Program-made: the position numbers and the translations under genes | Part shown: one piece after another, positions 1 to 51,912 of the stretch | Layout: each line of letters begins with the position of its first letter | Numbering within the stretch: position 1 is the stretch's first letter | Origin: Patescibacteria group bacterium | Lineage (GTDB): Bacteria; Patescibacteriota; Patescibacteriia; Magasanikbacterales; UBA922 | Assembly: GCA_028687045.1 (NCBI GenBank) | Contig: JAQUAW010000005.1 | Location: forward strand, 1-51,912 | Length of the DNA stretch: 51,912 bases | Direction of reading: 5' to 3' | The notes under the pieces: model-generated | Databases searched by the model: none | What the model was told of the DNA's origin: nothing | What the model saw: the letters and a program-made list of their open reading frames with translations, nothing else

Positions 1-168
1 TTTAGACATAAACATTTACATTTGGGACACTTTTTTTATATAGCATATTTAAATCTTATTACTTATTTAGCTATATTATGCCACAAATTGAACTTTTTAG
101 CCCCACCATTTTGTCTATTAACCCAAATTTTCAATTATTTTTTCAAAATTATAAAATTGAAATAAAAA

Positions 169-190
169 AAGACTTTATAAATAAAGTCTT
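169..190 (-). terminator. Intrinsic terminator after tRNA-Leu
   Basis: A perfect 10-bp inverted repeat (169-178 and 181-190) is followed on the minus strand by a T-run. It lies 3 bases past the 3' end of tRNA-Leu and would end that transcript. Positions 1-168 show no gene that I can support. Confidence 0.8.
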
Positions 191-192
191 TG

Positions 193-276
193 TACCGCGG
201 GCGGGACTTGAACCCGCACGACATCACTGCCAAGGGATTTTAAGTCCCTCGTGTATACCAGTTTCACCACCGCGGC
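193..276 (-). tRNA. tRNA-Leu (anticodon UAA)
   Basis: This is an 84-nt class II tRNA with a long variable arm. The acceptor arms are GCCGCGG and CCGCGGT (one G-U pair), the discriminator is A, and the anticodon loop is CTTAAAA, giving UAA. CCA is not encoded. It lies 31 bases downstream of the displaced 3' end of tRNA-His (308-317), so the two were probably one His-Leu transcription unit before the element inserted. No promoter is visible directly upstream; the nearest upstream DNA is the end of the recombinase gene, which overlaps the tRNA on the same strand. Confidence 0.95.
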
Positions 277-1882
277 ATATTTGAATTGTATGGCAAATCT
301 CCAAAGGGGTGGCCAACGGGAATTGACCAATCACTTCTTTTACCTGTTTAAAAAAATCTTTGTATTCATCTTTAACCTGTATGCCAATTATTTTTTCATC
401 TTTTATCCATATTGCTTCAATTAATAGTATTATCCAGGACCTCAATTCTTCTGGAGATTTTATAATTTTTTTATATTCTCTTTCAAAATTATTTATTATC
501 TCTGAAATTAGTTTCTTTTTGTATTTTACTATATTTGATTTAGTCGACATCTTTTCATATAGGTCTATCTCAGATTTTATAGGTTTTATATAGTTAAGGT
601 ATTGAGTTCTTGTAATAGTGCCAGCCTCGACAAACATAAAATTATAATCTTGTAACTTTTTGTTTAGTTTTTTTATTCTTTTTTCATTGGCTTGTGCTCC
701 ATTATTTTTTTCAATTTCTGTATTTGCTTTTTCTATAATTTCTTCCTTCAATTTATCTGGCAATACTAAGCCAGCCATAAAGTGGTACATCTGTTTGTCT
801 ATCTTTTCTGACATCGCCCTTTTCTGGGTGCAACCATTATATTCTTTGTTTACTTTACAAGTATATGTAGCTATGCCACCCCCTTTTCTAGGGAGTGTTT
901 CACAGTACATTTTTGGACTGAGTGGGTTTATATCTAGTTCTTTTTCTATCCTTTCACGACAATGTTGACAATAGACCAAACCTTTTAACAGATAGAATTT
1001 ATCTTTTGATGTTGGTCTCCCACTACTAGACCCTTTTCGTAATCTTAATGATTCAACCTGGTTGAATAATTCTTCAGATATTATGGCAGGGTGTTTACCA
1101 TCCAATTCGGGGTAGTTTTTTCTAGGTGAAAAGACCTTTCCTAAATATGTTCTGTTGGCTAGTATACCTCTTATTGAGCTATTTGTAAAGGGTCTGTTGT
1201 TGTTAGTTCTATAACCATTTGAGTTCATTATTTGTGCTAATTCTCTAATTGAATATTTGGAAGTAGAGTACATTCTAAATATTTCTTTAATAATATTGGC
1301 CTTTTCTTCATCAATTTTCCACTCTCTTGAATATATTTTTCTGTTTGTTGCAGGATCTTCACCCAAAATATCTTTTTTATATCCCATTGCTGGTATACCT
1401 CCAGGCTGGTCGCCACGTCTTCTTTTTTCTCTTATTGCTGTTTTTATCCAAAAACTTAGTTGTTTACTATAATAAGCATCAAATAGCTCGCTTATACCTT
1501 CATTGAGAAAAGAATTAGGATCATCCCAGTCGCCAAATGGTTGTGTAACTGAAATTACACCCACATTTAGATTCTCTCTTAGGTATGTTTTTGATTTCCG
1601 TGCATCTCCAACATTTCTTGCAAATCTAGAAGTATGATAGACCAAGACATAATCAAACTGTCCTTGTTCAGCATCTTCCATCATATCTTGAAATTCTAAA
1701 CGGTTCTCTATTTTACGGCCAGAGGTCAAGTCTTTATACCAATGTACAATTTTCATATTGTTGTTATCGGCGTACTCTGATATAGCTCTTTTTTGTGCCT
1801 CTGGGGAATATCCTTTGCCCTGCTCTTTGGTACTTTCTCTTATATAACCCACTGCCTTTTTTGTTATATCTTTGTTGTCCAT
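224..1882 (-). CDS. Large serine recombinase (site-specific integrase)
   Basis: A 552-residue large serine recombinase that would cut and rejoin DNA at attachment sites to integrate and excise the element. The N-terminal resolvase domain has YIRES with Ser17 as the probable nucleophile and the HTSRFARN arginine motif. A recombinase domain follows, with PAMGYKKD and IREIFRMYS-like helices near residues 160-240. A zinc-ribbon region has a CxxC near residue 310 and two further cysteines, and a coiled coil follows near residues 390-470. The last 29 residues are read from host DNA (displaced tRNA-His 3' end and tRNA-Leu). Across the rebuilt circular junction the frame would instead end after FPL with 18 other residues, about 541 aa in all. 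The ATG at 1882 faces the excisionase-like gene. Confidence 0.93.
   Translation of the reverse strand: MDNKDITKKAVGYIRESTKEQGKGYSPEAQKRAISEYADNNNMKIVHWYKDLTSGRKIENRLEFQDMMEDAEQGQFDYVLVYHTSRFARNVGDARKSKTYLRENLNVGVISVTQPFGDWDDPNSFLNEGISELFDAYYSKQLSFWIKTAIREKRRRGDQPGGIPAMGYKKDILGEDPATNRKIYSREWKIDEEKANIIKEIFRMYSTSKYSIRELAQIMNSNGYRTNNNRPFTNSSIRGILANRTYLGKVFSPRKNYPELDGKHPAIISEELFNQVESLRLRKGSSSGRPTSKDKFYLLKGLVYCQHCRERIEKELDINPLSPKMYCETLPRKGGGIATYTCKVNKEYNGCTQKRAMSEKIDKQMYHFMAGLVLPDKLKEEIIEKANTEIEKNNGAQANEKRIKKLNKKLQDYNFMFVEAGTITRTQYLNYIKPIKSEIDLYEKMSTKSNIVKYKKKLISEIINNFEREYKKIIKSPEELRSWIILLIEAIWIKDEKIIGIQVKDEYKDFFKQVKEVIGQFPLATPLEICHTIQICRGGETGIHEGLKIPWQ
308..326 (-). pseudogene. Displaced 3' end of host tRNA-His (attL)
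   Basis: On the minus strand this reads TCAATTCCC then GTTGGCCACC, which is the T-loop, T-stem 3' strand and acceptor 3' strand of a tRNA-His. Its TGGCCAC arm pairs perfectly with GTGGCCA of the broken tRNA at 9578-9640, and not with the intact element tRNA-His, which has GTGGCTA. Joining 9640-9578 to 317-308 rebuilds a 73-nt tRNA, the same length as the intact copy. Confidence 0.85.
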
Positions 1883-1911
1883 ATAAAATTGTCGTTGTTT
1901 TAGCTAAAAAA

Positions 1912-1940
1912 TTGACATTTTGTGTTGAAAATTATATAAT
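1912..1940 (+). promoter_or_regulatory. Promoter of the excisionase-like gene
   Basis: TTGACA (1912-1917), 17-bp spacer, TATAAT (1935-1940): a full consensus match in the divergent spacer between the recombinase and the HTH gene at 1970. Confidence 0.85.
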
Positions 1941-1969
1941 AATGTTGAATTTATGTCAAATATTTTTTT

Positions 1970-2149
1970 ATGGATACAAAAAGGGAAAAATTACTTACAA
2001 TTAAACAGGTCGCTAGCATTTTGAATGTACATCTTGAAACATTGAGACGTTGGGATAATGCTGGTAATCTTAAGTCTATACGTGTTTCAAGTAAAGGACA
2101 TAGAAGATACAGAAAATCTGAAATAGAAAAGTTGATAAGTAATAAATAA
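1970..2149 (+). CDS. Excisionase-like MerR-family HTH protein
   Basis: A 59-residue basic protein with a winged-helix MerR/excisionase-type DNA-binding fold. LTIKQVASILNVHLETLRRW is a helix-turn-helix of the kind that begins such domains, and GHRRYRKSEIEKLI is the usual wing and third helix. It covers essentially the whole protein, with no effector domain. It is divergent from the recombinase gene, has its own consensus promoter, and is closed by a strong terminator. The likely roles (inference) are as recombination directionality factor for excision, or as repressor of the recombinase gene. A short ATG at 1953 is in another frame. Confidence 0.8.
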   Translation: MDTKREKLLTIKQVASILNVHLETLRRWDNAGNLKSIRVSSKGHRRYRKSEIEKLISNK

Positions 2150-2177
2150 AAACAGGGTTTAAGCACCCTGTTTTTTG
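2150..2177 (+). terminator. Terminator after the excisionase-like gene
   Basis: AACAGGGT and ACCCTGTT form a perfect stem around a 6-nt loop, followed by a T-run, directly after the stop codon at 2147-2149. Confidence 0.9.
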
Positions 2178-2192
2178 TGGTATTTGTTTAGA

Positions 2193-2209
2193 CCTAAAAT
2201 GTATTTTAT
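2193..2209. repeat. Palindromic flank, right-hand copy near 3274
   Basis: The 16 bases agacctaaaatgtatt match the copy at 3271-3286 except for one base. This copy is an imperfect palindrome and overlaps the 3' end of the gene between them. Confidence 0.5.
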
Positions 2210-3258
2210 GTTTGTTTTTTTAGTGCATCAAATGCGTCAAGTACATTCTGCAGAGCTTGTTTTTCTGTATTTGAAATAACTCTGTCGTGGTAGTATTGAC
2301 TTCCTTGATAACGAATTTTTGTTTCTTTTGAGGTAATTATCGCTTTAACTATAGGGAGGAAAGTATCTGAATCTATGAATGTAGACCACTCCCATACATA
2401 GGTAGAATTATCTCTTTTAACTTCATCTGGGTAAAGTGTGAATGTTTGGTCATCTGTTTTTATAATGTAACTATTGATAAATAGCCAATCATTTCCACTG
2501 TATTGTACACTGAGGGACAGATATTTACCTAATGTGGGGTGGTCAATAATATTTAGGTAAAAACCATTGTAGTTTGTATATTTTGGACTACTTTTGTCCG
2601 TATAATAAGTAATATTTTTTATATCATCTTCTTTTACTCTCATCTTTGAAAGTGATTGTTTGATTTGTTTTTCTTCTTCTGCCTTGGCTATCGCTTCAGC
2701 TTTTTCTTTTTCTTTTTGCTTTGCTTCTTCCTGGGCTTGTTTTTCAGCAAGGGTTGCTTTCTCTTCTTTAGTCAGTTCTCTATTTATTGTCAGTGATGTA
2801 CTTGTTGTGTATTCACCTTTTGTCGCCACTACGTTGATTTTGTTTATCATATCTGACAAAGGAATATCATAAGCAAATTCTTTACTCTCATTTTTAATAA
2901 GACGTCCGTTTATTTTTATTGTTGCTCCCCCCAAATTAACATTTCCCTTTATTTCAGCGTTTTTTTCTGTAGTTGTTGTATTGTCCATTGGTTCAGTAAT
3001 TTGTATTGTAAGTGTCTTATCTATTTCAGCTTGTTTTGAAGAATTTTCTACTGATTTGAAAAGTATTAATGACATAGATACTAAAACTATAGTAATGATA
3101 ATTTTAATACTTTTATTTAAGCTGGTTTTTTTCCAAAGATACCATAGAGCAATAAAAGGTAATGCCACCAATACAAACTGCCACAGTACTAAACCTAAGA
3201 TGATTATAATCGTCCATTTTATGATTTTTTTATTTTTATTTTCTTTGTTTTCTTCCAT
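2206..3258 (-). CDS. Membrane-anchored protein with coiled coil, unknown function
   Basis: About 350 residues from the chosen ATG; an in-frame ATG at 3285 lies inside a palindrome and is less likely. A basic N-terminus is followed by two or three closely spaced hydrophobic helices (within about residues 15-80). Next comes a beta-rich segment with LTIQITEPMD and NAEIKGNV (residues about 85-165) resembling an Ig-like or bacterial-adhesin-type module. A charged Ala/Glu/Lys coiled coil follows (about 170-205), then a C-terminal globular region with many Tyr and Trp. I do not recognise the C-terminal family. The topology suggests a cell-surface domain. It is flanked by near-identical palindromes. 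Confidence 0.75.
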   Translation of the reverse strand: MEENKENKNKKIIKWTIIIILGLVLWQFVLVALPFIALWYLWKKTSLNKSIKIIITIVLVSMSLILFKSVENSSKQAEIDKTLTIQITEPMDNTTTTEKNAEIKGNVNLGGATIKINGRLIKNESKEFAYDIPLSDMINKINVVATKGEYTTSTSLTINRELTKEEKATLAEKQAQEEAKQKEKEKAEAIAKAEEEKQIKQSLSKMRVKEDDIKNITYYTDKSSPKYTNYNGFYLNIIDHPTLGKYLSLSVQYSGNDWLFINSYIIKTDDQTFTLYPDEVKRDNSTYVWEWSTFIDSDTFLPIVKAIITSKETKIRYQGSQYYHDRVISNTEKQALQNVLDAFDALKKQT

Positions 3259-3270
3259 ATGATTATTGTT

Positions 3271-3291
3271 AGACCTAAAATGCATTTTAGG
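3271..3291. repeat. 18-bp perfect palindrome upstream of the membrane protein gene
   Basis: cctaaaatgcattttagg (3274-3291) is a perfect palindrome. With its imperfect relative at 2193-2209 it brackets one gene as a direct repeat. Confidence 0.6.
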
Positions 3292-3311
3292 TTAAATTAT
3301 TTTTAGGCAAC

Positions 3312-3463
3312 AAAAAAGGGTAGCCTAACCTGACTACCCACTATTCGAGAACCAAAAGGTCCTGTTTGTGGTGGTTGGACTACCCGTCTCTGTACACAAA
3401 CAGAGAACAAGCAGTCCCTAAGACCTTTTATTATTTTTTCTCGAATATATATTGTAGGTAGTC
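3312..3463 (-). ncRNA. Candidate structured RNA 1 of the element
   Basis: The minus strand has a promoter (3470-3498), about 150 nt of heavily self-complementary sequence, and a terminator (stem 3318-3323/3334-3339 plus a T-run). The body folds as a long rod: a perfect 10-bp stem (3342-3351 with 3438-3447), then 8 bp (3354-3361 with 3422-3429), 5 bp (3377-3381 with 3413-3417), and a 7-bp hairpin (3387-3393 with 3400-3406). No reading frame covers it. The rod with internal loops recalls 6S RNA, but I see no proof of that family. An antisense or copy-control role is also possible. Confidence 0.65.
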
Positions 3464-3469
3464 ACAAAC

Positions 3470-3498
3470 AATATATAACATTTTTGGCTTATTGTAAA
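3470..3498 (-). promoter_or_regulatory. Promoter of candidate RNA 1
   Basis: On the minus strand TTTACA (3493-3498), 17-bp spacer, TATATT (3470-3475). Predicted start near 3463. Confidence 0.65.
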
Positions 3499-3518
3499 GA
3501 CATCCTTTTATAACTTTG

Positions 3519-3548
3519 TTGACTTTTGAGGGTTTTTGATGCTAGTAT
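3519..3548 (+). promoter_or_regulatory. Possible promoter of the PIN-domain gene
   Basis: TTGACT (3519-3524), 18-bp spacer, TAGTAT (3543-3548), 25 bases before the start codon. Confidence 0.45.
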
Positions 3549-3573
3549 TTATAGGTAACAATTAAAAAATTAA

Positions 3574-4695
3574 ATGAAAAATAATCAAAAAACTAAAATT
3601 GTAGTGGATACTAATTTTGTACATTATGATTTGGATGATAAGTTAGATAAAATATTTAATGGGAATCTAACCTATATTAAGAAATTTATAGAAGAGAATG
3701 ACTTATCTGACAAGTTGACAATAGTTGTCCCTGACTTTGTTATTCAAGAAAGAATATCTCAGTTGGCGTGGGACACTGAGATAAAAGTATCTAAGATTTT
3801 AGAAAATTTAGATAAGTTAAAAACTTTGAGGGTTGGTGTTAATGTTAAGGAGCTTTTAAAAAAAGACCATAAGAAGATAATCACAAGAAGAGCTTATAAA
3901 ATCTTAAAAGACAACGCTATAGAAATATTGGATACTGTTAAATTTGATTCAGGAGTTCTTATGGACAGGTCTCTAAAAAAGAAGGCTCCATTCACCAAAG
4001 GGGGTGATAAAGGTTTTAAGGATACTGTTATTTGGTTATCAATACTTGAATATGTAAAGAAAAATCCTAATTTTGATTATATTTTTTGTACAAACGATAA
4101 TGTTTTTGGTTCAGATTCTTGCAAAGAAGAATTTAAAACATTTTCAAAAAAGAATTATTGTATTCAGGATAATACAACTAAACTGAAGGAACATTTAGAT
4201 GAAAAATATATTTTGAAATTAGAATTAAATAAAATATATTTTGAAGTTTCTGAAGAAATTAAAAAAAGAGCCGGTACAATTACTTTGGAGGCTCTGTCTT
4301 ACTATAAAAATATATCAAGTATTAGGTGGTCTACAGCTAGCAATTTTTTTAGCGAAAATGTGTATAGTTTTCCTGAAGAGGAAAAAAATAAAGATGACAA
4401 AGATAACTTTGACTTTTCGAATATGAAGATAGAGGATATTTCACAATCGGAGTCTAATGCTGAACAATTTATTGTTAATTTAACTTTGACTTTAAAAAAC
4501 TTAAATGAAAATTCAAACTTGAATAGGTATCGCAATTTTTATAGTGTGACAGAGGATCCTGTTGTTAGATTTGGAAGTGATGGCCTTTATCACAGAAGAA
4601 ATGATACTATATTTTTAAGTGTGACATTGCAGTATGATAAAAGTATTGGTTTTGTGAGTGTTTTAGAGTCAAGAAACAAAATGGTGGCGTTTTAA
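3574..4695 (+). CDS. PIN-domain protein (DUF4935-like), probable RNase
   Basis: 373 residues. The N-terminal 190 or so read as a PIN nuclease domain of the DUF4935/PIN_4 type: KIVVDTNFVHYD holds the first acidic residue, PDFVIQERISQ the second, GFKDTVIWLSILEYV the third, and IFCTNDNVFGSD the last. These acidic residues would bind the metal that cleaves RNA. The C-terminal 180 residues are beta-rich and not recognised. PIN proteins of this type often occur in toxin or defence settings (family knowledge), but no antitoxin gene is adjacent. The structured RNA promoter on the opposite strand lies about 75 bases upstream. Confidence 0.8.
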   Translation: MKNNQKTKIVVDTNFVHYDLDDKLDKIFNGNLTYIKKFIEENDLSDKLTIVVPDFVIQERISQLAWDTEIKVSKILENLDKLKTLRVGVNVKELLKKDHKKIITRRAYKILKDNAIEILDTVKFDSGVLMDRSLKKKAPFTKGGDKGFKDTVIWLSILEYVKKNPNFDYIFCTNDNVFGSDSCKEEFKTFSKKNYCIQDNTTKLKEHLDEKYILKLELNKIYFEVSEEIKKRAGTITLEALSYYKNISSIRWSTASNFFSENVYSFPEEEKNKDDKDNFDFSNMKIEDISQSESNAEQFIVNLTLTLKNLNENSNLNRYRNFYSVTEDPVVRFGSDGLYHRRNDTIFLSVTLQYDKSIGFVSVLESRNKMVAF

Positions 4696-4726
4696 CTGTA
4701 TAATACTTTGTGGGGCTTCAAAAACT

Positions 4727-4796
4727 AAGCTCTAAACGATTTTTCTTTGTTATTTGATAAAATATATATAGACAAGCTTTGTTATGTTTAGAGCTT
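4727..4796. repeat. Inverted repeat with 48-nt loop
   Basis: aagctctaaac (4727-4737) and gtttagagctt (4786-4796) are perfect 11-nt complements. The right arm is followed by a T-run, so this may serve as the terminator of the PIN gene. The loop contains an AT-rich stretch. Confidence 0.6.
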
Positions 4797-4818
4797 GTTT
4801 TTTTGTGTCTGAGAGTAT

Positions 4819-4927
4819 CGCCTATCAGCAAAGCTGATGGCGTTAGCAAAGTAGCAAGAATACTAAGAAACGGACGTTGCCAGGAACGAGAGCTTCTAAA
4901 GGAAAGTATTCTTGCTACATTGCTAAC
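4819..4927. repeat. Tandem hairpins, possible replication origin
   Basis: A compact hairpin (CGCC-t-ATCAGC at 4819-4829 with GCTGATGGCG at 4833-4842) is followed by long arms of 23 nt (4842-4864 and 4905-4927) that match at 21 positions around a 40-nt loop. Together with the 4727-4796 repeat this fills much of the 400-bp gap between two convergent genes. No coding sequence is supported here. Multi-hairpin intergenic regions act as origins in filamentous phages and rolling-circle plasmids; the neighbouring gene II/X-like initiator makes that the leading guess. Positions 4928-5098 show nothing clear. Confidence 0.6.
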
Positions 4928-5098
4928 ATTGTTGACCTTTGCAATTTGTCCAGTTAATCTTAATTTAATTTTGCTTTAATTAGCCATTTCATTTTAGACA
5001 AAAAAGACACCTATGTATTTTAATTCAGCACCAGACTGTCTTAATTTGTACAATAGATGTCCATTTTTTTAGACGTTTTAATATAGTTATACTTTGTT

Positions 5099-6199
5099 CT
5101 ACAACCAACTGTGTTTTATACCAAAGAGCCTTAGTATCTCTCTTAGAGAACTTTTACTCCCTATACTTTGTTTTTTTATTTGTTTTGCTTTTTTTTGTAG
5201 AATATTTTCTACTATTTTGATTCTTGTACTCCAAGTTTGTCTGCTTCCATATTCTTTTCTAGATTGTCCTAGTCCTTTTGTCTGAATTAGTATTATCAAA
5301 TATAGGACCTTTTCTTTAACACTTGCCTTGATATTAGGATCATCCAGAATAATTTTTTGTAATTTATCAGCATAAGCTCTATTAGACAAAAAAGTAATTG
5401 GATTACCATATATTTTATCTACTTCTCTTTTGAGTATGTCTGACCATATTTTTTCACAAAATATATCTTTCAATTTAGGTTCTTGTATACCATATTTCCC
5501 CCATCTGTTTTTTATAGATTGAGATTTCTTTAGGGTAAACTCAAAACGTAATAATTCTTGATGTCTTTTTTGATATTTTGATAGAATTTTTTGTTCTGCT
5601 ATAGTTTTATATGGAGTTTGTTGTATTTCTGCTATTTTGTTATATGCTGTGAACTTTATGTTCGTATTACCAAAATTAATACTGGAGCCATTATATTCTT
5701 TATATAGCGTATAGTAGAAATTTTTAGTTCTTGGACGAAAGTTTACTCTGGAAATTTCAGACAGAATTTCATAAGAGAATTTATTCGTTGTTAAGTCTTT
5801 TCGGATAGCTACTGTGTCTATCACGGCTTCTTCTATGTCTTTAATTGTTATTTTATTTAAACCTATTTTGCGTATGAATGTATAGAGACTTTTTACTACC
5901 CTAGTATAGTCTCTATCCCTTATGGGAGTAACATTTTCACTATTTATCAACTTTCCAACGGAAAATTCTATAATGAGATTTGAAGTTATGTGATAGTAAT
6001 TAGAATAGGTAACAGAGTATTTAGGTATATAATTTCCTTTTTGTTTTTCTTCCTGTCTCCAATTGTTGTTAGTATATATTTGTCTATAATTTGTACGTCC
6101 ATTTTTGTCTGAACTTGTTTCGTGGGATACTTCCTTGAAGTATGGGTTATGCTTTATATTTTTATGAGAATAAGATATTTTTAGCTTTATTGTATCCAT
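5099..6199 (-). CDS. Probable rolling-circle replication initiator (phage gene II/X-like)
   Basis: 366 basic residues. The centre and C-terminal half carry motifs that I associate with the phage/plasmid gene II/X replication family: a Tyr-rich YYTLYKEYNG region, then IKFTAYNKIAEI, then ELLRFEFTLKKS. In that family the protein nicks one strand at the origin through a tyrosine and starts rolling-circle synthesis. No classic HUH motif is obvious, so the call rests on overall pattern. It lies 6 bases after a 64-aa gene, so the two are probably co-transcribed and translationally coupled. The promoter, leader hairpin and RNA 2 upstream suggest controlled expression. Confidence 0.55.
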   Translation of the reverse strand: MDTIKLKISYSHKNIKHNPYFKEVSHETSSDKNGRTNYRQIYTNNNWRQEEKQKGNYIPKYSVTYSNYYHITSNLIIEFSVGKLINSENVTPIRDRDYTRVVKSLYTFIRKIGLNKITIKDIEEAVIDTVAIRKDLTTNKFSYEILSEISRVNFRPRTKNFYYTLYKEYNGSSINFGNTNIKFTAYNKIAEIQQTPYKTIAEQKILSKYQKRHQELLRFEFTLKKSQSIKNRWGKYGIQEPKLKDIFCEKIWSDILKREVDKIYGNPITFLSNRAYADKLQKIILDDPNIKASVKEKVLYLIILIQTKGLGQSRKEYGSRQTWSTRIKIVENILQKKAKQIKKQSIGSKSSLREILRLFGIKHSWL

Positions 6200-6205
6200 A
6201 TGGGG

Positions 6206-6400
6206 CTAATCATTTAAGATTATCTCTTTCAATCTTTTGTAGGATATTTTTTCTCCTTCTTTTTTTATTTCTTCTGAATGTTCATCTAATAAATTATCCA
6301 AATGGTTTACCATTAATAAAGCTAAAGCCTCTGTAATAGTGGGTGGTTTGCTACTGAAGTTAGTCTTCTGTTCCCATTTTTTGTCTTTAGTATTGGACAT
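6206..6400 (-). CDS. Small protein in the replication operon, unknown function
   Basis: 64 residues, predicted mostly helical and charged: PPTITEALALLMVNHLDNLLDEHSEEI is followed by a lysine-rich end. The stop is 6 bases before the initiator start, in the same frame direction, which supports a real gene. The size and position fit a copy-control or accessory replication protein, but no family is recognised. The start codon directly follows a terminator-like leader hairpin. Confidence 0.65.
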   Translation of the reverse strand: MSNTKDKKWEQKTNFSSKPPTITEALALLMVNHLDNLLDEHSEEIKKEGEKISYKRLKEIILND

Positions 6401-6411
6401 ATTAAATAAAA

Positions 6412-6450
6412 AATGAGGGTCCGTATTTTTGAAACATTTTGACCCTCATT
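6412..6450 (-). promoter_or_regulatory. Leader hairpin (attenuator-like) of the replication operon
   Basis: AATGAGGGTC (6412-6421) and GACCCTCATT (6441-6450) are perfect complements around a 19-nt loop. On the minus strand the stem is followed by a T-run and, within about 12 bases, by the start codon at 6400. A TATAAT box on the same strand (6466-6471) would place the transcript start just upstream, which makes the hairpin an intrinsic terminator inside the leader. It could alternatively just end read-through from upstream. Confidence 0.6.
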
Positions 6451-6477
6451 GATTATTTATTGTAAATTATAAAGAAC

Positions 6478-6600
6478 AAAAAACGCCTTAAAGAAATGAA
6501 CTAAATGGTAATTCATTTCCTTAAAGCGTCGAATTTTTCGTCCGCAGACTGTTGGACAGTCCTTTCCAAAAGGTTTTTCTTGGCAATTATCTTCAATTGT
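6478..6600 (-). ncRNA. Candidate structured RNA 2 of the element
   Basis: A transcript of about 120 nt is predicted from a minus-strand promoter (6607-6635) to an intrinsic terminator. The terminator stem pairs 6483-6500 with 6512-6529 at about 16 of 18 positions and ends in a T-run. Between them are short hairpins: GACTGT/ACAGTC, CGAA/UUCG, and CCTTT/AAAGG. No start codon opens a useful frame. It lies just upstream of the replication operon on the same strand, as copy-control RNAs often do, but I see no long complementarity to the operon leader. Confidence 0.6.
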
Positions 6601-6606
6601 GTTTAT

Positions 6607-6635
6607 ACAATAACATATTTTTTAAGTTTTGTCAA
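6607..6635 (-). promoter_or_regulatory. Promoter of candidate RNA 2
   Basis: On the minus strand TTGACA (6630-6635), 17-bp spacer, TATTGT (6607-6612). Confidence 0.7.
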
Positions 6636-6657
6636 CGTTTATAATATTAATGAATGT

Positions 6658-7098
6658 CTAGATACTAGCATTTTTATCTTTTAAAATTCTTAAATTATAC
6701 CAAGTACCACATTCATCATTTAGACAAATGGCGTTTCCATTATGAACCCATAGACTAAGAACTTTTTGCAAATTTATTTTTACAGCTTTTTCATTTTCTG
6801 AATTTTTTACAAATTCAGCTAGAATTTCTTGTTTATCTTCGCTTTCAAAAACTTTTTGATTTTCATTCCAATCTTTTTCTTTAAGTTTTATAGTTATTTG
6901 AGGATAAAGCTTACTTACAATTTCTACTGGCAACGACTGAATGATATTTTTATTTTTGTGTTTTTTACTTTTTTCCAATCTTTTTGTTTTGTTATCTTTG
7001 AAATTTACTGGATTGTAAAAGACATCAAACTTATTTTTTAAAGAATCATAACGACAAAGCTCTAAACCGCAGTCTAGGCACCAAAATTTTTGTATCAT
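6658..7098 (-). CDS. Zinc-ribbon-like protein, unknown function
   Basis: 146 residues. A CxxC near the N-terminus (CLDCG, residues 7-10) and CLNDECG near residue 125-131 could together bind one zinc ion as a split ribbon. The middle is very lysine-rich. It starts 8 bases after the DUF4238 gene stops, on the same strand, so the two are one operon. I do not recognise the family. The promoter of RNA 2 starts about 20 bases past its stop codon. Confidence 0.7.
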   Translation of the reverse strand: MIQKFWCLDCGLELCRYDSLKNKFDVFYNPVNFKDNKTKRLEKSKKHKNKNIIQSLPVEIVSKLYPQITIKLKEKDWNENQKVFESEDKQEILAEFVKNSENEKAVKINLQKVLSLWVHNGNAICLNDECGTWYNLRILKDKNASI

Positions 7099-7106
7099 AC
7101 ATTTAG

Positions 7107-7973
7107 CTATTTACTAGAATTAGATTTTATTTTTTCTAAAACTTTTTTATCACAACAAAATAGAGAAGGTGACTGACGCATCACTCTAAAATTTAATTGT
7201 TCAATTGTGTCTTTATCAGCTTTTTTATAATTAGGCAAATCATACATCCAAGAGGCAAACAAAGTTATTTTTGAAGAAAGAGGAATTGATATTTCCACAT
7301 CTCTATGTGCCAGCCCAACGTCACTACCCCAGCTATTTATCCCATATTTTTGTTCCCTAAGTGGGGCCGTCATACAAAATGGATTGTCTGAACCTATATA
7401 ATTGAGTTCGTCTTCTTCAATATATAAAAAAGAAATATTCATTTTGTTTATATATTTATGTGTAGTAAGTATAATTTTTAACATTGAGTATGAATGGTGT
7501 TTTTTATAGTCAGTTAAAAATTCATCTAATTCTTCTAGTTTAAAAGAATTTTTTTTGTTAGTATCAAAAATATGTGGGATTTGTTCTACTTTTATTTTAT
7601 CATCGTCTATTGATTTTTGTAATTCGTTTACTCTCTCTCGTATCTTTTCCCAATTTTGTTTAGAGTGTTCTATTATGGGTTTAACCCGTTGCATAAAAGA
7701 CGCAACAAAGACAGAAAGGGTTACTCTTTCTTTTTCTGTAAGTTTTTTAAATTTGGATATTTTATTTTTATAGATTTCTAAAAAACCATCTTCTATTTGG
7801 TGTAAAACTTCTTCTATATCTTTTGGATAAAATTCTGTTTCTTTAAATTCATTTATTGGATTACTTCTATAAATTTCTTTTTCTGATTTTAATACCCAAA
7901 TATGTCCTTTATCATCTATGAAATTTGATAGATAACTTTTATTTGGAATATAGTGATATTTTGGTTTACCCAT
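7107..7973 (-). CDS. DUF4238 family protein
   Basis: 288 residues. The opening HYIPNKSYLSNFID (from residue 7) and HIWVLKSEKE match the start of DUF4238 proteins, and a later FLYIEEDELNYIGSDNPF segment fits the family's second conserved block (family knowledge; exact boundaries not computed). The biochemical function of the family is unknown; members are frequent in mobile elements and near defence genes. The gene leads an operon with the zinc-ribbon-like gene and is divergent from the Panacea pair. Confidence 0.75.
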   Translation of the reverse strand: MGKPKYHYIPNKSYLSNFIDDKGHIWVLKSEKEIYRSNPINEFKETEFYPKDIEEVLHQIEDGFLEIYKNKISKFKKLTEKERVTLSVFVASFMQRVKPIIEHSKQNWEKIRERVNELQKSIDDDKIKVEQIPHIFDTNKKNSFKLEELDEFLTDYKKHHSYSMLKIILTTHKYINKMNISFLYIEEDELNYIGSDNPFCMTAPLREQKYGINSWGSDVGLAHRDVEISIPLSSKITLFASWMYDLPNYKKADKDTIEQLNFRVMRQSPSLFCCDKKVLEKIKSNSSK

Positions 7974-8052
7974 AATTTGTTAATAACAAAATTGGTTTAT
8001 TTTTTTCATTGGAAGTATATCACATATTTAAGGTGTATGTGTATATGTATGT

Positions 8053-8082
8053 TTGGCTAAAATTTAATTTATGTGGTATACT
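8053..8082 (+). promoter_or_regulatory. Promoter of the Panacea pair
   Basis: TTGGCT (8053-8058), 18-bp spacer, TATACT (8077-8082). The expected start near 8089 is only about 2 bases before the ATG at 8091, so the mRNA would be almost leaderless. Confidence 0.55.
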
Positions 8083-8090
8083 CATAACAT

Positions 8091-8582
8091 ATGGAAGCTA
8101 TAAAATGGGAGGAAAAAACCAAACAATTAGTTGCCTTTATTTTAAAGGAACGTTTGGATACAACTGTTACAGGGTTGATTAAAATTTGTTATTTAATTGA
8201 TTTGACTAGCAAACAAAGGAATAATAAACAAATTTCAGAGTTTTCTTATAGAAGATATAACTATGGACCATTTGATGAAAAAATTTATCCAATTGTTACT
8301 GAACTAAATAATGAAAATATCATAAATGGTGAGACTAGATATGCTAACGCAGGGGACGAATATGTGGTTTACAATTTTAATAATCAATTTGAAAATTTAT
8401 CTTTTGATAAACTTTCTGAAGAAGAAATTACTATTATCAAAGATACATTAAAGCAACTTGAAGGTTTGGGAGCCAAAGTATTAACAGAAGTTGCATATAA
8501 AACAAAACCAATGTTAGCTTTTAATGCTTCTCTTGGTGGAAGAGAACATTTCAATGAGTTATTAGATTTAGATGTAAAGTAA
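8091..8582 (+). CDS. Panacea-domain (DUF4065/SocA-like) antitoxin
   Basis: 163 residues, the usual size for a single Panacea domain. Typical features are the helical start with LIKICYLIDL, then FSYRRYNYGPFDEKIYPIVTEL near residues 52-73, and a helical C-terminal part. Panacea proteins neutralise many unrelated toxins in two-gene systems (family knowledge). The next gene begins 4 bases after this stop, so the pair is arranged like a toxin-antitoxin operon. A role in stabilising the element is inferred. Confidence 0.8.
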   Translation: MEAIKWEEKTKQLVAFILKERLDTTVTGLIKICYLIDLTSKQRNNKQISEFSYRRYNYGPFDEKIYPIVTELNNENIINGETRYANAGDEYVVYNFNNQFENLSFDKLSEEEITIIKDTLKQLEGLGAKVLTEVAYKTKPMLAFNASLGGREHFNELLDLDVK

Positions 8583-8586
8583 TAAT

Positions 8587-9099
8587 ATGGAACTTGGCGA
8601 CAATATATTGTTAGCTATTATACAAGAAAAACATTTGTATTGGGAAAAAAATTCATTAGACAAAAAAACAGGTGAGTCAAAAGATAAATATAAACTTGCC
8701 TGTAAAAAGATAGAGGTAATCAATGCCTTTTCTTTTTTTGTAGGTAGTAGTCAGGAGCGTTTAGCTGGTAAGTACTTAACATATAAAACAGAAGATGACG
8801 ATTGGTGTGAAAAATACACTCATTTATTTAGAGGAACTTCTTATTTTGATTTGAGTAATGCTGAAATAGTAGAGGAAAGTGAATTATTAACTAAAATAAG
8901 AAAAGGAAATACCGTTTTTTCAGTTGTAGCAAAGTTGAGGGATGATAGCTTTAGTAGACTTATAAGTATGGCTCCAAATATTAGGAGAGCTGGCAATATT
9001 TATGATAATGAAAAGCGTAACCTTATATTAATGGCTTTGGGTGAGGAAAGTATAAAGGAAGAGGCTGGCAAAGTATTAAAAAATTTAGACCTAGTATAA
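8587..9099 (+). CDS. Unknown partner of the Panacea antitoxin, possible toxin
   Basis: 170 residues, start 4 bases after the Panacea gene, the position of the toxin in PanAT-type pairs. I do not recognise the fold. The first 60 residues are helical and basic. The centre holds KYTHLFRGTSYFDLSNAEI, and the C-terminus is helical with RRAGNIYDNEKRNLILMALG. There is no signal peptide or membrane segment, so the target would be cytoplasmic. A strong bidirectional terminator follows. Confidence 0.7.
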   Translation: MELGDNILLAIIQEKHLYWEKNSLDKKTGESKDKYKLACKKIEVINAFSFFVGSSQERLAGKYLTYKTEDDDWCEKYTHLFRGTSYFDLSNAEIVEESELLTKIRKGNTVFSVVAKLRDDSFSRLISMAPNIRRAGNIYDNEKRNLILMALGEESIKEEAGKVLKNLDLV

Positions 9100-9106
9100 A
9101 ATAAAA

Positions 9107-9137
9107 AACTTCCTACATAACAGGAAGTTTTATTTTT
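9107..9137. terminator. Bidirectional terminator
   Basis: AACTTCCT and AGGAAGTT pair perfectly around 7 nt with T-rich runs on both sides. It ends the Panacea operon on the plus strand and the tRNA-His transcript on the minus strand. Confidence 0.88.
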
Positions 9138-9156
9138 TTGTGGAGACCCACTTGGG

Positions 9157-9229
9157 GGTGGCTAACGGGAATTGAACCCGTATTGTCGGTACCACAAACC
9201 GAAGTAATAACCATTATACCATAGCCACC
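9157..9229 (-). tRNA. Intact tRNA-His (anticodon GUG), carried by the element
   Basis: 73 nt with the extra 5' G (G-1) opposite C73 that marks tRNA-His. The acceptor pairs GTGGCTA with TAGCCAC, the T-stem pairs ACGGG with CCCGT, and the anticodon loop holds GTG. It lies inside the element between the two att cores. It differs from the rebuilt host tRNA-His in the sixth acceptor pair and in one D-arm base, while the anticodon and T-arms are identical. It is 22 bases downstream of the 85-aa gene and would be transcribed with it. Confidence 0.95.
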
Positions 9230-9251
9230 CCTAAAAGGGCCTTGTAAATTT

Positions 9252-9509
9252 TTATGAACTAATTTTTTCTATATCTTTGTATTGTCCTAACTTTATTTCC
9301 CAACTAGCTATTGTTTCTTCTGAATCTTTTATTTTTCCAATTATTTCCCAACCATATTCTGCGATAATAGGTTGTTGGCTGATATAGTCAAAACCTTTTC
9401 TTTCTTCTGGAAAAGTCCTTACTATACCTACAATTTTAATACCATTATTAATTTCTATTTCTACCTTGTCTCCTATTTTAATAGTTTCTTTATTCTTGTC
9501 AATGTACAT
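9252..9509 (-). CDS. Small protein between attR and tRNA-His, unknown function
   Basis: 85 residues, beta-rich, with GDKVEIEINNGIKIVGIVRTF near the start, resembling a small barrel (possibly KOW- or SH3-like; not certain). No membrane segment. In the rebuilt circle it begins 7 bases after the recombinase stop, so it would be the last protein gene of the recombinase operon. In the integrated state it lies behind the host tRNA-His promoter. Confidence 0.65.
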   Translation of the reverse strand: MYIDKNKETIKIGDKVEIEINNGIKIVGIVRTFPEERKGFDYISQQPIIAEYGWEIIGKIKDSEETIASWEIKLGQYKDIEKISS

Positions 9510-9577
9510 AATTTGTTTAAGTTAACAGTATTTTCTTCCAAATTCTTATGGTTTCTCTTGAAAAGTGATTGTTCAAT

Positions 9578-9640
9578 GGGAATTGAACCCGTATTGTCGG
9601 TACCACAAACCGAAGTAATAACCATTATACAATGGCCACC
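9578..9640 (-). pseudogene. Broken 5' part of host tRNA-His (attR)
   Basis: 63 nt of tRNA-His from G-1 through the T-loop to CCC. The native 3' end is replaced by element sequence, so the acceptor GTGGCCA now faces TGAACAA, with only 4 of 7 positions able to pair, and one T-stem pair is lost. The remnant should not be processed into a working tRNA. The missing end lies at 308-317. Confidence 0.9.
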
Positions 9641-9673
9641 CCTCTAGGGACTTTTATATATTAGACAGGAGCT

Positions 9674-9702
9674 ATTATAAAGAAAAATAAGTATTTTGTC
9701 AA
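9674..9702 (-). promoter_or_regulatory. Host promoter of the split tRNA-His
   Basis: On the minus strand TTGACA (9697-9702), 17-bp spacer, TATAAT (9674-9679), a full consensus promoter. It now reads into the broken tRNA, the 85-aa gene and the element tRNA-His. Confidence 0.88.
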
Positions 9703-9783
9703 TAAATGACGTGGATTTAAGAGAGTTTTTCTTTTATTTCACATTTTGTTAGATTTAGGACTATTTTTTTATTGTTTTATTGC

Positions 9784-9837
9784 CTCATTGTCCCATTGTG
9801 GTTTTTAAATTGTCAGTGGGACAATGGAACAATGGGG
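9784..9837. repeat. Word repeat hairpin, attgt-type
   Basis: Left arm with cattgtcccattgtgg and right arm with gggacaatggaacaatgg, built from repeated 'attgt' words. Relatives are at 25341-25427 and 30690-30786. Confidence 0.7.
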
Positions 9838-9871
9838 CAGTTTGAATTATGATAATCTTTTTATAATAAAA

Positions 9872-9895
9872 AACACTGGGATATACTCCAGTGTT
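9872..9895 (-). terminator. Terminator of the slipin gene
   Basis: AACACTGG and CCAGTGTT pair perfectly; on the minus strand a T-run follows. It begins about 20 bases after the slipin stop codon. Confidence 0.88.
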
Positions 9896-9916
9896 TTCAT
9901 CTAAAAAAATGATTTT

Positions 9917-10654
9917 TTACTTCTCCCCAGTTTTTTCAAAAGCTCTCAAAATTTCAAGAGGTATAGCAAATATGACAGTGTTTGATTGATCTGAACTTAA
10001 GTCGTTCAAAGTATTTAGAGTTCTGAGGTGTAGAGCACCTGGTTGTGCATTTAGCATACTGGCAGCTTGAGCAAGATTGGCGGCTGCTTGGACTTCGCCA
10101 CTAGATTTGATGACGACGGCACGTCTTTCACGTTCTGCTTCGGCTTGCTTGGCGATAACACGTTGCATTTCGTCTGGCAATGTGACATCTTTTAGTTCTA
10201 CAGCTTCTACTTTTATTCCCCAAGGATCACTGGCTTCATCAACTAATTCTCTAATTCTTTTGGCAGCTTCATCTCTATTGGCAAGCAACTGATCAAGCTC
10301 AAGTTCACCAACTACATTTCTCATCGTAGTTTGGGCTAATTGACTAACAGCATAGAAAAAGTTTTCTACTTCTAGAGTTGCCTTGGCAGCATCACTAACT
10401 TTGTAATAAATGACGGCATTTATTTTGGCAGAGATATTGTCTTTGGTGATGGCTTCTTGATAAGGAACGTCTACAGCTTTGACACGAATATCCACAATTT
10501 TCATACTTTGGATAACTGGGAAAACTAATCTCCAGCCTGGCATAACCATTTTGGTATATTTACCCAATTGAAATTTGACACCACGTTGGTATTGGTTGAC
10601 TTGTCTAATACTGACAAGAACCAGCACCACTATTACAAGCAAAACATATTGCAT
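9917..10654 (-). CDS. Slipin (SPFH/stomatin-like membrane protein)
   Basis: 245 residues, normal slipin length. One N-terminal membrane helix (residues about 3-16) is followed by the SPFH domain: NQYQRGVKFQLGKY, MPGWRLVFPVIQSMKIVDIR, and DNISAKINAVIYYKV. The C-terminal coiled coil has AKQAEAERERRAVVIKSSGE. Slipins form oligomeric membrane scaffolds and often work with a partner membrane protease (NfeD type). No partner gene is adjacent here, so its client is unknown. It is transcribed alone from the promoter at 10690-10718. Confidence 0.92.
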   Translation of the reverse strand: MQYVLLVIVVLVLVSIRQVNQYQRGVKFQLGKYTKMVMPGWRLVFPVIQSMKIVDIRVKAVDVPYQEAITKDNISAKINAVIYYKVSDAAKATLEVENFFYAVSQLAQTTMRNVVGELELDQLLANRDEAAKRIRELVDEASDPWGIKVEAVELKDVTLPDEMQRVIAKQAEAERERRAVVIKSSGEVQAAANLAQAASMLNAQPGALHLRTLNTLNDLSSDQSNTVIFAIPLEILRAFEKTGEK

Positions 10655-10689
10655 ATAGTTATTTGGTTAAGTAAATTATTTATATTTTA

Positions 10690-10718
10690 AGTATAACAGT
10701 CAACTTTTTTATTTGCAA
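10690..10718 (-). promoter_or_regulatory. Promoter of the slipin gene
   Basis: On the minus strand TTGCAA (10713-10718), 17-bp spacer, TATACT (10690-10695). Confidence 0.65.
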
Positions 10719-10730
10719 ATAGTTATGAAC

Positions 10731-10761
10731 AAAAAGAACGTCATATTGTGATGTTCTTTTT
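10731..10761. terminator. Terminator downstream of tRNA-Arg
   Basis: AAAAAGAAC and GTTCTTTTT arms, with further TCA/TGA pairing. T-runs on both strands make it bidirectional. It lies about 90 bases past the tRNA-Arg 3' end. Confidence 0.8.
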
Positions 10762-10852
10762 GGCTAGCCACGATAAGTACCTCATAAAAAATTCTTAAAT
10801 ATATAGAATCTTTTTGATTAGCAAATCGTAACTGAAGGTAAATGTGTTTTGG

Positions 10853-10924
10853 TGGGCCTGCAAGGAATCGAACCTTGGTCCAAAGCTTAGAAGGCTTTTG
10901 TTTTATCCATTAAACTACGGGCCC
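10853..10924 (-). tRNA. tRNA-Arg (anticodon UCU)
   Basis: 72 nt. The acceptor GGGCCCG pairs with CAGGCCC except for one mismatch, the anticodon stem AAAGC pairs with GCTTT, and the loop CTTCTAA gives UCU. The discriminator is A and CCA is not encoded. Confidence 0.93.
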
Positions 10925-10945
10925 ATTTGTAGTATTACAGGGCGT

Positions 10946-10974
10946 AGTTTACTGTATTTTTTTGGATTTGTCAA
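10946..10974 (-). promoter_or_regulatory. Promoter of tRNA-Arg
   Basis: On the minus strand TTGACA (10969-10974), 17-bp spacer, TAAACT (10946-10951). Confidence 0.78.
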
Positions 10975-11021
10975 TCTTTTTCATTAAAACATGAAAACAC
11001 AAGAACATTAAAACAAATCTT

Positions 11022-12017
11022 TTATTTTATTACATCGTTTTGAGTTTTGCCTGAAAGAAAAGCTTTGATGTTGTCTAGTGAAGTGTCGATGATTCTTTTG
11101 AGTGCTTCGGTACTATTGAAAGCGTTGTGTGGGGTGATGATTGTGTTTGGATGATCTATCAAAACATTTTCCATCAAAGTACGACGCACTTCTTCGGGAT
11201 TTTTTAAATTTAGAACTTTTTCTGGATTTTGGAAGTAAGTTTCTTCTTCCAAAACATCACTACCGATACCGGCAATTTTGCCTGTTTCCAGTCCCCAGAC
11301 AAGAGCTTCTGGATCAGTCAGTCCACCACGGGCAGTATTTATAATATACACACCGTCTTTCATCTTTTTGATAGCTGATTTATCTATCATGTGGTAAGTA
11401 GTTGGGAAGAGTGGAACGTGCAAGGATATCACGTCTGAGTCGCTATAAAGCTTGTTTAGACTGACATAATTGAATTTGTGGGTCTTTGTTAGTTCTGGGT
11501 TTGGGAATGCGTCATAGGCTATTACATTGGCTTCAAAGCCATCTAGCATATCAATCATATGAATACCGATGTGACCGGTACCAATGATACCAATAGTTTT
11601 GCCTTTCAAATCAAAACCACGAAGACCATGATAATCATAGACACCTTCTTTGACGATTTTGACAGATTGAAAAAGTTTGCGAGACAAAGCAAGGATAAGA
11701 GACATAGCATGTTGAGCAACGGTATTTTCACCGTAAGTTGGGACGTTGCAAACAGGGATTTTTCTTTTTTTGGCTTCTTTCAAATCTATATGATCAAAAC
11801 CTGTAGAAAAAGTAGCAATCATTTTTAGTTTTGGCAGAGCCTCAAAAACATTTTTATCAACTTTGGAATCTACAAAAACACCAAGAATTTCTGTATCTTT
11901 TTTTGTTTTATTTAGATCTAATGTTTTTTCTGAAATTTCTAGGCTATGACCTTTGATATTATTTTTTGTATAATCTTTTAGATCTAGCATTATGCTTGAT
12001 AAAGATATTTTGGACAT
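11022..12017 (-). CDS. D-2-hydroxyacid dehydrogenase (D-lactate dehydrogenase-like)
   Basis: 331 residues, normal family length. It would reduce a 2-keto acid such as pyruvate to the D-hydroxy acid using NADH, in the cytoplasm. The NAD-binding Rossmann motif is GTGHIG (146-151), and Asp169 after the second strand fits NAD rather than NADP. The catalytic residues are Arg230 in NTARGG, a Glu in DVLEEE near 257-259, and His297 in TPHNAF. The substrate cannot be fixed from sequence; D-lactate formation at the end of fermentation is plausible for a fermentative CPR cell. Transcribed alone. Confidence 0.9.
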   Translation of the reverse strand: MSKISLSSIMLDLKDYTKNNIKGHSLEISEKTLDLNKTKKDTEILGVFVDSKVDKNVFEALPKLKMIATFSTGFDHIDLKEAKKRKIPVCNVPTYGENTVAQHAMSLILALSRKLFQSVKIVKEGVYDYHGLRGFDLKGKTIGIIGTGHIGIHMIDMLDGFEANVIAYDAFPNPELTKTHKFNYVSLNKLYSDSDVISLHVPLFPTTYHMIDKSAIKKMKDGVYIINTARGGLTDPEALVWGLETGKIAGIGSDVLEEETYFQNPEKVLNLKNPEEVRRTLMENVLIDHPNTIITPHNAFNSTEALKRIIDTSLDNIKAFLSGKTQNDVIK

Positions 12018-12079
12018 AATTTGATAGTTAAATTTAAGTATCTATATTATAGCAGGCTTGAGTTTTAAAATAAAGGGGA

Positions 12080-12210
12080 AAAATTTTGGAATTTTAAATT
12101 TTAAAACAATTTTCAATGTATAAATGATAAAATTTTAAAAATTGAGACATTAAGTAATTGTTTGAAAATTTATCCCGATTTTATCTGGACTAAATTGAAA
12201 ATTAAGATTT
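12080..12210. repeat. AT-rich word repeat with ATCCCGA unit
   Basis: Repeated aattttaaaa/caattttcaat words followed by 'tttatcccgattttatctgg'. Relatives occur at 23512-23632 and 40775-40890. No gene is seen in 12018-12224. Confidence 0.6.
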
Positions 12211-12224
12211 ATGTTTGCAAATAA

Positions 12225-12250
12225 AAACAGCCACTTATTAGTGACTGTTT
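12225..12250 (-). terminator. Terminator of the secE-nusG-rplK unit
   Basis: AAACAG-CCAC and GTGA-CTGTTT form a stem with one mismatch; on the minus strand it ends in a T-run 20 bases after the rplK stop codon. Confidence 0.85.
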
Positions 12251-12269
12251 TAAAAAACAAAATTTACAA

Positions 12270-12692
12270 TTATTCTACACGTACTCCCATTTGTTTAGCT
12301 GTACCTTCGATGATTTTCATCGCAGCTTCAATATCGTGAGCGTTTAAATCTTCCATTTTCTTTTCTGCAATTTCTTTCAATTGAGCTTTGGTAATTTTGC
12401 CAGCTTTGTCTTTCAAAGGATTGGCAGCACCTTTACTAATGCCAGCAGCTTTCATGATAAGAGTACTCGCTGGAGCAACTTTCATTATGAAGTCAAAAGT
12501 TCTGTCTTCATAAACATTGATAACAACTGGTACTACTTCACCTTTTTTGTCAGCAGTAGCATTGTTGAATTGAGTACAGAAATCTTGAATATTTAGACCG
12601 TGTTGTCCAAGAGCTGGACCGATTGGAGGTGCTGGATTTGCAGCGCCACCCACAACTTGTAATTTGATTTGGGTTTTTAGTTTTTTTGCCAT
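12270..12692 (-). CDS. rplK: Ribosomal protein L11
   Basis: 140 residues, normal length. It opens with a basic [18 protein letters not shown], followed by [12 protein letters not shown], the conserved L11 N-terminal domain. The C-terminal rRNA-binding domain has [20 protein letters not shown] and ends with EGTAKQMGV. It binds 23S rRNA at the GTPase centre. It is the third gene after secE and nusG, but separated from nusG by 169 bases of word repeats. rplA, the usual next gene, does not follow. Confidence 0.98.
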
Positions 12693-12701
12693 ACTTTTAA
12701 A

Positions 12702-12861
12702 AGCTTGAAAGGCTTAAAAGGCTTGAAAAGCCAGAAATGCCTAATTTTTTGTTAAAGTTATTATTTTTCTGAAAGGCTAGAAATACTAGAAAAGTTAGAA
12801 GCAAAAGGTCGTAATAGCCTTTTTAGCTTTTCTGGCATTTTAGGCCTTTCAGGCCTTTTTG
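12702..12861. repeat. Word repeat, aaggctt-type
   Basis: Repeated 'aaaggcttgaaaggc'-like words on one side and 'tttttaggcctttcaggcc' on the other, able to fold back, between rplK and nusG. Relatives at 13606-13668, 24691-24811, 34551-34595 and 42690-42730. Confidence 0.75.
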
Positions 12862-13407
12862 TTATATTTTTTTCACTTGTAAAGCGTCCAACTCTACTGG
12901 AGTTTCGCGACCAAACATGTTTACTAATACTTTTATCTTACCACGATTTTCATCTACTTCACTTACTTTTCCTTCAAAGTTTTTGAAAGGACCATCGGAG
13001 ATTCTAACAGCAGTATTTATTTCAACATCAATCTTATGAGTAGGATCTTCTACTGTCATGCGTTTGTTTAATGAAAGCATTTCTTTGGCATCAATTGGTG
13101 TAGGTGTGGTACCTGTACCAATAAAACCTGTAACGTTTGGTGTATTGCGAACAACATACCAAGAATCATCAGTAACCATCATTTCAACTAGTACATAACC
13201 TGGAAAAATTTTTTCTTCAATAACATTACGTTTGCCATTTTTTATTTTTATTTTCTTTTCTTTTGGAATAAGTACTTGAAAAATTTTGTCAGTCATCTCA
13301 AAAGATTCAATACGTTGTTCCAAATTGTGTTTGACATTTTCTTCGTAGCCACTGTAAGTATGGATAACATACCAGCGACGACCTAAATTTTCTTGCTGTT
13401 TGGACAT
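12862..13407 (-). CDS. nusG: Transcription termination/antitermination factor NusG
   Basis: 181 residues, normal for bacterial NusG. The NGN domain starts with RRWYVIHTYSGYEENVKHNL and contains KIFPGYVLVEMMV, the segment that contacts RNA polymerase. The C-terminal KOW domain contains ISDGPFKNFEGKVSEVDENRG and ends with LDALQVKKI. It links RNA polymerase with Rho or with ribosomal S10. It starts 3 bases after the secE stop codon, the classic secE-nusG arrangement. Confidence 0.98.
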   Translation of the reverse strand: MSKQQENLGRRWYVIHTYSGYEENVKHNLEQRIESFEMTDKIFQVLIPKEKKIKIKNGKRNVIEEKIFPGYVLVEMMVTDDSWYVVRNTPNVTGFIGTGTTPTPIDAKEMLSLNKRMTVEDPTHKIDVEINTAVRISDGPFKNFEGKVSEVDENRGKIKVLVNMFGRETPVELDALQVKKI

Positions 13408-13410
13408 ATT

Positions 13411-13605
13411 TTATTTTTTGATTATAAGTTCAAGTAACCAGTTGAAAAAGTAATCTAGTATACCGAAGTAAACAGCTACACCAAGACTCATAATAATAAC
13501 AACTACAGTGTAGACGGTAATTTGTTTTTTTGTTGGCCAAGTAATCTTTTTTAGCTCTTTTACAGAGTCTTTTAGATAATGACCGATAGCTGAAAATAGT
13601 TTCAT
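13411..13605 (-). CDS. secE: Preprotein translocase subunit SecE
   Basis: 64 residues, the short one-helix form of SecE. An amphipathic N-terminal helix with SVKELKKITWPTKKQI is followed by one membrane helix (about residues 30-50). It stabilises SecY in the protein export channel. It precedes nusG with a 3-base gap and is transcribed from the promoter at 13737-13765. Confidence 0.96.
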   Translation of the reverse strand: MKLFSAIGHYLKDSVKELKKITWPTKKQITVYTVVVIIMSLGVAVYFGILDYFFNWLLELIIKK

Positions 13606-13668
13606 ATTCTAGAAAGGCTAAAAAGGCTTAAAAGGCTGGAAATGCCCGGAAAGGCTACACCAATATTT
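13606..13668. repeat. Word repeat, aaggctt-type
   Basis: 'aaaggctaaaaaggcttaaaaggctgg' words in the secE leader, same family as 12702-12861. Confidence 0.65.
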
Positions 13669-13736
13669 GGGTAGTCTTAGCTTAAAACCTTTATTTTCTT
13701 TATTAAAAAACGGCCTTTTGACCGATTTATGAACTA

Positions 13737-13765
13737 AGTATAGGTTATTTTTTATATTTTGTCAA
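13737..13765 (-). promoter_or_regulatory. Promoter of secE-nusG-rplK
   Basis: On the minus strand TTGACA (13760-13765), 17-bp spacer, TATACT (13737-13742). Confidence 0.85.
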
Positions 13766-13790
13766 TAGAGGGTAGTGGATAGCAATAAAA

Positions 13791-13816
13791 AAGCCAAATT
13801 TTGGTTAATTTGGCTT
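13791..13816 (-). terminator. Terminator after the 95-aa gene
   Basis: AAGCCAAATT and AATTTGGCTT pair perfectly around 6 nt; a T-run follows on the minus strand. Only 6 bases after the stop codon of the 95-aa gene. Confidence 0.9.
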
Positions 13817-13822
13817 TATTTG

Positions 13823-14110
13823 TTATTTCTTTTTTGGTTTTCGGTGTGTTCTTGTATCTGGTAGTTGTCTTTCTGAAAATTCATCTATTGTAATGTGTGG
13901 ATGTGCTTGTTCTGAGCCATGTGCCATATCGGACAAAATGTTTATAGAGGTAGCGTCAGTTTTTATTTTTAGATGTGCTGCTCTTCTACTTAGTTCTTCT
14001 TCAAAACCTTCTTCAATTTTTCTTCTTAAAGTTTCTCCATTTTTTGTTTGTTTTTGTATTTCTTTATCTAGTTCTTTAATATGTTCAGGTGTCGGTCTTT
14101 TTTCAGACAT
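13823..14110 (-). CDS. Small charged helical protein, unknown function
   Basis: 95 residues, highly charged. The first 45 residues form a likely coiled coil (EHIKELDKEIQKQ, then KIEEGFEEELSRR). The middle has HGSEQAHPHI, and the tail is basic (RTHRKPKKK). There is no membrane segment or known motif. It starts 11 bases after the gyrB stop codon and shares its terminator, so it is probably the second gene of the gyrB transcript. Confidence 0.7.
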   Translation of the reverse strand: MSEKRPTPEHIKELDKEIQKQTKNGETLRRKIEEGFEEELSRRAAHLKIKTDATSINILSDMAHGSEQAHPHITIDEFSERQLPDTRTHRKPKKK

Positions 14111-14121
14111 AAATTTGTTTA

Positions 14122-16170
14122 TTAAATATCTAAATTCTGTACGTTTTTGGCATGAGTTTGAATAAATTTCTTGCGAGGAGCAACTTCACTTCCCATCAAA
14201 ATATCAAAAGTTTCGTTGGCAAGCTCAGCATCCTCGATATGGACTTTTTTGAGGACACGATTGCCTGGATCCATAGTGGTTTCCCAAAGTTGTTCTGGAT
14301 TCATTTCTCCCAAACCTTTGTAACGTTGGATGTTTAGTTTTTTGGCATTGGCTGTTTTGGTTTTTTCTTCGGCTTCTACACTTTCACCTTCACTATCTGT
14401 TTCTTCTTCTGTTACTTCAATGTCGGCATCAGTAACTCCATGTTTAGCTTTGTATTTTTCCAAGGCTTCAACATTGTAAATCCAAGTAATATCTTTGCCC
14501 TTTTTGATACTATAAAGTGGAGGTTGAGCTATATAGATGTGACCTTGAGTAATAAGATCTGGAAAATAACGAAAAAATAAAGTCAATAAAAGAGTACGAA
14601 TGTGAGAACCATCAACGTCAGCATCGGTCATGATAATGATTTTGTGATAACGTAATTTTTCGATTTCAAACATTTCTCCAATATTAGTACCAAGAGCAAT
14701 AATAAGAGATTTTAGTTCGTTGTTGGCTAATATTTTGTCTAATCTAGCACGTTCTACGTTTAGAACTTTTCCACGCAAAGGTAAAATGGCTTGAGTATTT
14801 CTATCACGTCCTTGTTTGGCACTACCACCAGCAGAATCACCCTCTACAATATAGAGTTCACTTATTTCAGCTCTACGAGTAGAACAGTCGGCTAGCTTAC
14901 CTGGAAGTGTAAAACCTTCTAGAGCACTTTTGCGTAAGACTGTATCACGAGCCATTTTGGCAGCTTGACGAGCTTTGGCAGCTATCAAACATTGTCCGAT
15001 AATACCTTCAGCATCTTTTGGATTTTCTTCTAGAAAAATTGTAAATTGTTCACCAAAAATACTTTCAACAATTGGTTTTACTTCAGTATTACCAAGTTTA
15101 GCTTTGGTTTGCCCTTCAAATTGAGGGTTAGGGATTTTGACTGAAATAATAGCTGTAAGACCTTCACGAACATCATCACCTGTAAGATTTACATCTTTTT
15201 CTTTGAGTATATTTTTGGAACGTGCATAATTGTTTAAGGTTCGTGTTAGTGCTGTTTTGAAACCAGCTACATGAAAACCACCTTCAGGGTTATTGATGTT
15301 GTTGGCAAAGGCATAAAGGGATTCAGTAAATTCATCAGTATATTGCAAAGCAATTTCTACACTAATATCACCTTCAGCTTTTTCAGTATAAAAAACATTT
15401 TTATTTTTTGGTTCACGGTTTTTGTTGATGTGTTTGATGTAACTGGCAATACCACCTTCAAAATGGAATTTGTATTTGTTGCCAACAAAAGGAACTGCTG
15501 TTTTATCTTTTTCTTTTTCTTCAATTGTTCTTTCATCACTAATAAGTAGTGTGATACCTTTTGTTAGGTAAGCTTGTTGACGTAAATGATCAATAATAAA
15601 TTTCCATTCGTATTCAGTAGTTTCAAAAATAGTAGGGTCAGCTTGGAAAGCAATAGTTGTACCAGTTTTTTTGGTAGTACCAATGGCTCTTACTTTATTT
15701 TTTGGTTCACCAATTTCATAATCTTGTTCCCAAATTTTACCTCCAAGATAGACTGTGGCTTTCAAATGAGTGGACAAAGCGTTGACAACAGAAACACCTA
15801 CACCATGCAAACCACCAGAGACTTTGTAGCCACCACCTTCTTCACCAAATTTACCACCAGCATGAAGGGTAGACAAAACTAGTTGCAAAGCACTTACTTT
15901 TTTTACAGGGTGCATATCTACGGGAATACCACGACCATTGTCAATAACTTCTATCCAAGAATTTGGTAATAATTTTATTTCAATGACATCGCAATATCCA
16001 GCCATAGCTTCGTCAATAGAGTTGTCGACTACTTCCCAGATAAGATGATGTAAACCTTGAGCGCCAGTAGAACCAATATACATACCAGGTCTTTTGCGGA
16101 CAGCTTGTAAACCTTCCAAAACTTGAATATTTTTAGCACTATAAGAAGATGTTTGAGTACTTTTTGCCAT
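14122..16170 (-). CDS. gyrB: DNA gyrase subunit B
   Basis: 682 residues from the chosen ATG at 16170. An in-frame ATG at 16218 would add 16 residues read from a gtccgccttgggcgga repeat and is rejected. The GHKL ATPase domain has VDNSIDEAMAG, DNGRGIPV and GGLHGVGVSVVNALS. The Toprim domain has EGDSAGGSAKQGRDR and DADVDGSHIRTLLLT. The C-terminal tail has RYKGLGEMNPEQLW. An acidic insert rich in Glu lies before it. Together with GyrA, not in this window, it introduces negative supercoils using ATP. GyrB and ParE are close relatives; GyrB is the better guess here. Confidence 0.93.
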   Translation of the reverse strand: MAKSTQTSSYSAKNIQVLEGLQAVRKRPGMYIGSTGAQGLHHLIWEVVDNSIDEAMAGYCDVIEIKLLPNSWIEVIDNGRGIPVDMHPVKKVSALQLVLSTLHAGGKFGEEGGGYKVSGGLHGVGVSVVNALSTHLKATVYLGGKIWEQDYEIGEPKNKVRAIGTTKKTGTTIAFQADPTIFETTEYEWKFIIDHLRQQAYLTKGITLLISDERTIEEKEKDKTAVPFVGNKYKFHFEGGIASYIKHINKNREPKNKNVFYTEKAEGDISVEIALQYTDEFTESLYAFANNINNPEGGFHVAGFKTALTRTLNNYARSKNILKEKDVNLTGDDVREGLTAIISVKIPNPQFEGQTKAKLGNTEVKPIVESIFGEQFTIFLEENPKDAEGIIGQCLIAAKARQAAKMARDTVLRKSALEGFTLPGKLADCSTRRAEISELYIVEGDSAGGSAKQGRDRNTQAILPLRGKVLNVERARLDKILANNELKSLIIALGTNIGEMFEIEKLRYHKIIIMTDADVDGSHIRTLLLTLFFRYFPDLITQGHIYIAQPPLYSIKKGKDITWIYNVEALEKYKAKHGVTDADIEVTEEETDSEGESVEAEEKTKTANAKKLNIQRYKGLGEMNPEQLWETTMDPGNRVLKKVHIEDAELANETFDILMGSEVAPRKKFIQTHAKNVQNLDI

Positions 16171-16185
16171 AGAAACACTTGTTAA

Positions 16186-16201
16186 TCCGCCCAAGGCGGA
16201 C
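16186..16201. repeat. GC-rich palindrome (tccgccttgggcgga type)
   Basis: Palindromic word directly upstream of the gyrB start. Same word at 47149-47164; looser relatives at 22858-22880, 24764-24785, 29691-29710 and 30706-30720. Confidence 0.7.
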
Positions 16202-16307
16202 GAGAATATTTTTTTCAATTATTTATATTATATTTATGAACTTCTCTGTCCTATATTTAGTTGTCGTAGGACATTTTTTTAAATTTTAATTCTTTATTAC
16301 GGATACA

Positions 16308-16336
16308 ATTGTAGCATATGTATGTGTAAGAGTAAA
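16308..16336 (-). promoter_or_regulatory. Promoter of gyrB
   Basis: On the minus strand TTTACT (16331-16336), 17-bp spacer, TACAAT (16308-16313), with a TG two bases before the -10 box. Confidence 0.65.
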
Positions 16337-16348
16337 GAGGAGTTTGTA

Positions 16349-16384
16349 GGATACGAAATACGAAATTTACGAAATTACGAAAGT
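16349..16384. repeat. Word repeat, acgaaa-type
   Basis: 'tacgaaatacgaaatttacg'-type near-tandem words in the gyrB divergent spacer. Confidence 0.6.
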
Positions 16385-16421
16385 GATTGTCTTATTTTAT
16401 TTTGATAAACAAATTAACTCA

Positions 16422-16450
16422 TTAACTAATTAACAAAAACGTGTTATAAT
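16422..16450 (+). promoter_or_regulatory. Promoter of the membrane protein-rodA unit
   Basis: TTAACT (16422-16427), 17-bp spacer, TATAAT (16445-16450) with an upstream TG (extended -10). Confidence 0.7.
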
Positions 16451-16474
16451 ATTTGTACATAAATAAAATAAAAA

Positions 16475-17368
16475 ATGTCTGTTATGTCTAAAAAAGAAAA
16501 ATTTGAAGGTTATATAGATACGTCAGGAGATTTTTCTAATGCTAGCTTAAAAAGAGCTGAGTTTTATTTAACACATAAAATTTTGTTTAAAAAAATTATT
16601 ATTGGTATTTTGATTTCCTGGGGAAGTTTTTCTATTTTATTTGGTTTATTCTTTTGGGGTAAATATTTCTTTTTTGATTATCAACAAGATAATATCAATG
16701 TCTATAACATGGTTAACACAGGTGTTTCAAAGGCTATTTTACAAAAAAACAAACCTGTTGATTTACAAATTTCTAATAAATACATTTTTGCGAGTTCCAA
16801 AGACAAATATGATTTTGCAGTAGAAGTAGCTAATCCAAATAAATATTGGATAGCTAATATTACTTATAAATTTTATTATGACAATGGTCAGACTGAACAT
16901 AAGGAAGCTACTTTTTTACCTGGGGACAGTAGATTTTTACCAGAGTATGGTGTGGAATCATTGGACATAGTCCCAAATAATATCAAATTTCAATTGATAG
17001 ATGTTTCTTGGCAAAGAGTGGATGTTCATGATGTTTTTGATACTATCAATTATATTTCAGAAAGAGTAAATATTTCTATTGAAAATATAAATTTTGAATC
17101 TTTTGGTACAGGTTCCAATGTGGGGAAGTTGCTTAGTTTTGATGTTGTCAACAATACTTTGTTTGGTTATAAAACTATAGACCTGGTGGTTGTCTTGCGT
17201 AGTAATGGTGAAGTTGTAGGTCTAACACCTTTACAAATATCTAATGTGGAGGCTTTATCTAGCCAAAATATTAGTCTCTCTTTATTTAACAACAATTTAA
17301 TGGTAGACTCAGTAGAGTTACAGCCTGTTTTAAATGTTTTTGATGATAGTATCTATTTGTCATTGTAA
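16475..17368 (+). CDS. Single-span membrane protein, unknown function
   Basis: 297 residues (or 294 from the third codon-Met MSKKEK). A cytoplasmic N-terminus of about 40 residues is followed by one membrane helix (about 43-65, with IIIGILISWGSFSILFGLFF) and a beta-rich external domain of about 220 residues. The gene is 6 bases before the rodA-like gene, so a role in envelope growth is suggested by context alone. I do not recognise the domain. Confidence 0.85.
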   Translation: MSVMSKKEKFEGYIDTSGDFSNASLKRAEFYLTHKILFKKIIIGILISWGSFSILFGLFFWGKYFFFDYQQDNINVYNMVNTGVSKAILQKNKPVDLQISNKYIFASSKDKYDFAVEVANPNKYWIANITYKFYYDNGQTEHKEATFLPGDSRFLPEYGVESLDIVPNNIKFQLIDVSWQRVDVHDVFDTINYISERVNISIENINFESFGTGSNVGKLLSFDVVNNTLFGYKTIDLVVVLRSNGEVVGLTPLQISNVEALSSQNISLSLFNNNLMVDSVELQPVLNVFDDSIYLSL

Positions 17369-17374
17369 GAATGT

Positions 17375-18466
17375 ATGTTTAATCTTTTGAAAGTTAATTG
17401 GAGGAATTTTGATTGGATTTTATTTTTTTCAGCTTTTGTTTTATCTTTGATTGGTCTCGCTACTATTTATAGTGTAGATTTATCACGTGGTGTAGCTTTG
17501 GAATTGACTTCAAAACAGATGATTTCTTTTGGGTTAGCCATAGCTGTTTTTTTTGTGGCATCTGTGATGCATGTTTCTTTTTATGAATCAGCTGCTAGGC
17601 CTGTTTATTTTTTGGCTTTAATTTTGTTGGTTAGTGTTTTGTTTTTTGGTGCTACTATTCGTGGTACGACTGGTTGGTTTAGATTTTTGGGTTTTTCATT
17701 TCAACCTGCTGAATTTGCGAAAGTTGCTATTGTGATGCTATTGGCTTGGCGTATAGAAAGGCAGGCTAGGAGATTTGATAAGTGGCAGTTTGTAGTAGTT
17801 ATGTTTACGCTGACACTTTCTTTGGTATTTTTTATTTTGTTACAACCTGATCTTGGGTCAGCTTCTATTTTGCTTGGTGTTTGTTTTGGTTTGTTGATTT
17901 TGGTTGGTACTAAAAAGAGATATATCTTTGGTATTATTGCTTTGGCTATTTTGACAGGTGTGATTGGTTGGTTTTTTGTTTTTCAAGATTATCAGAAAGA
18001 TCGTATCATGACTTTTATTGATCCGACACGTGATCCTCTTGGTTCTGGTTATAATGTCACTCAATCAATTATTGCTGTTGGTTCGGGACAATTTTTGGGT
18101 AGAGGTTTGGGTTTTGGTTCTCAAAGTCAGCTTCACTTTTTACCAGAAGCTCAGACTGACTTTATCATTTCTGTTATTGGTGAAGAATTGGGATTTGTTG
18201 GTTTTTTTATTGTTTTAGTATTGTATTTTGTTCTTTTGTGGCGTTTGGTTAATATTGCTTATAAAGCAAAAAATGATTTTGGAGCTTATGTGTCGTTGGG
18301 GGTTAGTCTTGTCTTTTTGGCGCATATTGTCGTCAATATTGGTGCTGCTATGGGACTTTTGCCTGTAACTGGGGTTACTTTGCCATTTTTGAGTTACGGT
18401 GGTTCTTCTTTGATTATCAACTTTTTGCTTTTGGGTATTGCCGAGAGTTCAGCACGTTCTGTCTAA
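17375..18466 (+). CDS. rodA: SEDS-family glycan polymerase RodA/FtsW
   Basis: 363 residues with about ten membrane helices. Typical SEDS features: the start VNWRNFDWILFFSAFVLSLIGLATIYS-like segment, FSFQPAEFAKVAIV, QPDLGSASILL, and LHFLPEAQTDFIISVIGEELG. The end has LPVTGVTLPFLSYGGSSL. SEDS proteins polymerise lipid II into peptidoglycan in the membrane. The QSQLHFLPEAQTDFI block resembles RodA (elongation) more than FtsW (division), but both are possible. No matching class B penicillin-binding protein is adjacent. Confidence 0.92.
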   Translation: MFNLLKVNWRNFDWILFFSAFVLSLIGLATIYSVDLSRGVALELTSKQMISFGLAIAVFFVASVMHVSFYESAARPVYFLALILLVSVLFFGATIRGTTGWFRFLGFSFQPAEFAKVAIVMLLAWRIERQARRFDKWQFVVVMFTLTLSLVFFILLQPDLGSASILLGVCFGLLILVGTKKRYIFGIIALAILTGVIGWFFVFQDYQKDRIMTFIDPTRDPLGSGYNVTQSIIAVGSGQFLGRGLGFGSQSQLHFLPEAQTDFIISVIGEELGFVGFFIVLVLYFVLLWRLVNIAYKAKNDFGAYVSLGVSLVFLAHIVVNIGAAMGLLPVTGVTLPFLSYGGSSLIINFLLLGIAESSARSV

Positions 18467-18548
18467 GTGTGGTATAATAACGTTGAATTTGAGTTAGAGC
18501 AGTTTTTTATGCAAATTAGGCTAGTTAAAGGTATTTTTGTCTAATTGT

Positions 18549-18629
18549 TCTATGGTTAAATTGTTACATTGTTACATTGTTAAATTGTTGTCTCATAGTA
18601 ACAATTTAACCATTTAACAATGTAACCAT
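18549..18629. repeat. Word repeat hairpin, ttaaattgttac-type
   Basis: Left side 'ttaaattgttacattgtt' words, right side 'acaatttaaccatttaac' words, complementary to each other. Relative at 29618-29680. The rest of 18467-18713 shows no gene. Confidence 0.7.
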
Positions 18630-18713
18630 TAAAGACCATCTACAGCTATTTTGAACTTATCTAAAAGAAAAATTATTTGGAGTTTGAATGATGAGTTATT
18701 TACATAGGAGGGC

Positions 18714-18742
18714 TTGACTAATTTAAGTTTTTTTGTTATATT
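18714..18742 (+). promoter_or_regulatory. Promoter of the zinc-ribbon gene and rplY
   Basis: TTGACT (18714-18719), 17-bp spacer, TATATT (18737-18742). The expected start near 18749 excludes the earlier non-ATG start and supports ATG 18757. Confidence 0.75.
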
Positions 18743-18756
18743 TCTTTCGCTTTTAT

Positions 18757-19107
18757 ATGTTTGAAAAATCAAGACTCTCACAAATTATAGAACCTTTACG
18801 TTCACAGTTTATGATAATGAAGGAGTGTCTAGCCTGCAAAGGCCAGATTTCTGATAAAAGTATAAAAATTGTAGCAGAAGAAGACAATTCTTATATGCTA
18901 CATCTAGCGTGTCCACATTGTCAGAATTCTCTAGTATTGGTAGCTTCTGTCAATGATATAGGTGTTGGTTTGGTGGGTATGATGAGTGATCTAAATTATG
19001 ATGATGCCAAAAGACTTTATACCAAAGAACCAATTGATGAGGATTATTTACTTGATGCTTATCAGACATTACACAAAATTTCATTTAATAAATATTTAAA
19101 TTTTTAA
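18757..19107 (+). CDS. Small zinc-ribbon-like protein
   Basis: 116 residues from ATG 18757, chosen because the promoter would start the message near 18749; a short leader results. Two CxxC pairs, CLACKG and CPHCQN, separated by about 26 residues, would bind one zinc. The middle reads like a sheet (MLHLACPHCQNSLVLVASVN). The C-terminal half is helical and acidic. The family is not recognised. It lies 12 bases before rplY and is likely co-transcribed with it. Confidence 0.75.
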   Translation: MFEKSRLSQIIEPLRSQFMIMKECLACKGQISDKSIKIVAEEDNSYMLHLACPHCQNSLVLVASVNDIGVGLVGMMSDLNYDDAKRLYTKEPIDEDYLLDAYQTLHKISFNKYLNF

Positions 19108-19119
19108 AAAATAGCAGTT

Positions 19120-19779
19120 ATGACATATTCATTACAAGCTCAAAAGAGAAGTGGCAAAGATGCCTCAAGTGTACGTGCTCAAGGTTTTGTACCTGGTGTA
19201 GTTTACGGTCCAGATCGTGAACCTGCTTCTGTAAGTGTAAAAGCTACAGAATTACAAAAAATTTACAACGAAGCTGGTGAATCAACTTTGCTTGATTTTA
19301 CTTTGGATGGAGAAAAAACTGTAAAAGTTCTTATTCAAGATTTGCAATATTCTCCTGTAAAAGGAAATATTACTCATGTTGATTTTCGTCAAATTCAAAT
19401 GGGAGTTGAAATGGAAGCAACTGTTGAATTGGAATATGTAGGTCTAGCACCTGCTGTAAAAGAACTTAGTGGTACTTTGTCTATCATGAAAGATTCTTTG
19501 GATGTAAAATGTTTACCTGAAAAATTGGTTACATCTATTCAAGTTAGTTTGGATGTTTTGAAAACTTTTGATGATGCTATTTATGTCAAAGACATAAAAT
19601 TACCAGAAGGTGTTTTTTCTACAGAAGATGCTGAATTATTATTAGCTAAAGTAGTAGCTCCTTTGTCTGAAGAAGCACAAAAAGCTATGGAAGAAGGTAA
19701 CACTGGTAGTATTGAAGATATCAAAGTAGAAGAAAAAGGTAAGAAAGAAGAAGAAGGTGCTGCTGCAACTGAAAAATAA
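19120..19779 (+). CDS. rplY: Ribosomal protein L25 (CTC/TL5 long form)
   Basis: 219 residues, the long form. The N-terminal L25 domain (residues 1-90) has RSGKDASSVRAQGFVPGVVYG and YSPVKGNITHVDFRQI, which binds 5S rRNA. The C-terminal TL5/CTC domain (about 95-185) follows, with DSLDVKCLPEKLV and FDDAIYVKDIKLPEGV. The last 35 residues are charged and repetitive (Glu, Lys, Ala). A strong terminator follows the stop codon. Confidence 0.97.
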   Translation: MTYSLQAQKRSGKDASSVRAQGFVPGVVYGPDREPASVSVKATELQKIYNEAGESTLLDFTLDGEKTVKVLIQDLQYSPVKGNITHVDFRQIQMGVEMEATVELEYVGLAPAVKELSGTLSIMKDSLDVKCLPEKLVTSIQVSLDVLKTFDDAIYVKDIKLPEGVFSTEDAELLLAKVVAPLSEEAQKAMEEGNTGSIEDIKVEEKGKKEEEGAAATEK

Positions 19780-19798
19780 TTTGTTTGTATTTTATAAG

Positions 19799-19820
19799 AA
19801 CTCCCAATTTTTTGGGAGTT
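19799..19820 (+). terminator. Terminator of rplY
   Basis: AACTCCCAA and TTGGGAGTT pair perfectly around a 4-nt loop, then a T-run. Confidence 0.93.
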
Positions 19821-20009
19821 TTTTATTTAATCAAATAAACCACCAGCGTAAGCTGGTGAGTGCATTTAAAGACGAAGCCCTTGTGTGATTGATTAATAAT
19901 TTTGTAAAACTTAAAAAATAATAATTTAGATATCAATAATTTTTATTAATTTAAAAATATTGTAAATAGAAATATTCTTACTTTTTATAACTAAAAAGTA
20001 ACAAAAAGT

Positions 20010-20181
20010 TTTGAGGGGGAAAGAACTCGCTTGTGTTGCCAAGGGCAAAATAATCATTGACAAACAACGGAGCTCAAACAGTTTCCCCCTCAAACTCCCC
20101 ATTGTTTATCCAAAATCGAGAAGTTTGTTTTACTAACATAATCAACAAGAAGAAACCACAGGTGTTTGAGCTAGTGGTTTT
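20010..20181. repeat. Nested inverted repeats in a 500-bp spacer
   Basis: The spacer 19780-20283 holds no convincing gene. It contains perfect pairs TTTGAGGGGGAAA (20010-20022) with TTTCCCCCTCAAA (20082-20094), and AGCTCAAACA (20071-20080) with TGTTTGAGCT (20163-20172). A third stem GAAACCAC/GTGGTTTTC lies around the last arm (20151-20181) and ends in a short T-rich stretch. A decayed mobile element or a structured RNA are both possible. Confidence 0.5.
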
Positions 20182-20222
20182 CATTTACAAAAAAAATCTA
20201 ACATCTATTCAAGATTTATTTG

Positions 20223-20251
20223 TTGACTTTCAAGCTTTTCAATAATATGCT
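20223..20251 (+). promoter_or_regulatory. Promoter of the DUF3048 gene
   Basis: TTGACT (20223-20228), 17-bp spacer, TATGCT (20246-20251), 33 bases before the start codon. Confidence 0.65.
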
Positions 20252-20283
20252 AAACTATATATCATCTTAACAAATAAAATTTT

Positions 20284-21429
20284 ATGATTTTCAAAAGATA
20301 TAAAGCCAATATTTTGAATTATAGAGTAATCTATATTTTAGCTGGTATTATTTTTATTGCTGGTTTAATTTTGTTAGCAATATTTGGTAATGATTATTTT
20401 AACAAAAAAAGATTGTCTAAAGTGGTAGAAATAGACTCACAAAATGTAGCAGAAACAGATACTGTTGTTAGCACAACTTGTAGATTTACTAGACTTTTAG
20501 ATGGTGTTTGCGTCGATACTGAAGAGGATACCAATCCGGAGTTAGTAGCTATGATGATAGAAAATCATACAGAGGCTAGACCACAATCTGGCTTGGCTTA
20601 TGCTTCTGTTGTTTATGAAGCGCCTGTGGAAGCTAATTATTCTAGATTCTTAGTTGTTTTTCCCAAAGATGCTAGTGTGCAAAAGGCAGGCCCTGTTCGC
20701 AGTGCTAGACCTTATTATCTAGATTGGGTTCGTGAATATGGTAATGATGTTTTGTATATGCATGTTGGTGGTTCACCTGATGCTATAGCTATAATAAAAA
20801 ATCCTAGCAATAATATTTTTGATTTTGATGAATTTTTTAATGGTCCTTATTTTTGGAGAAGTACTGATAGATATGCACCACACAATGTGTATACTTCTAG
20901 TGCTAATTGGCAAAAAGCTTGGGACAAATATGGTACCAAAGAAAATACAGATTTCGAATCTTGGAAATTTCGTGATATCGGGAATTGTGAAGGTCTTGAT
21001 GGAGATTGTGTAAATGAAATTGTTGTTTCATTTTTGCCACCAACTTATCAGGCTACTTGGAAATACAGTAGTAGTACCAGAAAATATGCTCGTTATCAGA
21101 TAGAAGGTCGTCATCTTGATCAAGATGGCACGGCGATTGAAGCTGATACTATCATTGTTCAAAAAGTGCATAGTGAAGTCTTGGATAATGTTGGTCGTTT
21201 GCAAATAGATACTATTGGAAGTGGTGAAGCAATTGTTTTTCAAAATGGACATATTGTAGAAGGTACTTGGAAAAAAGAAAGTGTAACTGGTCGTACAAAA
21301 TGGCTAGATAAAAGTGGAAATGAAATACCTTTGAAAGCTGGGAAGATTTGGGTGGAAGTTGTGAATGAAAGAGGAAATGTGGAATGGGGGACCCTCCCAG
21401 ACGGCGGGCAAGCGGGGAATGAGGAATGA
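20284..21429 (+). CDS. DUF3048 (YerB-like) membrane-anchored protein
   Basis: 381 residues. One N-terminal membrane helix (about 17-36) anchors an extracellular domain. The DUF3048 signature is clear: MMIENHTEARPQSGLAYASV, then ANYSRFLVVFP, and AGPVRSARPYYLDW, followed by HVGGSPDA. The C-terminal half with RTKWLDKSGNEIPLKAGKIW fits the family's second domain. Its biochemical role is unknown. The last 19 or so residues come from a word repeat (gaggaat and gggcaagcgg words at 21371-21429), so the natural end was probably near residue 362. Confidence 0.88.
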   Translation: MIFKRYKANILNYRVIYILAGIIFIAGLILLAIFGNDYFNKKRLSKVVEIDSQNVAETDTVVSTTCRFTRLLDGVCVDTEEDTNPELVAMMIENHTEARPQSGLAYASVVYEAPVEANYSRFLVVFPKDASVQKAGPVRSARPYYLDWVREYGNDVLYMHVGGSPDAIAIIKNPSNNIFDFDEFFNGPYFWRSTDRYAPHNVYTSSANWQKAWDKYGTKENTDFESWKFRDIGNCEGLDGDCVNEIVVSFLPPTYQATWKYSSSTRKYARYQIEGRHLDQDGTAIEADTIIVQKVHSEVLDNVGRLQIDTIGSGEAIVFQNGHIVEGTWKKESVTGRTKWLDKSGNEIPLKAGKIWVEVVNERGNVEWGTLPDGGQAGNEE

Positions 21430-21465
21430 CATACAGATTACAGATTGTACAGATTTACAGATATG
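21371..21465. repeat. Word repeats, gaggaat- and acagatt-type
   Basis: First 'gaggaatgtggaatgggg' words reaching into the DUF3048 gene (21371-21429), then 'acagattacagattgtaca' words (21430-21465). Confidence 0.65.
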
Positions 21466-21513
21466 AAATAATAAATAGAGATGAATTGGAGATAAAATTG
21501 AGATAATATTTTT

Positions 21514-22467
21514 ATGGATAAAGTTCATGAACAAAATATTTCATTTTTAAAAAATCTTTTTGAAGAGAAGAATTTTGATTGGATAAATTATAATCAATCA
21601 TTATTTTTTGAATTTTTTAAAAGTGGTGGAGGAACACATTTATATTTAATAAAAAATGGAGACAAAAAGTTTTTGGCTCGTATAAATTATTATGAACCAA
21701 AAAATGAGTGGGGAGTTAAAAAACAAGAATTTGATATTCTAAAACTGGTTGAACAATTGGCTATTGCTCCCAAAGTGTATTTTTTTGATAGTGACAATTC
21801 TATAAAACAAGATTTAACTATTGTAGAATATATTGAAGGCACAGAATTGAATAAAGTTTCAGAAAAAAATATTCAAGATCTTGCAATTGATTTATATAAA
21901 CTGCACAGTTCGTTTCTTTTTGATAGAACAGGCGATACTTTGCCACCAAAAGATGAATTGCCATATTACTGTGATATCTACGACATATTTTCCAATGGGG
22001 AAGATAAGCAAATTGAAAAGTATCTTTCTTTTGAAGGTATTGAAAAAGTAATTGAACCCTATAATGATATCAAGAAAAAATTGGGGATATGGTTTAATAG
22101 TTTTGATATTTTTAAAAATATTACCTCATTTTGTTTGTGTCATGCTGACCTAAAGAAAGAAAATATCTTGGTAACGGAAAATGGAATAAAAATTATTGAT
22201 TGGGAATGCGCTGGTTCTGATATTCCCGAAACAGATATTGGCGGACTTTTTTCTGGTTGTGGATTTACTGATGAACAGCAGGAGATTTTTTTGAAAGTAT
22301 ATTATAAAGGTAATATAACTGAAATTAGTCGTAAAAGAATTTTTATTGTAAAAAAAGTTTTGGATTTTTTTCATATTTTGGAAGATTACATTATCTTGAA
22401 AAGAAAAAAATGGGATGCTGATAAAATGCTTATTGAGTTATTAGATTATGAAAAAACATTAAAATAA
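21514..22467 (+). CDS. Aminoglycoside phosphotransferase/choline kinase-like protein
   Basis: 317 residues with a kinase-like fold. GGTHLYLIKNG and KFLARINYYEP form the N-lobe with the ATP-binding Lys. The Brenner motif HADLKKENIL at about residue 210 gives the catalytic Asp, and IIDWECAG near 228 holds the metal-binding Asp. The substrate is not evident; small alcohols such as choline, ethanolamine or a sugar are usual in this family. It is transcribed separately, with its own terminator. Confidence 0.85.
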   Translation: MDKVHEQNISFLKNLFEEKNFDWINYNQSLFFEFFKSGGGTHLYLIKNGDKKFLARINYYEPKNEWGVKKQEFDILKLVEQLAIAPKVYFFDSDNSIKQDLTIVEYIEGTELNKVSEKNIQDLAIDLYKLHSSFLFDRTGDTLPPKDELPYYCDIYDIFSNGEDKQIEKYLSFEGIEKVIEPYNDIKKKLGIWFNSFDIFKNITSFCLCHADLKKENILVTENGIKIIDWECAGSDIPETDIGGLFSGCGFTDEQQEIFLKVYYKGNITEISRKRIFIVKKVLDFFHILEDYIILKRKKWDADKMLIELLDYEKTLK

Positions 22468-22471
22468 AAAA

Positions 22472-22497
22472 ACTGAGGTGTTAAACTTCAGTTTTTT
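22472..22497 (+). terminator. Terminator of the phosphotransferase gene
   Basis: AACTGAGGT and ACTTCAGTT pair with one mismatch, followed by a 7-base T-run. Confidence 0.88.
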
Positions 22498-22499
22498 TG

Positions 22500-22530
22500 T
22501 TATGTGTTACGTGTCTCGTGTTACGTGATT
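22500..22530. repeat. Word repeat, ttacgtg-type
   Basis: 'tgttacgtgtctcgtgttac' words touching the 3' end of prmC. Relative at 42790-42836. Confidence 0.6.
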
Positions 22531-23498
22531 ATTACCAATCTATCTAGTCCTGACAAATCTTTTTTCACTTCAATACTTGCTTCTGGTAAGTATTTTTTTA
22601 TCAATATTTTTATTTTTTCGGTTTGAGAAGGATCTATTTCGAGGAATGAGGAAAGGGGAATGAGGAACCCTCCTTCGCTCTGTACTCCGTCAGAGCTTCG
22701 GCGGGCAAGTGAGGAAAGTTGTTTTAGAAGTTCTTCGTAAAGTGCGAGGCCGTTGTTGTCAGCGACGAGAGCTAGTTTTGGCTCGTGTTGGATTGAAGGT
22801 TCTTGTTTGAATTGTTGTTCGGTGATGTAGGGAAGGTTGGCAGTTATTAGCATTGATTCCGCCAAAAAGAAGGCGGACAAGTTAAACTGATTTAAACTGA
22901 TCTTTTGTAAAATTGGTTCAAGAAGATTGCCATGCAAAAATTCTATTTCAACGCTGTGTTTTTTTGCATTCTTTTTTGCCACACACAAAGCTTTTTTGGA
23001 GATGTCAATCGCAATTATTTTTGGTGGAGTGACAAATTGAGTAGGACGAAATTTGTCTGGGACGTTGGTAACGAAATTTGCTTCTCTCATTTCGTCATTC
23101 CTTTTTTTTAATTCAGTCAAAATAGAAATTGGAATACACCCCGAACCAGTACCAACATCAATTAACAATATGTGTTTAAGTGTTGAAGTGTTTATTTGTT
23201 GTAGTGCATTTTCCACCATCAACTCAGTATCTGGTCTTGGTATAAGTACATTTTTGTTCACCAGAAAATCAAGTCCAAAAAATTCTTTGTGTCCGACTAG
23301 ATAAGCAACAGGAATATTTTTTTGTCTTTGTCTGACTAAATGTTCAAATTTTATTTTTTGCCAAAAGTTTATTTCAAAATCTGGGTTTGTAAACAAAAAC
23401 TCACGTGATTTTTGTATCACGTGAGATAATAAGATTTCCTTGTCTAAAAGAGAGATTTTTGGATTGATTGCTAACAGTTTTTTTACGGTAATTTTCAT
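22521..23498 (-). CDS. prmC: Release factor glutamine methyltransferase PrmC (HemK)
   Basis: 325 residues, against about 280 for most PrmC. It methylates the Gln of the GGQ motif in release factors using S-adenosylmethionine. The N-terminal helical domain has VAYLVGHKEFFGLDF and NKNVLIPRPDTE. The SAM site is LLIDVGTGSGCIPI, and the catalytic motif is NLPY in place of the usual NPPY. Three extra segments are made from repeat words and palindromes: one in the SAM domain (about 23020-23105), one before NLPY (22858-22880, reading SAFFLAES), and one near the C-terminus (22641-22717). All stay in frame. It follows prfA, its substrate gene. Confidence 0.93.
   Translation of the reverse strand: MKITVKKLLAINPKISLLDKEILLSHVIQKSREFLFTNPDFEINFWQKIKFEHLVRQRQKNIPVAYLVGHKEFFGLDFLVNKNVLIPRPDTELMVENALQQINTSTLKHILLIDVGTGSGCIPISILTELKKRNDEMREANFVTNVPDKFRPTQFVTPPKIIAIDISKKALCVAKKNAKKHSVEIEFLHGNLLEPILQKISLNQFNLSAFFLAESMLITANLPYITEQQFKQEPSIQHEPKLALVADNNGLALYEELLKQLSSLARRSSDGVQSEGGFLIPLSSFLEIDPSQTEKIKILIKKYLPEASIEVKKDLSGLDRLVIIT
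22641..22717 (-). repeat. Word repeat inserted in frame in prmC
   Basis: 'gaggaatgaggaaaggggaa' words plus the stretch 'tccgtcagagcttcggcggg' within the prmC reading frame. Same words as 21371-21429 and 46232-46264. Confidence 0.7.
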
Positions 23499-23511
23499 AT
23501 TGAAATTTCAA

Positions 23512-23632
23512 ATTTTGAATTTAGTAATTTTAAAACAATTTTCAATTTTTAAATGAAATAATTTCAAATTAAGAAATTATTAAATTGTTTTTAAATTTAT
23601 CCCGACTTGTCGGGACTAAATTATAAAATTTT
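23512..23632. repeat. AT-rich word repeat with tcccgacttgtcggga hairpin
   Basis: Fills the gap between prfA and prmC. Same family as 12080-12210 and 40775-40890. Confidence 0.65.
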
Positions 23633-24689
23633 AGTTGTCTTGTTCTGCATAATCAGCCAAACGCATCTTTTCAATAATTTCTTCAATATTACCATCAAGA
23701 ATTTTAGCAATATTGTTCCAACTTTCTTTTATTCTGTGATCAGTAATTCTATCTTGAGGATAATTGTAGGTACGAATTTTTTCACTGCGGTCTCCAGTTC
23801 CAATTTGGCTTTTACGTTTGGCACTAGCTTCGGCTTCACGCTTTTCTCTTTCTACTTCATAAAGACGAGAACGAAGGACACCCATAGCTTTTATTCTATT
23901 TTGTTGTTGAGATTTTCCATCCTGACATTGGACAATTGTTCCTGTTGGTATGTGGACGATACGCACGGCTGAGTAAGTCGTGTTGACACTTTGTCCGCCA
24001 TTGCCACCTGCACAAAAAGTATCAATACGAAGATCTGAATCTTTGATTTCAAATTCTTTTTCTTCTACTTCTGGCATGACGACAACACTAGAAGTTGAGG
24101 TGTGAATACGTCCTGATTTTTCAGTTTCTGGAATTCTTTGTACACGATGAACACCCATTTCATATTTCATATCTCTGTAAACATTTCTACCTTCGATTGA
24201 AAAAATAACTTCTTTGAAACCACCAATTCCAATTTGATTGGAGTCGATTAGAGTTGTTTTCCAACCTTTGCTATCGGCGTATTTCATATACATACGCATA
24301 AGTACACCTGCAAAAAGAGCAGCTTCGTCGCCACCAGCACCACCGCGTATTTCAACAATTACATTTTTTTTGTCCATTGGATCTGTTTCTCTAGTCATCT
24401 CAGATATCTCTTCTTCTAGTTTTTCTTTTTTGATTTTTGTTTCTTCCAAATCTAGCTTTGCCATCTCGACTAAATCTGCATCTTCTCCTGCCAAGATTAT
24501 TTCTTCATTATCTTTCAAATTACTTTCTATTTTTTCTAATTCTTTGACTTTTTCTGCGACCACTTTCAAGTCATCGTATTCTTGAGCTGCAGTTTTCAAT
24601 TTGTTTTGGTCAGCAATAATAGCAGGGTTTTGAAGATCCTGTTCGAGCTGAGAAAATTTATTTTTGAGGTCGATGTATTTTTGTAACAT
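23631..24689 (-). CDS. prfA: Peptide chain release factor 1
   Basis: 352 residues, normal for RF1. It recognises UAA and UAG. The stop-codon reading loop has P-E-T in [13 protein letters not shown] (RF1 has PxT, RF2 has SPF). The peptidyl-tRNA hydrolysis motif GGQ lies in [17 protein letters not shown] near residue 230. The end has [17 protein letters not shown]. The N-terminal 100 residues are helical. It leads the prfA-prmC unit. Confidence 0.97.
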
Positions 24690-24690
24690 A

Positions 24691-24811
24691 TGTTTAAAGG
24701 CTTGAAATGCTTAAAAAGCTTAAAAGGCCGGAAAGGCCGTGACCCAACAATTGCCTTTCAAGCCCCTGCCTGCCGGCAGGCAGGTTTCTGGCTTTTCAGG
24801 CCTTTTGAGCC
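24691..24811. repeat. Word repeat, aaggctt-type, with cctgcctgccggcaggcagg palindrome
   Basis: In the spacer between rpmE and prfA. Words 'aaaaagcttaaaaggccgg' on one side and 'gcttttcaggcc' on the other fold back on each other, with a GC palindrome in the middle (24764-24785). Confidence 0.75.
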
Positions 24812-24823
24812 TTGTACAAAAAA

Positions 24824-24848
24824 ACAGGCCAAAGTAGGACCTGTTTTT
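24824..24848 (-). terminator. Terminator of rpmE
   Basis: AACAGG-CC and GA-CCTGTT stem with T-runs on both strands, 15 bases after the rpmE stop codon. Confidence 0.82.
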
Positions 24849-24862
24849 GTAATATTTTAGAA

Positions 24863-25183
24863 CTATTTTTCTGAAGTTTCTTTTTTTGCAGCACGAGCAA
24901 CACTTTTTGCTTTTTTACCTTTACGTACACCAGCTACAGCAGCTTGTTTGCCCATTTTTTCTTTGAATTTTTCTACACGACGAGCTGTGTCGACTAGAAC
25001 TTGTTTTCCAGTGAAAAATGGATGAGAAGCTGAAGAAATTTCCATTGTGATTTCAAAATAAGTAACACCGTCTACTACGCGAGTTTTGTCAGATTTTAGA
25101 GTAGATGTAGTAAAAAATTCAGCACCACAAGAAGTGTCTATAAAAACGACTGGGTTAACTGATGGGTGGATGTTTTTTTTCAT
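24863..25183 (-). CDS. rpmE: Ribosomal protein L31
   Basis: 106 residues, longer than the usual 70-80 because of a basic Ala/Lys-rich tail of about 30 residues. The core has KKNIHPSVNPVVFID, GVTYFEITMEISSASHPFFTG and QVLVDTARRVEKF, which is characteristic. Only one Cys remains (in DTSCGAEF), so this is a form that lacks the zinc-binding cysteines. It binds the ribosome at the subunit bridge. It has its own consensus promoter and terminator. Confidence 0.95.
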   Translation of the reverse strand: MKKNIHPSVNPVVFIDTSCGAEFFTTSTLKSDKTRVVDGVTYFEITMEISSASHPFFTGKQVLVDTARRVEKFKEKMGKQAAVAGVRKGKKAKSVARAAKKETSEK

Positions 25184-25189
25184 ATATAA

Positions 25190-25232
25190 ACGCTGATTTC
25201 CGCGGATAATTAAGCTGATAGACGCGGATTTA
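25190..25232. repeat. Word repeat, ccgcggat-type
   Basis: 'cgctgatttccgcggataa' and 'gctgatagacgcggattta' words in the rpmE leader. Relative at 32647-32690 before ftsH. Confidence 0.6.
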
Positions 25233-25251
25233 GTTTTTTAATAGCGAGTGG

Positions 25252-25280
25252 ATTATAACAGGATGTTCTTTTTTTGTCAA
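25252..25280 (-). promoter_or_regulatory. Promoter of rpmE
   Basis: On the minus strand TTGACA (25275-25280), 17-bp spacer, TATAAT (25252-25257): full consensus. Confidence 0.88.
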
Positions 25281-25340
25281 TAGTGTTAGCTGTTTATTGT
25301 TGACTATGAGTTAAGAGTAGTTTATTATATAAATAAGTGA

Positions 25341-25427
25341 ATCATTGTTCTATTGCCCCATTGTTCTATTGTGGTATAAATATCAAAGTCAATATTACAA
25401 TGGGTCAGTGGGGCAATGGGACAATAT
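25341..25427. repeat. Word repeat hairpin, attgt-type
   Basis: 'ctattgccccattgttctat' words facing 'gtggggcaatgggacaat' words. Same family as 9784-9837. Confidence 0.7.
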
Positions 25428-25482
25428 AATTTAACAAAATATTTCCTAAAATTAGCCAAATTATCTTTAATCTAACAAAATT

Positions 25483-25674
25483 ATGGACAAAAATAAAATA
25501 CACATAAACCAAGATCTTTGTACTGGCTGTGGCACTTGCTCGGCTATTGCGCCTGATTGTTTTAGACTAAATGACGATTTTAAGGTTGAAGTCTTGGAAA
25601 ATGCTAATTGTGATGAAGAAGCTGTGAAGATGGCGGAGGAGAGTTGTCCAAGTGGGGCGATTTCTATTCATTAA
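25483..25674 (+). CDS. 4Fe-4S ferredoxin
   Basis: 63 residues. One cluster is held by Cys13, Cys16 and Cys19 (CTGCGTC) and Cys55 in ESCPSGAI; Cys26 and Cys43 are extra. The acidic surface is typical of monocluster ferredoxins. It carries electrons in the cytoplasm for an unknown partner; no redox enzyme is adjacent. A word repeat and a probable terminator (aacctcggg...gaggttgtt) follow. Confidence 0.93.
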   Translation: MDKNKIHINQDLCTGCGTCSAIAPDCFRLNDDFKVEVLENANCDEEAVKMAEESCPSGAISIH

Positions 25675-25725
25675 AACATGAAAACACTAGAACATAAAAA
25701 CAACCTCGGGAGTGAGGTTGTTATT
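25674..25725. terminator. Word repeat plus terminator after the ferredoxin gene
   Basis: 'aaaacatgaaaacactagaa' words (relatives at 10984-11015 and 31507-31536), then AACCTCGGG/GAGGTTGTT arms and a T-run near 25700-25725. Confidence 0.65.
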
Positions 25726-25728
25726 TTT

Positions 25729-26112
25729 TTATATCAATTCTCTATCTTTGCGAAGTTTTTCTTGCACATATCTAAAAAGGTCTTTTTTTGCCTGTTCTCT
25801 ATATTCTTCTTTGGTGTTAGTCAAAAATTCTGATACATCTACACCGTAGTATTGTTGAAAAAAACGTTCAAATATTTCTGGATAAGTCCAAGGTTTTTCC
25901 ATAATATGTTTACCTGTTTTTTGTTCTTTTTTTGTAATTTCATCATGTTCATCAAATAATTTTCTAATTATCTTGCGTAAAAAAGTAGCTTCTGCAGGAG
26001 TGGGTTCGAAACCATCTCTTCTTAAGTGTTCTAATACTTCTCTGTACCATTCCATAACGTTTTGTTCAAATTTTTCATCGCTGTTTGGTCCATCTTCTCT
26101 AAAAGGTGACAT
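25729..26112 (-). CDS. Conserved-looking helical protein, unknown function
   Basis: 127 residues, predicted all helical and charged, with WYREVLEHLRRDGFEPTPAE and WTYPEIFERFFQQYYG. No membrane segment or metal motif is seen. It starts 6 bases after the CYTH gene stops, so the two probably share a message. Family not recognised. Confidence 0.75.
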   Translation of the reverse strand: MSPFREDGPNSDEKFEQNVMEWYREVLEHLRRDGFEPTPAEATFLRKIIRKLFDEHDEITKKEQKTGKHIMEKPWTYPEIFERFFQQYYGVDVSEFLTNTKEEYREQAKKDLFRYVQEKLRKDRELI

Positions 26113-26118
26113 ATTTTT

Positions 26119-26640
26119 TTATTTAAATTCTTTAAATTTTTCTGGAAAAAGTTCAAAAATATTTTTTCCTTGTCCTTTTGTTATATCTAAATCTAATTTT
26201 TTACAAATATCTATCATTGCTTTTTCGCTTTGAGTTTCAATTTCTAAATAAGTTGGTATGTCTTCAACAGTGTCAAATTCAAAGTGTACGCCGTCCATTT
26301 CGTAGTGTTCACGGTGTTTTCTTAAGATATCTGTCCTGGTGAATCCTAATCTTTCAAACAATGAGATTGTTTTTTCTAAATCGTCTACTTGTATTTCTAT
26401 TTCTTCTTTGTTGTGCATCTTTGAACTTTCGTTTGGTCCCTTATAAGTCAAAACTACATTATCATTTGTTTTTCGAAGACGTAGAATTTTTTTTGAAGAA
26501 TCTCGAAAATCAAAACCTTCTTTACACAAAAAAAGATTTTCCATATCTTTTTCGTAAGTTTTTTTAGCACCGAGATCTTTTATTTTCTTTTTTATTTCTT
26601 CGATATTTATGTTTATAAATTTTAGTTCTACTTCTTGCAT
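26119..26640 (-). CDS. CYTH-domain protein (class IV adenylate cyclase or triphosphatase)
   Basis: 173 residues, a single CYTH domain. The ExExK signature EVELK is at residues 3-7. Further conserved charged strands are ILRLRKTNDNVVLTYKGP, EEIEIQV and FEFDTVEDIPTYLEIE. CYTH proteins hydrolyse or cyclise triphosphates in a tunnel with two metal ions. The CyaB-type architecture with FTRTDILRKHREHY suggests the class IV adenylate cyclase branch, but thiamine triphosphatase-like activity is equally possible. Middle of a minus-strand cluster with 4-6 base gaps. Confidence 0.88.
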   Translation of the reverse strand: MQEVELKFININIEEIKKKIKDLGAKKTYEKDMENLFLCKEGFDFRDSSKKILRLRKTNDNVVLTYKGPNESSKMHNKEEIEIQVDDLEKTISLFERLGFTRTDILRKHREHYEMDGVHFEFDTVEDIPTYLEIETQSEKAMIDICKKLDLDITKGQGKNIFELFPEKFKEFK

Positions 26641-26644
26641 AGTT

Positions 26645-27211
26645 TTATTCTTTATTCAAATATTTTTTCTTATTATACAATCTAATACTATTCAAGGCTC
26701 CAAAAAGTGAGATGATAAACATGACAACAAAAAGAGTTCGAAAGCCAAACATATTGGCCATGTAGCCACCAATTACCGCAGCTAGACCGGTCACGATGAA
26801 ACTGAGAGCTTCCCACAAGCCCCAGTTTGAGGCTTCTTCTTTGGCTTTGACATAATGTGAGTAAATAGCATCAAAAGCTGGACTAAGTATAGCTACAGAC
26901 AAGCCTAGTAGCACTTGGGTGAATAGAAGTGTGGCTTGATTATAAACAAAAATATATGAGAGACAGGCAAGACTGGTGAGAGCATAACCTAGGACCACAA
27001 ATTTTTCTTTGTGTTTGGCTCTATCTTCCCATTTGCTAAGTAAGTACATGACGACGCCGGCGGTAATCATATAGACTGAGTAAGCCCAACTAGCATCAAG
27101 GATGTCGCCACCGATTTGCTCGACGAAGATGGCGTAGATAGGGCCGATCATGCCGAGTGAGAGATTTATCCAACTATCAGAAATTAGTAATATTTTTATG
27201 CCTTGTTTCAT
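26645..27211 (-). CDS. Half-size MFS-like membrane protein
   Basis: 188 residues with about six membrane helices, half of a normal MFS carrier (12 helices, about 400 residues). It reads as the N-terminal MFS half: IGPIYAIFVEQIGG, LLSKWEDRAKHKEK in the loop between helices 2 and 3 and FDAIYSHYVKAKEEASNWGLWE. It ends cleanly at a stop with a lysine-rich tail, so it could act as a dimer. Truncation of a full gene is also possible, but no second half follows. Confidence 0.8.
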   Translation of the reverse strand: MKQGIKILLISDSWINLSLGMIGPIYAIFVEQIGGDILDASWAYSVYMITAGVVMYLLSKWEDRAKHKEKFVVLGYALTSLACLSYIFVYNQATLLFTQVLLGLSVAILSPAFDAIYSHYVKAKEEASNWGLWEALSFIVTGLAAVIGGYMANMFGFRTLFVVMFIISLFGALNSIRLYNKKKYLNKE

Positions 27212-27215
27212 AGAT

Positions 27216-28454
27216 TTAATTTAAGTTTATAGATTCCAAATCAATATTTTTGTAATTGTAAAGTTTTTTGTCGGACAAATCATAAAAAGAATATTCATAA
27301 GGGTTGCTAGGATTTTTTAGGTTCAAGAAATTTTTTTGATAAAGATAAATTTCCGATTTTAATGGTTTGCCAGGATAACACCACAACACCCATTTTTCTT
27401 TGCCGTTTACATATTGATTAGGGAATTTTATTTTACCTTTAGTTGCAAGATAGAATACTAATATTTCTTCCAGTATAAAATCTATATTTTCTTTGTTGAA
27501 TTTATTTTTGAATTTTTTGATATCTTCTTTTACATATTTTTGAAAATTTTTATCTGCATCATAAATCTTTTTTATTTTGTGCAAATTGTTTTCGAAGTTT
27601 TCAGCTTCTAACAAAGTCTGATTCCAAGTAACGTAGTTGAAAGAACTTTGGATGTACCATTTATTTTTATTCAAAATATTTGTAAATTCTGTTTTGTGTC
27701 GCAGTATATCGTATCTTATTTTTTTGTCTAAAGTGTTGTAATCTTTTTTTGATTCTGGTTTGTTGTATAAGTAGAGTGAATCAGAATAAATAAAAGTAAG
27801 ACCAACATAAGGATAGTGTATTTTTTTTACCAATTCATCTATATAACTAAAACAGTTTTGTGGATTTTGGGAAGTATTTATTTTAGCCATAGAAATACCA
27901 AAAAGAAGCATACCCTCAGTGGCTGGAAATCTACTAATGTCGTGAAATTCATTTGGTTGTAGAGTTTTGCTTTTCATAATTTTTGGGATTTTTTTATAGA
28001 GACTTATTTCTTTTTTATCAAATAAGTAGTCAGAGATATAGGCATGATATTTTTCTTTTGTTTTTTTATTGATATTTACAAAAGATGTCAGATTCAATTT
28101 GTCGGCAGTAGAATCTTTTTGGTAAGAGAGTACAAACATAAAGTAAGCAGGACCAATCTCTTCACCTTTTTTGATATTGCGGATAGCTATTAACTTTGTT
28201 CTATCCTGGATACCCAAATTGGCTTTTAGTCCGTAGTCGTTGGTATATTTACCACCATATTCAGTTGGTGTCAAAAAAAGACCTTTTCCAATGGGTACTG
28301 TGTAGTCGTTTGGTTGAAGGTTTTTTGATCCATTGAAAGTAAAAACTAATTCGCCTTTTTCAAAATTTCTTTTGGCAAAATAAGTTTTTCCTTTATCTTT
28401 GGTATTGCCTATTTTGATATTTTTTTTATTTTCTTTTTCTATTTTGTCGAGCAT
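27216..28454 (-). CDS. SET-like domain protein with unknown C-terminal region
   Basis: 412 residues. The first 110 resemble a bacterial SET methyltransferase fold: GKTYFAKRNFEKGELVFTF, then IAIRNIKKGEEIGPAYFMF, with TNDYGLKANLGI where SET proteins carry the NHSC-type motif. The usual Asn-His-Ser-Cys is not present, so activity is uncertain. The remaining 300 residues are aromatic- and lysine-rich and not recognised. It is 4 bases from the MFS-like gene. Confidence 0.7.
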   Translation of the reverse strand: MLDKIEKENKKNIKIGNTKDKGKTYFAKRNFEKGELVFTFNGSKNLQPNDYTVPIGKGLFLTPTEYGGKYTNDYGLKANLGIQDRTKLIAIRNIKKGEEIGPAYFMFVLSYQKDSTADKLNLTSFVNINKKTKEKYHAYISDYLFDKKEISLYKKIPKIMKSKTLQPNEFHDISRFPATEGMLLFGISMAKINTSQNPQNCFSYIDELVKKIHYPYVGLTFIYSDSLYLYNKPESKKDYNTLDKKIRYDILRHKTEFTNILNKNKWYIQSSFNYVTWNQTLLEAENFENNLHKIKKIYDADKNFQKYVKEDIKKFKNKFNKENIDFILEEILVFYLATKGKIKFPNQYVNGKEKWVLWCYPGKPLKSEIYLYQKNFLNLKNPSNPYEYSFYDLSDKKLYNYKNIDLESINLN

Positions 28455-28484
28455 ATTGTTGTAATTTTAACACAACTTAGTTTT

Positions 28485-29090
28485 TTATAAATAAGGTTTT
28501 ATCTCTTCTTTGAAATTCTCAAAATTTGTATATAGAATAGATTTTATACCAAATTTTGAGGAAGCTTCTATATTTTTCAATTTATCATCGATAAAAATAC
28601 AATCCTCAGTTTTTTCACCAATTAACTCTAAGCCTTTTTGAAAAAAATCTAGATCAGGTTTCCTAACTTTTATTTCGCAAGAATAAATACATTTGTCGAA
28701 ATATTTTTCAAAATCGGTAGCTTCTCGAAAATCTTTTATATCACGTTTACTAAAGTTGGAAAAAATGTAGAGTTTGAATTTTCCATAGAGATTATTTTTT
28801 AAAAAATCCCACATCTGATTATTTTCTGTAACAACAAAAGCAACTTTTTGGTAAAAATCTTTTTCACTCAAATCATTTATATTTATTTTCAATTCTTTCA
28901 AAATTTTTTCATAAAATTCATGTTCATTAATGGCATCTATATTTCGCAAATTATTCCAAGTTCTCCAAATTTCGTAAATATTTTCCGCATCTTTATCTAA
29001 ATTAAAAGTATCCTTCAACCAATTGTTGAGAGTATGATTGTCATAAAAGCGGAGGACGCCTCCTATGTCAAAGATGATGGCTTTGGTCAT
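28485..29090 (-). CDS. HAD-superfamily hydrolase
   Basis: 201 residues. All four HAD motifs are visible: FDIGGVLRF with nucleophile Asp8 (position +2 is Gly10, not the usual acid Asp), IFSNFSKRD, KVRKPDLDFF with the Lys, and CIFIDDKLKNIEAS with the metal-binding Asp pair. A helical cap lies at about residues 15-90. Gly in place of the second Asp occurs in some HAD proteins (epoxide-hydrolase-like and YihX-like groups). Substrate unknown. Confidence 0.88.
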   Translation of the reverse strand: MTKAIIFDIGGVLRFYDNHTLNNWLKDTFNLDKDAENIYEIWRTWNNLRNIDAINEHEFYEKILKELKININDLSEKDFYQKVAFVVTENNQMWDFLKNNLYGKFKLYIFSNFSKRDIKDFREATDFEKYFDKCIYSCEIKVRKPDLDFFQKGLELIGEKTEDCIFIDDKLKNIEASSKFGIKSILYTNFENFKEEIKPYL

Positions 29091-29142
29091 ACTTTATATT
29101 ATTTTAATCAAATATATTATACCAACAAACTTCAAACAAAAC

Positions 29143-29168
29143 AAAAACCCCGCTTTTCGCGGGGCTTT
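29143..29168. terminator. Bidirectional GC-rich terminator
   Basis: CCCCGC (29148-29153) and GCGGGG (29159-29164) around 5 nt, with an A-run before and a T-run after. It lies just past the cupin stop codon. Confidence 0.88.
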
Positions 29169-29173
29169 ATTTT

Positions 29174-29560
29174 TTATTCTGTCGTCTTCCCATCAAAATG
29201 TTCTTCTATCTCCTCAGCTTTGGTATGCTCTACCAAACCATCTTTGTGCTCTGGTGGAGAATAGACGGTGTATAGTTTCATTTCTGTGTCGCCAGTGTTG
29301 ATGATATTATGCTTGGCTCCAGCTGGGACCACTACAGCAAAATCAGCTTGTAATTCATGTTCGACACCGTCAAGAATTGCTTTACCGGTACCTTGTTCAA
29401 TACGTATGAATTGGTCGAGGTGATGGACTTCCATACCAATTTCTCCACCTGGCTGGAGGTTCATAAGTACTAGTTGACTATTTTTGGCTGTATATAGCAC
29501 TCTTCTGTAATCTGTGTTTTCTAGAGTTTCTTTTTCGATGTTTACGATGTAGCCTTGCAT
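29174..29560 (-). CDS. Cupin-domain protein (mannose-6-phosphate isomerase-like)
   Basis: 128 residues, one cupin barrel. Motif 1 reads GGEIGMEVHHLDQFIRIEQG, with two His and one Glu that could bind a metal. Motif 2 reads VVPAGAKHNIIN, with the third His. The C-terminus TVYSPPEHKDGLVEHT is typical for the small mannose-6-phosphate isomerase-like cupins. The enzyme reaction is not fixed by sequence. Single gene between two terminators. Confidence 0.9.
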   Translation of the reverse strand: MQGYIVNIEKETLENTDYRRVLYTAKNSQLVLMNLQPGGEIGMEVHHLDQFIRIEQGTGKAILDGVEHELQADFAVVVPAGAKHNIINTGDTEMKLYTVYSPPEHKDGLVEHTKAEEIEEHFDGKTTE

Positions 29561-29617
29561 ATGCGTTGTGATTAAGAATAAATTTGCTAGGTTGAGTGGT
29601 TTTCAAGACTAACAATG

Positions 29618-29710
29618 GTTTAAAATTGTTACATTGCTAAATTGTTAAATTGTTTTCTTTATCTATACAACAATTTAACAATGTGACAACTTGCCCGCCT
29701 GGGGCGGGTT
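29618..29710. repeat. Word repeat hairpin, ttaaattgttac-type, with GC palindrome
   Basis: 'ttgttacattgctaaattg' words facing 'acaatttaacaatgtgaca', then 'tgcccgcctggggcgggtt' (29691-29710). With the promoter below this fills the 370-bp gap before rpsB; no gene is seen there. Confidence 0.7.
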
Positions 29711-29791
29711 TAGCCATTTCAAACCTATTTATATAATACACCTATTTTAACACAAACTCAACTTTTCAAGGTATGTGTTTGTAGCTTATTC

Positions 29792-29820
29792 TTGACAAAT
29801 TTTCCATAATGTTATATTAT
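29792..29820 (+). promoter_or_regulatory. Promoter of rpsB-tsf
   Basis: TTGACA (29792-29797), 17-bp spacer, TATTAT (29815-29820). A leader of about 105 bases follows, containing a palindromic repeat word (cctgccgaatcggctgg); an S2 autoregulatory leader is possible but not identified. Confidence 0.82.
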
Positions 29821-29933
29821 TCTAGCCGTTACAGCTTAGCTGGAAACGTTTTATAAATCCCTCACCTTCCTGATGTTTTCCTGCCTGCCGAATCGGCTGG
29901 TTTCTGGAAGAGAGGATTAAGGAAAATACTATT

Positions 29934-30674
29934 ATGAAGATTCCTTCTATCTTGGAAATGCTCCAAGCCGGTGTTCACTTTGGACACAAAGGGTCACGTT
30001 GGTACCCAAAGATGAAACCTTTCATCTTCACATCACGTAACCAAGTTCACATTATTGACTTGGAAAAAACTGCGGCTCAACTAGAAATAGTTTTGCCACA
30101 AATTAAGAAAATGGCTAGTGAAGGTAAACAAATTCTTTTTGTTTCTACCAAACCTCAAGCCAAAGCTATCGTCAAAAAAGCTGCACAAGATTGTGGAATG
30201 CCATTTTTGGTTGATAGATGGATCGGTGGTATGCTTACCAACTTTGATGAAATCAGAAAGTTGACTAAGAAATACATAACCCAAAAAGATCAATTGGAAA
30301 AAGGTCAACTTGGTAAATATACTAAAAAAGAACAATTGGAAATTGCTAAGAATCTTGAAAAAAAGGACAAATATTTGTCAGGTCTTGTAAATTTGGATAA
30401 GAGTCCTGATGCAGTATTTATTCCTTCTATGCAATGTGAAAAAACTACTGTTACAGAAGCCAACAAAATGAACATTCCTATTATTGGTGTTTGTGATACA
30501 AATGCTAATCCAAACAAAGCTGAATATGTTATTCCAGCTAATGATGATGCTGTGAAATCTATTGAAATGATGGTTGGTCTAGTACGTGACGCAGTCAAAG
30601 AAGGTCTTGAAGAAAAAGCAAAAAACGCTGCTTCTGTAAAAGTTGAAGATAAGAAAGAGAACGTTGCTAAATAA
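29934..30674 (+). CDS. rpsB: Ribosomal protein S2
   Basis: 246 residues, normal length. Typical S2 segments: MLQAGVHFGHKGSRWYPKM, IHIIDLEKT-like HIIDLEKTAAQ, FLVDRWIGGMLTNF and PIIGVCDTNANP. It binds the back of the small ribosomal subunit. A lysine-rich tail of about 15 residues is extra. It is followed by tsf with a 184-base gap that contains a word-repeat hairpin. Confidence 0.98.
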   Translation: MKIPSILEMLQAGVHFGHKGSRWYPKMKPFIFTSRNQVHIIDLEKTAAQLEIVLPQIKKMASEGKQILFVSTKPQAKAIVKKAAQDCGMPFLVDRWIGGMLTNFDEIRKLTKKYITQKDQLEKGQLGKYTKKEQLEIAKNLEKKDKYLSGLVNLDKSPDAVFIPSMQCEKTTVTEANKMNIPIIGVCDTNANPNKAEYVIPANDDAVKSIEMMVGLVRDAVKEGLEEKAKNAASVKVEDKKENVAK

Positions 30675-30689
30675 TTTTGGACGACTACT

Positions 30690-30786
30690 GTGCCATTGCA
30701 CCATCCTCCCAAAAGGCGGACAGGTTGTCCCATTGTGGTTTTCACAGTGACAATTTGACAATTTGACAATGGAACAATGGGGCAAT
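30690..30786. repeat. Word repeat hairpin between rpsB and tsf, attgt-type
   Basis: 'gtcccattgtgg' words facing 'gacaatggaacaatggggc' words, with an aaaaggcggacagg insert. Same family as 9784-9837. Confidence 0.72.
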
Positions 30787-30858
30787 CAAAATAAAAAATA
30801 TCAACTTTAGTTAATTGAACACACAATTACTAAAGGATTTACTTTTAAAAAACGTATT

Positions 30859-31509
30859 ATGTCTATATCTGCTTCAGACATTGCTAAGCTTCGTGCTCAA
30901 ACAGGAGCTGGCATGATGGATTGTAAAAATGCTATGGAAGAGTCCAATGGTGACTTCGAAAAAGCAATTGATTGGTTGCGCACAAGAGGTGTTGCCAAAG
31001 CTGCCAAGAGATCTGGCAAGATTGCTGCTGAAGGAAAAGTATTTACTTACCTTCATGGTGCTGGCAAAATTGGTGTGATGATAGAATTGAATTCAGAAAC
31101 TGACTTCGTGGCTAAGAATGAAAACTTTTTGGCATTGGGAAATGATATCACTATGCACATCGCTGCAATGAATCCAAAATATCTTTCTCGTGAAGAAGTT
31201 TCACAAGCAGACATGGATAGAGAAAAAGAAATTTATCGCGCTCAACTCACAGCTGAAGGTAAACCAGAAGCTATGATTGAAAAAATCTTGGAAGGCAAGA
31301 TGGGTAAATTTTATTCAGAAGTTTGTCTTCTTGAACAAGCTTTCATCAAAGATGAAGACAAAACTATTGAACAATTGTTGACAGCTGCTTCTGGATCAAT
31401 CGGTGAAAAGATTAGTCTTCGTCGCTTCGCTCGTTTCGAAGTTGGTGAAGGTATTGAGAAAAAAGAAACTGATTTTGTGGCTGAGGTGAATGAACAATTG
31501 GGTCATTAA
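30859..31509 (+). CDS. tsf: Elongation factor Ts
   Basis: 216 residues, the short form typical of thermophiles and reduced genomes. The N-terminal UBA-like domain has KLRAQTGAGMMDCKNAMEE; the core has MIELNSETDFVAKNENF, the loop that reaches the EF-Tu nucleotide site; the end has GEKISLRRFARFEVGEGIEKK. It exchanges GDP for GTP on EF-Tu. A terminator follows 24 bases after the stop. Confidence 0.98.
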   Translation: MSISASDIAKLRAQTGAGMMDCKNAMEESNGDFEKAIDWLRTRGVAKAAKRSGKIAAEGKVFTYLHGAGKIGVMIELNSETDFVAKNENFLALGNDITMHIAAMNPKYLSREEVSQADMDREKEIYRAQLTAEGKPEAMIEKILEGKMGKFYSEVCLLEQAFIKDEDKTIEQLLTAASGSIGEKISLRRFARFEVGEGIEKKETDFVAEVNEQLGH

Positions 31510-31533
31510 AACATTAAAGCATGAAAACATTAA

Positions 31534-31566
31534 AACAACCGCTGGAAATCGACGGTTGTTTTTTTA
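31534..31566 (+). terminator. Terminator of tsf
   Basis: AACAACCG and CGGTTGTT pair perfectly, followed by a T-run. Preceded by 'aaaacattaaagcatgaaaa' repeat words (31507-31536). Confidence 0.9.
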
Positions 31567-31568
31567 TT

Positions 31569-32477
31569 TTATATCACTTTTTGTTTGATTATTTCGTGAG
31601 TTTCATTCAAAAGTTTTAAAATAGTTTCTTTAAAAGTTTCATTTTCCATGATTTGTGGTGTTTCTATTGTGCGTATCTGTTTTGGAATGGATAAATTTGC
31701 AAAATATAAATCCTTGTCTTTTTTTATGTTTTTTAAGTCAATAGAATTGATTAATAAATCTTTGTTTTTTTTGTAATTTTCAATAGATTGTTTTAAATAT
31801 TTTATAAATAAGTTAGGTTTGTTTTTTAGATATGTTCTTTTTTTGAATCCAACAATATTTGCCAATTTTATAACTTCTTTTTCATCGATATCCTTTTGAA
31901 TTTGCCATTTTAGAAAAAGACCAATGTTGGTTAGGTTATCTAATATAAAAGGAGCACGTTTTAAAATATCTGGTCTTTTATGGTAAATACTTGAAGAAAG
32001 CAATGCTGTTGATGCGTAAGATTTAAAAGAGCCTTTGTTATGGTATTTAACTAATCTAATTACTTCATCTACTGCCAAATCATAATTCCCTATTAGTAGA
32101 TGTCTTTCTAGACCATAATAATATAAAAAAACATAACTTAAATTTGTTTCTTTTGTAATATCTTTTAACCATTCTAAATATTGGTATCGACATTCAGGGT
32201 TGAGTGTTGCGTAGGAAGGATAATACATTTTAGATTGTTCTAAATTAGAATTTGGGACTATAGGTAATTTAATCCATATTAAACTCGGTTCAGAAAAAAT
32301 ATTAAGATTTTTATCTTTTTGTTCTTCAAAAATATTGATAGATATTCCTATGCTAGCCACATTTTTAAATTTTGATGGATTTTCATCAGTTGTAAATATT
32401 AAAGATCTTGTTGGTTCTGGTATTTTTGCAGTTAATATATTATTTTGGATTTTTGTTATTCCTGTTACTTTTTCCAT
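31569..32477 (-). CDS. TerB_N-domain protein
   Basis: 302 residues. The central block YYPSYATLNPECRYQYLEWL followed by YVFLYYYGLERHLL matches the TerB N-terminal domain, which accompanies TerB-like modules in stress and phage-defence contexts (family knowledge). Here no TerB or TerB_C domain follows; the C-terminal third is helical and lysine-rich. No other ter genes are in the window. Function unknown; it is a single gene between convergent and divergent neighbours. Confidence 0.75.
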   Translation of the reverse strand: MEKVTGITKIQNNILTAKIPEPTRSLIFTTDENPSKFKNVASIGISINIFEEQKDKNLNIFSEPSLIWIKLPIVPNSNLEQSKMYYPSYATLNPECRYQYLEWLKDITKETNLSYVFLYYYGLERHLLIGNYDLAVDEVIRLVKYHNKGSFKSYASTALLSSSIYHKRPDILKRAPFILDNLTNIGLFLKWQIQKDIDEKEVIKLANIVGFKKRTYLKNKPNLFIKYLKQSIENYKKNKDLLINSIDLKNIKKDKDLYFANLSIPKQIRTIETPQIMENETFKETILKLLNETHEIIKQKVI

Positions 32478-32604
32478 AAGTTTTATTATAAATATATTTT
32501 AATGTTATTATACCCAAAAAACTTCAAAATTAGCAAATAATCATCGACTTTATGAACTTTTAACTTTACAAACTTTCAACTTAGTTATCACACTCATCCC
32601 CAAA

Positions 32605-32633
32605 TTGACAAAATACCTTATTTATCATATAAT
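32605..32633 (+). promoter_or_regulatory. Promoter of ftsH
   Basis: TTGACA (32605-32610), 17-bp spacer, TATAAT (32628-32633): full consensus. Word repeats 'gaacttttaactttacaaac' (32549-32585) lie upstream and 'ccgcg/taaatctgc' words (32647-32690) lie in the leader. Confidence 0.88.
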
Positions 32634-32702
32634 CTAACCTACTAATATCCGCGTAAATCTGCTTAAAAATCAGAAAATGTCCGCGTTTTAAAATAAAAAA
32701 AT

Positions 32703-34559
32703 ATGAAAACCCTAATAAAAAACTTTTTAATCGTCTTTGGTGTGCTACTTATCATAACAGCTTTGCTAAGTACAGCCAATTTTAACACCAAAAAACCTGA
32801 AGTCGTTGGTATCAACGCTTTGATTCAAGACATCAATGAGGAAACTGTCAAATCTATTGAAGTAAAAGGTGATTATCTTTATGCTACTTTGAAAGATGAA
32901 AATGCCTCTCAACTGGAAGTAAAAAAAGAAATGGGACAATCTTTTTCTGAACTTATGAGTAATTACGGTGTCGCTCCAGAAAAACTGGCCAAAGTAGATG
33001 TTTCTGTCAAAGATGAAACTGGCTGGAAATTTTGGGTTAGTGTCATAGCTCCTTGGATTGTACCTTTGTTACTTTTTGGAGTACTAATTTACTTTTTCAC
33101 TCGTCAAGTCAAAGGTGCCAACAACAAAGCTATGGGTTTTGGACAAAGTGGTGCCAAAGAAGCTAAGCCAGATAGTAAAGACAAAAAAACTTTCAAAGAT
33201 GTCGCTGGTGCCAAAGAAGCTAAGGAAGAATTGTTAGAAATTGTTGATTTCCTCAAAAATCCAAAAAGATTTACTGATATGGGTGCTAAGATTCCAAAAG
33301 GCCTATTGCTTATGGGTTCACCTGGAACTGGTAAAACATTGTTAGCTAAGTCTATTGCTGGCGAAGCTGGTGTACCATTTTTTCACATCTCTGGTTCTGA
33401 ATTCGTAGAAATGTTTGTCGGTGTTGGTGCATCTCGTGTGCGTGACTTATTCAACAAAGCTAAGAAAGTTGCTCCGGCCATTATTTTTATTGATGAAATC
33501 GATGCTGTTGGTCGCAAACGTGGTTCTGGTCTTGGTGGAAGTCATGATGAAAGAGAACAAACACTCAATCAAATTTTAGTTGAGATGGATGGTTTTGATC
33601 CAAATCTTGGCGTTATCGTCGTCGCAGCTACCAATAGACCAGATGTTCTTGATCCTGCTTTGCTTCGTCCTGGTCGTTTTGATCGTCGTATTGTAATTGA
33701 CATGCCAGACATAAATGATAGAGAAGAAATTTTAGTAGTTCATGCCAAAAACAAACCTTTGGTCAAAGAAATTTCTCTTCGTAAAATTGCGGAGCGTACT
33801 CCTGGTTTTTCGGGTGCGGATCTTGCTAACTTGCTAAACGAAGCGGCTATCACCGCTGTCAGACAAAATAAAAAACAAGTAGAAGAAATAGATGTACTTA
33901 GTAGTATTGAAAAAGTAATGCTTGGGCCTGAAAAGAAAAGTCGTGTGATGACTACCAAAGACAAAGAAATGACTGCTTATCACGAAGCTGGTCATGCTAT
34001 TGTCGGACATTTCTTACCTCACTGCGATAGAGTTCGTAAAGTTTCTATTATTGGTCGTGGTATGGCTGGTGGTTATACTCTATCTATGCCAGATAAAGAT
34101 GTTCACTACAACACCAAAGTTAAATTTGAAAATGATTTGGCTATGATGCTCGGTGGTTATGTGACTGAAAAACTTGTTTATGGTGATGACATGTTGTCTA
34201 CTGGTCCATCTAGTGATTTGAAAAAAGCCACTTCAGTGGCTCGTTCAATGGTACTTCGTTATGGTATGAGTGATAAACTTGGACCTCGTCAATATGCTGA
34301 AAATGAAGAAATGATTTTCTTGGCTCAAGAAATCCATGATAAGAAAAACTATAGTGAAAAAACTGCTGAGATGATTGATGCTGAAATTGATAGAATTTTG
34401 GCTGATGCTAGAAAAACAGCTGAAAGAATAATTGCTGAAAATCGTCCTCAAATGGATAAATTAGTAGCCGTGCTTATTGCTGATGAAACTGTGGAAGAAG
34501 ACAAATTTGTTGAAATAGTTGGTAAAGGGGTGCATCATGATGAGGACGCAAAGGCTTAA
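32703..34559 (+). CDS. ftsH: ATP-dependent zinc metalloprotease FtsH
   Basis: 618 residues, normal length. Two membrane helices (about 5-24 and 110-132) flank an external domain. The AAA module has Walker A GSPGTGKT (about 205-212), Walker [12 protein letters not shown] and the second region of homology [21 protein letters not shown]. The protease active site is HEAGH (about 427-431). It extracts and degrades membrane and short-lived cytosolic proteins. It has its own promoter and a terminator at 34610-34631. Confidence 0.98.
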
Positions 34560-34595
34560 AAGGCTGGAAAAGCCTAAAAGGCTAGAAAGGCTATA
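34551..34595. repeat. Word repeat, aaggct-type
   Basis: 'aaaaggctggaaaagcctaa' words overlapping the last codons of ftsH. Confidence 0.65.
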
Positions 34596-34609
34596 ACGTT
34601 AATATTGAT

Positions 34610-34631
34610 AAAGACGCTTTTGTGCGTCTTT
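34610..34631 (+). terminator. Terminator of ftsH
   Basis: AAAGACGC and GCGTCTTT pair perfectly around 6 nt; the T-run after it is short and interrupted. Confidence 0.75.
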
Positions 34632-34650
34632 GTCTGTCAATAAAAGTTTT

Positions 34651-35307
34651 ATGAATTCTCAAGAAGTCAATGATTTGGCTCAAAAAATTTGGGACTATCA
34701 TCATATAAATGATCATTTAGAAAAAGTTCAAATTATTTTTGTTATGTGTAGTCATGATTTGAGAGTAGCTGATTATGCTGTTAAATTATTTTTAGATGGT
34801 TTGGCTCCACTTATTGTTTTTTCTGGTGGTATCGCTCATAAAGGAGATTTAGTTGAAACGCCTTGGTTTCTTCCAGAAGCAGAAGTGTTTGCCCAAAGAG
34901 CTGTGGAATTGGGAGTGCCAAAAGAAAAAATTATTATTGAAAATAAGGCTCAAAATTGTGGTGAAAATGTAAAGTTTACAGAAAAAATTTTGGAAGAAAA
35001 AAATATAAATTTTGATTCAGTTATTGCTGTTCAAAAACCATATATGGAGAGAAGGACTTATGCTACAATCAAATTGTACTGGACTAATAAAAAATTGGTA
35101 GTTACTTCACCTGCAATAAGTTTTGTTGATTATCCAAATAGTCAAATATCAAAAAATGATGTAATAAATATTATGGTAGGTGATTTACAAAGGATAGAAG
35201 AATATCCTAAAAAAAGTTTTCAAATTTTTCAAGAAATACCTAAAGATGTTTGGCAAGCTTATGAAAAATTAGTTAGTTTGGGTTATACTCAACATCTGAT
35301 GAAATAA
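34651..35307 (+). CDS. YdcF-like protein (DUF218)
   Basis: 218 residues from ATG 34651; an upstream in-frame TTG overlaps the ftsH terminator and is rejected. The DUF218 core is clear: VQIIFVMCSHDLRVADYAVKL, IVFSGGIAHKG, FAQRAVELGVPKEKIIIENKAQ and VIAVQKPYMERRTYAT. Some DUF218 proteins bind S-adenosylmethionine or act in envelope processes; no role can be fixed here. No signal peptide or membrane helix, so it is cytoplasmic. Confidence 0.88.
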   Translation: MNSQEVNDLAQKIWDYHHINDHLEKVQIIFVMCSHDLRVADYAVKLFLDGLAPLIVFSGGIAHKGDLVETPWFLPEAEVFAQRAVELGVPKEKIIIENKAQNCGENVKFTEKILEEKNINFDSVIAVQKPYMERRTYATIKLYWTNKKLVVTSPAISFVDYPNSQISKNDVINIMVGDLQRIEEYPKKSFQIFQEIPKDVWQAYEKLVSLGYTQHLMK

Positions 35308-35396
35308 TAATTTTAGCTTTCATTTCTCGACTCCTTATGGTTTGAATTAATAAAATCATTAAAACTATAAAATAGCCTTTCAGGCTTTTATAACAT

Positions 35397-36401
35397 ATGT
35401 CTTACCTTATAATTATAATTTCCATTTTACTTTCCGCCTTTTTCTCCGGTATAACCATCGGGTTTTTAGGTCTCAAAAAAACAGAGTTACAGAGCAAGAT
35501 AAAAGCAGGCAACAAGAGAGTTGCCAAGATTTATGAAGTAAGAAAAAATGGTAATTTGCTTTTGATTACCTTGCTTTTTGGTAATGTTTTGGTAAACTCA
35601 ATCGTTTCTGTTCGTTTGAATTCCATGTTTTCTGGTTTAATTGCCGTAATTTTGTCAACCGCTTTGATAGTTTTGTTTGGTGAAATTGTGCCACAAGCTA
35701 TTTTTTATCGTCATGCTTTGAAACTTGGTTATCATTTGGTACCTTTGGTCAAAATATTTATTTTTATTTTTTATCCAGTTGCTTGGCCTTTGTCCAAACT
35801 TCTTGATCTTATTTTGGGTGAAGAAGAAGAGAATATTTGGTCTAAGCGTGAAATGAAAGAAATGATAAAAATTCATGAAGATTCAGAAGACTCGGAAATT
35901 GATAGAGATGAAGAAAAAATATTGCTGGGTGCACTTTCTTTTTCAGATAAAAGTGTAAAGGAAATAATGACTCCAAAAAATGTAGTTTTTTCACTCGAAG
36001 AATCTGAAAAGCTAGATGAAAATGTTTTGAACGAAATAAAATATTCGGGATTTTCTAGAATACCAGTCTATAGTGAAGAAAAAGATAATATCGTGGCCGT
36101 ACTCAACGTGAAGTCTCTTATAAATTTACCAACAAATAGAAAGGTCTCAGATGTTCATTTGGAAGAAAAAATATTTGAGATAGATGAGGACACTAAGCTA
36201 GATGTCTTGCTCAATATATTCATCCAAAGAAAAAGTCATATTGCTTACGTAGTAGATGAGTACAAAACATTTTTGGGAGTAGTCACAATGGAGGATTTGC
36301 TTGAAGAGATTCTCAAGATGGAAATAATGGATGAAACTGACAAACATCGAGATATGAGACAATATTCTAGAAGCTTGCAAGAGAAGAAAAAGAAAAAATA
36401 A
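35397..36401 (+). CDS. CNNM/CBS-domain transporter (HlyC/CorC family)
   Basis: 334 residues. The CNNM (DUF21) membrane domain covers about residues 1-150 with three to four helices: SAFFSGITIGFLGLKKTEL, LLITLLFGNVLVNSIV and LFGEIVPQAIFYRHA. A linker EEKILLGALSFSDKSVKEIMTP leads to two CBS domains (about 190-310), FSRIPVYSEEKDNIVAVLNV and HIAYVVDEYKTFLGVVTMED. The C-terminal transporter-associated CorC domain is missing and replaced by a short lysine-rich tail. Proposed role: Mg2+ or related cation export. Confidence 0.92.
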   Translation: MSYLIIIISILLSAFFSGITIGFLGLKKTELQSKIKAGNKRVAKIYEVRKNGNLLLITLLFGNVLVNSIVSVRLNSMFSGLIAVILSTALIVLFGEIVPQAIFYRHALKLGYHLVPLVKIFIFIFYPVAWPLSKLLDLILGEEEENIWSKREMKEMIKIHEDSEDSEIDRDEEKILLGALSFSDKSVKEIMTPKNVVFSLEESEKLDENVLNEIKYSGFSRIPVYSEEKDNIVAVLNVKSLINLPTNRKVSDVHLEEKIFEIDEDTKLDVLLNIFIQRKSHIAYVVDEYKTFLGVVTMEDLLEEILKMEIMDETDKHRDMRQYSRSLQEKKKKK

Positions 36402-36417
36402 AAACATTTTTGCACAA

Positions 36418-36444
36418 GCCAGCTAGACAATAGCTGGTTTTTTG
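36418..36444 (+). terminator. Terminator of the CNNM/CBS gene
   Basis: CCAGCTA and TAGCTGG around 5 nt, then a 6-base T-run. Confidence 0.88.
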
Positions 36445-36519
36445 TCGCTTGATTTCAAAAAATATGATATACTATATTTGAAATATTATTTTTCATTTAT
36501 TTTTATATTACATAATTTT

Positions 36520-37506
36520 ATGAAAGAACCAACATATCGTGAGGCTCTCACCAAAGGTTGGCATTTGGCTTGGCATCATAAATCATTGTGGGTGTTTGGT
36601 CTTTTTGCTGCTTTTTTGGGACAAATGGGGATTTTTGAATATTTAGTTCAATCTTTTGTTGGAGCTAAACAAGTAGAAACTCCGTCTACTTTTTTTTACG
36701 TGCACGATGTTTTTAGAGGTTTCAACTTTAGTGATTTTATTGGTTTGTTTCATACTTCAGCTGACAAAGTAATTTGGTTAGTTTGGTTAATTATTATTAT
36801 TCTGGGATTGCTAGCTATTCTTACTTTTGTTTCTGTAGTTTCTCAAGGTACTATTGTTCATAATACAGCCAAATCTCTTGGTGGTTTGCATCTAAAGCTT
36901 ACTTCTGTAGAAAAATCTTGGCATAAAAGTAGTATTCATTTTTGGAGATTGTTTACTTTGAATTTTTTCAAGAAAATTTTGACACTTTTATTTGTGACAT
37001 TTATTACCTGGGGTATGTTGAATGCTAATTTGTCGGCTAAAGCGGGTGACATGTTCTTGTTTATGGCAATATTTTTGTTAGCTACTATGTTGGGTATGGT
37101 AATGTCTTTGTGTTTAATTTATGCTGTGGGTTATGTGGTCGTTGAAGAAAAAAAATTATTAGAATCTTGTCGTTTAGCTTGGCGTTTATTTACTAGACAT
37201 TGGTTAGTTTCTCTTGAAATTGGTTTTATTTTTATAATTTTTAATATTTTCTTGGTATTATTAGTTTTTGCAGGTATGTATGTACTATTTTTGCCAAGTT
37301 TGTTTTTGTGGACTTTGGTTGCGGTAACAGGTAATACGTTGTTGTATTTCCTAGGAGTTTTATTGGGTTTTGTATTATTTTCATTATATGTAATGTTGAT
37401 TTCTTCTATATTTGTGATATTTAGTACTTCTACTTGGACATATTTATTTATGAAAATGCACAAAAAAGGTATAAGAAGTCACTTGGTAAGATTGATTCAT
37501 GATTAA
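36520..37506 (+). CDS. Multi-span membrane protein, unknown function
   Basis: 328 residues from ATG 36520; an upstream TTG in frame lies beside the previous terminator and is rejected. About six membrane helices. The start EPTYREALTKGWHLAWHHKSLWVFGLFAAF is a pattern I associate with uncharacterised CPR membrane proteins. Others: SCRLAWRLFTRHWLVSLEI before a long hydrophobic stretch. It resembles the membrane domain of glycerophosphodiester phosphodiesterases only loosely. It precedes pilB with a 45-base gap. Confidence 0.8.
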   Translation: MKEPTYREALTKGWHLAWHHKSLWVFGLFAAFLGQMGIFEYLVQSFVGAKQVETPSTFFYVHDVFRGFNFSDFIGLFHTSADKVIWLVWLIIIILGLLAILTFVSVVSQGTIVHNTAKSLGGLHLKLTSVEKSWHKSSIHFWRLFTLNFFKKILTLLFVTFITWGMLNANLSAKAGDMFLFMAIFLLATMLGMVMSLCLIYAVGYVVVEEKKLLESCRLAWRLFTRHWLVSLEIGFIFIIFNIFLVLLVFAGMYVLFLPSLFLWTLVAVTGNTLLYFLGVLLGFVLFSLYVMLISSIFVIFSTSTWTYLFMKMHKKGIRSHLVRLIHD

Positions 37507-37551
37507 AATATCTGTTGTTTTTTATTTTTAGATTTTAAATTATTATTTATT

Positions 37552-39285
37552 ATGTCTAATGGTTTTGGATCAATTGATGATTTGTTAAGTAAACAAAGTG
37601 GACAAAAAACCAATAGTCCTGTTAGTGCTACCGCAAAAAATGTTGAAGAAAAATTTGAAAACAAAATGGTAGATATTAAGAAAAAAGAATTGGAAGTTTT
37701 GGCCGAGAGTTATGCCTTTAATATTGGTTTACCACATATCAATCTGATGAATTTTCCTATTACTCAGGAAGCTTTGAAACAAATCCCCAAAGAGATTGCT
37801 GAATCTTTGGGAGTTGTTTGTTTTTTTGTTAGTCAAGATGAATTCCGTCTAGGTGCGCTGGATCCAGAAAAAGCAGGTGTAAAAGATTTGTTAGAAGAAT
37901 TATCCAAAAAGAGGTATGGTAATGGTTTGTTATATGTTATTTCAGAAGTTAGTTTCAAAAAAGTTTTGAAGCTTTATGATAATTTACCAAATTTAAAACC
38001 TATTACCAAAGATTTGGATATTAAGGTAGAAGATTTACAAAGAGTTCAAGCCGATGTCAACGATTTTACTAGTGTACAAAAATTACTTGATAGTAGTAAT
38101 ACTACTGATATGCTTACCATTATTTTGGGAGCTGGACTGAAGGTCGATGCCTCTGATGTACATGTTGAAACTGAACAAAATAGGGTTATTGTTCGTTTTC
38201 GTTTGGATGGTATTTTGCAAGATGTATCTGAATTGTCCAAGGATATTTTTCAAAAGCTCATATCTCGTATAAAACTTATTTCTGCCTTGAAAATAAATAT
38301 CAATAATAAGCCACAAGATGGACGTTTTACTATACATTTACCTGAATATGATGTAGATGTTCGTGTTTCTACTATCCCGACAGTTTTTGGTGAAAGTGTA
38401 GTTATGCGTCTTTTGGTTCAAAAACAAGCAGATTTAACATTGGAAAATTTAGGATTTTCAGAAAGAGATCTAAAAGTTTTGAGTGAAGAAATAAAAAGAC
38501 CAAATGGTATGATTATCACTACAGGGCCTACGGGTAGTGGTAAGACTACGACTCTTTATTCTATTTTAAAAATTTTGAATAAACCTGGTGTAAAGATAAT
38601 AACTTTGGAAGATCCTGTAGAATATCGTATGGAAGGTGTCAATCAAAGTCAGATAGATCATAGTAAAAATTATGATTTTGCTACGGGTTTACGTTCTATT
38701 TTGCGTCAAGATCCAGATATTGTAATGGTTGGAGAAATCCGTGATGCTGAGACTGCCGAGATTTCGGTACAGGCTGCTTTGACAGGACATCTTATGCTGT
38801 CTACGTTGCATACCAATAATGCGTTTGGTGCAATACCTAGATTTTTGTCTATGGGTACACAGCCATTTTTGTTAGCACCATCTTTGAATTGTGTTATGGG
38901 ACAACGTCTTGTGCGTAGATTGTGTGATAGCTGTCGTCTAGAAGTTTCTTTTGAATATTTTGATGAACATACCCAAAGTCGTCTTTTGGAACAAGCCGAA
39001 AAAATGCCGGAAAAATTTAGAGTTGATGTAAAAAATACTAAATTTTATAAAGCTGTTGGTTGTAAAGACTGTAATAACATTGGTTATAAAGGACGTATTG
39101 GTATTTACGAAGTTTTTGTTGTTAACAAAGATTTAGAACAAATAATTTTATCAGGACAAGTTTCTGAGGTAAGCGTAGAACAGATGGTCAAAGCACAAGA
39201 TATGACTACTATGGTACAAGATGGTATACTAAAAGCTAGTCAAGGTATTACTTCTATTGAAGAAATATTTAGAGTTATTGATTAG
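37552..39285 (+). CDS. pilB: Type IV pilus assembly ATPase PilB (GspE family)
   Basis: 577 residues. The N-terminal MshEN-like domain (about 45-150) has QEALKQIPKEIAESLGVV. The ATPase core has Walker A GPTGSGKTT (about 325-333), the Asp box with EDPVEYRMEGVNQ, Walker B IVMVGEIRDAETAE and the His box LMLSTLHTNNA. Two CxxC pairs, CDSC and CKDC, bind the structural zinc typical of GspE/PilB. It drives pilin assembly from the cytoplasm. The remaining pilus genes (pilC, pilM, pilins) are not in this window. Confidence 0.95.
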   Translation: MSNGFGSIDDLLSKQSGQKTNSPVSATAKNVEEKFENKMVDIKKKELEVLAESYAFNIGLPHINLMNFPITQEALKQIPKEIAESLGVVCFFVSQDEFRLGALDPEKAGVKDLLEELSKKRYGNGLLYVISEVSFKKVLKLYDNLPNLKPITKDLDIKVEDLQRVQADVNDFTSVQKLLDSSNTTDMLTIILGAGLKVDASDVHVETEQNRVIVRFRLDGILQDVSELSKDIFQKLISRIKLISALKININNKPQDGRFTIHLPEYDVDVRVSTIPTVFGESVVMRLLVQKQADLTLENLGFSERDLKVLSEEIKRPNGMIITTGPTGSGKTTTLYSILKILNKPGVKIITLEDPVEYRMEGVNQSQIDHSKNYDFATGLRSILRQDPDIVMVGEIRDAETAEISVQAALTGHLMLSTLHTNNAFGAIPRFLSMGTQPFLLAPSLNCVMGQRLVRRLCDSCRLEVSFEYFDEHTQSRLLEQAEKMPEKFRVDVKNTKFYKAVGCKDCNNIGYKGRIGIYEVFVVNKDLEQIILSGQVSEVSVEQMVKAQDMTTMVQDGILKASQGITSIEEIFRVID

Positions 39286-39347
39286 TAAAAAATTTTTTAA
39301 ATAACATTTTTTAAAATTAAACAAATTATAATAAAAAAATTTTTCAT

Positions 39348-40490
39348 ATGGTAAGTAGCACCCAAAATATTTCAAAAAATAATACTCAACCTGTACGTTT
39401 TTACAAATTTGTCGCTTTGACTTTTTTGATTATTACAATTGTACTTCTTGGTTCCATAATTTTTATGTCTTCCAAAAGAGCTGAGATTACTATTATTACT
39501 AAGTCTGAACCTGTTGAAGTAAATACTACTGTGGATATTAATCCTGAAGCTACAGATGTTATTGTCCCTGGCTTTGTAACTTCTACTTTTGTGGAGCTTA
39601 GCAAAAGTTATAGTCCAAAAGGAAACAAAACTGAAGAAGATTTTGCGACAGGAGAAGTCACTTTGATAAATGATTCTAGTGCACCACAACCTCTTATTGT
39701 AAAAACACGTTTGTTGTCTCCAAGTGGTGTTTTATTTCGTTTGAAAGCAGGAGTAGTTGTTCCAGCCAACGGACAAATAAAAGCTGAAGTATTGGCTGAT
39801 CAAAAAGGAGAAATTGGAAATATTACTAGCAGTACATTTTCTATCCCAGGACTTAATGAAGTTAAACAAAAGTTAGTTTATGCTAAAAGTGATAATGTTA
39901 TGACAGGTGGTATAAAAACTATAGGTGTCTTTAGTCAAGAAGATTTGAACAATGCTGAACAAAGTCTATTATTAGATTTGAAAAAACAAGGAGCTGATTT
40001 GTTGTCTGCTACTAATAGTGATAAGAGTGGTTTGTTTGATGTTGTTCAATATACTTTTGATAATGATGGTAAACTTGGTGAAGAAACTAGTTCTTTCAAT
40101 TTGAATGGTAAGGCGACTGTCGTTGGTGTATTTTATGATAGTGAGAAATTGAAAAATTATACTAAAGATATGTTGGAAAAACATATTGTAGATAATAGTG
40201 AAGTTTTGCAATCAGCTAGTGAGGAACCCACTGTTGTTTTGAGTCAATACAATTTTCAAAATAGTACAGCCAAATTGACAGTTACTAATTCAGGTTTGGT
40301 GGATTTGGATCCAAATAGTCGTGAATTACAAAAGATTATGTTTTTTGGTAAGACCGAAGACGAAGTACGTCGTTATGTAATGTCTTTGAATCATGTGACT
40401 GGTATTGAAATGAATTTTCATCCAGCTTGGAATAGAGAAGTTCCACATGTTGCTAGTAAATTGGATGTTATTTTGAGACAGATACAATAG
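39348..40490 (+). CDS. Membrane-anchored protein downstream of pilB
   Basis: 380 residues. One membrane helix (about 22-44), then an extracellular beta-rich region. FATGEVTLINDSSAPQPLIV then TRLLSPSGVLFRLKAGVVVP then ADQKGEIGNITSSTFSIPGL resembles the baseplate J-like fold seen in many CPR proteins (family knowledge, moderate confidence). The C-terminal part has GKTEDEVRRYVMSLNHVTGI. The 62-base gap after pilB suggests a shared transcript and a role in the pilus or surface structure. Confidence 0.75.
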   Translation: MVSSTQNISKNNTQPVRFYKFVALTFLIITIVLLGSIIFMSSKRAEITIITKSEPVEVNTTVDINPEATDVIVPGFVTSTFVELSKSYSPKGNKTEEDFATGEVTLINDSSAPQPLIVKTRLLSPSGVLFRLKAGVVVPANGQIKAEVLADQKGEIGNITSSTFSIPGLNEVKQKLVYAKSDNVMTGGIKTIGVFSQEDLNNAEQSLLLDLKKQGADLLSATNSDKSGLFDVVQYTFDNDGKLGEETSSFNLNGKATVVGVFYDSEKLKNYTKDMLEKHIVDNSEVLQSASEEPTVVLSQYNFQNSTAKLTVTNSGLVDLDPNSRELQKIMFFGKTEDEVRRYVMSLNHVTGIEMNFHPAWNREVPHVASKLDVILRQIQ

Positions 40491-40504
40491 TTTTTAGATA
40501 AAAT

Positions 40505-40533
40505 TTGACAAGATTATCTAAATAAGTTAAGCT
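40505..40533 (+). promoter_or_regulatory. Promoter of the T-box leader and thrS
   Basis: TTGACA (40505-40510), 17-bp spacer, TAAGCT (40528-40533). Confidence 0.72.
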
Positions 40534-40539
40534 AATAAC

Positions 40540-40765
40540 AGTTGAGTTAGAAACAGCCCAGTAGACACTTTGTTCATCAGGGAGAGAAAGCCTTAGACTG
40601 CAAGCTTTCTTGGATAAAAGACTACATGGTACCACTCTAGCGTGCTTGTGCGACAAAAAATAAAAAGTAAAAATTGCGGGTGGAACCGCCGAAAATAATA
40701 TTTCCGGCCCCGATAAATGAATTTAATTGTTTATTAAGTTTGTTTATCGGGGCTTTTTGTTTAAT
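40540..40765 (+). promoter_or_regulatory. T-box riboswitch (threonyl) controlling thrS
   Basis: A leader of about 225 nt. It contains an AGAGA-type apical motif of stem I (agggagagaaagc, about 40579-40591), a threonine specifier candidate ACC (40631-40633, or the following ACT) on the 3' side of stem I, and the conserved T-box gcgggtggaaccgcc (40676-40690). The terminator pairs ccccgataaa with tttatcgggg and ends in a T-run (40708-40757). Uncharged tRNA-Thr would bind the specifier and T-box bulge and stabilise the antiterminator, switching thrS on when threonyl-tRNA is low. thrS lies 140 bases downstream. Confidence 0.92.
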
Positions 40766-40774
40766 TAATCAATT

Positions 40775-40890
40775 TTGGTCCCGATTTAATCGGGATTGAA
40801 ACAATTTTTAATGTCTGAATTTTAAATTTTAAAAATTTTTAAATTCAAAATTGTTTTAAAATTCCTAAATTCGAAATTTAAAATTTAATT
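40775..40890. repeat. AT-rich word repeat with tcccgatttaatcggga hairpin
   Basis: Sits between the T-box terminator and the thrS start. Same family as 12080-12210 and 23512-23632. Confidence 0.68.
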
Positions 40891-40898
40891 ATAATCTT

Positions 40899-42695
40899 AT
40901 GCCAAAAGAAGATAACATTGAAATGATGCGTCACTCTTGTGCGCATGTGGTGGCAGCTGCCATCAAAGAGCTTTACCCAAATGCTAAGTTTGGTGTAGGC
41001 CCAGTAGTTGAAAACGGATTTTTTTATGATGTGGATTTGGACACTACACTTAGTGATGCTGATTTGAAAAATATTCAAAAAACAGCGCAATCTATCATAA
41101 ATAAAAACATAGCTTTTGAAAGACAAGATATGCCGATTGATGAGGCCATTAGTCTTTTTGCTAGTATGAATCAAGACTACAAAGTATCACTCTTAAAAGA
41201 TTTGAAAGAACGTGGCACAACCAAAATGTTTGAAGAAGAATTGCAAGATGTGGGTGGTTCTGTAGAAAATGTTTCAATTTATAAGACTGGAAATTTTACA
41301 GATCTTTGTCGTGGTCCTCATGTAGCAAGTACCAAAGAAATTGGTGCTTTCAAACTTACCAAAATTGCTGGCGCTTATTGGAGAGGTGACGCCAATAATC
41401 CTCAACTCCAACGTGTATATGGTGTTTGTTTTGAGACCAAAGAACAGATGGCGGAATATTTTCACATGATGGAAGAAGCCGAAAGACGTGATCATAGAAA
41501 ATTGGGACAAGAATTGGAATTGTTTACTTTTTCAGATTTGGTGGGTCCAGGGCTTCCACTTTTTACTGATAGAGGAACTGTTATGCGTCGTGTTTTGGAA
41601 GAGTTTGTTTGGTCACTTATGAAACCATTTGGTTATTCTAGAGTTTGGATTCCTCATATTGCCAAGTCTGACTTGTACAAGACTTCTGGACACTGGGACA
41701 AATTTGCTGATGATATTTTCCATGTCTCTAGTCGTAAGACTGATCAAGAGTTTGTGATGAAACCAATGAACTGTCCTCATCATACTCAGATTTTTGCTAG
41801 TCGTCCTCGTTCTTACAAAGAAATGCCGATTCGTATGAGTGAAGTGACTACAGTTTATCGAGACGAAAATGCTGGACAACTTCAAGGACTTTCTCGTGTA
41901 CGTTCTATTACTCAAGATGATGCTCACGTCTTCTGTCGACTTGATCAAGTTGAACAAGAAGTAGCTAATATCTGGAGTATTATTAAAGATTTTTACAAAG
42001 CTTTTGATATGCCACTGTCTATTTATCTTTCTTTGCGTGATAGTGAAAACAAAGAAAAATATCTTGGTACAGATGAAGTTTGGAATACTGCTGAAAATTC
42101 TTTGCGCAATTTCCTCAAATCACAAAATTTGGAATTTATTGAGCAAGAAGGCGAAGCTGCTTTCTATGGTCCAAAGATTGATTTCCGTGCTAAAGATGCT
42201 ATTGGTCGTTATTGGCAACTTGCCACAGTCCAGCTTGATTTCAATTTACCAGAAAGATTTGAACTTGAATATGTAGATAAAAATAATGAAAAACAAAGAC
42301 CGGTGATGCTTCATCGTGCAATTTTGGGTTCAGTTGAAAGATTTATGAGTGTGCTTATTGAGCATTACGCCGGCGCTTTCCCAGTTTGGCTTGCACCTGT
42401 ACAAGTTCACTTCGTGCCAGTTTCAGAAAAACATATTGAAGGTACTCGTGAATTGATAGCTGAGTTTGATAAGATTGGACTTCGTGTCAGTATTGACGAA
42501 GCAGATGAAACTGTAGGTAAGAAAATCAGAAATGCTTCCAAACAAAAAACTCCTTATGTTGTCGTGGTAGGTGACAAAGAATTGGCTGGTGAAGACTGGC
42601 AGATTAGAGTCTTTGGTCAAGAAGAACAGATTACTATGAGTAAGGAAGAATTTGTGAAGAAAGTAAAAGGGGAGAATGATACTAGAAAAGCCTAA
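40899..42695 (+). CDS. thrS: Threonine-tRNA ligase without TGS domain
   Basis: 598 residues. It begins directly with the editing domain: MRHSCAHVVAAAI (HxxxH) and later GNFTDLCRGPHV with the Cys and His of the editing site. The class II core has RVWIPHIAKSDLYKTSGHW, MKPMNCPHHTQIF with the zinc Cys, RMSEVTTVYRDENAGQLQGL (motif 2), and MLHRAILGSVERF (motif 3). The anticodon-binding domain is at the end, with VVVVGDKELAG. The N-terminal TGS domain found in most bacterial ThrRS is absent. Confidence 0.97.
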   Translation: MPKEDNIEMMRHSCAHVVAAAIKELYPNAKFGVGPVVENGFFYDVDLDTTLSDADLKNIQKTAQSIINKNIAFERQDMPIDEAISLFASMNQDYKVSLLKDLKERGTTKMFEEELQDVGGSVENVSIYKTGNFTDLCRGPHVASTKEIGAFKLTKIAGAYWRGDANNPQLQRVYGVCFETKEQMAEYFHMMEEAERRDHRKLGQELELFTFSDLVGPGLPLFTDRGTVMRRVLEEFVWSLMKPFGYSRVWIPHIAKSDLYKTSGHWDKFADDIFHVSSRKTDQEFVMKPMNCPHHTQIFASRPRSYKEMPIRMSEVTTVYRDENAGQLQGLSRVRSITQDDAHVFCRLDQVEQEVANIWSIIKDFYKAFDMPLSIYLSLRDSENKEKYLGTDEVWNTAENSLRNFLKSQNLEFIEQEGEAAFYGPKIDFRAKDAIGRYWQLATVQLDFNLPERFELEYVDKNNEKQRPVMLHRAILGSVERFMSVLIEHYAGAFPVWLAPVQVHFVPVSEKHIEGTRELIAEFDKIGLRVSIDEADETVGKKIRNASKQKTPYVVVVGDKELAGEDWQIRVFGQEEQITMSKEEFVKKVKGENDTRKA

Positions 42696-42730
42696 AAGTC
42701 TGGAAATGCCAAAAAGGCCTGAAAGGCTTA
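42690..42730. repeat. Word repeat, aaggct-type
   Basis: 'gaaaagcctaaaagtctgga' words at the thrS stop codon. Confidence 0.65.
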
Positions 42731-42746
42731 AGATATTTACAAAAAA

Positions 42747-42776
42747 ACCACTCGTGTTTGAACGAGTGGTTTTTTG
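42747..42776 (+). terminator. Terminator of thrS
   Basis: AACCACTCGT and ACGAGTGGTT pair perfectly around 6 nt, then a T-run. It is followed by 'gttacgtgttatgtggtatg' repeat words (42790-42836). Confidence 0.92.
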
Positions 42777-42833
42777 TTAACAGTTTATTAGGTTGTTACG
42801 TGTTATGTGGTATGTGTCTCGTGAAGTTTCATA

Positions 42834-43784
42834 TTACTTCATAATAATAAACGTCAAATAAGCAACATAGAGTATTACAAAGAAAATACCTTGCCATCTA
42901 TCTAGTTTGTGTTTTTTGCCAATAAACATGAAAAGTAAAAATAAAAGAGTAGCAAAACAAGCAAACAAAATATCAAAGTTGATATTAGCATTTACTGGTA
43001 GAGGTGCTATAGTAGCCGTCAACCCCAAAATCCAAAAGACATTGAAAATATTACTGCCGATGACGTTACCAATCGCGATATCGGCTTGTTTGCGTAAGGC
43101 TGCTACGATAGAAGTGGCTAGTTCAGGGAGTGATGTGCCGATAGCCACGATGGTCAGACCTATGAGACGCTCCGACATACCAGCAAGCTTGGCTAATATA
43201 ATAGCATTGTCGACAATCATCTTACCTCCAATTATAAGTCCAGCTAAGCCTATTAAAAAAAGTAGAAAAGAAGTACCGACTTTGTAAGTCTTGATATCTT
43301 CGTGTTCACCTTCTACTTTGCTTAGACCAAAAGTATAGTAGAGAAAAATAACAAAGAATGTTAGTAAAGCAATTCCTTCTGTGCGACTCAAAATATTGTC
43401 ACCAATTTTGTTGACGATAAAATCATTACCAAAGAGTGCAACGAGAAGTACTGCCAAAAGTGCAAAAGGTATCTCTTTATAAGTAGTTCCTTTTTTGACG
43501 GCTAGAGGAAAAATGATAGCGGTGACACCCAAGATAAGTAGAATATTGGCAATGTTACTACCAATGATATTACCAATAGCCAAATCAGTCGTACCTTTGG
43601 AAATTGACATTAGATTGACGACCATTTCTGGTGCTGAAGTACCAAAAGCGACGACGGTTAGTCCAATAACAATAGAAGAAATGCCAAGTTTCTTGGCAAT
43701 GGAGGCTGAGCCTTTGACGAGAGCATCTGCGCCGTAAATTAAAATAGCGAGACCAATGATTAATAGTAGAATAGTTAGTAACAT
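42834..43784 (-). CDS. Calcium/cation antiporter (CaCA family, YrbG-like)
   Basis: 316 residues with about ten membrane helices in two repeats. Each repeat carries the alpha motif: first VIGLTVVAFGTSAPEMVVNL near residues 40-60, second LIGLTIVAIGTSLPELATSI near 195-215, each followed by an AIGNxIGSN block. These Glu and Ser residues form the ion site. It exchanges Ca2+ for Na+ or H+; the ion pair cannot be fixed. The last helix reaches the stop codon without a tail. Confidence 0.95.
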   Translation of the reverse strand: MLLTILLLIIGLAILIYGADALVKGSASIAKKLGISSIVIGLTVVAFGTSAPEMVVNLMSISKGTTDLAIGNIIGSNIANILLILGVTAIIFPLAVKKGTTYKEIPFALLAVLLVALFGNDFIVNKIGDNILSRTEGIALLTFFVIFLYYTFGLSKVEGEHEDIKTYKVGTSFLLFLIGLAGLIIGGKMIVDNAIILAKLAGMSERLIGLTIVAIGTSLPELATSIVAALRKQADIAIGNVIGSNIFNVFWILGLTATIAPLPVNANINFDILFACFATLLFLLFMFIGKKHKLDRWQGIFFVILYVAYLTFIIMK

Positions 43785-43846
43785 ATTATATTTAAAATTT
43801 ATTTAGGTGTATATTATACTTTATATTTTAATCTATGCCAATAGTT

Positions 43847-44776
43847 TTATTTTTTACTTAGTCTTTTTATAGATCTAAGTATAGCATCAACAAATTTTTT
43901 ATAATTTTTTGTAGAATCACGAGGAAAACCTATCTGATCATTTATTTCAAAAACATAAGGTTTTGAATTACTTATTCCAAAATCTATAGAATAGATAGGA
44001 TAATTATATTTTTTGTCTATTTTATTTTGTATTTTTTTTACTATAAGTTTTACTTTTTTAGGGATTTTTTCTATTGGTATTTCTTTTATTTTTCCACCTT
44101 GGGAGACATTGGCGAGTAGGCTACCTTTTTTGGGAGTTCTTAAATTGGCATAAATAATTTTTCCTTCAATCACAACCACCCTTAAATCATGTTTTTTGTT
44201 TGTTATACCTTTTATACCGTTTGAAGTGTCAACAAATTCTTGTAGAACATACGATTCTTTTTTTTCCAATTTTGTATTTTTTATAATATCTTTGTTGGCG
44301 ATTATTATACCTTTGCCACCAAGTCCTTTGGCTGGTTTCAATACTATCAAAGAAGAATCATCAAAATTTTCTAGCATCTTTATAAAACTTTTTTGTGAGT
44401 TTATCTCAAAACTTTTTGGCATGTATTTTTTTAGCAAGCCATACATTGAATTTTTATCGTTGCACAAAGTTTTGAAAGCAATGCAATTTAGAACTTTTTT
44501 ATTTATGTTATTTGTGGGAAAACTTAGTCCGCCACTCCTGTCATAGACTGCATCGGCTGTAATACCTTCTTTTTTGATAATGAATTTGTTCTTGTCAAAA
44601 TAAGAAAGATTTTCAAAATCTAATTCACCCAAATATGTTTGTTCTCCATTGGCGAGAAACATCTCAAAACCAAGTTCTTGTCCTTTTTTAAAAAAATAAT
44701 GATAAACTTTTCTTTTTACACCAAATTTTGCAAAAGGATCTTCAAGTTCTCCTGTACGTTTTCTTTTGAAATACAT
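43847..44776 (-). CDS. ATP-grasp ligase 2 (YheC/D-like)
   Basis: 309 residues from ATG 44776, two bases after the upstream ATP-grasp stop; an ATG at 44803 would overlap it. The ATP-grasp fold is visible: IVLKPAKGLGGKGIIIANKD (glycine-rich loop), YVLQEFVDTSNG, HDLRVVVIEGKIIYANLRT, and IYSIDFGISNSKPYVFEIND with the metal-binding acid and Asn. It probably joins a carboxylate to an amine. The substrate is unknown. It is the second of a pair and forms an operon with the other. Confidence 0.82.
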   Translation of the reverse strand: MYFKRKRTGELEDPFAKFGVKRKVYHYFFKKGQELGFEMFLANGEQTYLGELDFENLSYFDKNKFIIKKEGITADAVYDRSGGLSFPTNNINKKVLNCIAFKTLCNDKNSMYGLLKKYMPKSFEINSQKSFIKMLENFDDSSLIVLKPAKGLGGKGIIIANKDIIKNTKLEKKESYVLQEFVDTSNGIKGITNKKHDLRVVVIEGKIIYANLRTPKKGSLLANVSQGGKIKEIPIEKIPKKVKLIVKKIQNKIDKKYNYPIYSIDFGISNSKPYVFEINDQIGFPRDSTKNYKKFVDAILRSIKRLSKK

Positions 44777-44778
44777 TA

Positions 44779-45681
44779 CTATCTTCTTTTTTTCTTGTGG
44801 CATATATACAAATAATTAGATAAGGATTCAATTTCGTTTGATATCTTTTCATCAAAAGTAAAAGCAGGAGAAATATTAACTTCTAGAACGTAGGGACGAC
44901 CAGCCTTGTCAACTACAATATCTACGCCAGCAACTTGGATATTAGTTATTTTGGCAGATTTTAATGCTAATTTTGTTATTTTTTTGTCTACTTCTTTTTG
45001 TTTTAAAAAAGTTTCATTTGCTCCAAGGTAGACATTGTTTCTAAATTCTTTTTCATCTGTTTGACGTTCTCTCTTTATAATAGCTCCAATAGTTTTACCC
45101 AAAATCAAAATACGATAATCAAAGGTGTTTGGTATGAATTCTTGGATTATGATTTCGTTAGCTAAGTTTTTTTTAATTATTTTTTTTGCTTCATTTTTAT
45201 TTTTTGCCAAATAAACTCCTAAGCCTAGACTACTTTTGGAAAGTTTTATAACCATAGGATATCCCAAAAATTTTTCTGCAGTTTCCAAAGCCACGTCATC
45301 GTAAATTGAGGTAAAATAAGTTTTTGGTACTGGTAGGTTATTTATTGCGAGTAGCACTGTTTGTTTGAGTTTTGTGGCGTCATTGATGCTACTGTGTAAT
45401 TTGTCTATATATAATATATTTTGTTTTTTACAAAGTTCAGACAAAATAAAGGCTAAGTTTTTTTGCTTGCCTACATTTCTAGAAAATATTACTTTGTATT
45501 TTTCCAAAGGTTGCTTTTCAATAAAAGCTTTTACTTTATCTTTTTCAATAAATAATTCAAATTCTTCAAAATTTGAAGTTGCTACTTGAACACCTTTGTT
45601 TGTAAGTTTTTTTTTGAGAATAGTAATAGTTTTGTTTGCTTCTTTTCTTATACTTCTATTTTCTTTCAAGATTAGTAGCAT
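44779..45681 (-). CDS. ATP-grasp ligase 1 (RimK-like)
   Basis: 300 residues. A RimK-like N-terminal domain (AFILSELCKKQNILYIDKLH) is followed by the ATP-grasp: KLKQTVLLAINNLPVPKTYF, YPMVIKLSKSSLGLGVYLAK, EIIIQEFIPNTFDYRILILG and VAGVDIVVDKAGRPYVLEVN with the metal ligands. RimK relatives add glutamate or other amino acids to proteins or cofactors. It is probably co-transcribed with the next ligase; a shared small substrate is likely but unknown. Confidence 0.85.
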   Translation of the reverse strand: MLLILKENRSIRKEANKTITILKKKLTNKGVQVATSNFEEFELFIEKDKVKAFIEKQPLEKYKVIFSRNVGKQKNLAFILSELCKKQNILYIDKLHSSINDATKLKQTVLLAINNLPVPKTYFTSIYDDVALETAEKFLGYPMVIKLSKSSLGLGVYLAKNKNEAKKIIKKNLANEIIIQEFIPNTFDYRILILGKTIGAIIKRERQTDEKEFRNNVYLGANETFLKQKEVDKKITKLALKSAKITNIQVAGVDIVVDKAGRPYVLEVNISPAFTFDEKISNEIESLSNYLYICHKKKRR

Positions 45682-45719
45682 GGTATATTGTTAAATGGAT
45701 AAAAGTATAGACTAAAATA

Positions 45720-47015
45720 TTATTTTAATTCTAAAATAAGCAAACCTTCAATATGTGGAGTTTTAGGAAAGAAGTTGTAAATGGTAGCATCAACAATTTT
45801 GTATTTTTCAGCTAGTTTTTTGACATCACGAGCTTGGGTAGAGATATTACAAGAAAGATAAATAATTTTTGGTGGTAAGACTTCTAGAATTTTGTCTGTC
45901 ACTTTGTCGTGCATACCAGCGCGAGGAGGATCAACAATAAGAATTTTGTCAGAAGTAATAAGTTCGGTAATTTTTTCAGCAGAACTACAAAAGCTTTTCA
46001 CATTTTTTAATTTATTTAGTTTAATATTTTCTTGTGAATATTCAATAGCTTCTTCGTTGTTGTCGACTAGAGTTAAGTTTTTGCAATTTTTGGCTAGTGG
46101 TAAACCAATAGAGCCTACACCAGAATAAAAATCTAGAACTTTTTCATTTTTTCCAATGTGCTTGGCGATTTGAGACAAACATTTTTGGAAAATAGGCATG
46201 TGAATTTGGAAAAAACTCAATAAGCCAAACTTGAGGAATGAGGAATGGGGAATGAGGAATGGAAGATTGATTTCCGCTGTTAAGTAGTCTTGTCCTGTTG
46301 TGTACAATAATGCTGTTGGGACTGAAGCCGGGGATTTGTGAGTTGAGTAGTAGAGTTGGAAGCCGAGAAGATTTTCTTTTAATTCAAGCTGTTTTTCAAA
46401 AGCCAATCTGTCTTTGATAAAGAGTGCTGCAATGGCTTGTCCTTGTCCGTTGCTTCGGATAATCAAAGATTTTAGACTACGCAGGGATATTTCATTTTCA
46501 TTTACCCAGTCCAAAATATATTTGGCTGTTTCGTTGATTATTTCTTCAGCTAGTATTGATCCTTTGACAGCAAAAGTGCGTCTGCCCCCACGTTCAAAAA
46601 AGGCTAGAGATTTGCTTTTGTCTTCTAATTCGGTAAAACTAAATTCCATTTTGTTGCGATAATTTTTATCTAAATCATCATAAACAAGTGGTATATCCAA
46701 ATCTGCGAAGATTTCTCCACCAAGCTTTTTGTAGGTTTCCTCTGTTATTTCTTTTTTCCATTTGTTCTCAGTTTCGTAAGAAACTATTTGCCAAGGAGAA
46801 GTGGACAAGAATTCTTGTTCTTCAGCTTCTATCCTGTCTGGGGAAGCTTTGATAATCTTTGTTGCTACGGCTTCGGCATAGTCTTTTTTCTTTTTGACAA
46901 TTTTGTATTCCACTTCTTCGCCAGGTAGAGCATTCCAAACAAAAATGACCTGGTTATCAAGTCGAGCCAAGCCCTGTCCTCCAAAGACTAATTTTTCGAT
47001 TTTGAGCGTTTGCAT
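45720..47015 (-). CDS. RlmD/TrmA-family RNA uracil-5-methyltransferase
   Basis: 431 residues. It would place a methyl group on C5 of a uridine in 23S rRNA or tRNA. The N-terminal TRAM domain has KIEKLVFGGQGLARLDNQVIF. The Rossmann core has VLDFYSGVGSIGLPLAKNCKN; the motif IVDPPRAGMHDKVTD and the Cys of YLSCNISTQARD are catalytic. The Fe-S cysteines of RlmD are not evident. A repeat of gaggaat words (46232-46264) adds about ten in-frame residues reading LIPHSSFLKF. Confidence 0.9.
   Translation of the reverse strand: MQTLKIEKLVFGGQGLARLDNQVIFVWNALPGEEVEYKIVKKKKDYAEAVATKIIKASPDRIEAEEQEFLSTSPWQIVSYETENKWKKEITEETYKKLGGEIFADLDIPLVYDDLDKNYRNKMEFSFTELEDKSKSLAFFERGGRRTFAVKGSILAEEIINETAKYILDWVNENEISLRSLKSLIIRSNGQGQAIAALFIKDRLAFEKQLELKENLLGFQLYYSTHKSPASVPTALLYTTGQDYLTAEINLPFLIPHSSFLKFGLLSFFQIHMPIFQKCLSQIAKHIGKNEKVLDFYSGVGSIGLPLAKNCKNLTLVDNNEEAIEYSQENIKLNKLKNVKSFCSSAEKITELITSDKILIVDPPRAGMHDKVTDKILEVLPPKIIYLSCNISTQARDVKKLAEKYKIVDATIYNFFPKTPHIEGLLILELK
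46232..46264 (-). repeat. Word repeat inserted in frame in the methyltransferase gene
   Basis: 'gaggaatgaggaatgggg' words; same family as 21371-21429 and 22641-22717. Confidence 0.75.
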
Positions 47016-47046
47016 AATGAGGCTATTTTAGCAGAATATAGCGAGT

Positions 47047-47074
47047 TTGTCTATTGTTTCCTTTATGTTATAAT
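47047..47074 (+). promoter_or_regulatory. Promoter of the VIT1-like gene
   Basis: TTGTCT (47047-47052), 16-bp spacer, TATAAT (47069-47074) with an upstream TG. 'agtccataaagtcgaaagtc' words (47080-47168) and a tccgccttgggcgga palindrome (47149-47164) fill the leader. Confidence 0.7.
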
Positions 47075-47185
47075 ATAGTCTATAAAGTCCATAAAGTCGA
47101 AAGTCTCGATTTTTGAAACAAAAGACTTTATGAACTTTTTACTTTTTTATCCGCCTTGGGCGGAATAAACTTTTAGACTAATTTT

Positions 47186-47905
47186 ATGGTCATCCCTCAC
47201 AATCCAAATTACATTCATCATACACAAGGAAAAATTTCTTCCTCACTTTTGCGTGAGATTGTTTTTGGTTTGGAAGACGGGATGGTATCTACTTTGGGAG
47301 CTGTCACTGGTATTGCTTCGGCAACTGGTAGCCAATTTAGTACCTTGCTTTCTGGTTTAGTTGTTGTTTCTGTAGAGTCTATTTCTATGGCCGTGGGTTC
47401 TTATTTATCCAATAAGTCAGAAAAAGATACTGACAACAGAAAACTTTTTGAAGAAAAGGAAGAATTACATCAATATCCTGAAGAAGAAAAAGAAGAATTG
47501 TTTGATATGTATCTTCAAGATGGTTGGCCAAAAGATATGGCCGAAAAGATGTCGCATATAGCTTCCAAAAATCATGATTTGTTTTTGAAGGAAATGTCTT
47601 ATCGTGAGTTGGAAATTATTCCTGATATGATAGATTATCCGATAAAAAAAGCTACAGTAATGTTTTTTTCTTATCTTATTGGTGGCGCTGTGCCTCTTAC
47701 ACCATATATTCTTTTACCTATTTCTGAGGCTATTCCAGTTTCTATTGTTTTTACTTTGCTTGGTTTGTTTTTGCTGGGTATTTTTACTACCAGATTTACC
47801 AAGAGAAAATGGTGGAAAGCAGGACTCGAAATGACTGCTTTGGCTTCACTAGCTGCTTTGATTGGTTATTTTGTGGGACAATTGGTGGATGGGTTTTTGA
47901 AATAA
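47186..47905 (+). CDS. VIT1/CCC1-family metal transporter
   Basis: 239 residues with about five membrane helices. It starts with the hallmark LREIVFGLEDGMVSTLGAVTG, where Asp and the following residues belong to the ion path, then SISMAVGSYLSNKSEKD. A charged cytoplasmic segment of about 60 residues (EEKEELFDMYLQDGWP) is the metal-binding helix region. Family members move Fe2+ or Mn2+ out of the cytoplasm. Single gene with its own terminator (47910-47945). Confidence 0.93.
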   Translation: MVIPHNPNYIHHTQGKISSSLLREIVFGLEDGMVSTLGAVTGIASATGSQFSTLLSGLVVVSVESISMAVGSYLSNKSEKDTDNRKLFEEKEELHQYPEEEKEELFDMYLQDGWPKDMAEKMSHIASKNHDLFLKEMSYRELEIIPDMIDYPIKKATVMFFSYLIGGAVPLTPYILLPISEAIPVSIVFTLLGLFLLGIFTTRFTKRKWWKAGLEMTALASLAALIGYFVGQLVDGFLK

Positions 47906-47911
47906 AAATTA

Positions 47912-47945
47912 TCAAAAAACCAAAGTATTTTCTACTTTGGTTTTT
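47912..47945. terminator. Bidirectional terminator
   Basis: AACCAAAGTA and TACTTTGGTT arms around 7 nt, with A- and T-runs; it separates the convergent VIT1-like and exoA genes. Confidence 0.9.
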
Positions 47946-47948
47946 TGT

Positions 47949-48728
47949 TTAAATATCAATCTCAATTCCCACTGGACAATGATCTGATCCTTTGACCTCA
48001 TCCCAAATAAAAGTTTTTTTAATTTTGTTGACTAATCTTTCACTAACTAGCACATAATCAATACGCCAACCGACATTTCTAGTTCTCGCGCCAGCACGAA
48101 AGCTCCACCAACTATATTGCATTTTTTCGGGATTGAATTTACGGAAAGTATCGACAAAACCAGATGAAGTAAATTTGCTCATCCATTTTCTTTCTTCTAG
48201 TGTATAGCCGGCATTACCTTCGTTTGGTTCTGGTCTAGCCAAATCAATTGGTTCATGGGCCACATTGTAATCACCAACCGCAATGACTGGTTTTTTCTTG
48301 TCTAGTTTTTTGATATATTTGAGGAAAGCGTCATTGAAATCTTCTTTGAAATCTAGACGAGACAAATCATCACGAGTGTTTGGAAAATAACAATTGACGA
48401 AATAAAAATCAGCGAATTCTAGAGTCTGAGTTCTCCCTTCATCGTCAAATTTTTCTATACCAAGTCCTGTAGTGTGTGTAATAAACTTTTTTTGTGCTTC
48501 GGACTTATCTTTGATAAGTGTCATCGTACCAGAGTAGCCTGGTTTCTTAGCCGAGTACCAATTTTCTGCGTAGTTGTCGAAGTCAAAGATTTCCTTTTCA
48601 CGATGTGAATCACCAATTTTCACTTCTTGCAAACCTAAAATGTCGGGTTTTTTGTTTTTCAAAAAATCTGTAAAGCCTTTTTTGACTACGGCGCGAATTC
48701 CATTTATGTTCCAAGAGAGTATAAACAT
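47949..48728 (-). CDS. exoA: Exodeoxyribonuclease III / AP endonuclease
   Basis: 259 residues, normal length. It cuts DNA at abasic sites and trims 3' ends. Motifs of the exonuclease-endonuclease-phosphatase fold: SWNINGIRA with Asn, LGLQEVKI with the metal-binding Glu, GDYNVAHEPIDLARP with Asp and Asn, and GSDHCPVGIEI with the catalytic Asp-His pair. It starts 9 bases after the 2H phosphoesterase stop, so the HxlR-2H-exoA genes form one unit. Confidence 0.97.
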   Translation of the reverse strand: MFILSWNINGIRAVVKKGFTDFLKNKKPDILGLQEVKIGDSHREKEIFDFDNYAENWYSAKKPGYSGTMTLIKDKSEAQKKFITHTTGLGIEKFDDEGRTQTLEFADFYFVNCYFPNTRDDLSRLDFKEDFNDAFLKYIKKLDKKKPVIAVGDYNVAHEPIDLARPEPNEGNAGYTLEERKWMSKFTSSGFVDTFRKFNPEKMQYSWWSFRAGARTRNVGWRIDYVLVSERLVNKIKKTFIWDEVKGSDHCPVGIEIDI

Positions 48729-48737
48729 GTTTGTAAT

Positions 48738-49247
48738 TTATTTTAGATTAATTGTTGTATAATCACTCCAATATCCATTTTCATCTTCTTGCATAATGGT
48801 GATTTGTGTTATTTCTTTTTTGATAGGCAAATATTTTGAGAGTTTGTTTTGTATTTCTACAAATTTTTCTTCGTCATCTCCAATTTTGGCAATAGTCAGA
48901 TGAAATATAGTATCTTTGAATTCGCCGTTATACATTTTTATTGTTGGATATTTTTTCATTATTTTATTTTGGATTTCTTGTAGTTTTTTTGTATTTGATG
49001 GCGAAAAATATGTTGTTCCATTATCAAATTTTTTTATGGAATCAAATTCCAAAGTAAAAATTTTTGTGTTTTCTAGTATTTTTTGAATATTTTTTAGTTC
49101 TTTTTTGGATATAGGAGTTTCCAACCAAGGATATATCAAAGAAACATGGGGTGGTACGCCTTTGTGTGACAATTCAATAGTTTCTTCTCGCCAGGGATTG
49201 AGAATGTCAGTTAGTTCTGGTAAGTTTATATTAATTAAGGTTTTCAT
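48738..49247 (-). CDS. 2H phosphoesterase (2'-5' RNA ligase-like)
   Basis: 169 residues. The two HxS/T motifs are visible: HVS in PPHVSLIYPW (about residue 34) and HLT in FHLTIAKIG (about residue 116). These His residues hydrolyse or form 2',3'-cyclic phosphates on RNA ends or nucleotides. Its substrate is not clear. It sits between HxlR and exoA with short gaps. Confidence 0.88.
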   Translation of the reverse strand: MKTLININLPELTDILNPWREETIELSHKGVPPHVSLIYPWLETPISKKELKNIQKILENTKIFTLEFDSIKKFDNGTTYFSPSNTKKLQEIQNKIMKKYPTIKMYNGEFKDTIFHLTIAKIGDDEEKFVEIQNKLSKYLPIKKEITQITIMQEDENGYWSDYTTINLK

Positions 49248-49250
49248 ATT

Positions 49251-49544
49251 TTAAATTAAATATTTTTTACCATACTGCTTCATCGCATCTATCACGGTTT
49301 TTAGTCCATGTCCTTTGTCTGTCAGTTCATAACTGCCGTTTGAATTTTTGTTTAACATTTTTTCTTCTTGAAGTTTTTTTAATTTGAGTGTTAGGGTACG
49401 TGTAGAAATACCTTCAAGACTTTTTTCCAAATCACAAAAGCGTTTGCTACTATCTTGCAAATTATAAACAATATGCATAGTCCAAAAATCTGACAAAATA
49501 TCGATAGTACTAGAAATTGGACATTTGTGATTGGTTTTTTTCAT
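49251..49544 (-). CDS. HxlR-family transcription regulator
   Basis: 97 residues from ATG 49544, which has AGGA ten bases upstream; a longer frame begins with TTG at 49616 and is less likely. The HxlR signature is CPISSTIDILSDFWTMHIVY, then RFCDLEKSLEGISTRTLTLKL (recognition helix) and ELTDKGHGLKTVIDAM. Cys near the start could sense redox or electrophiles as in HypR and YodB. It is divergent from the LUD gene, with an operator-like repeat between them. Confidence 0.88.
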   Translation of the reverse strand: MKKTNHKCPISSTIDILSDFWTMHIVYNLQDSSKRFCDLEKSLEGISTRTLTLKLKKLQEEKMLNKNSNGSYELTDKGHGLKTVIDAMKQYGKKYLI

Positions 49545-49654
49545 AGTATTAAAATCCTGAAGTGAGAATACACGAGGGATCTTTTTTATATTAGAACTTT
49601 TTTGTGAGTTTGGCAATAAGATAAAGGAAATTTTGAATTTATTTTAACCAATAT

Positions 49655-49705
49655 ATTATACCACACTTATACACACTTTACAAAATAAAGTATGTATATT
49701 ACTAT
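49655..49705. promoter_or_regulatory. Divergent promoters with an operator-like inverted repeat
   Basis: Minus strand: TTGTAA (49678-49683), 17 bp, TATAAT (49655-49660) toward HxlR. Plus strand: TTTACA (49677-49682), 17 bp, TACTAT (49700-49705) toward LUD. Both -35 boxes lie in an inverted repeat ATACACACTTT (49669-49679) and AAAGTATGTAT (49687-49697) that matches at 10 of 11 positions. A bound HxlR dimer would block both. Confidence 0.75.
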
Positions 49706-49734
49706 GTAGACATTATTAATTAAAACATATTTTT

Positions 49735-50352
49735 ATGGATTTTGAAACACTCAAAAGTTCTGAAGTCGTCGATGCTGTTACTAAAAAATTATTAGAAGGG
49801 GACATTGTTTCTTTTCACGTAGGGAGTAAAACAGAGGCTTTGGATAAAATAAAAAATCTTATACCAGCAGGCGCTTCTGTTATGAATGGAAGTTCAACAA
49901 GTCTGGATCAGATTGGCTTTGTGGAATATTTGAAATCAGGGGATCATCCTTGGATAAATTTGCATGAAAGAGTTTTGGCTGAACCGGATCAAGCCAAGAA
50001 AGTAAAAATCAGAAGAGAAGTGACTGTCAGTGATTATCATGTTAGTAGTGTGCAGGCGGTAACAGAAGAAGGTCAATTGCTTATTGCTTCTGGATCTGGT
50101 AGTAATTTACCTGGGATTACTTTCAATGCCCAAAACGTGATTTTTGTGGTTAGTACCAACAAAATTGTAAAAAATTTGGATGAAGCGATGAAACGTCTAA
50201 AGGAATATGTCTGGCCTAAGGAAGATGTGCGTATGAAAGAAGTTGGTATGGGTGGAAGTGTGATTTCCAAAATTTTGATTTATCAAAAAGAACCAAAGTT
50301 TACAAGTAGAACTTGCACTGTGATTTTTGTGGATGAGAAACTGGGTTTCTAA
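49735..50352 (+). CDS. LUD-domain protein (LutC/YkgG-like)
   Basis: 205 residues, one LUD (DUF162) domain. Typical segments: GASVMNGSSTSLDQIGFVEYL, VTVSDYHVSSVQAVTEEGQLL, and SGSGSNLPGITFNAQNVIFVV. LutC works with LutA and LutB in L-lactate oxidation, but those are absent, so another role is likely (family knowledge). Control by the divergent HxlR protein is probable from the shared operator region. Confidence 0.92.
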   Translation: MDFETLKSSEVVDAVTKKLLEGDIVSFHVGSKTEALDKIKNLIPAGASVMNGSSTSLDQIGFVEYLKSGDHPWINLHERVLAEPDQAKKVKIRREVTVSDYHVSSVQAVTEEGQLLIASGSGSNLPGITFNAQNVIFVVSTNKIVKNLDEAMKRLKEYVWPKEDVRMKEVGMGGSVISKILIYQKEPKFTSRTCTVIFVDEKLGF

Positions 50353-50357
50353 ATGAC

Positions 50358-50417
50358 AAATTTCAAAGCTCAAATTTCAAATAAAATCCAAATATCAAAT
50401 TTTTGAAATTTGGATTT
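50358..50417. repeat. Word repeat, caaatttcaaa-type, acting as terminator
   Basis: 'aaatttcaaagctcaaattt' words, then aaatccaaat/atttggattt arms and a T-run. It closes the LUD gene. Confidence 0.65.
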
Positions 50418-50418
50418 T

Positions 50419-51135
50419 TTATTTTGTCATTTTTAAATAATATTGTCTCATTTCTTCCGGAAACTTCTCGATAGCGTATCTAAGCATAGTTCTTGGCATC
50501 GTGCTAGCACACTGGTCCAAGAATTTTACTAGTGGCTTAATATCACGTTTGCCCATTTCTCGTAGCATCCAGCCAACTGCTTTGTGAATCAAATCGTGTT
50601 TGTCTGTAAGTAGTATCTCAGAAATTTTGAGAGTATCCTCAAATTGTTTTTCGCGGATAAGTCTAAAAGTGGCTAAAATAGCCACACGTCTTTCCCAAAG
50701 ATTTTTGGATTTTACCAATTTGTAGAGAATATTTTTTTTCTCAGGATTTTTTGTGAGATAATCTCCTACGATATTTGGGGTGGTGACATCTACCAAATCC
50801 CAATTATTGATATGTTTCAAATTTTTTAGATAAAAGTTATAAATTTGTTTTTGTAATTTTTCGTCTTTGCTTTTTTCATATTTATAAACCAAAATTAGAA
50901 GAGCTGTGAGTCTATATTCATGAATCTTGTTTTCTAGCATTTTTTGCAAATCTACAAAACTAGCATTTTCATAATATTTTTTGGCAATAGTCCTTTGTTC
51001 TGGTACTGTAATTCCTAGAAATTTGTCACCCTCGCCATATTGTCCTTTGCCTGTTTTGAAAAAGCCAGAGAGAATTTTGGCTTTGGCTTCGTTGGTTAGA
51101 TTTTTTAGTTCAGAAGTTATTTTTTGGTAAGACAT
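50419..51135 (-). CDS. DNA alkylation repair protein (AlkD-like glycosylase)
   Basis: 238 residues of HEAT-like helical repeats. Landmarks are KFLGITVPEQRTIAKKYY at the start, NNWDLVDVTTPNIVGDYL, NLWERRVAILATFRLI and KAVGWMLREMGKRD, the DNA-cleft residues of AlkD (Trp, Asp, Arg). AlkD removes bulky or positively charged alkyl bases. It is convergent with the LUD gene and stands alone. Confidence 0.95.
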   Translation of the reverse strand: MSYQKITSELKNLTNEAKAKILSGFFKTGKGQYGEGDKFLGITVPEQRTIAKKYYENASFVDLQKMLENKIHEYRLTALLILVYKYEKSKDEKLQKQIYNFYLKNLKHINNWDLVDVTTPNIVGDYLTKNPEKKNILYKLVKSKNLWERRVAILATFRLIREKQFEDTLKISEILLTDKHDLIHKAVGWMLREMGKRDIKPLVKFLDQCASTMPRTMLRYAIEKFPEEMRQYYLKMTK

Positions 51136-51266
51136 ATTTATTTATTAGTTATTCTATTATATATTTATTAAGAATTTTAAGCAATATGGACACTTTTTGT
51201 ACTATTTTTTTATTTGATAATTTTTTATTGGTGGTTTGTTTTTAGAGGATTAAAAGTTTTATTTAC

Positions 51267-51295
51267 TTGCACCTAAAATTACAATATGTTATAAT
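51267..51295 (+). promoter_or_regulatory. Promoter of the secreted repeat protein
   Basis: TTGCAC (51267-51272), 17-bp spacer, TATAAT (51290-51295) with an upstream TG (extended -10). Confidence 0.75.
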
Positions 51296-51329
51296 TTAGA
51301 AAATTTAAATTATTTATTAATTCATTTTT

Positions 51330-51912
51330 ATGTTTAGAAAAAAGTTTTTGTATGTATTTGTGGTACTAAGTATGATTTTTAATTTGGTGCCTTGGGATTT
51401 TGCGAGTGCTGATAATGTTTGGGGCAATCAAACTATTATTTCAACTAATGGTGCTTCTGAAGCTTCTATTGCTGTTGATAGTAACGGAAATGCTATTGCT
51501 GTTTGGCACCAGAGTGATGGTGTAAAAATAAGTATATTTGCTAGTAGGTATGATGTTATTACTGGAAATTGGGATTCTCCTTATCTTATTGAAGGTAGCA
51601 ATTTGGGACATGCCTATGTTCCAAAGATAAAATTTGATAGTAACGGAAATGCTATTGCTGTTTGGTATCAAGATGATGGTACAAGAACAAACATTTGGGC
51701 CAATAGATATGATGTAAATGATGGTTGGAGTACAAGTACCGCGAGATTAATTGAGGGAGATAACACATCATATGCTATGAACCCACAGGTTGCTATGGAT
51801 GCTAGTGGAAATGCTATTGCTGTTTGGTATCAAGATGATGGTACAAGAACAAACATTTGGGCCAATAGATATGATGTAAATGATGGTTGGAGTACAAGTA
51901 CCGCGAGATTAA
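51330..51912 (+). CDS. Secreted repeat protein, 5' part (cut by window end)
   Basis: At least 194 residues, still open at the window end. A signal peptide covers about residues 1-27 (hydrophobic core FLYVFVVLSMIFNLV, then FASA before the likely cleavage site). It is followed by repeats of 53-54 residues, each with GNAIAVW then a YDV motif. This resembles a beta-propeller or surface-adhesion repeat. The second and third repeats are identical at DNA level for at least 106 bp (51645-51750 and 51807-51912). The protein is probably large and exposed on the cell surface. Confidence 0.85.
   Translation, partial: MFRKKFLYVFVVLSMIFNLVPWDFASADNVWGNQTIISTNGASEASIAVDSNGNAIAVWHQSDGVKISIFASRYDVITGNWDSPYLIEGSNLGHAYVPKIKFDSNGNAIAVWYQDDGTRTNIWANRYDVNDGWSTSTARLIEGDNTSYAMNPQVAMDASGNAIAVWYQDDGTRTNIWANRYDVNDGWSTSTARL

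Follow-up and report, generated by a model that had tools for sequence, protein, structure and literature searches.

The stretch of DNA analysed here (the window; 51,912 nucleotides) is an entire contig from the genome of an ultra-small bacterium of the Patescibacteria (G000; 1.15 Mb, 55 contigs, 95.6% complete). It holds an integrative element of about 9.26 kb (one core copy counted; approximately 320–9579) within the T-arm of a host tRNA-His gene, and the junctions together with an empty site place the element itself at 321–9578. At attR, the 5′ 62 nt of the broken host gene were identified on the minus strand at 9579–9640 by Rfam and alignment. This fragment stops at the T-arm, scores 34.1 bits with the Rfam tRNA model, matches the reconstructed host tRNA at 100% identity across 65 nt and does not fold as a cloverleaf. 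At attL, the displaced 3′ part, comprising the CC core and CGTTGGCCACC, lies on the minus strand at 308–320 and is continuous in the empty site; the crossover dinucleotide CC reads as GG at 319–320 of the plus strand. Along the minus strand, the other end of the element is organized as a host promoter (9702–9674; TTGACA-17-TATAAT, a perfect 12/12 sigma-70 consensus), the 5′ part of tRNA-His (9640–9579), non-host DNA with an 85-aa ORF (9509–9252; no family match and not common to relatives), a second tRNA (9229–9157) and a terminator-like hairpin (9131–9105).

The 308–320 fragment, which the original prediction did not mention, adjoins the integrase gene and is the 3′ part that the host tRNA lacks at attR. 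With it, the second end of the element and the size of the inserted unit are determined. The ownership of each tRNA piece is settled by the acceptor stems, which match within the host halves (GGTGGCC/GGCCACC) and differ in the element copy (GGTGGCT/AGCCACC). In G003, a genome of the same genus, promoter, tRNA-His and tRNA-Leu follow one another without interruption, representing an intact empty site; its flanks agree with those of the window at 166 of 193 aligned columns (5′ side) and 114 of 129 aligned columns (3′ side). The host tRNA-Leu(TAA), which immediately follows tRNA-His where the site is empty, is found at 192–276 (minus strand) in the window. The matching halves and the uninterrupted G003 site thus demonstrate a precise insertion of about 9.26 kb.

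At the attL end, the element encodes a large serine recombinase (LSR; 224–1882, minus strand) with Resolvase and Recombinase domains (Pfam PF00239, 6.7e-26; PF07508, 7.2e-20; phrog_95 integrase, 2.6e-85), whose ORF crosses attL so that its last residues are host-encoded. The remaining genes include a membrane protein with a Glucodextran_B domain (2206–3285, minus), homologous to cargo of the G420 and L214 elements, a PIN_12 domain protein (3574–4695, plus), a rolling-circle-type replication protein (5099–6199, minus) and a DUF4238 protein (7107–7973, minus). The replication protein is homologous (30% identity, 2.7e-30) to a G023 protein matching Phage_CRI/G2P, which suggests that the excised circle replicates by the rolling-circle mechanism. 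A SocA/Panacea-domain gene (8091–9099, plus, including its partner) is directly followed by a 170-aa gene without a family match, and the two may form a new toxin-antitoxin pair. Cargo varies across related elements, with PIN_12, DUF4238, the SocA/Panacea pair, Schlafen AlbA_2, SNase, reverse transcriptase and AAA ATPases represented; PADLOC and PHROGs gave little information on it. The end-proximal integrase is the serine recombinase, with a tyrosine recombinase as additional cargo in L204 and G328. The tyrosine recombinases at L204 5536–6666 and L105 15491–16600, located beside the LSR in two elements, are homologous to each other (46% identity).

An intact tRNA-His inside the element

The second tRNA at 9157–9229 (minus strand) is an intact tRNA-His(GTG). 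ARAGORN (9153–9229), Rfam (62.2 bits) and a cloverleaf fold with a G-1:C73 pair agree on this assignment, bearing out the original prediction of a complete tRNA-His inside the element. In the host assembly, no further tRNA-His was present among 42 typed Rfam tRNA hits, and a DNA search with tRNA-His likewise recovered only the broken and the element copies. Since the assemblies are draft MAGs, with G000 at 95.6% completeness, an overlooked gene is possible but unlikely. In the single-contig genome G603, which carries a related element, no additional tRNA-His was found among 47 tRNA hits (located, and typed with ARAGORN as far as possible): its sole two tRNA-His are again a broken copy and an element copy. 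These genome-wide counts revealed no further intact gene in G000 or G603, in agreement with the earlier claim that the element breaks the only tRNA-His of its host and supplies its own. As read from the sequence, the substitute is predicted to be transcribed, functional and essential.

Comparison of element and host tRNA-His copies revealed compensatory acceptor-stem changes in most elements, and over the first ~60 nt the two copies are only 65% (G328), 74% (L214) and 79% (G465) identical. Because they are often unlike the host's own tRNA, the element tRNAs evidently came with the element. A flank, CCCTTTTAGGGG, and the stem GGTGGCT/AGCCACC are common to the tRNAs of the window and G023 elements, although both hosts have GGTGGCC. 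The L204 copy is 100% identical to that of its host over the compared stretch, so that recent capture or gene conversion may account for some element copies. We also considered whether the element tRNAs escape attack by the integrase they accompany. The copies of G023, G603 and G131 have a changed CC core, but the window copy retains it, and such immunity was rejected as a general feature.

Tandem duplication of the host tRNA-His followed by decay of one copy, with no element involved, would account for a fragment next to an intact gene, and fragments beside intact tRNAs are indeed common for other tRNAs in this host genome. We nevertheless give this explanation practically no weight. The two parts of the host gene, with 9.26 kb between them, rejoin exactly at a palindromic attP, the G003 site is uninterrupted, and the element copies diverge from the host copy with compensatory stem changes; the displaced 3′ half at 308–320 and the existence of sibling elements already refute it. 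The same abundance of fragments led us to reject a further candidate, namely that tRNA-His fragments near intact copies in relatives (G004, G018, G029, G033 and G021) are relics of old elements. In a control, fragments occurred at 11 of 28 tRNA-His loci and at 17 of 74 loci of other tRNAs, most of the control cases being in the window's own genome; given that other tRNAs of these genomes show similar fragments, those of tRNA-His are no proof of element decay. As a separate observation, tRNA fragments beside intact tRNAs (L001, L002, L003, L008, L041, L050 and L056) are common in the bacterial family of the host, and some of them carry a GC-rich palindromic insertion within the T-loop or D-loop.

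Relatives of the element and the position of the substitute tRNA

LSR searches covered family, order, class and phylum samples as well as named genomes. A single-sequence scan of contigs returned no LSR relatives, and an alignment-based scan returned 21 loci. Relatives with 36–45% identity were found in Patescibacteria, in Komeilibacteria (G328), Jacksonbacteria (G146), Uhrbacteria (G387), Paceibacterota (L204), Magasanikbacteria (G023) and unclassified members of the group (G219, G525, G465, G524, G131 and L214), together with G420 and G603. They are rare, occurring in 7 of 381 genomes of the class sample and 6 of 380 of the phylum sample; no LSR relative was present among 17 pattern hits in viral contigs. 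A sibling element was located in a Candidatus Magasanikbacteria MAG assigned to the family of the host. All readable LSR genes terminate at a tRNA remnant. The G603 LSR was matched only in part owing to a long N run in the record, and its tRNA-His junctions follow the same plan.

Beyond the window, eight LSR relatives and one partial match, all in Patescibacteria, are inserted in tRNA-His with both ends found, the ends being assembled together or, in G131 and G219, located on different contigs of one genome. Nine of the resulting ten elements are in direct orientation (the window's G000, G023, G420, G328, G603, G465, G131, L204 and L214) and one is inverted (G219). A complete tRNA-His lies inside the LSR-distal end in 10 of 10, a count conditional on assembly, as no far end could be located for G146, G524 and G525. 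The tRNA lies 92–1540 bp from the core in the direct elements and 90–1540 bp inside the end across all ten. The conserved full tRNA at this end, anticipated in the original prediction, is thus present in every tRNA-His element for which both ends could be compared.

A natural control is offered by G387, whose LSR lies in tRNA-Pro(GGG). A tRNA-Pro(GGG) is as a rule dispensable when a TGG isoacceptor is present, and the tRNA-Pro(TGG) and tRNA-Pro(CGG) genes of G387 are intact. In this single case of a presumably dispensable target, no tRNA was found in the element. Together with its presence in all ten tRNA-His elements, this argues that replacement is a conserved function. It also bears on the view that the tRNA is translational cargo, similar to phage tRNAs that serve the codon usage of the phage itself. 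Patescibacteria phages can carry tRNAs (PMC13059738), yet here the isotype is always that of the broken target, the position is always LSR-distal, and the tRNA is missing where the target is dispensable, making this role very improbable.

Two further arrangements were observed among the relatives. In G131, two broken tRNA-His copies and an intact one are arrayed in tandem with ~100-bp steps (L121 1500–1906; G131:C97), with an attP arm at the end of each broken copy, which points to nested or serial insertion. The sister LSRs of G219 and G525 (L104 1826–1896, L125 and L149) are oppositely oriented, as would be expected if their core dinucleotide were GG instead of CC.

LSR relatives in Actinomycetota and Chloroflexota (L215–L223), which form a monophyletic outgroup in the tree, adjoin tRNA-Asp with their ORFs running into it and constitute another tRNA-targeting serine integrase group. 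ARAGORN reads these tRNA-Asp as complete, with the same 3′ end adjoining the LSR, and this may represent a repair mode of the outgroup. Its apparently intact tRNAs suggest that an attP-borne 3′ end completes the gene and are the one observation in favour of classical restoration, in which the tRNA 3′ end in attP would repair the target of the Patescibacteria elements as well. However, the junction tRNA-His of the Patescibacteria members lacks the 3′ strand of the acceptor stem, and for the window the sequence itself refutes restoration, leaving it a negligible probability. Serine integrases have attP/attB overlaps of only about two bases and do not need longer ones; with so little shared sequence, the host tRNA is not rebuilt from an overlapping fragment. 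The solution of tyrosine-integrase islands, in which a long block of identity restores the 3′ end, is thus not automatically available to them.

We therefore consider it highly probable that the LSR element inserts in the tRNA-His T-arm and carries a complete substitute tRNA-His. The LSR would insert the element at the CC dinucleotide of the T-arm, with the substitute carried just within the LSR-distal end. In elements of the usual orientation, this tRNA would come to lie downstream of the host promoter and probably be transcribed from this promoter, from an element promoter or from both, and its transcript would then mature like that of any ordinary tRNA.

In the window, transcription could plausibly run through from the host promoter, since no terminator-like site was found between this promoter and the element tRNA. 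The element also contains a promoter-like site of its own (9475–9502, minus strand; TTGACA-16-TAAAAT) with an 11/12 match, a score reached by 3 of 200 shuffles; a 10/12 match near the G465 element tRNA is of a kind often reached by shuffles (80 of 200). In the nine direct elements the substitute is oriented in the transcription direction of the host tRNA. The tRNA of the inverted G219 element points away from the host promoter and has its own TTGACT-17-TATAAT upstream, which indicates that capture of the host promoter is not essential. The earlier proposal that the element places its tRNA behind the host promoter thus stands by position in nine of ten elements and fails as a general rule, given the inversion of G219 and the internal match in the window, and we rejected promoter capture as a universal defining step. 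The 85-aa ORF was likewise rejected as a conserved partner, since different elements have different ORFs in the interval from attR to the tRNA, and some have no ORF there. In G219 (L125 1575–1830), a terminator-like hairpin, CCTCTTGC...GCAAGAGGTTTTT, lies between the element tRNA and the promoter-like site, a configuration in which attenuation is possible.

An integrase gene spanning attP and the possible retention of the element

Joining the two ends of the element rebuilds attP, which in the window and seven relatives is a near-palindrome centred on CC, with 13–18 of 22 positions symmetric about the core in the eight elements. The CC core corresponds to the same two T-arm bases in every direct-oriented tRNA-His element. 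Moreover, attP lies inside the LSR gene, and in all eight members tested the reading frame crosses it in the same phase (window 319–1882 and 9517–9578, minus strand; L077, L103, L105, L150/L169, L204, L214 and L107/L121). In the circular form, the right arm of attP (9517–9578, minus strand) encodes the LSR C-terminal tail PLNNHFSRETIRIWKKILLT up to the stop codon. This tail is conserved, approximately L-T-K-D-F-P...L-W-K-x-I-K-L-x-[NG]-C: residues 9–30 after the core have a mean pairwise score of 31.3 versus 15.0 (sd 0.6) for shuffles, and the other reading frames past the core score about 14 versus 12.6–12.9. Frame continuity and tail conservation across attP independently confirm the element ends.

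Integration accordingly replaces the LSR tail with residues encoded in the 3′ end of the host tRNA (PLATP in the window and G023). Only the C-terminal tail of about 20–30 aa is exchanged, and the catalytic and DNA-binding parts remain intact. Such an exchange could possibly serve as a built-in directionality switch.

The original prediction regarded the substitute tRNA as a form of addiction that makes the element hard to lose. What stands of this claim is that the element tRNA, as the sole copy, would be under selection; the cargo is left unprotected, and clean excision is predicted to restore the host gene. In the strict sense, an addiction device would be maintained because its loss kills the host, the tRNA acting like an antitoxin to the element's own insertion damage. 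The status of the element tRNA as the only copy is in line with this, as is the swap of the conserved LSR tail, a possible hindrance to excision, and addiction-module-like behaviour has been proposed for PICI islands that damage a tRNA att site (PMC10111431). Against it, both host halves at attL and attR are undamaged, so that precise excision would restore the gene and cured cells should live, and protection against deletion extends to the tRNA and not to the cargo: a deletion removing the element tRNA should be lethal, while cargo loss should be free. We consider an addiction device unlikely on balance; the claim would be stronger if excision were impaired.

Tentative as well, and less likely than not, is a two-part lock in which the sole tRNA-His is replaced and the LSR tail is swapped at integration, so that the integrated enzyme could not excise the element alone. 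The tail residues would be exchanged for those from the tRNA 3′ end (such as PLATP), and the direction of recombination would be set by the integration event itself and not by a separate directionality factor. Repeated insertions would then replace the host tRNA-His one after another, as the G131 array may illustrate.

Comparison with known systems

Like the Islander tRNA islands of tyrosine integrases (PMC4383910), the elements described here insert inside a tRNA gene, leave a displaced fragment at the far end and safeguard tRNA function. Unlike them, they use a serine integrase with a crossover core of ~2 bp and supply a whole tRNA gene instead of a 3′ fragment, while the host copy stays broken. 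In PICI islands (PMC10111431), the host likewise comes to rely on a tRNA whose function the island provides, and the authors proposed addiction-module-like behaviour; there the displaced fragment is damaged and excision is harmful, whereas here both halves are undamaged. A single-copy essential RNA gene (tmRNA) is also the target of the CcrB-like serine recombinase of Dehalococcoides ssrA islands (PMC3146451), but direct ssrA repeats mark the ends of these islands, and no full-length replacement gene is mentioned in the passages considered. Tycheposons (as described in PMC10872708) are likewise mobile and bordered on one side by a tRNA gene; they employ a tyrosine instead of a serine recombinase.

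With respect to attP inside the integrase gene and an integrase altered by integration, the elements resemble the archaeal SSV-type "suicidal" tyrosine integrases (PMC8371274) and the Int of myxophage Mx8. According to the published description (PMC8371274), "suicidal" integrases occur only among the tyrosine recombinases of archaea; here the enzyme belongs to the serine family, the hosts are bacteria and only the C-terminal tail is exchanged.

The tRNA-island literature (2014) stated that LSRs were not known to target tRNA genes, and in work on Mycobacterium prophages, tRNA sites are listed for tyrosine integrases while serine-integrase PICIs are described as integrating elsewhere (PMC10654092). 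In Patescibacteria, a whole clade of serine integrases does target tRNA genes; earlier reports of this outside the open-access literature are possible.

Carrying the entire target gene represents a second route, besides repair by an attP fragment, to the use of an essential gene as a landing site, and the clade-wide carriage of a full tRNA meets the lethality problem that such a target poses. This route accounts for the foreign or duplicated tRNA-His genes of Patescibacteria, allows such elements to be recognized in draft genomes and makes integrases with defined sites available. The attP-spanning integrase gene, in turn, makes the choice of direction by serine integrases, a long-standing question, testable in a natural system.
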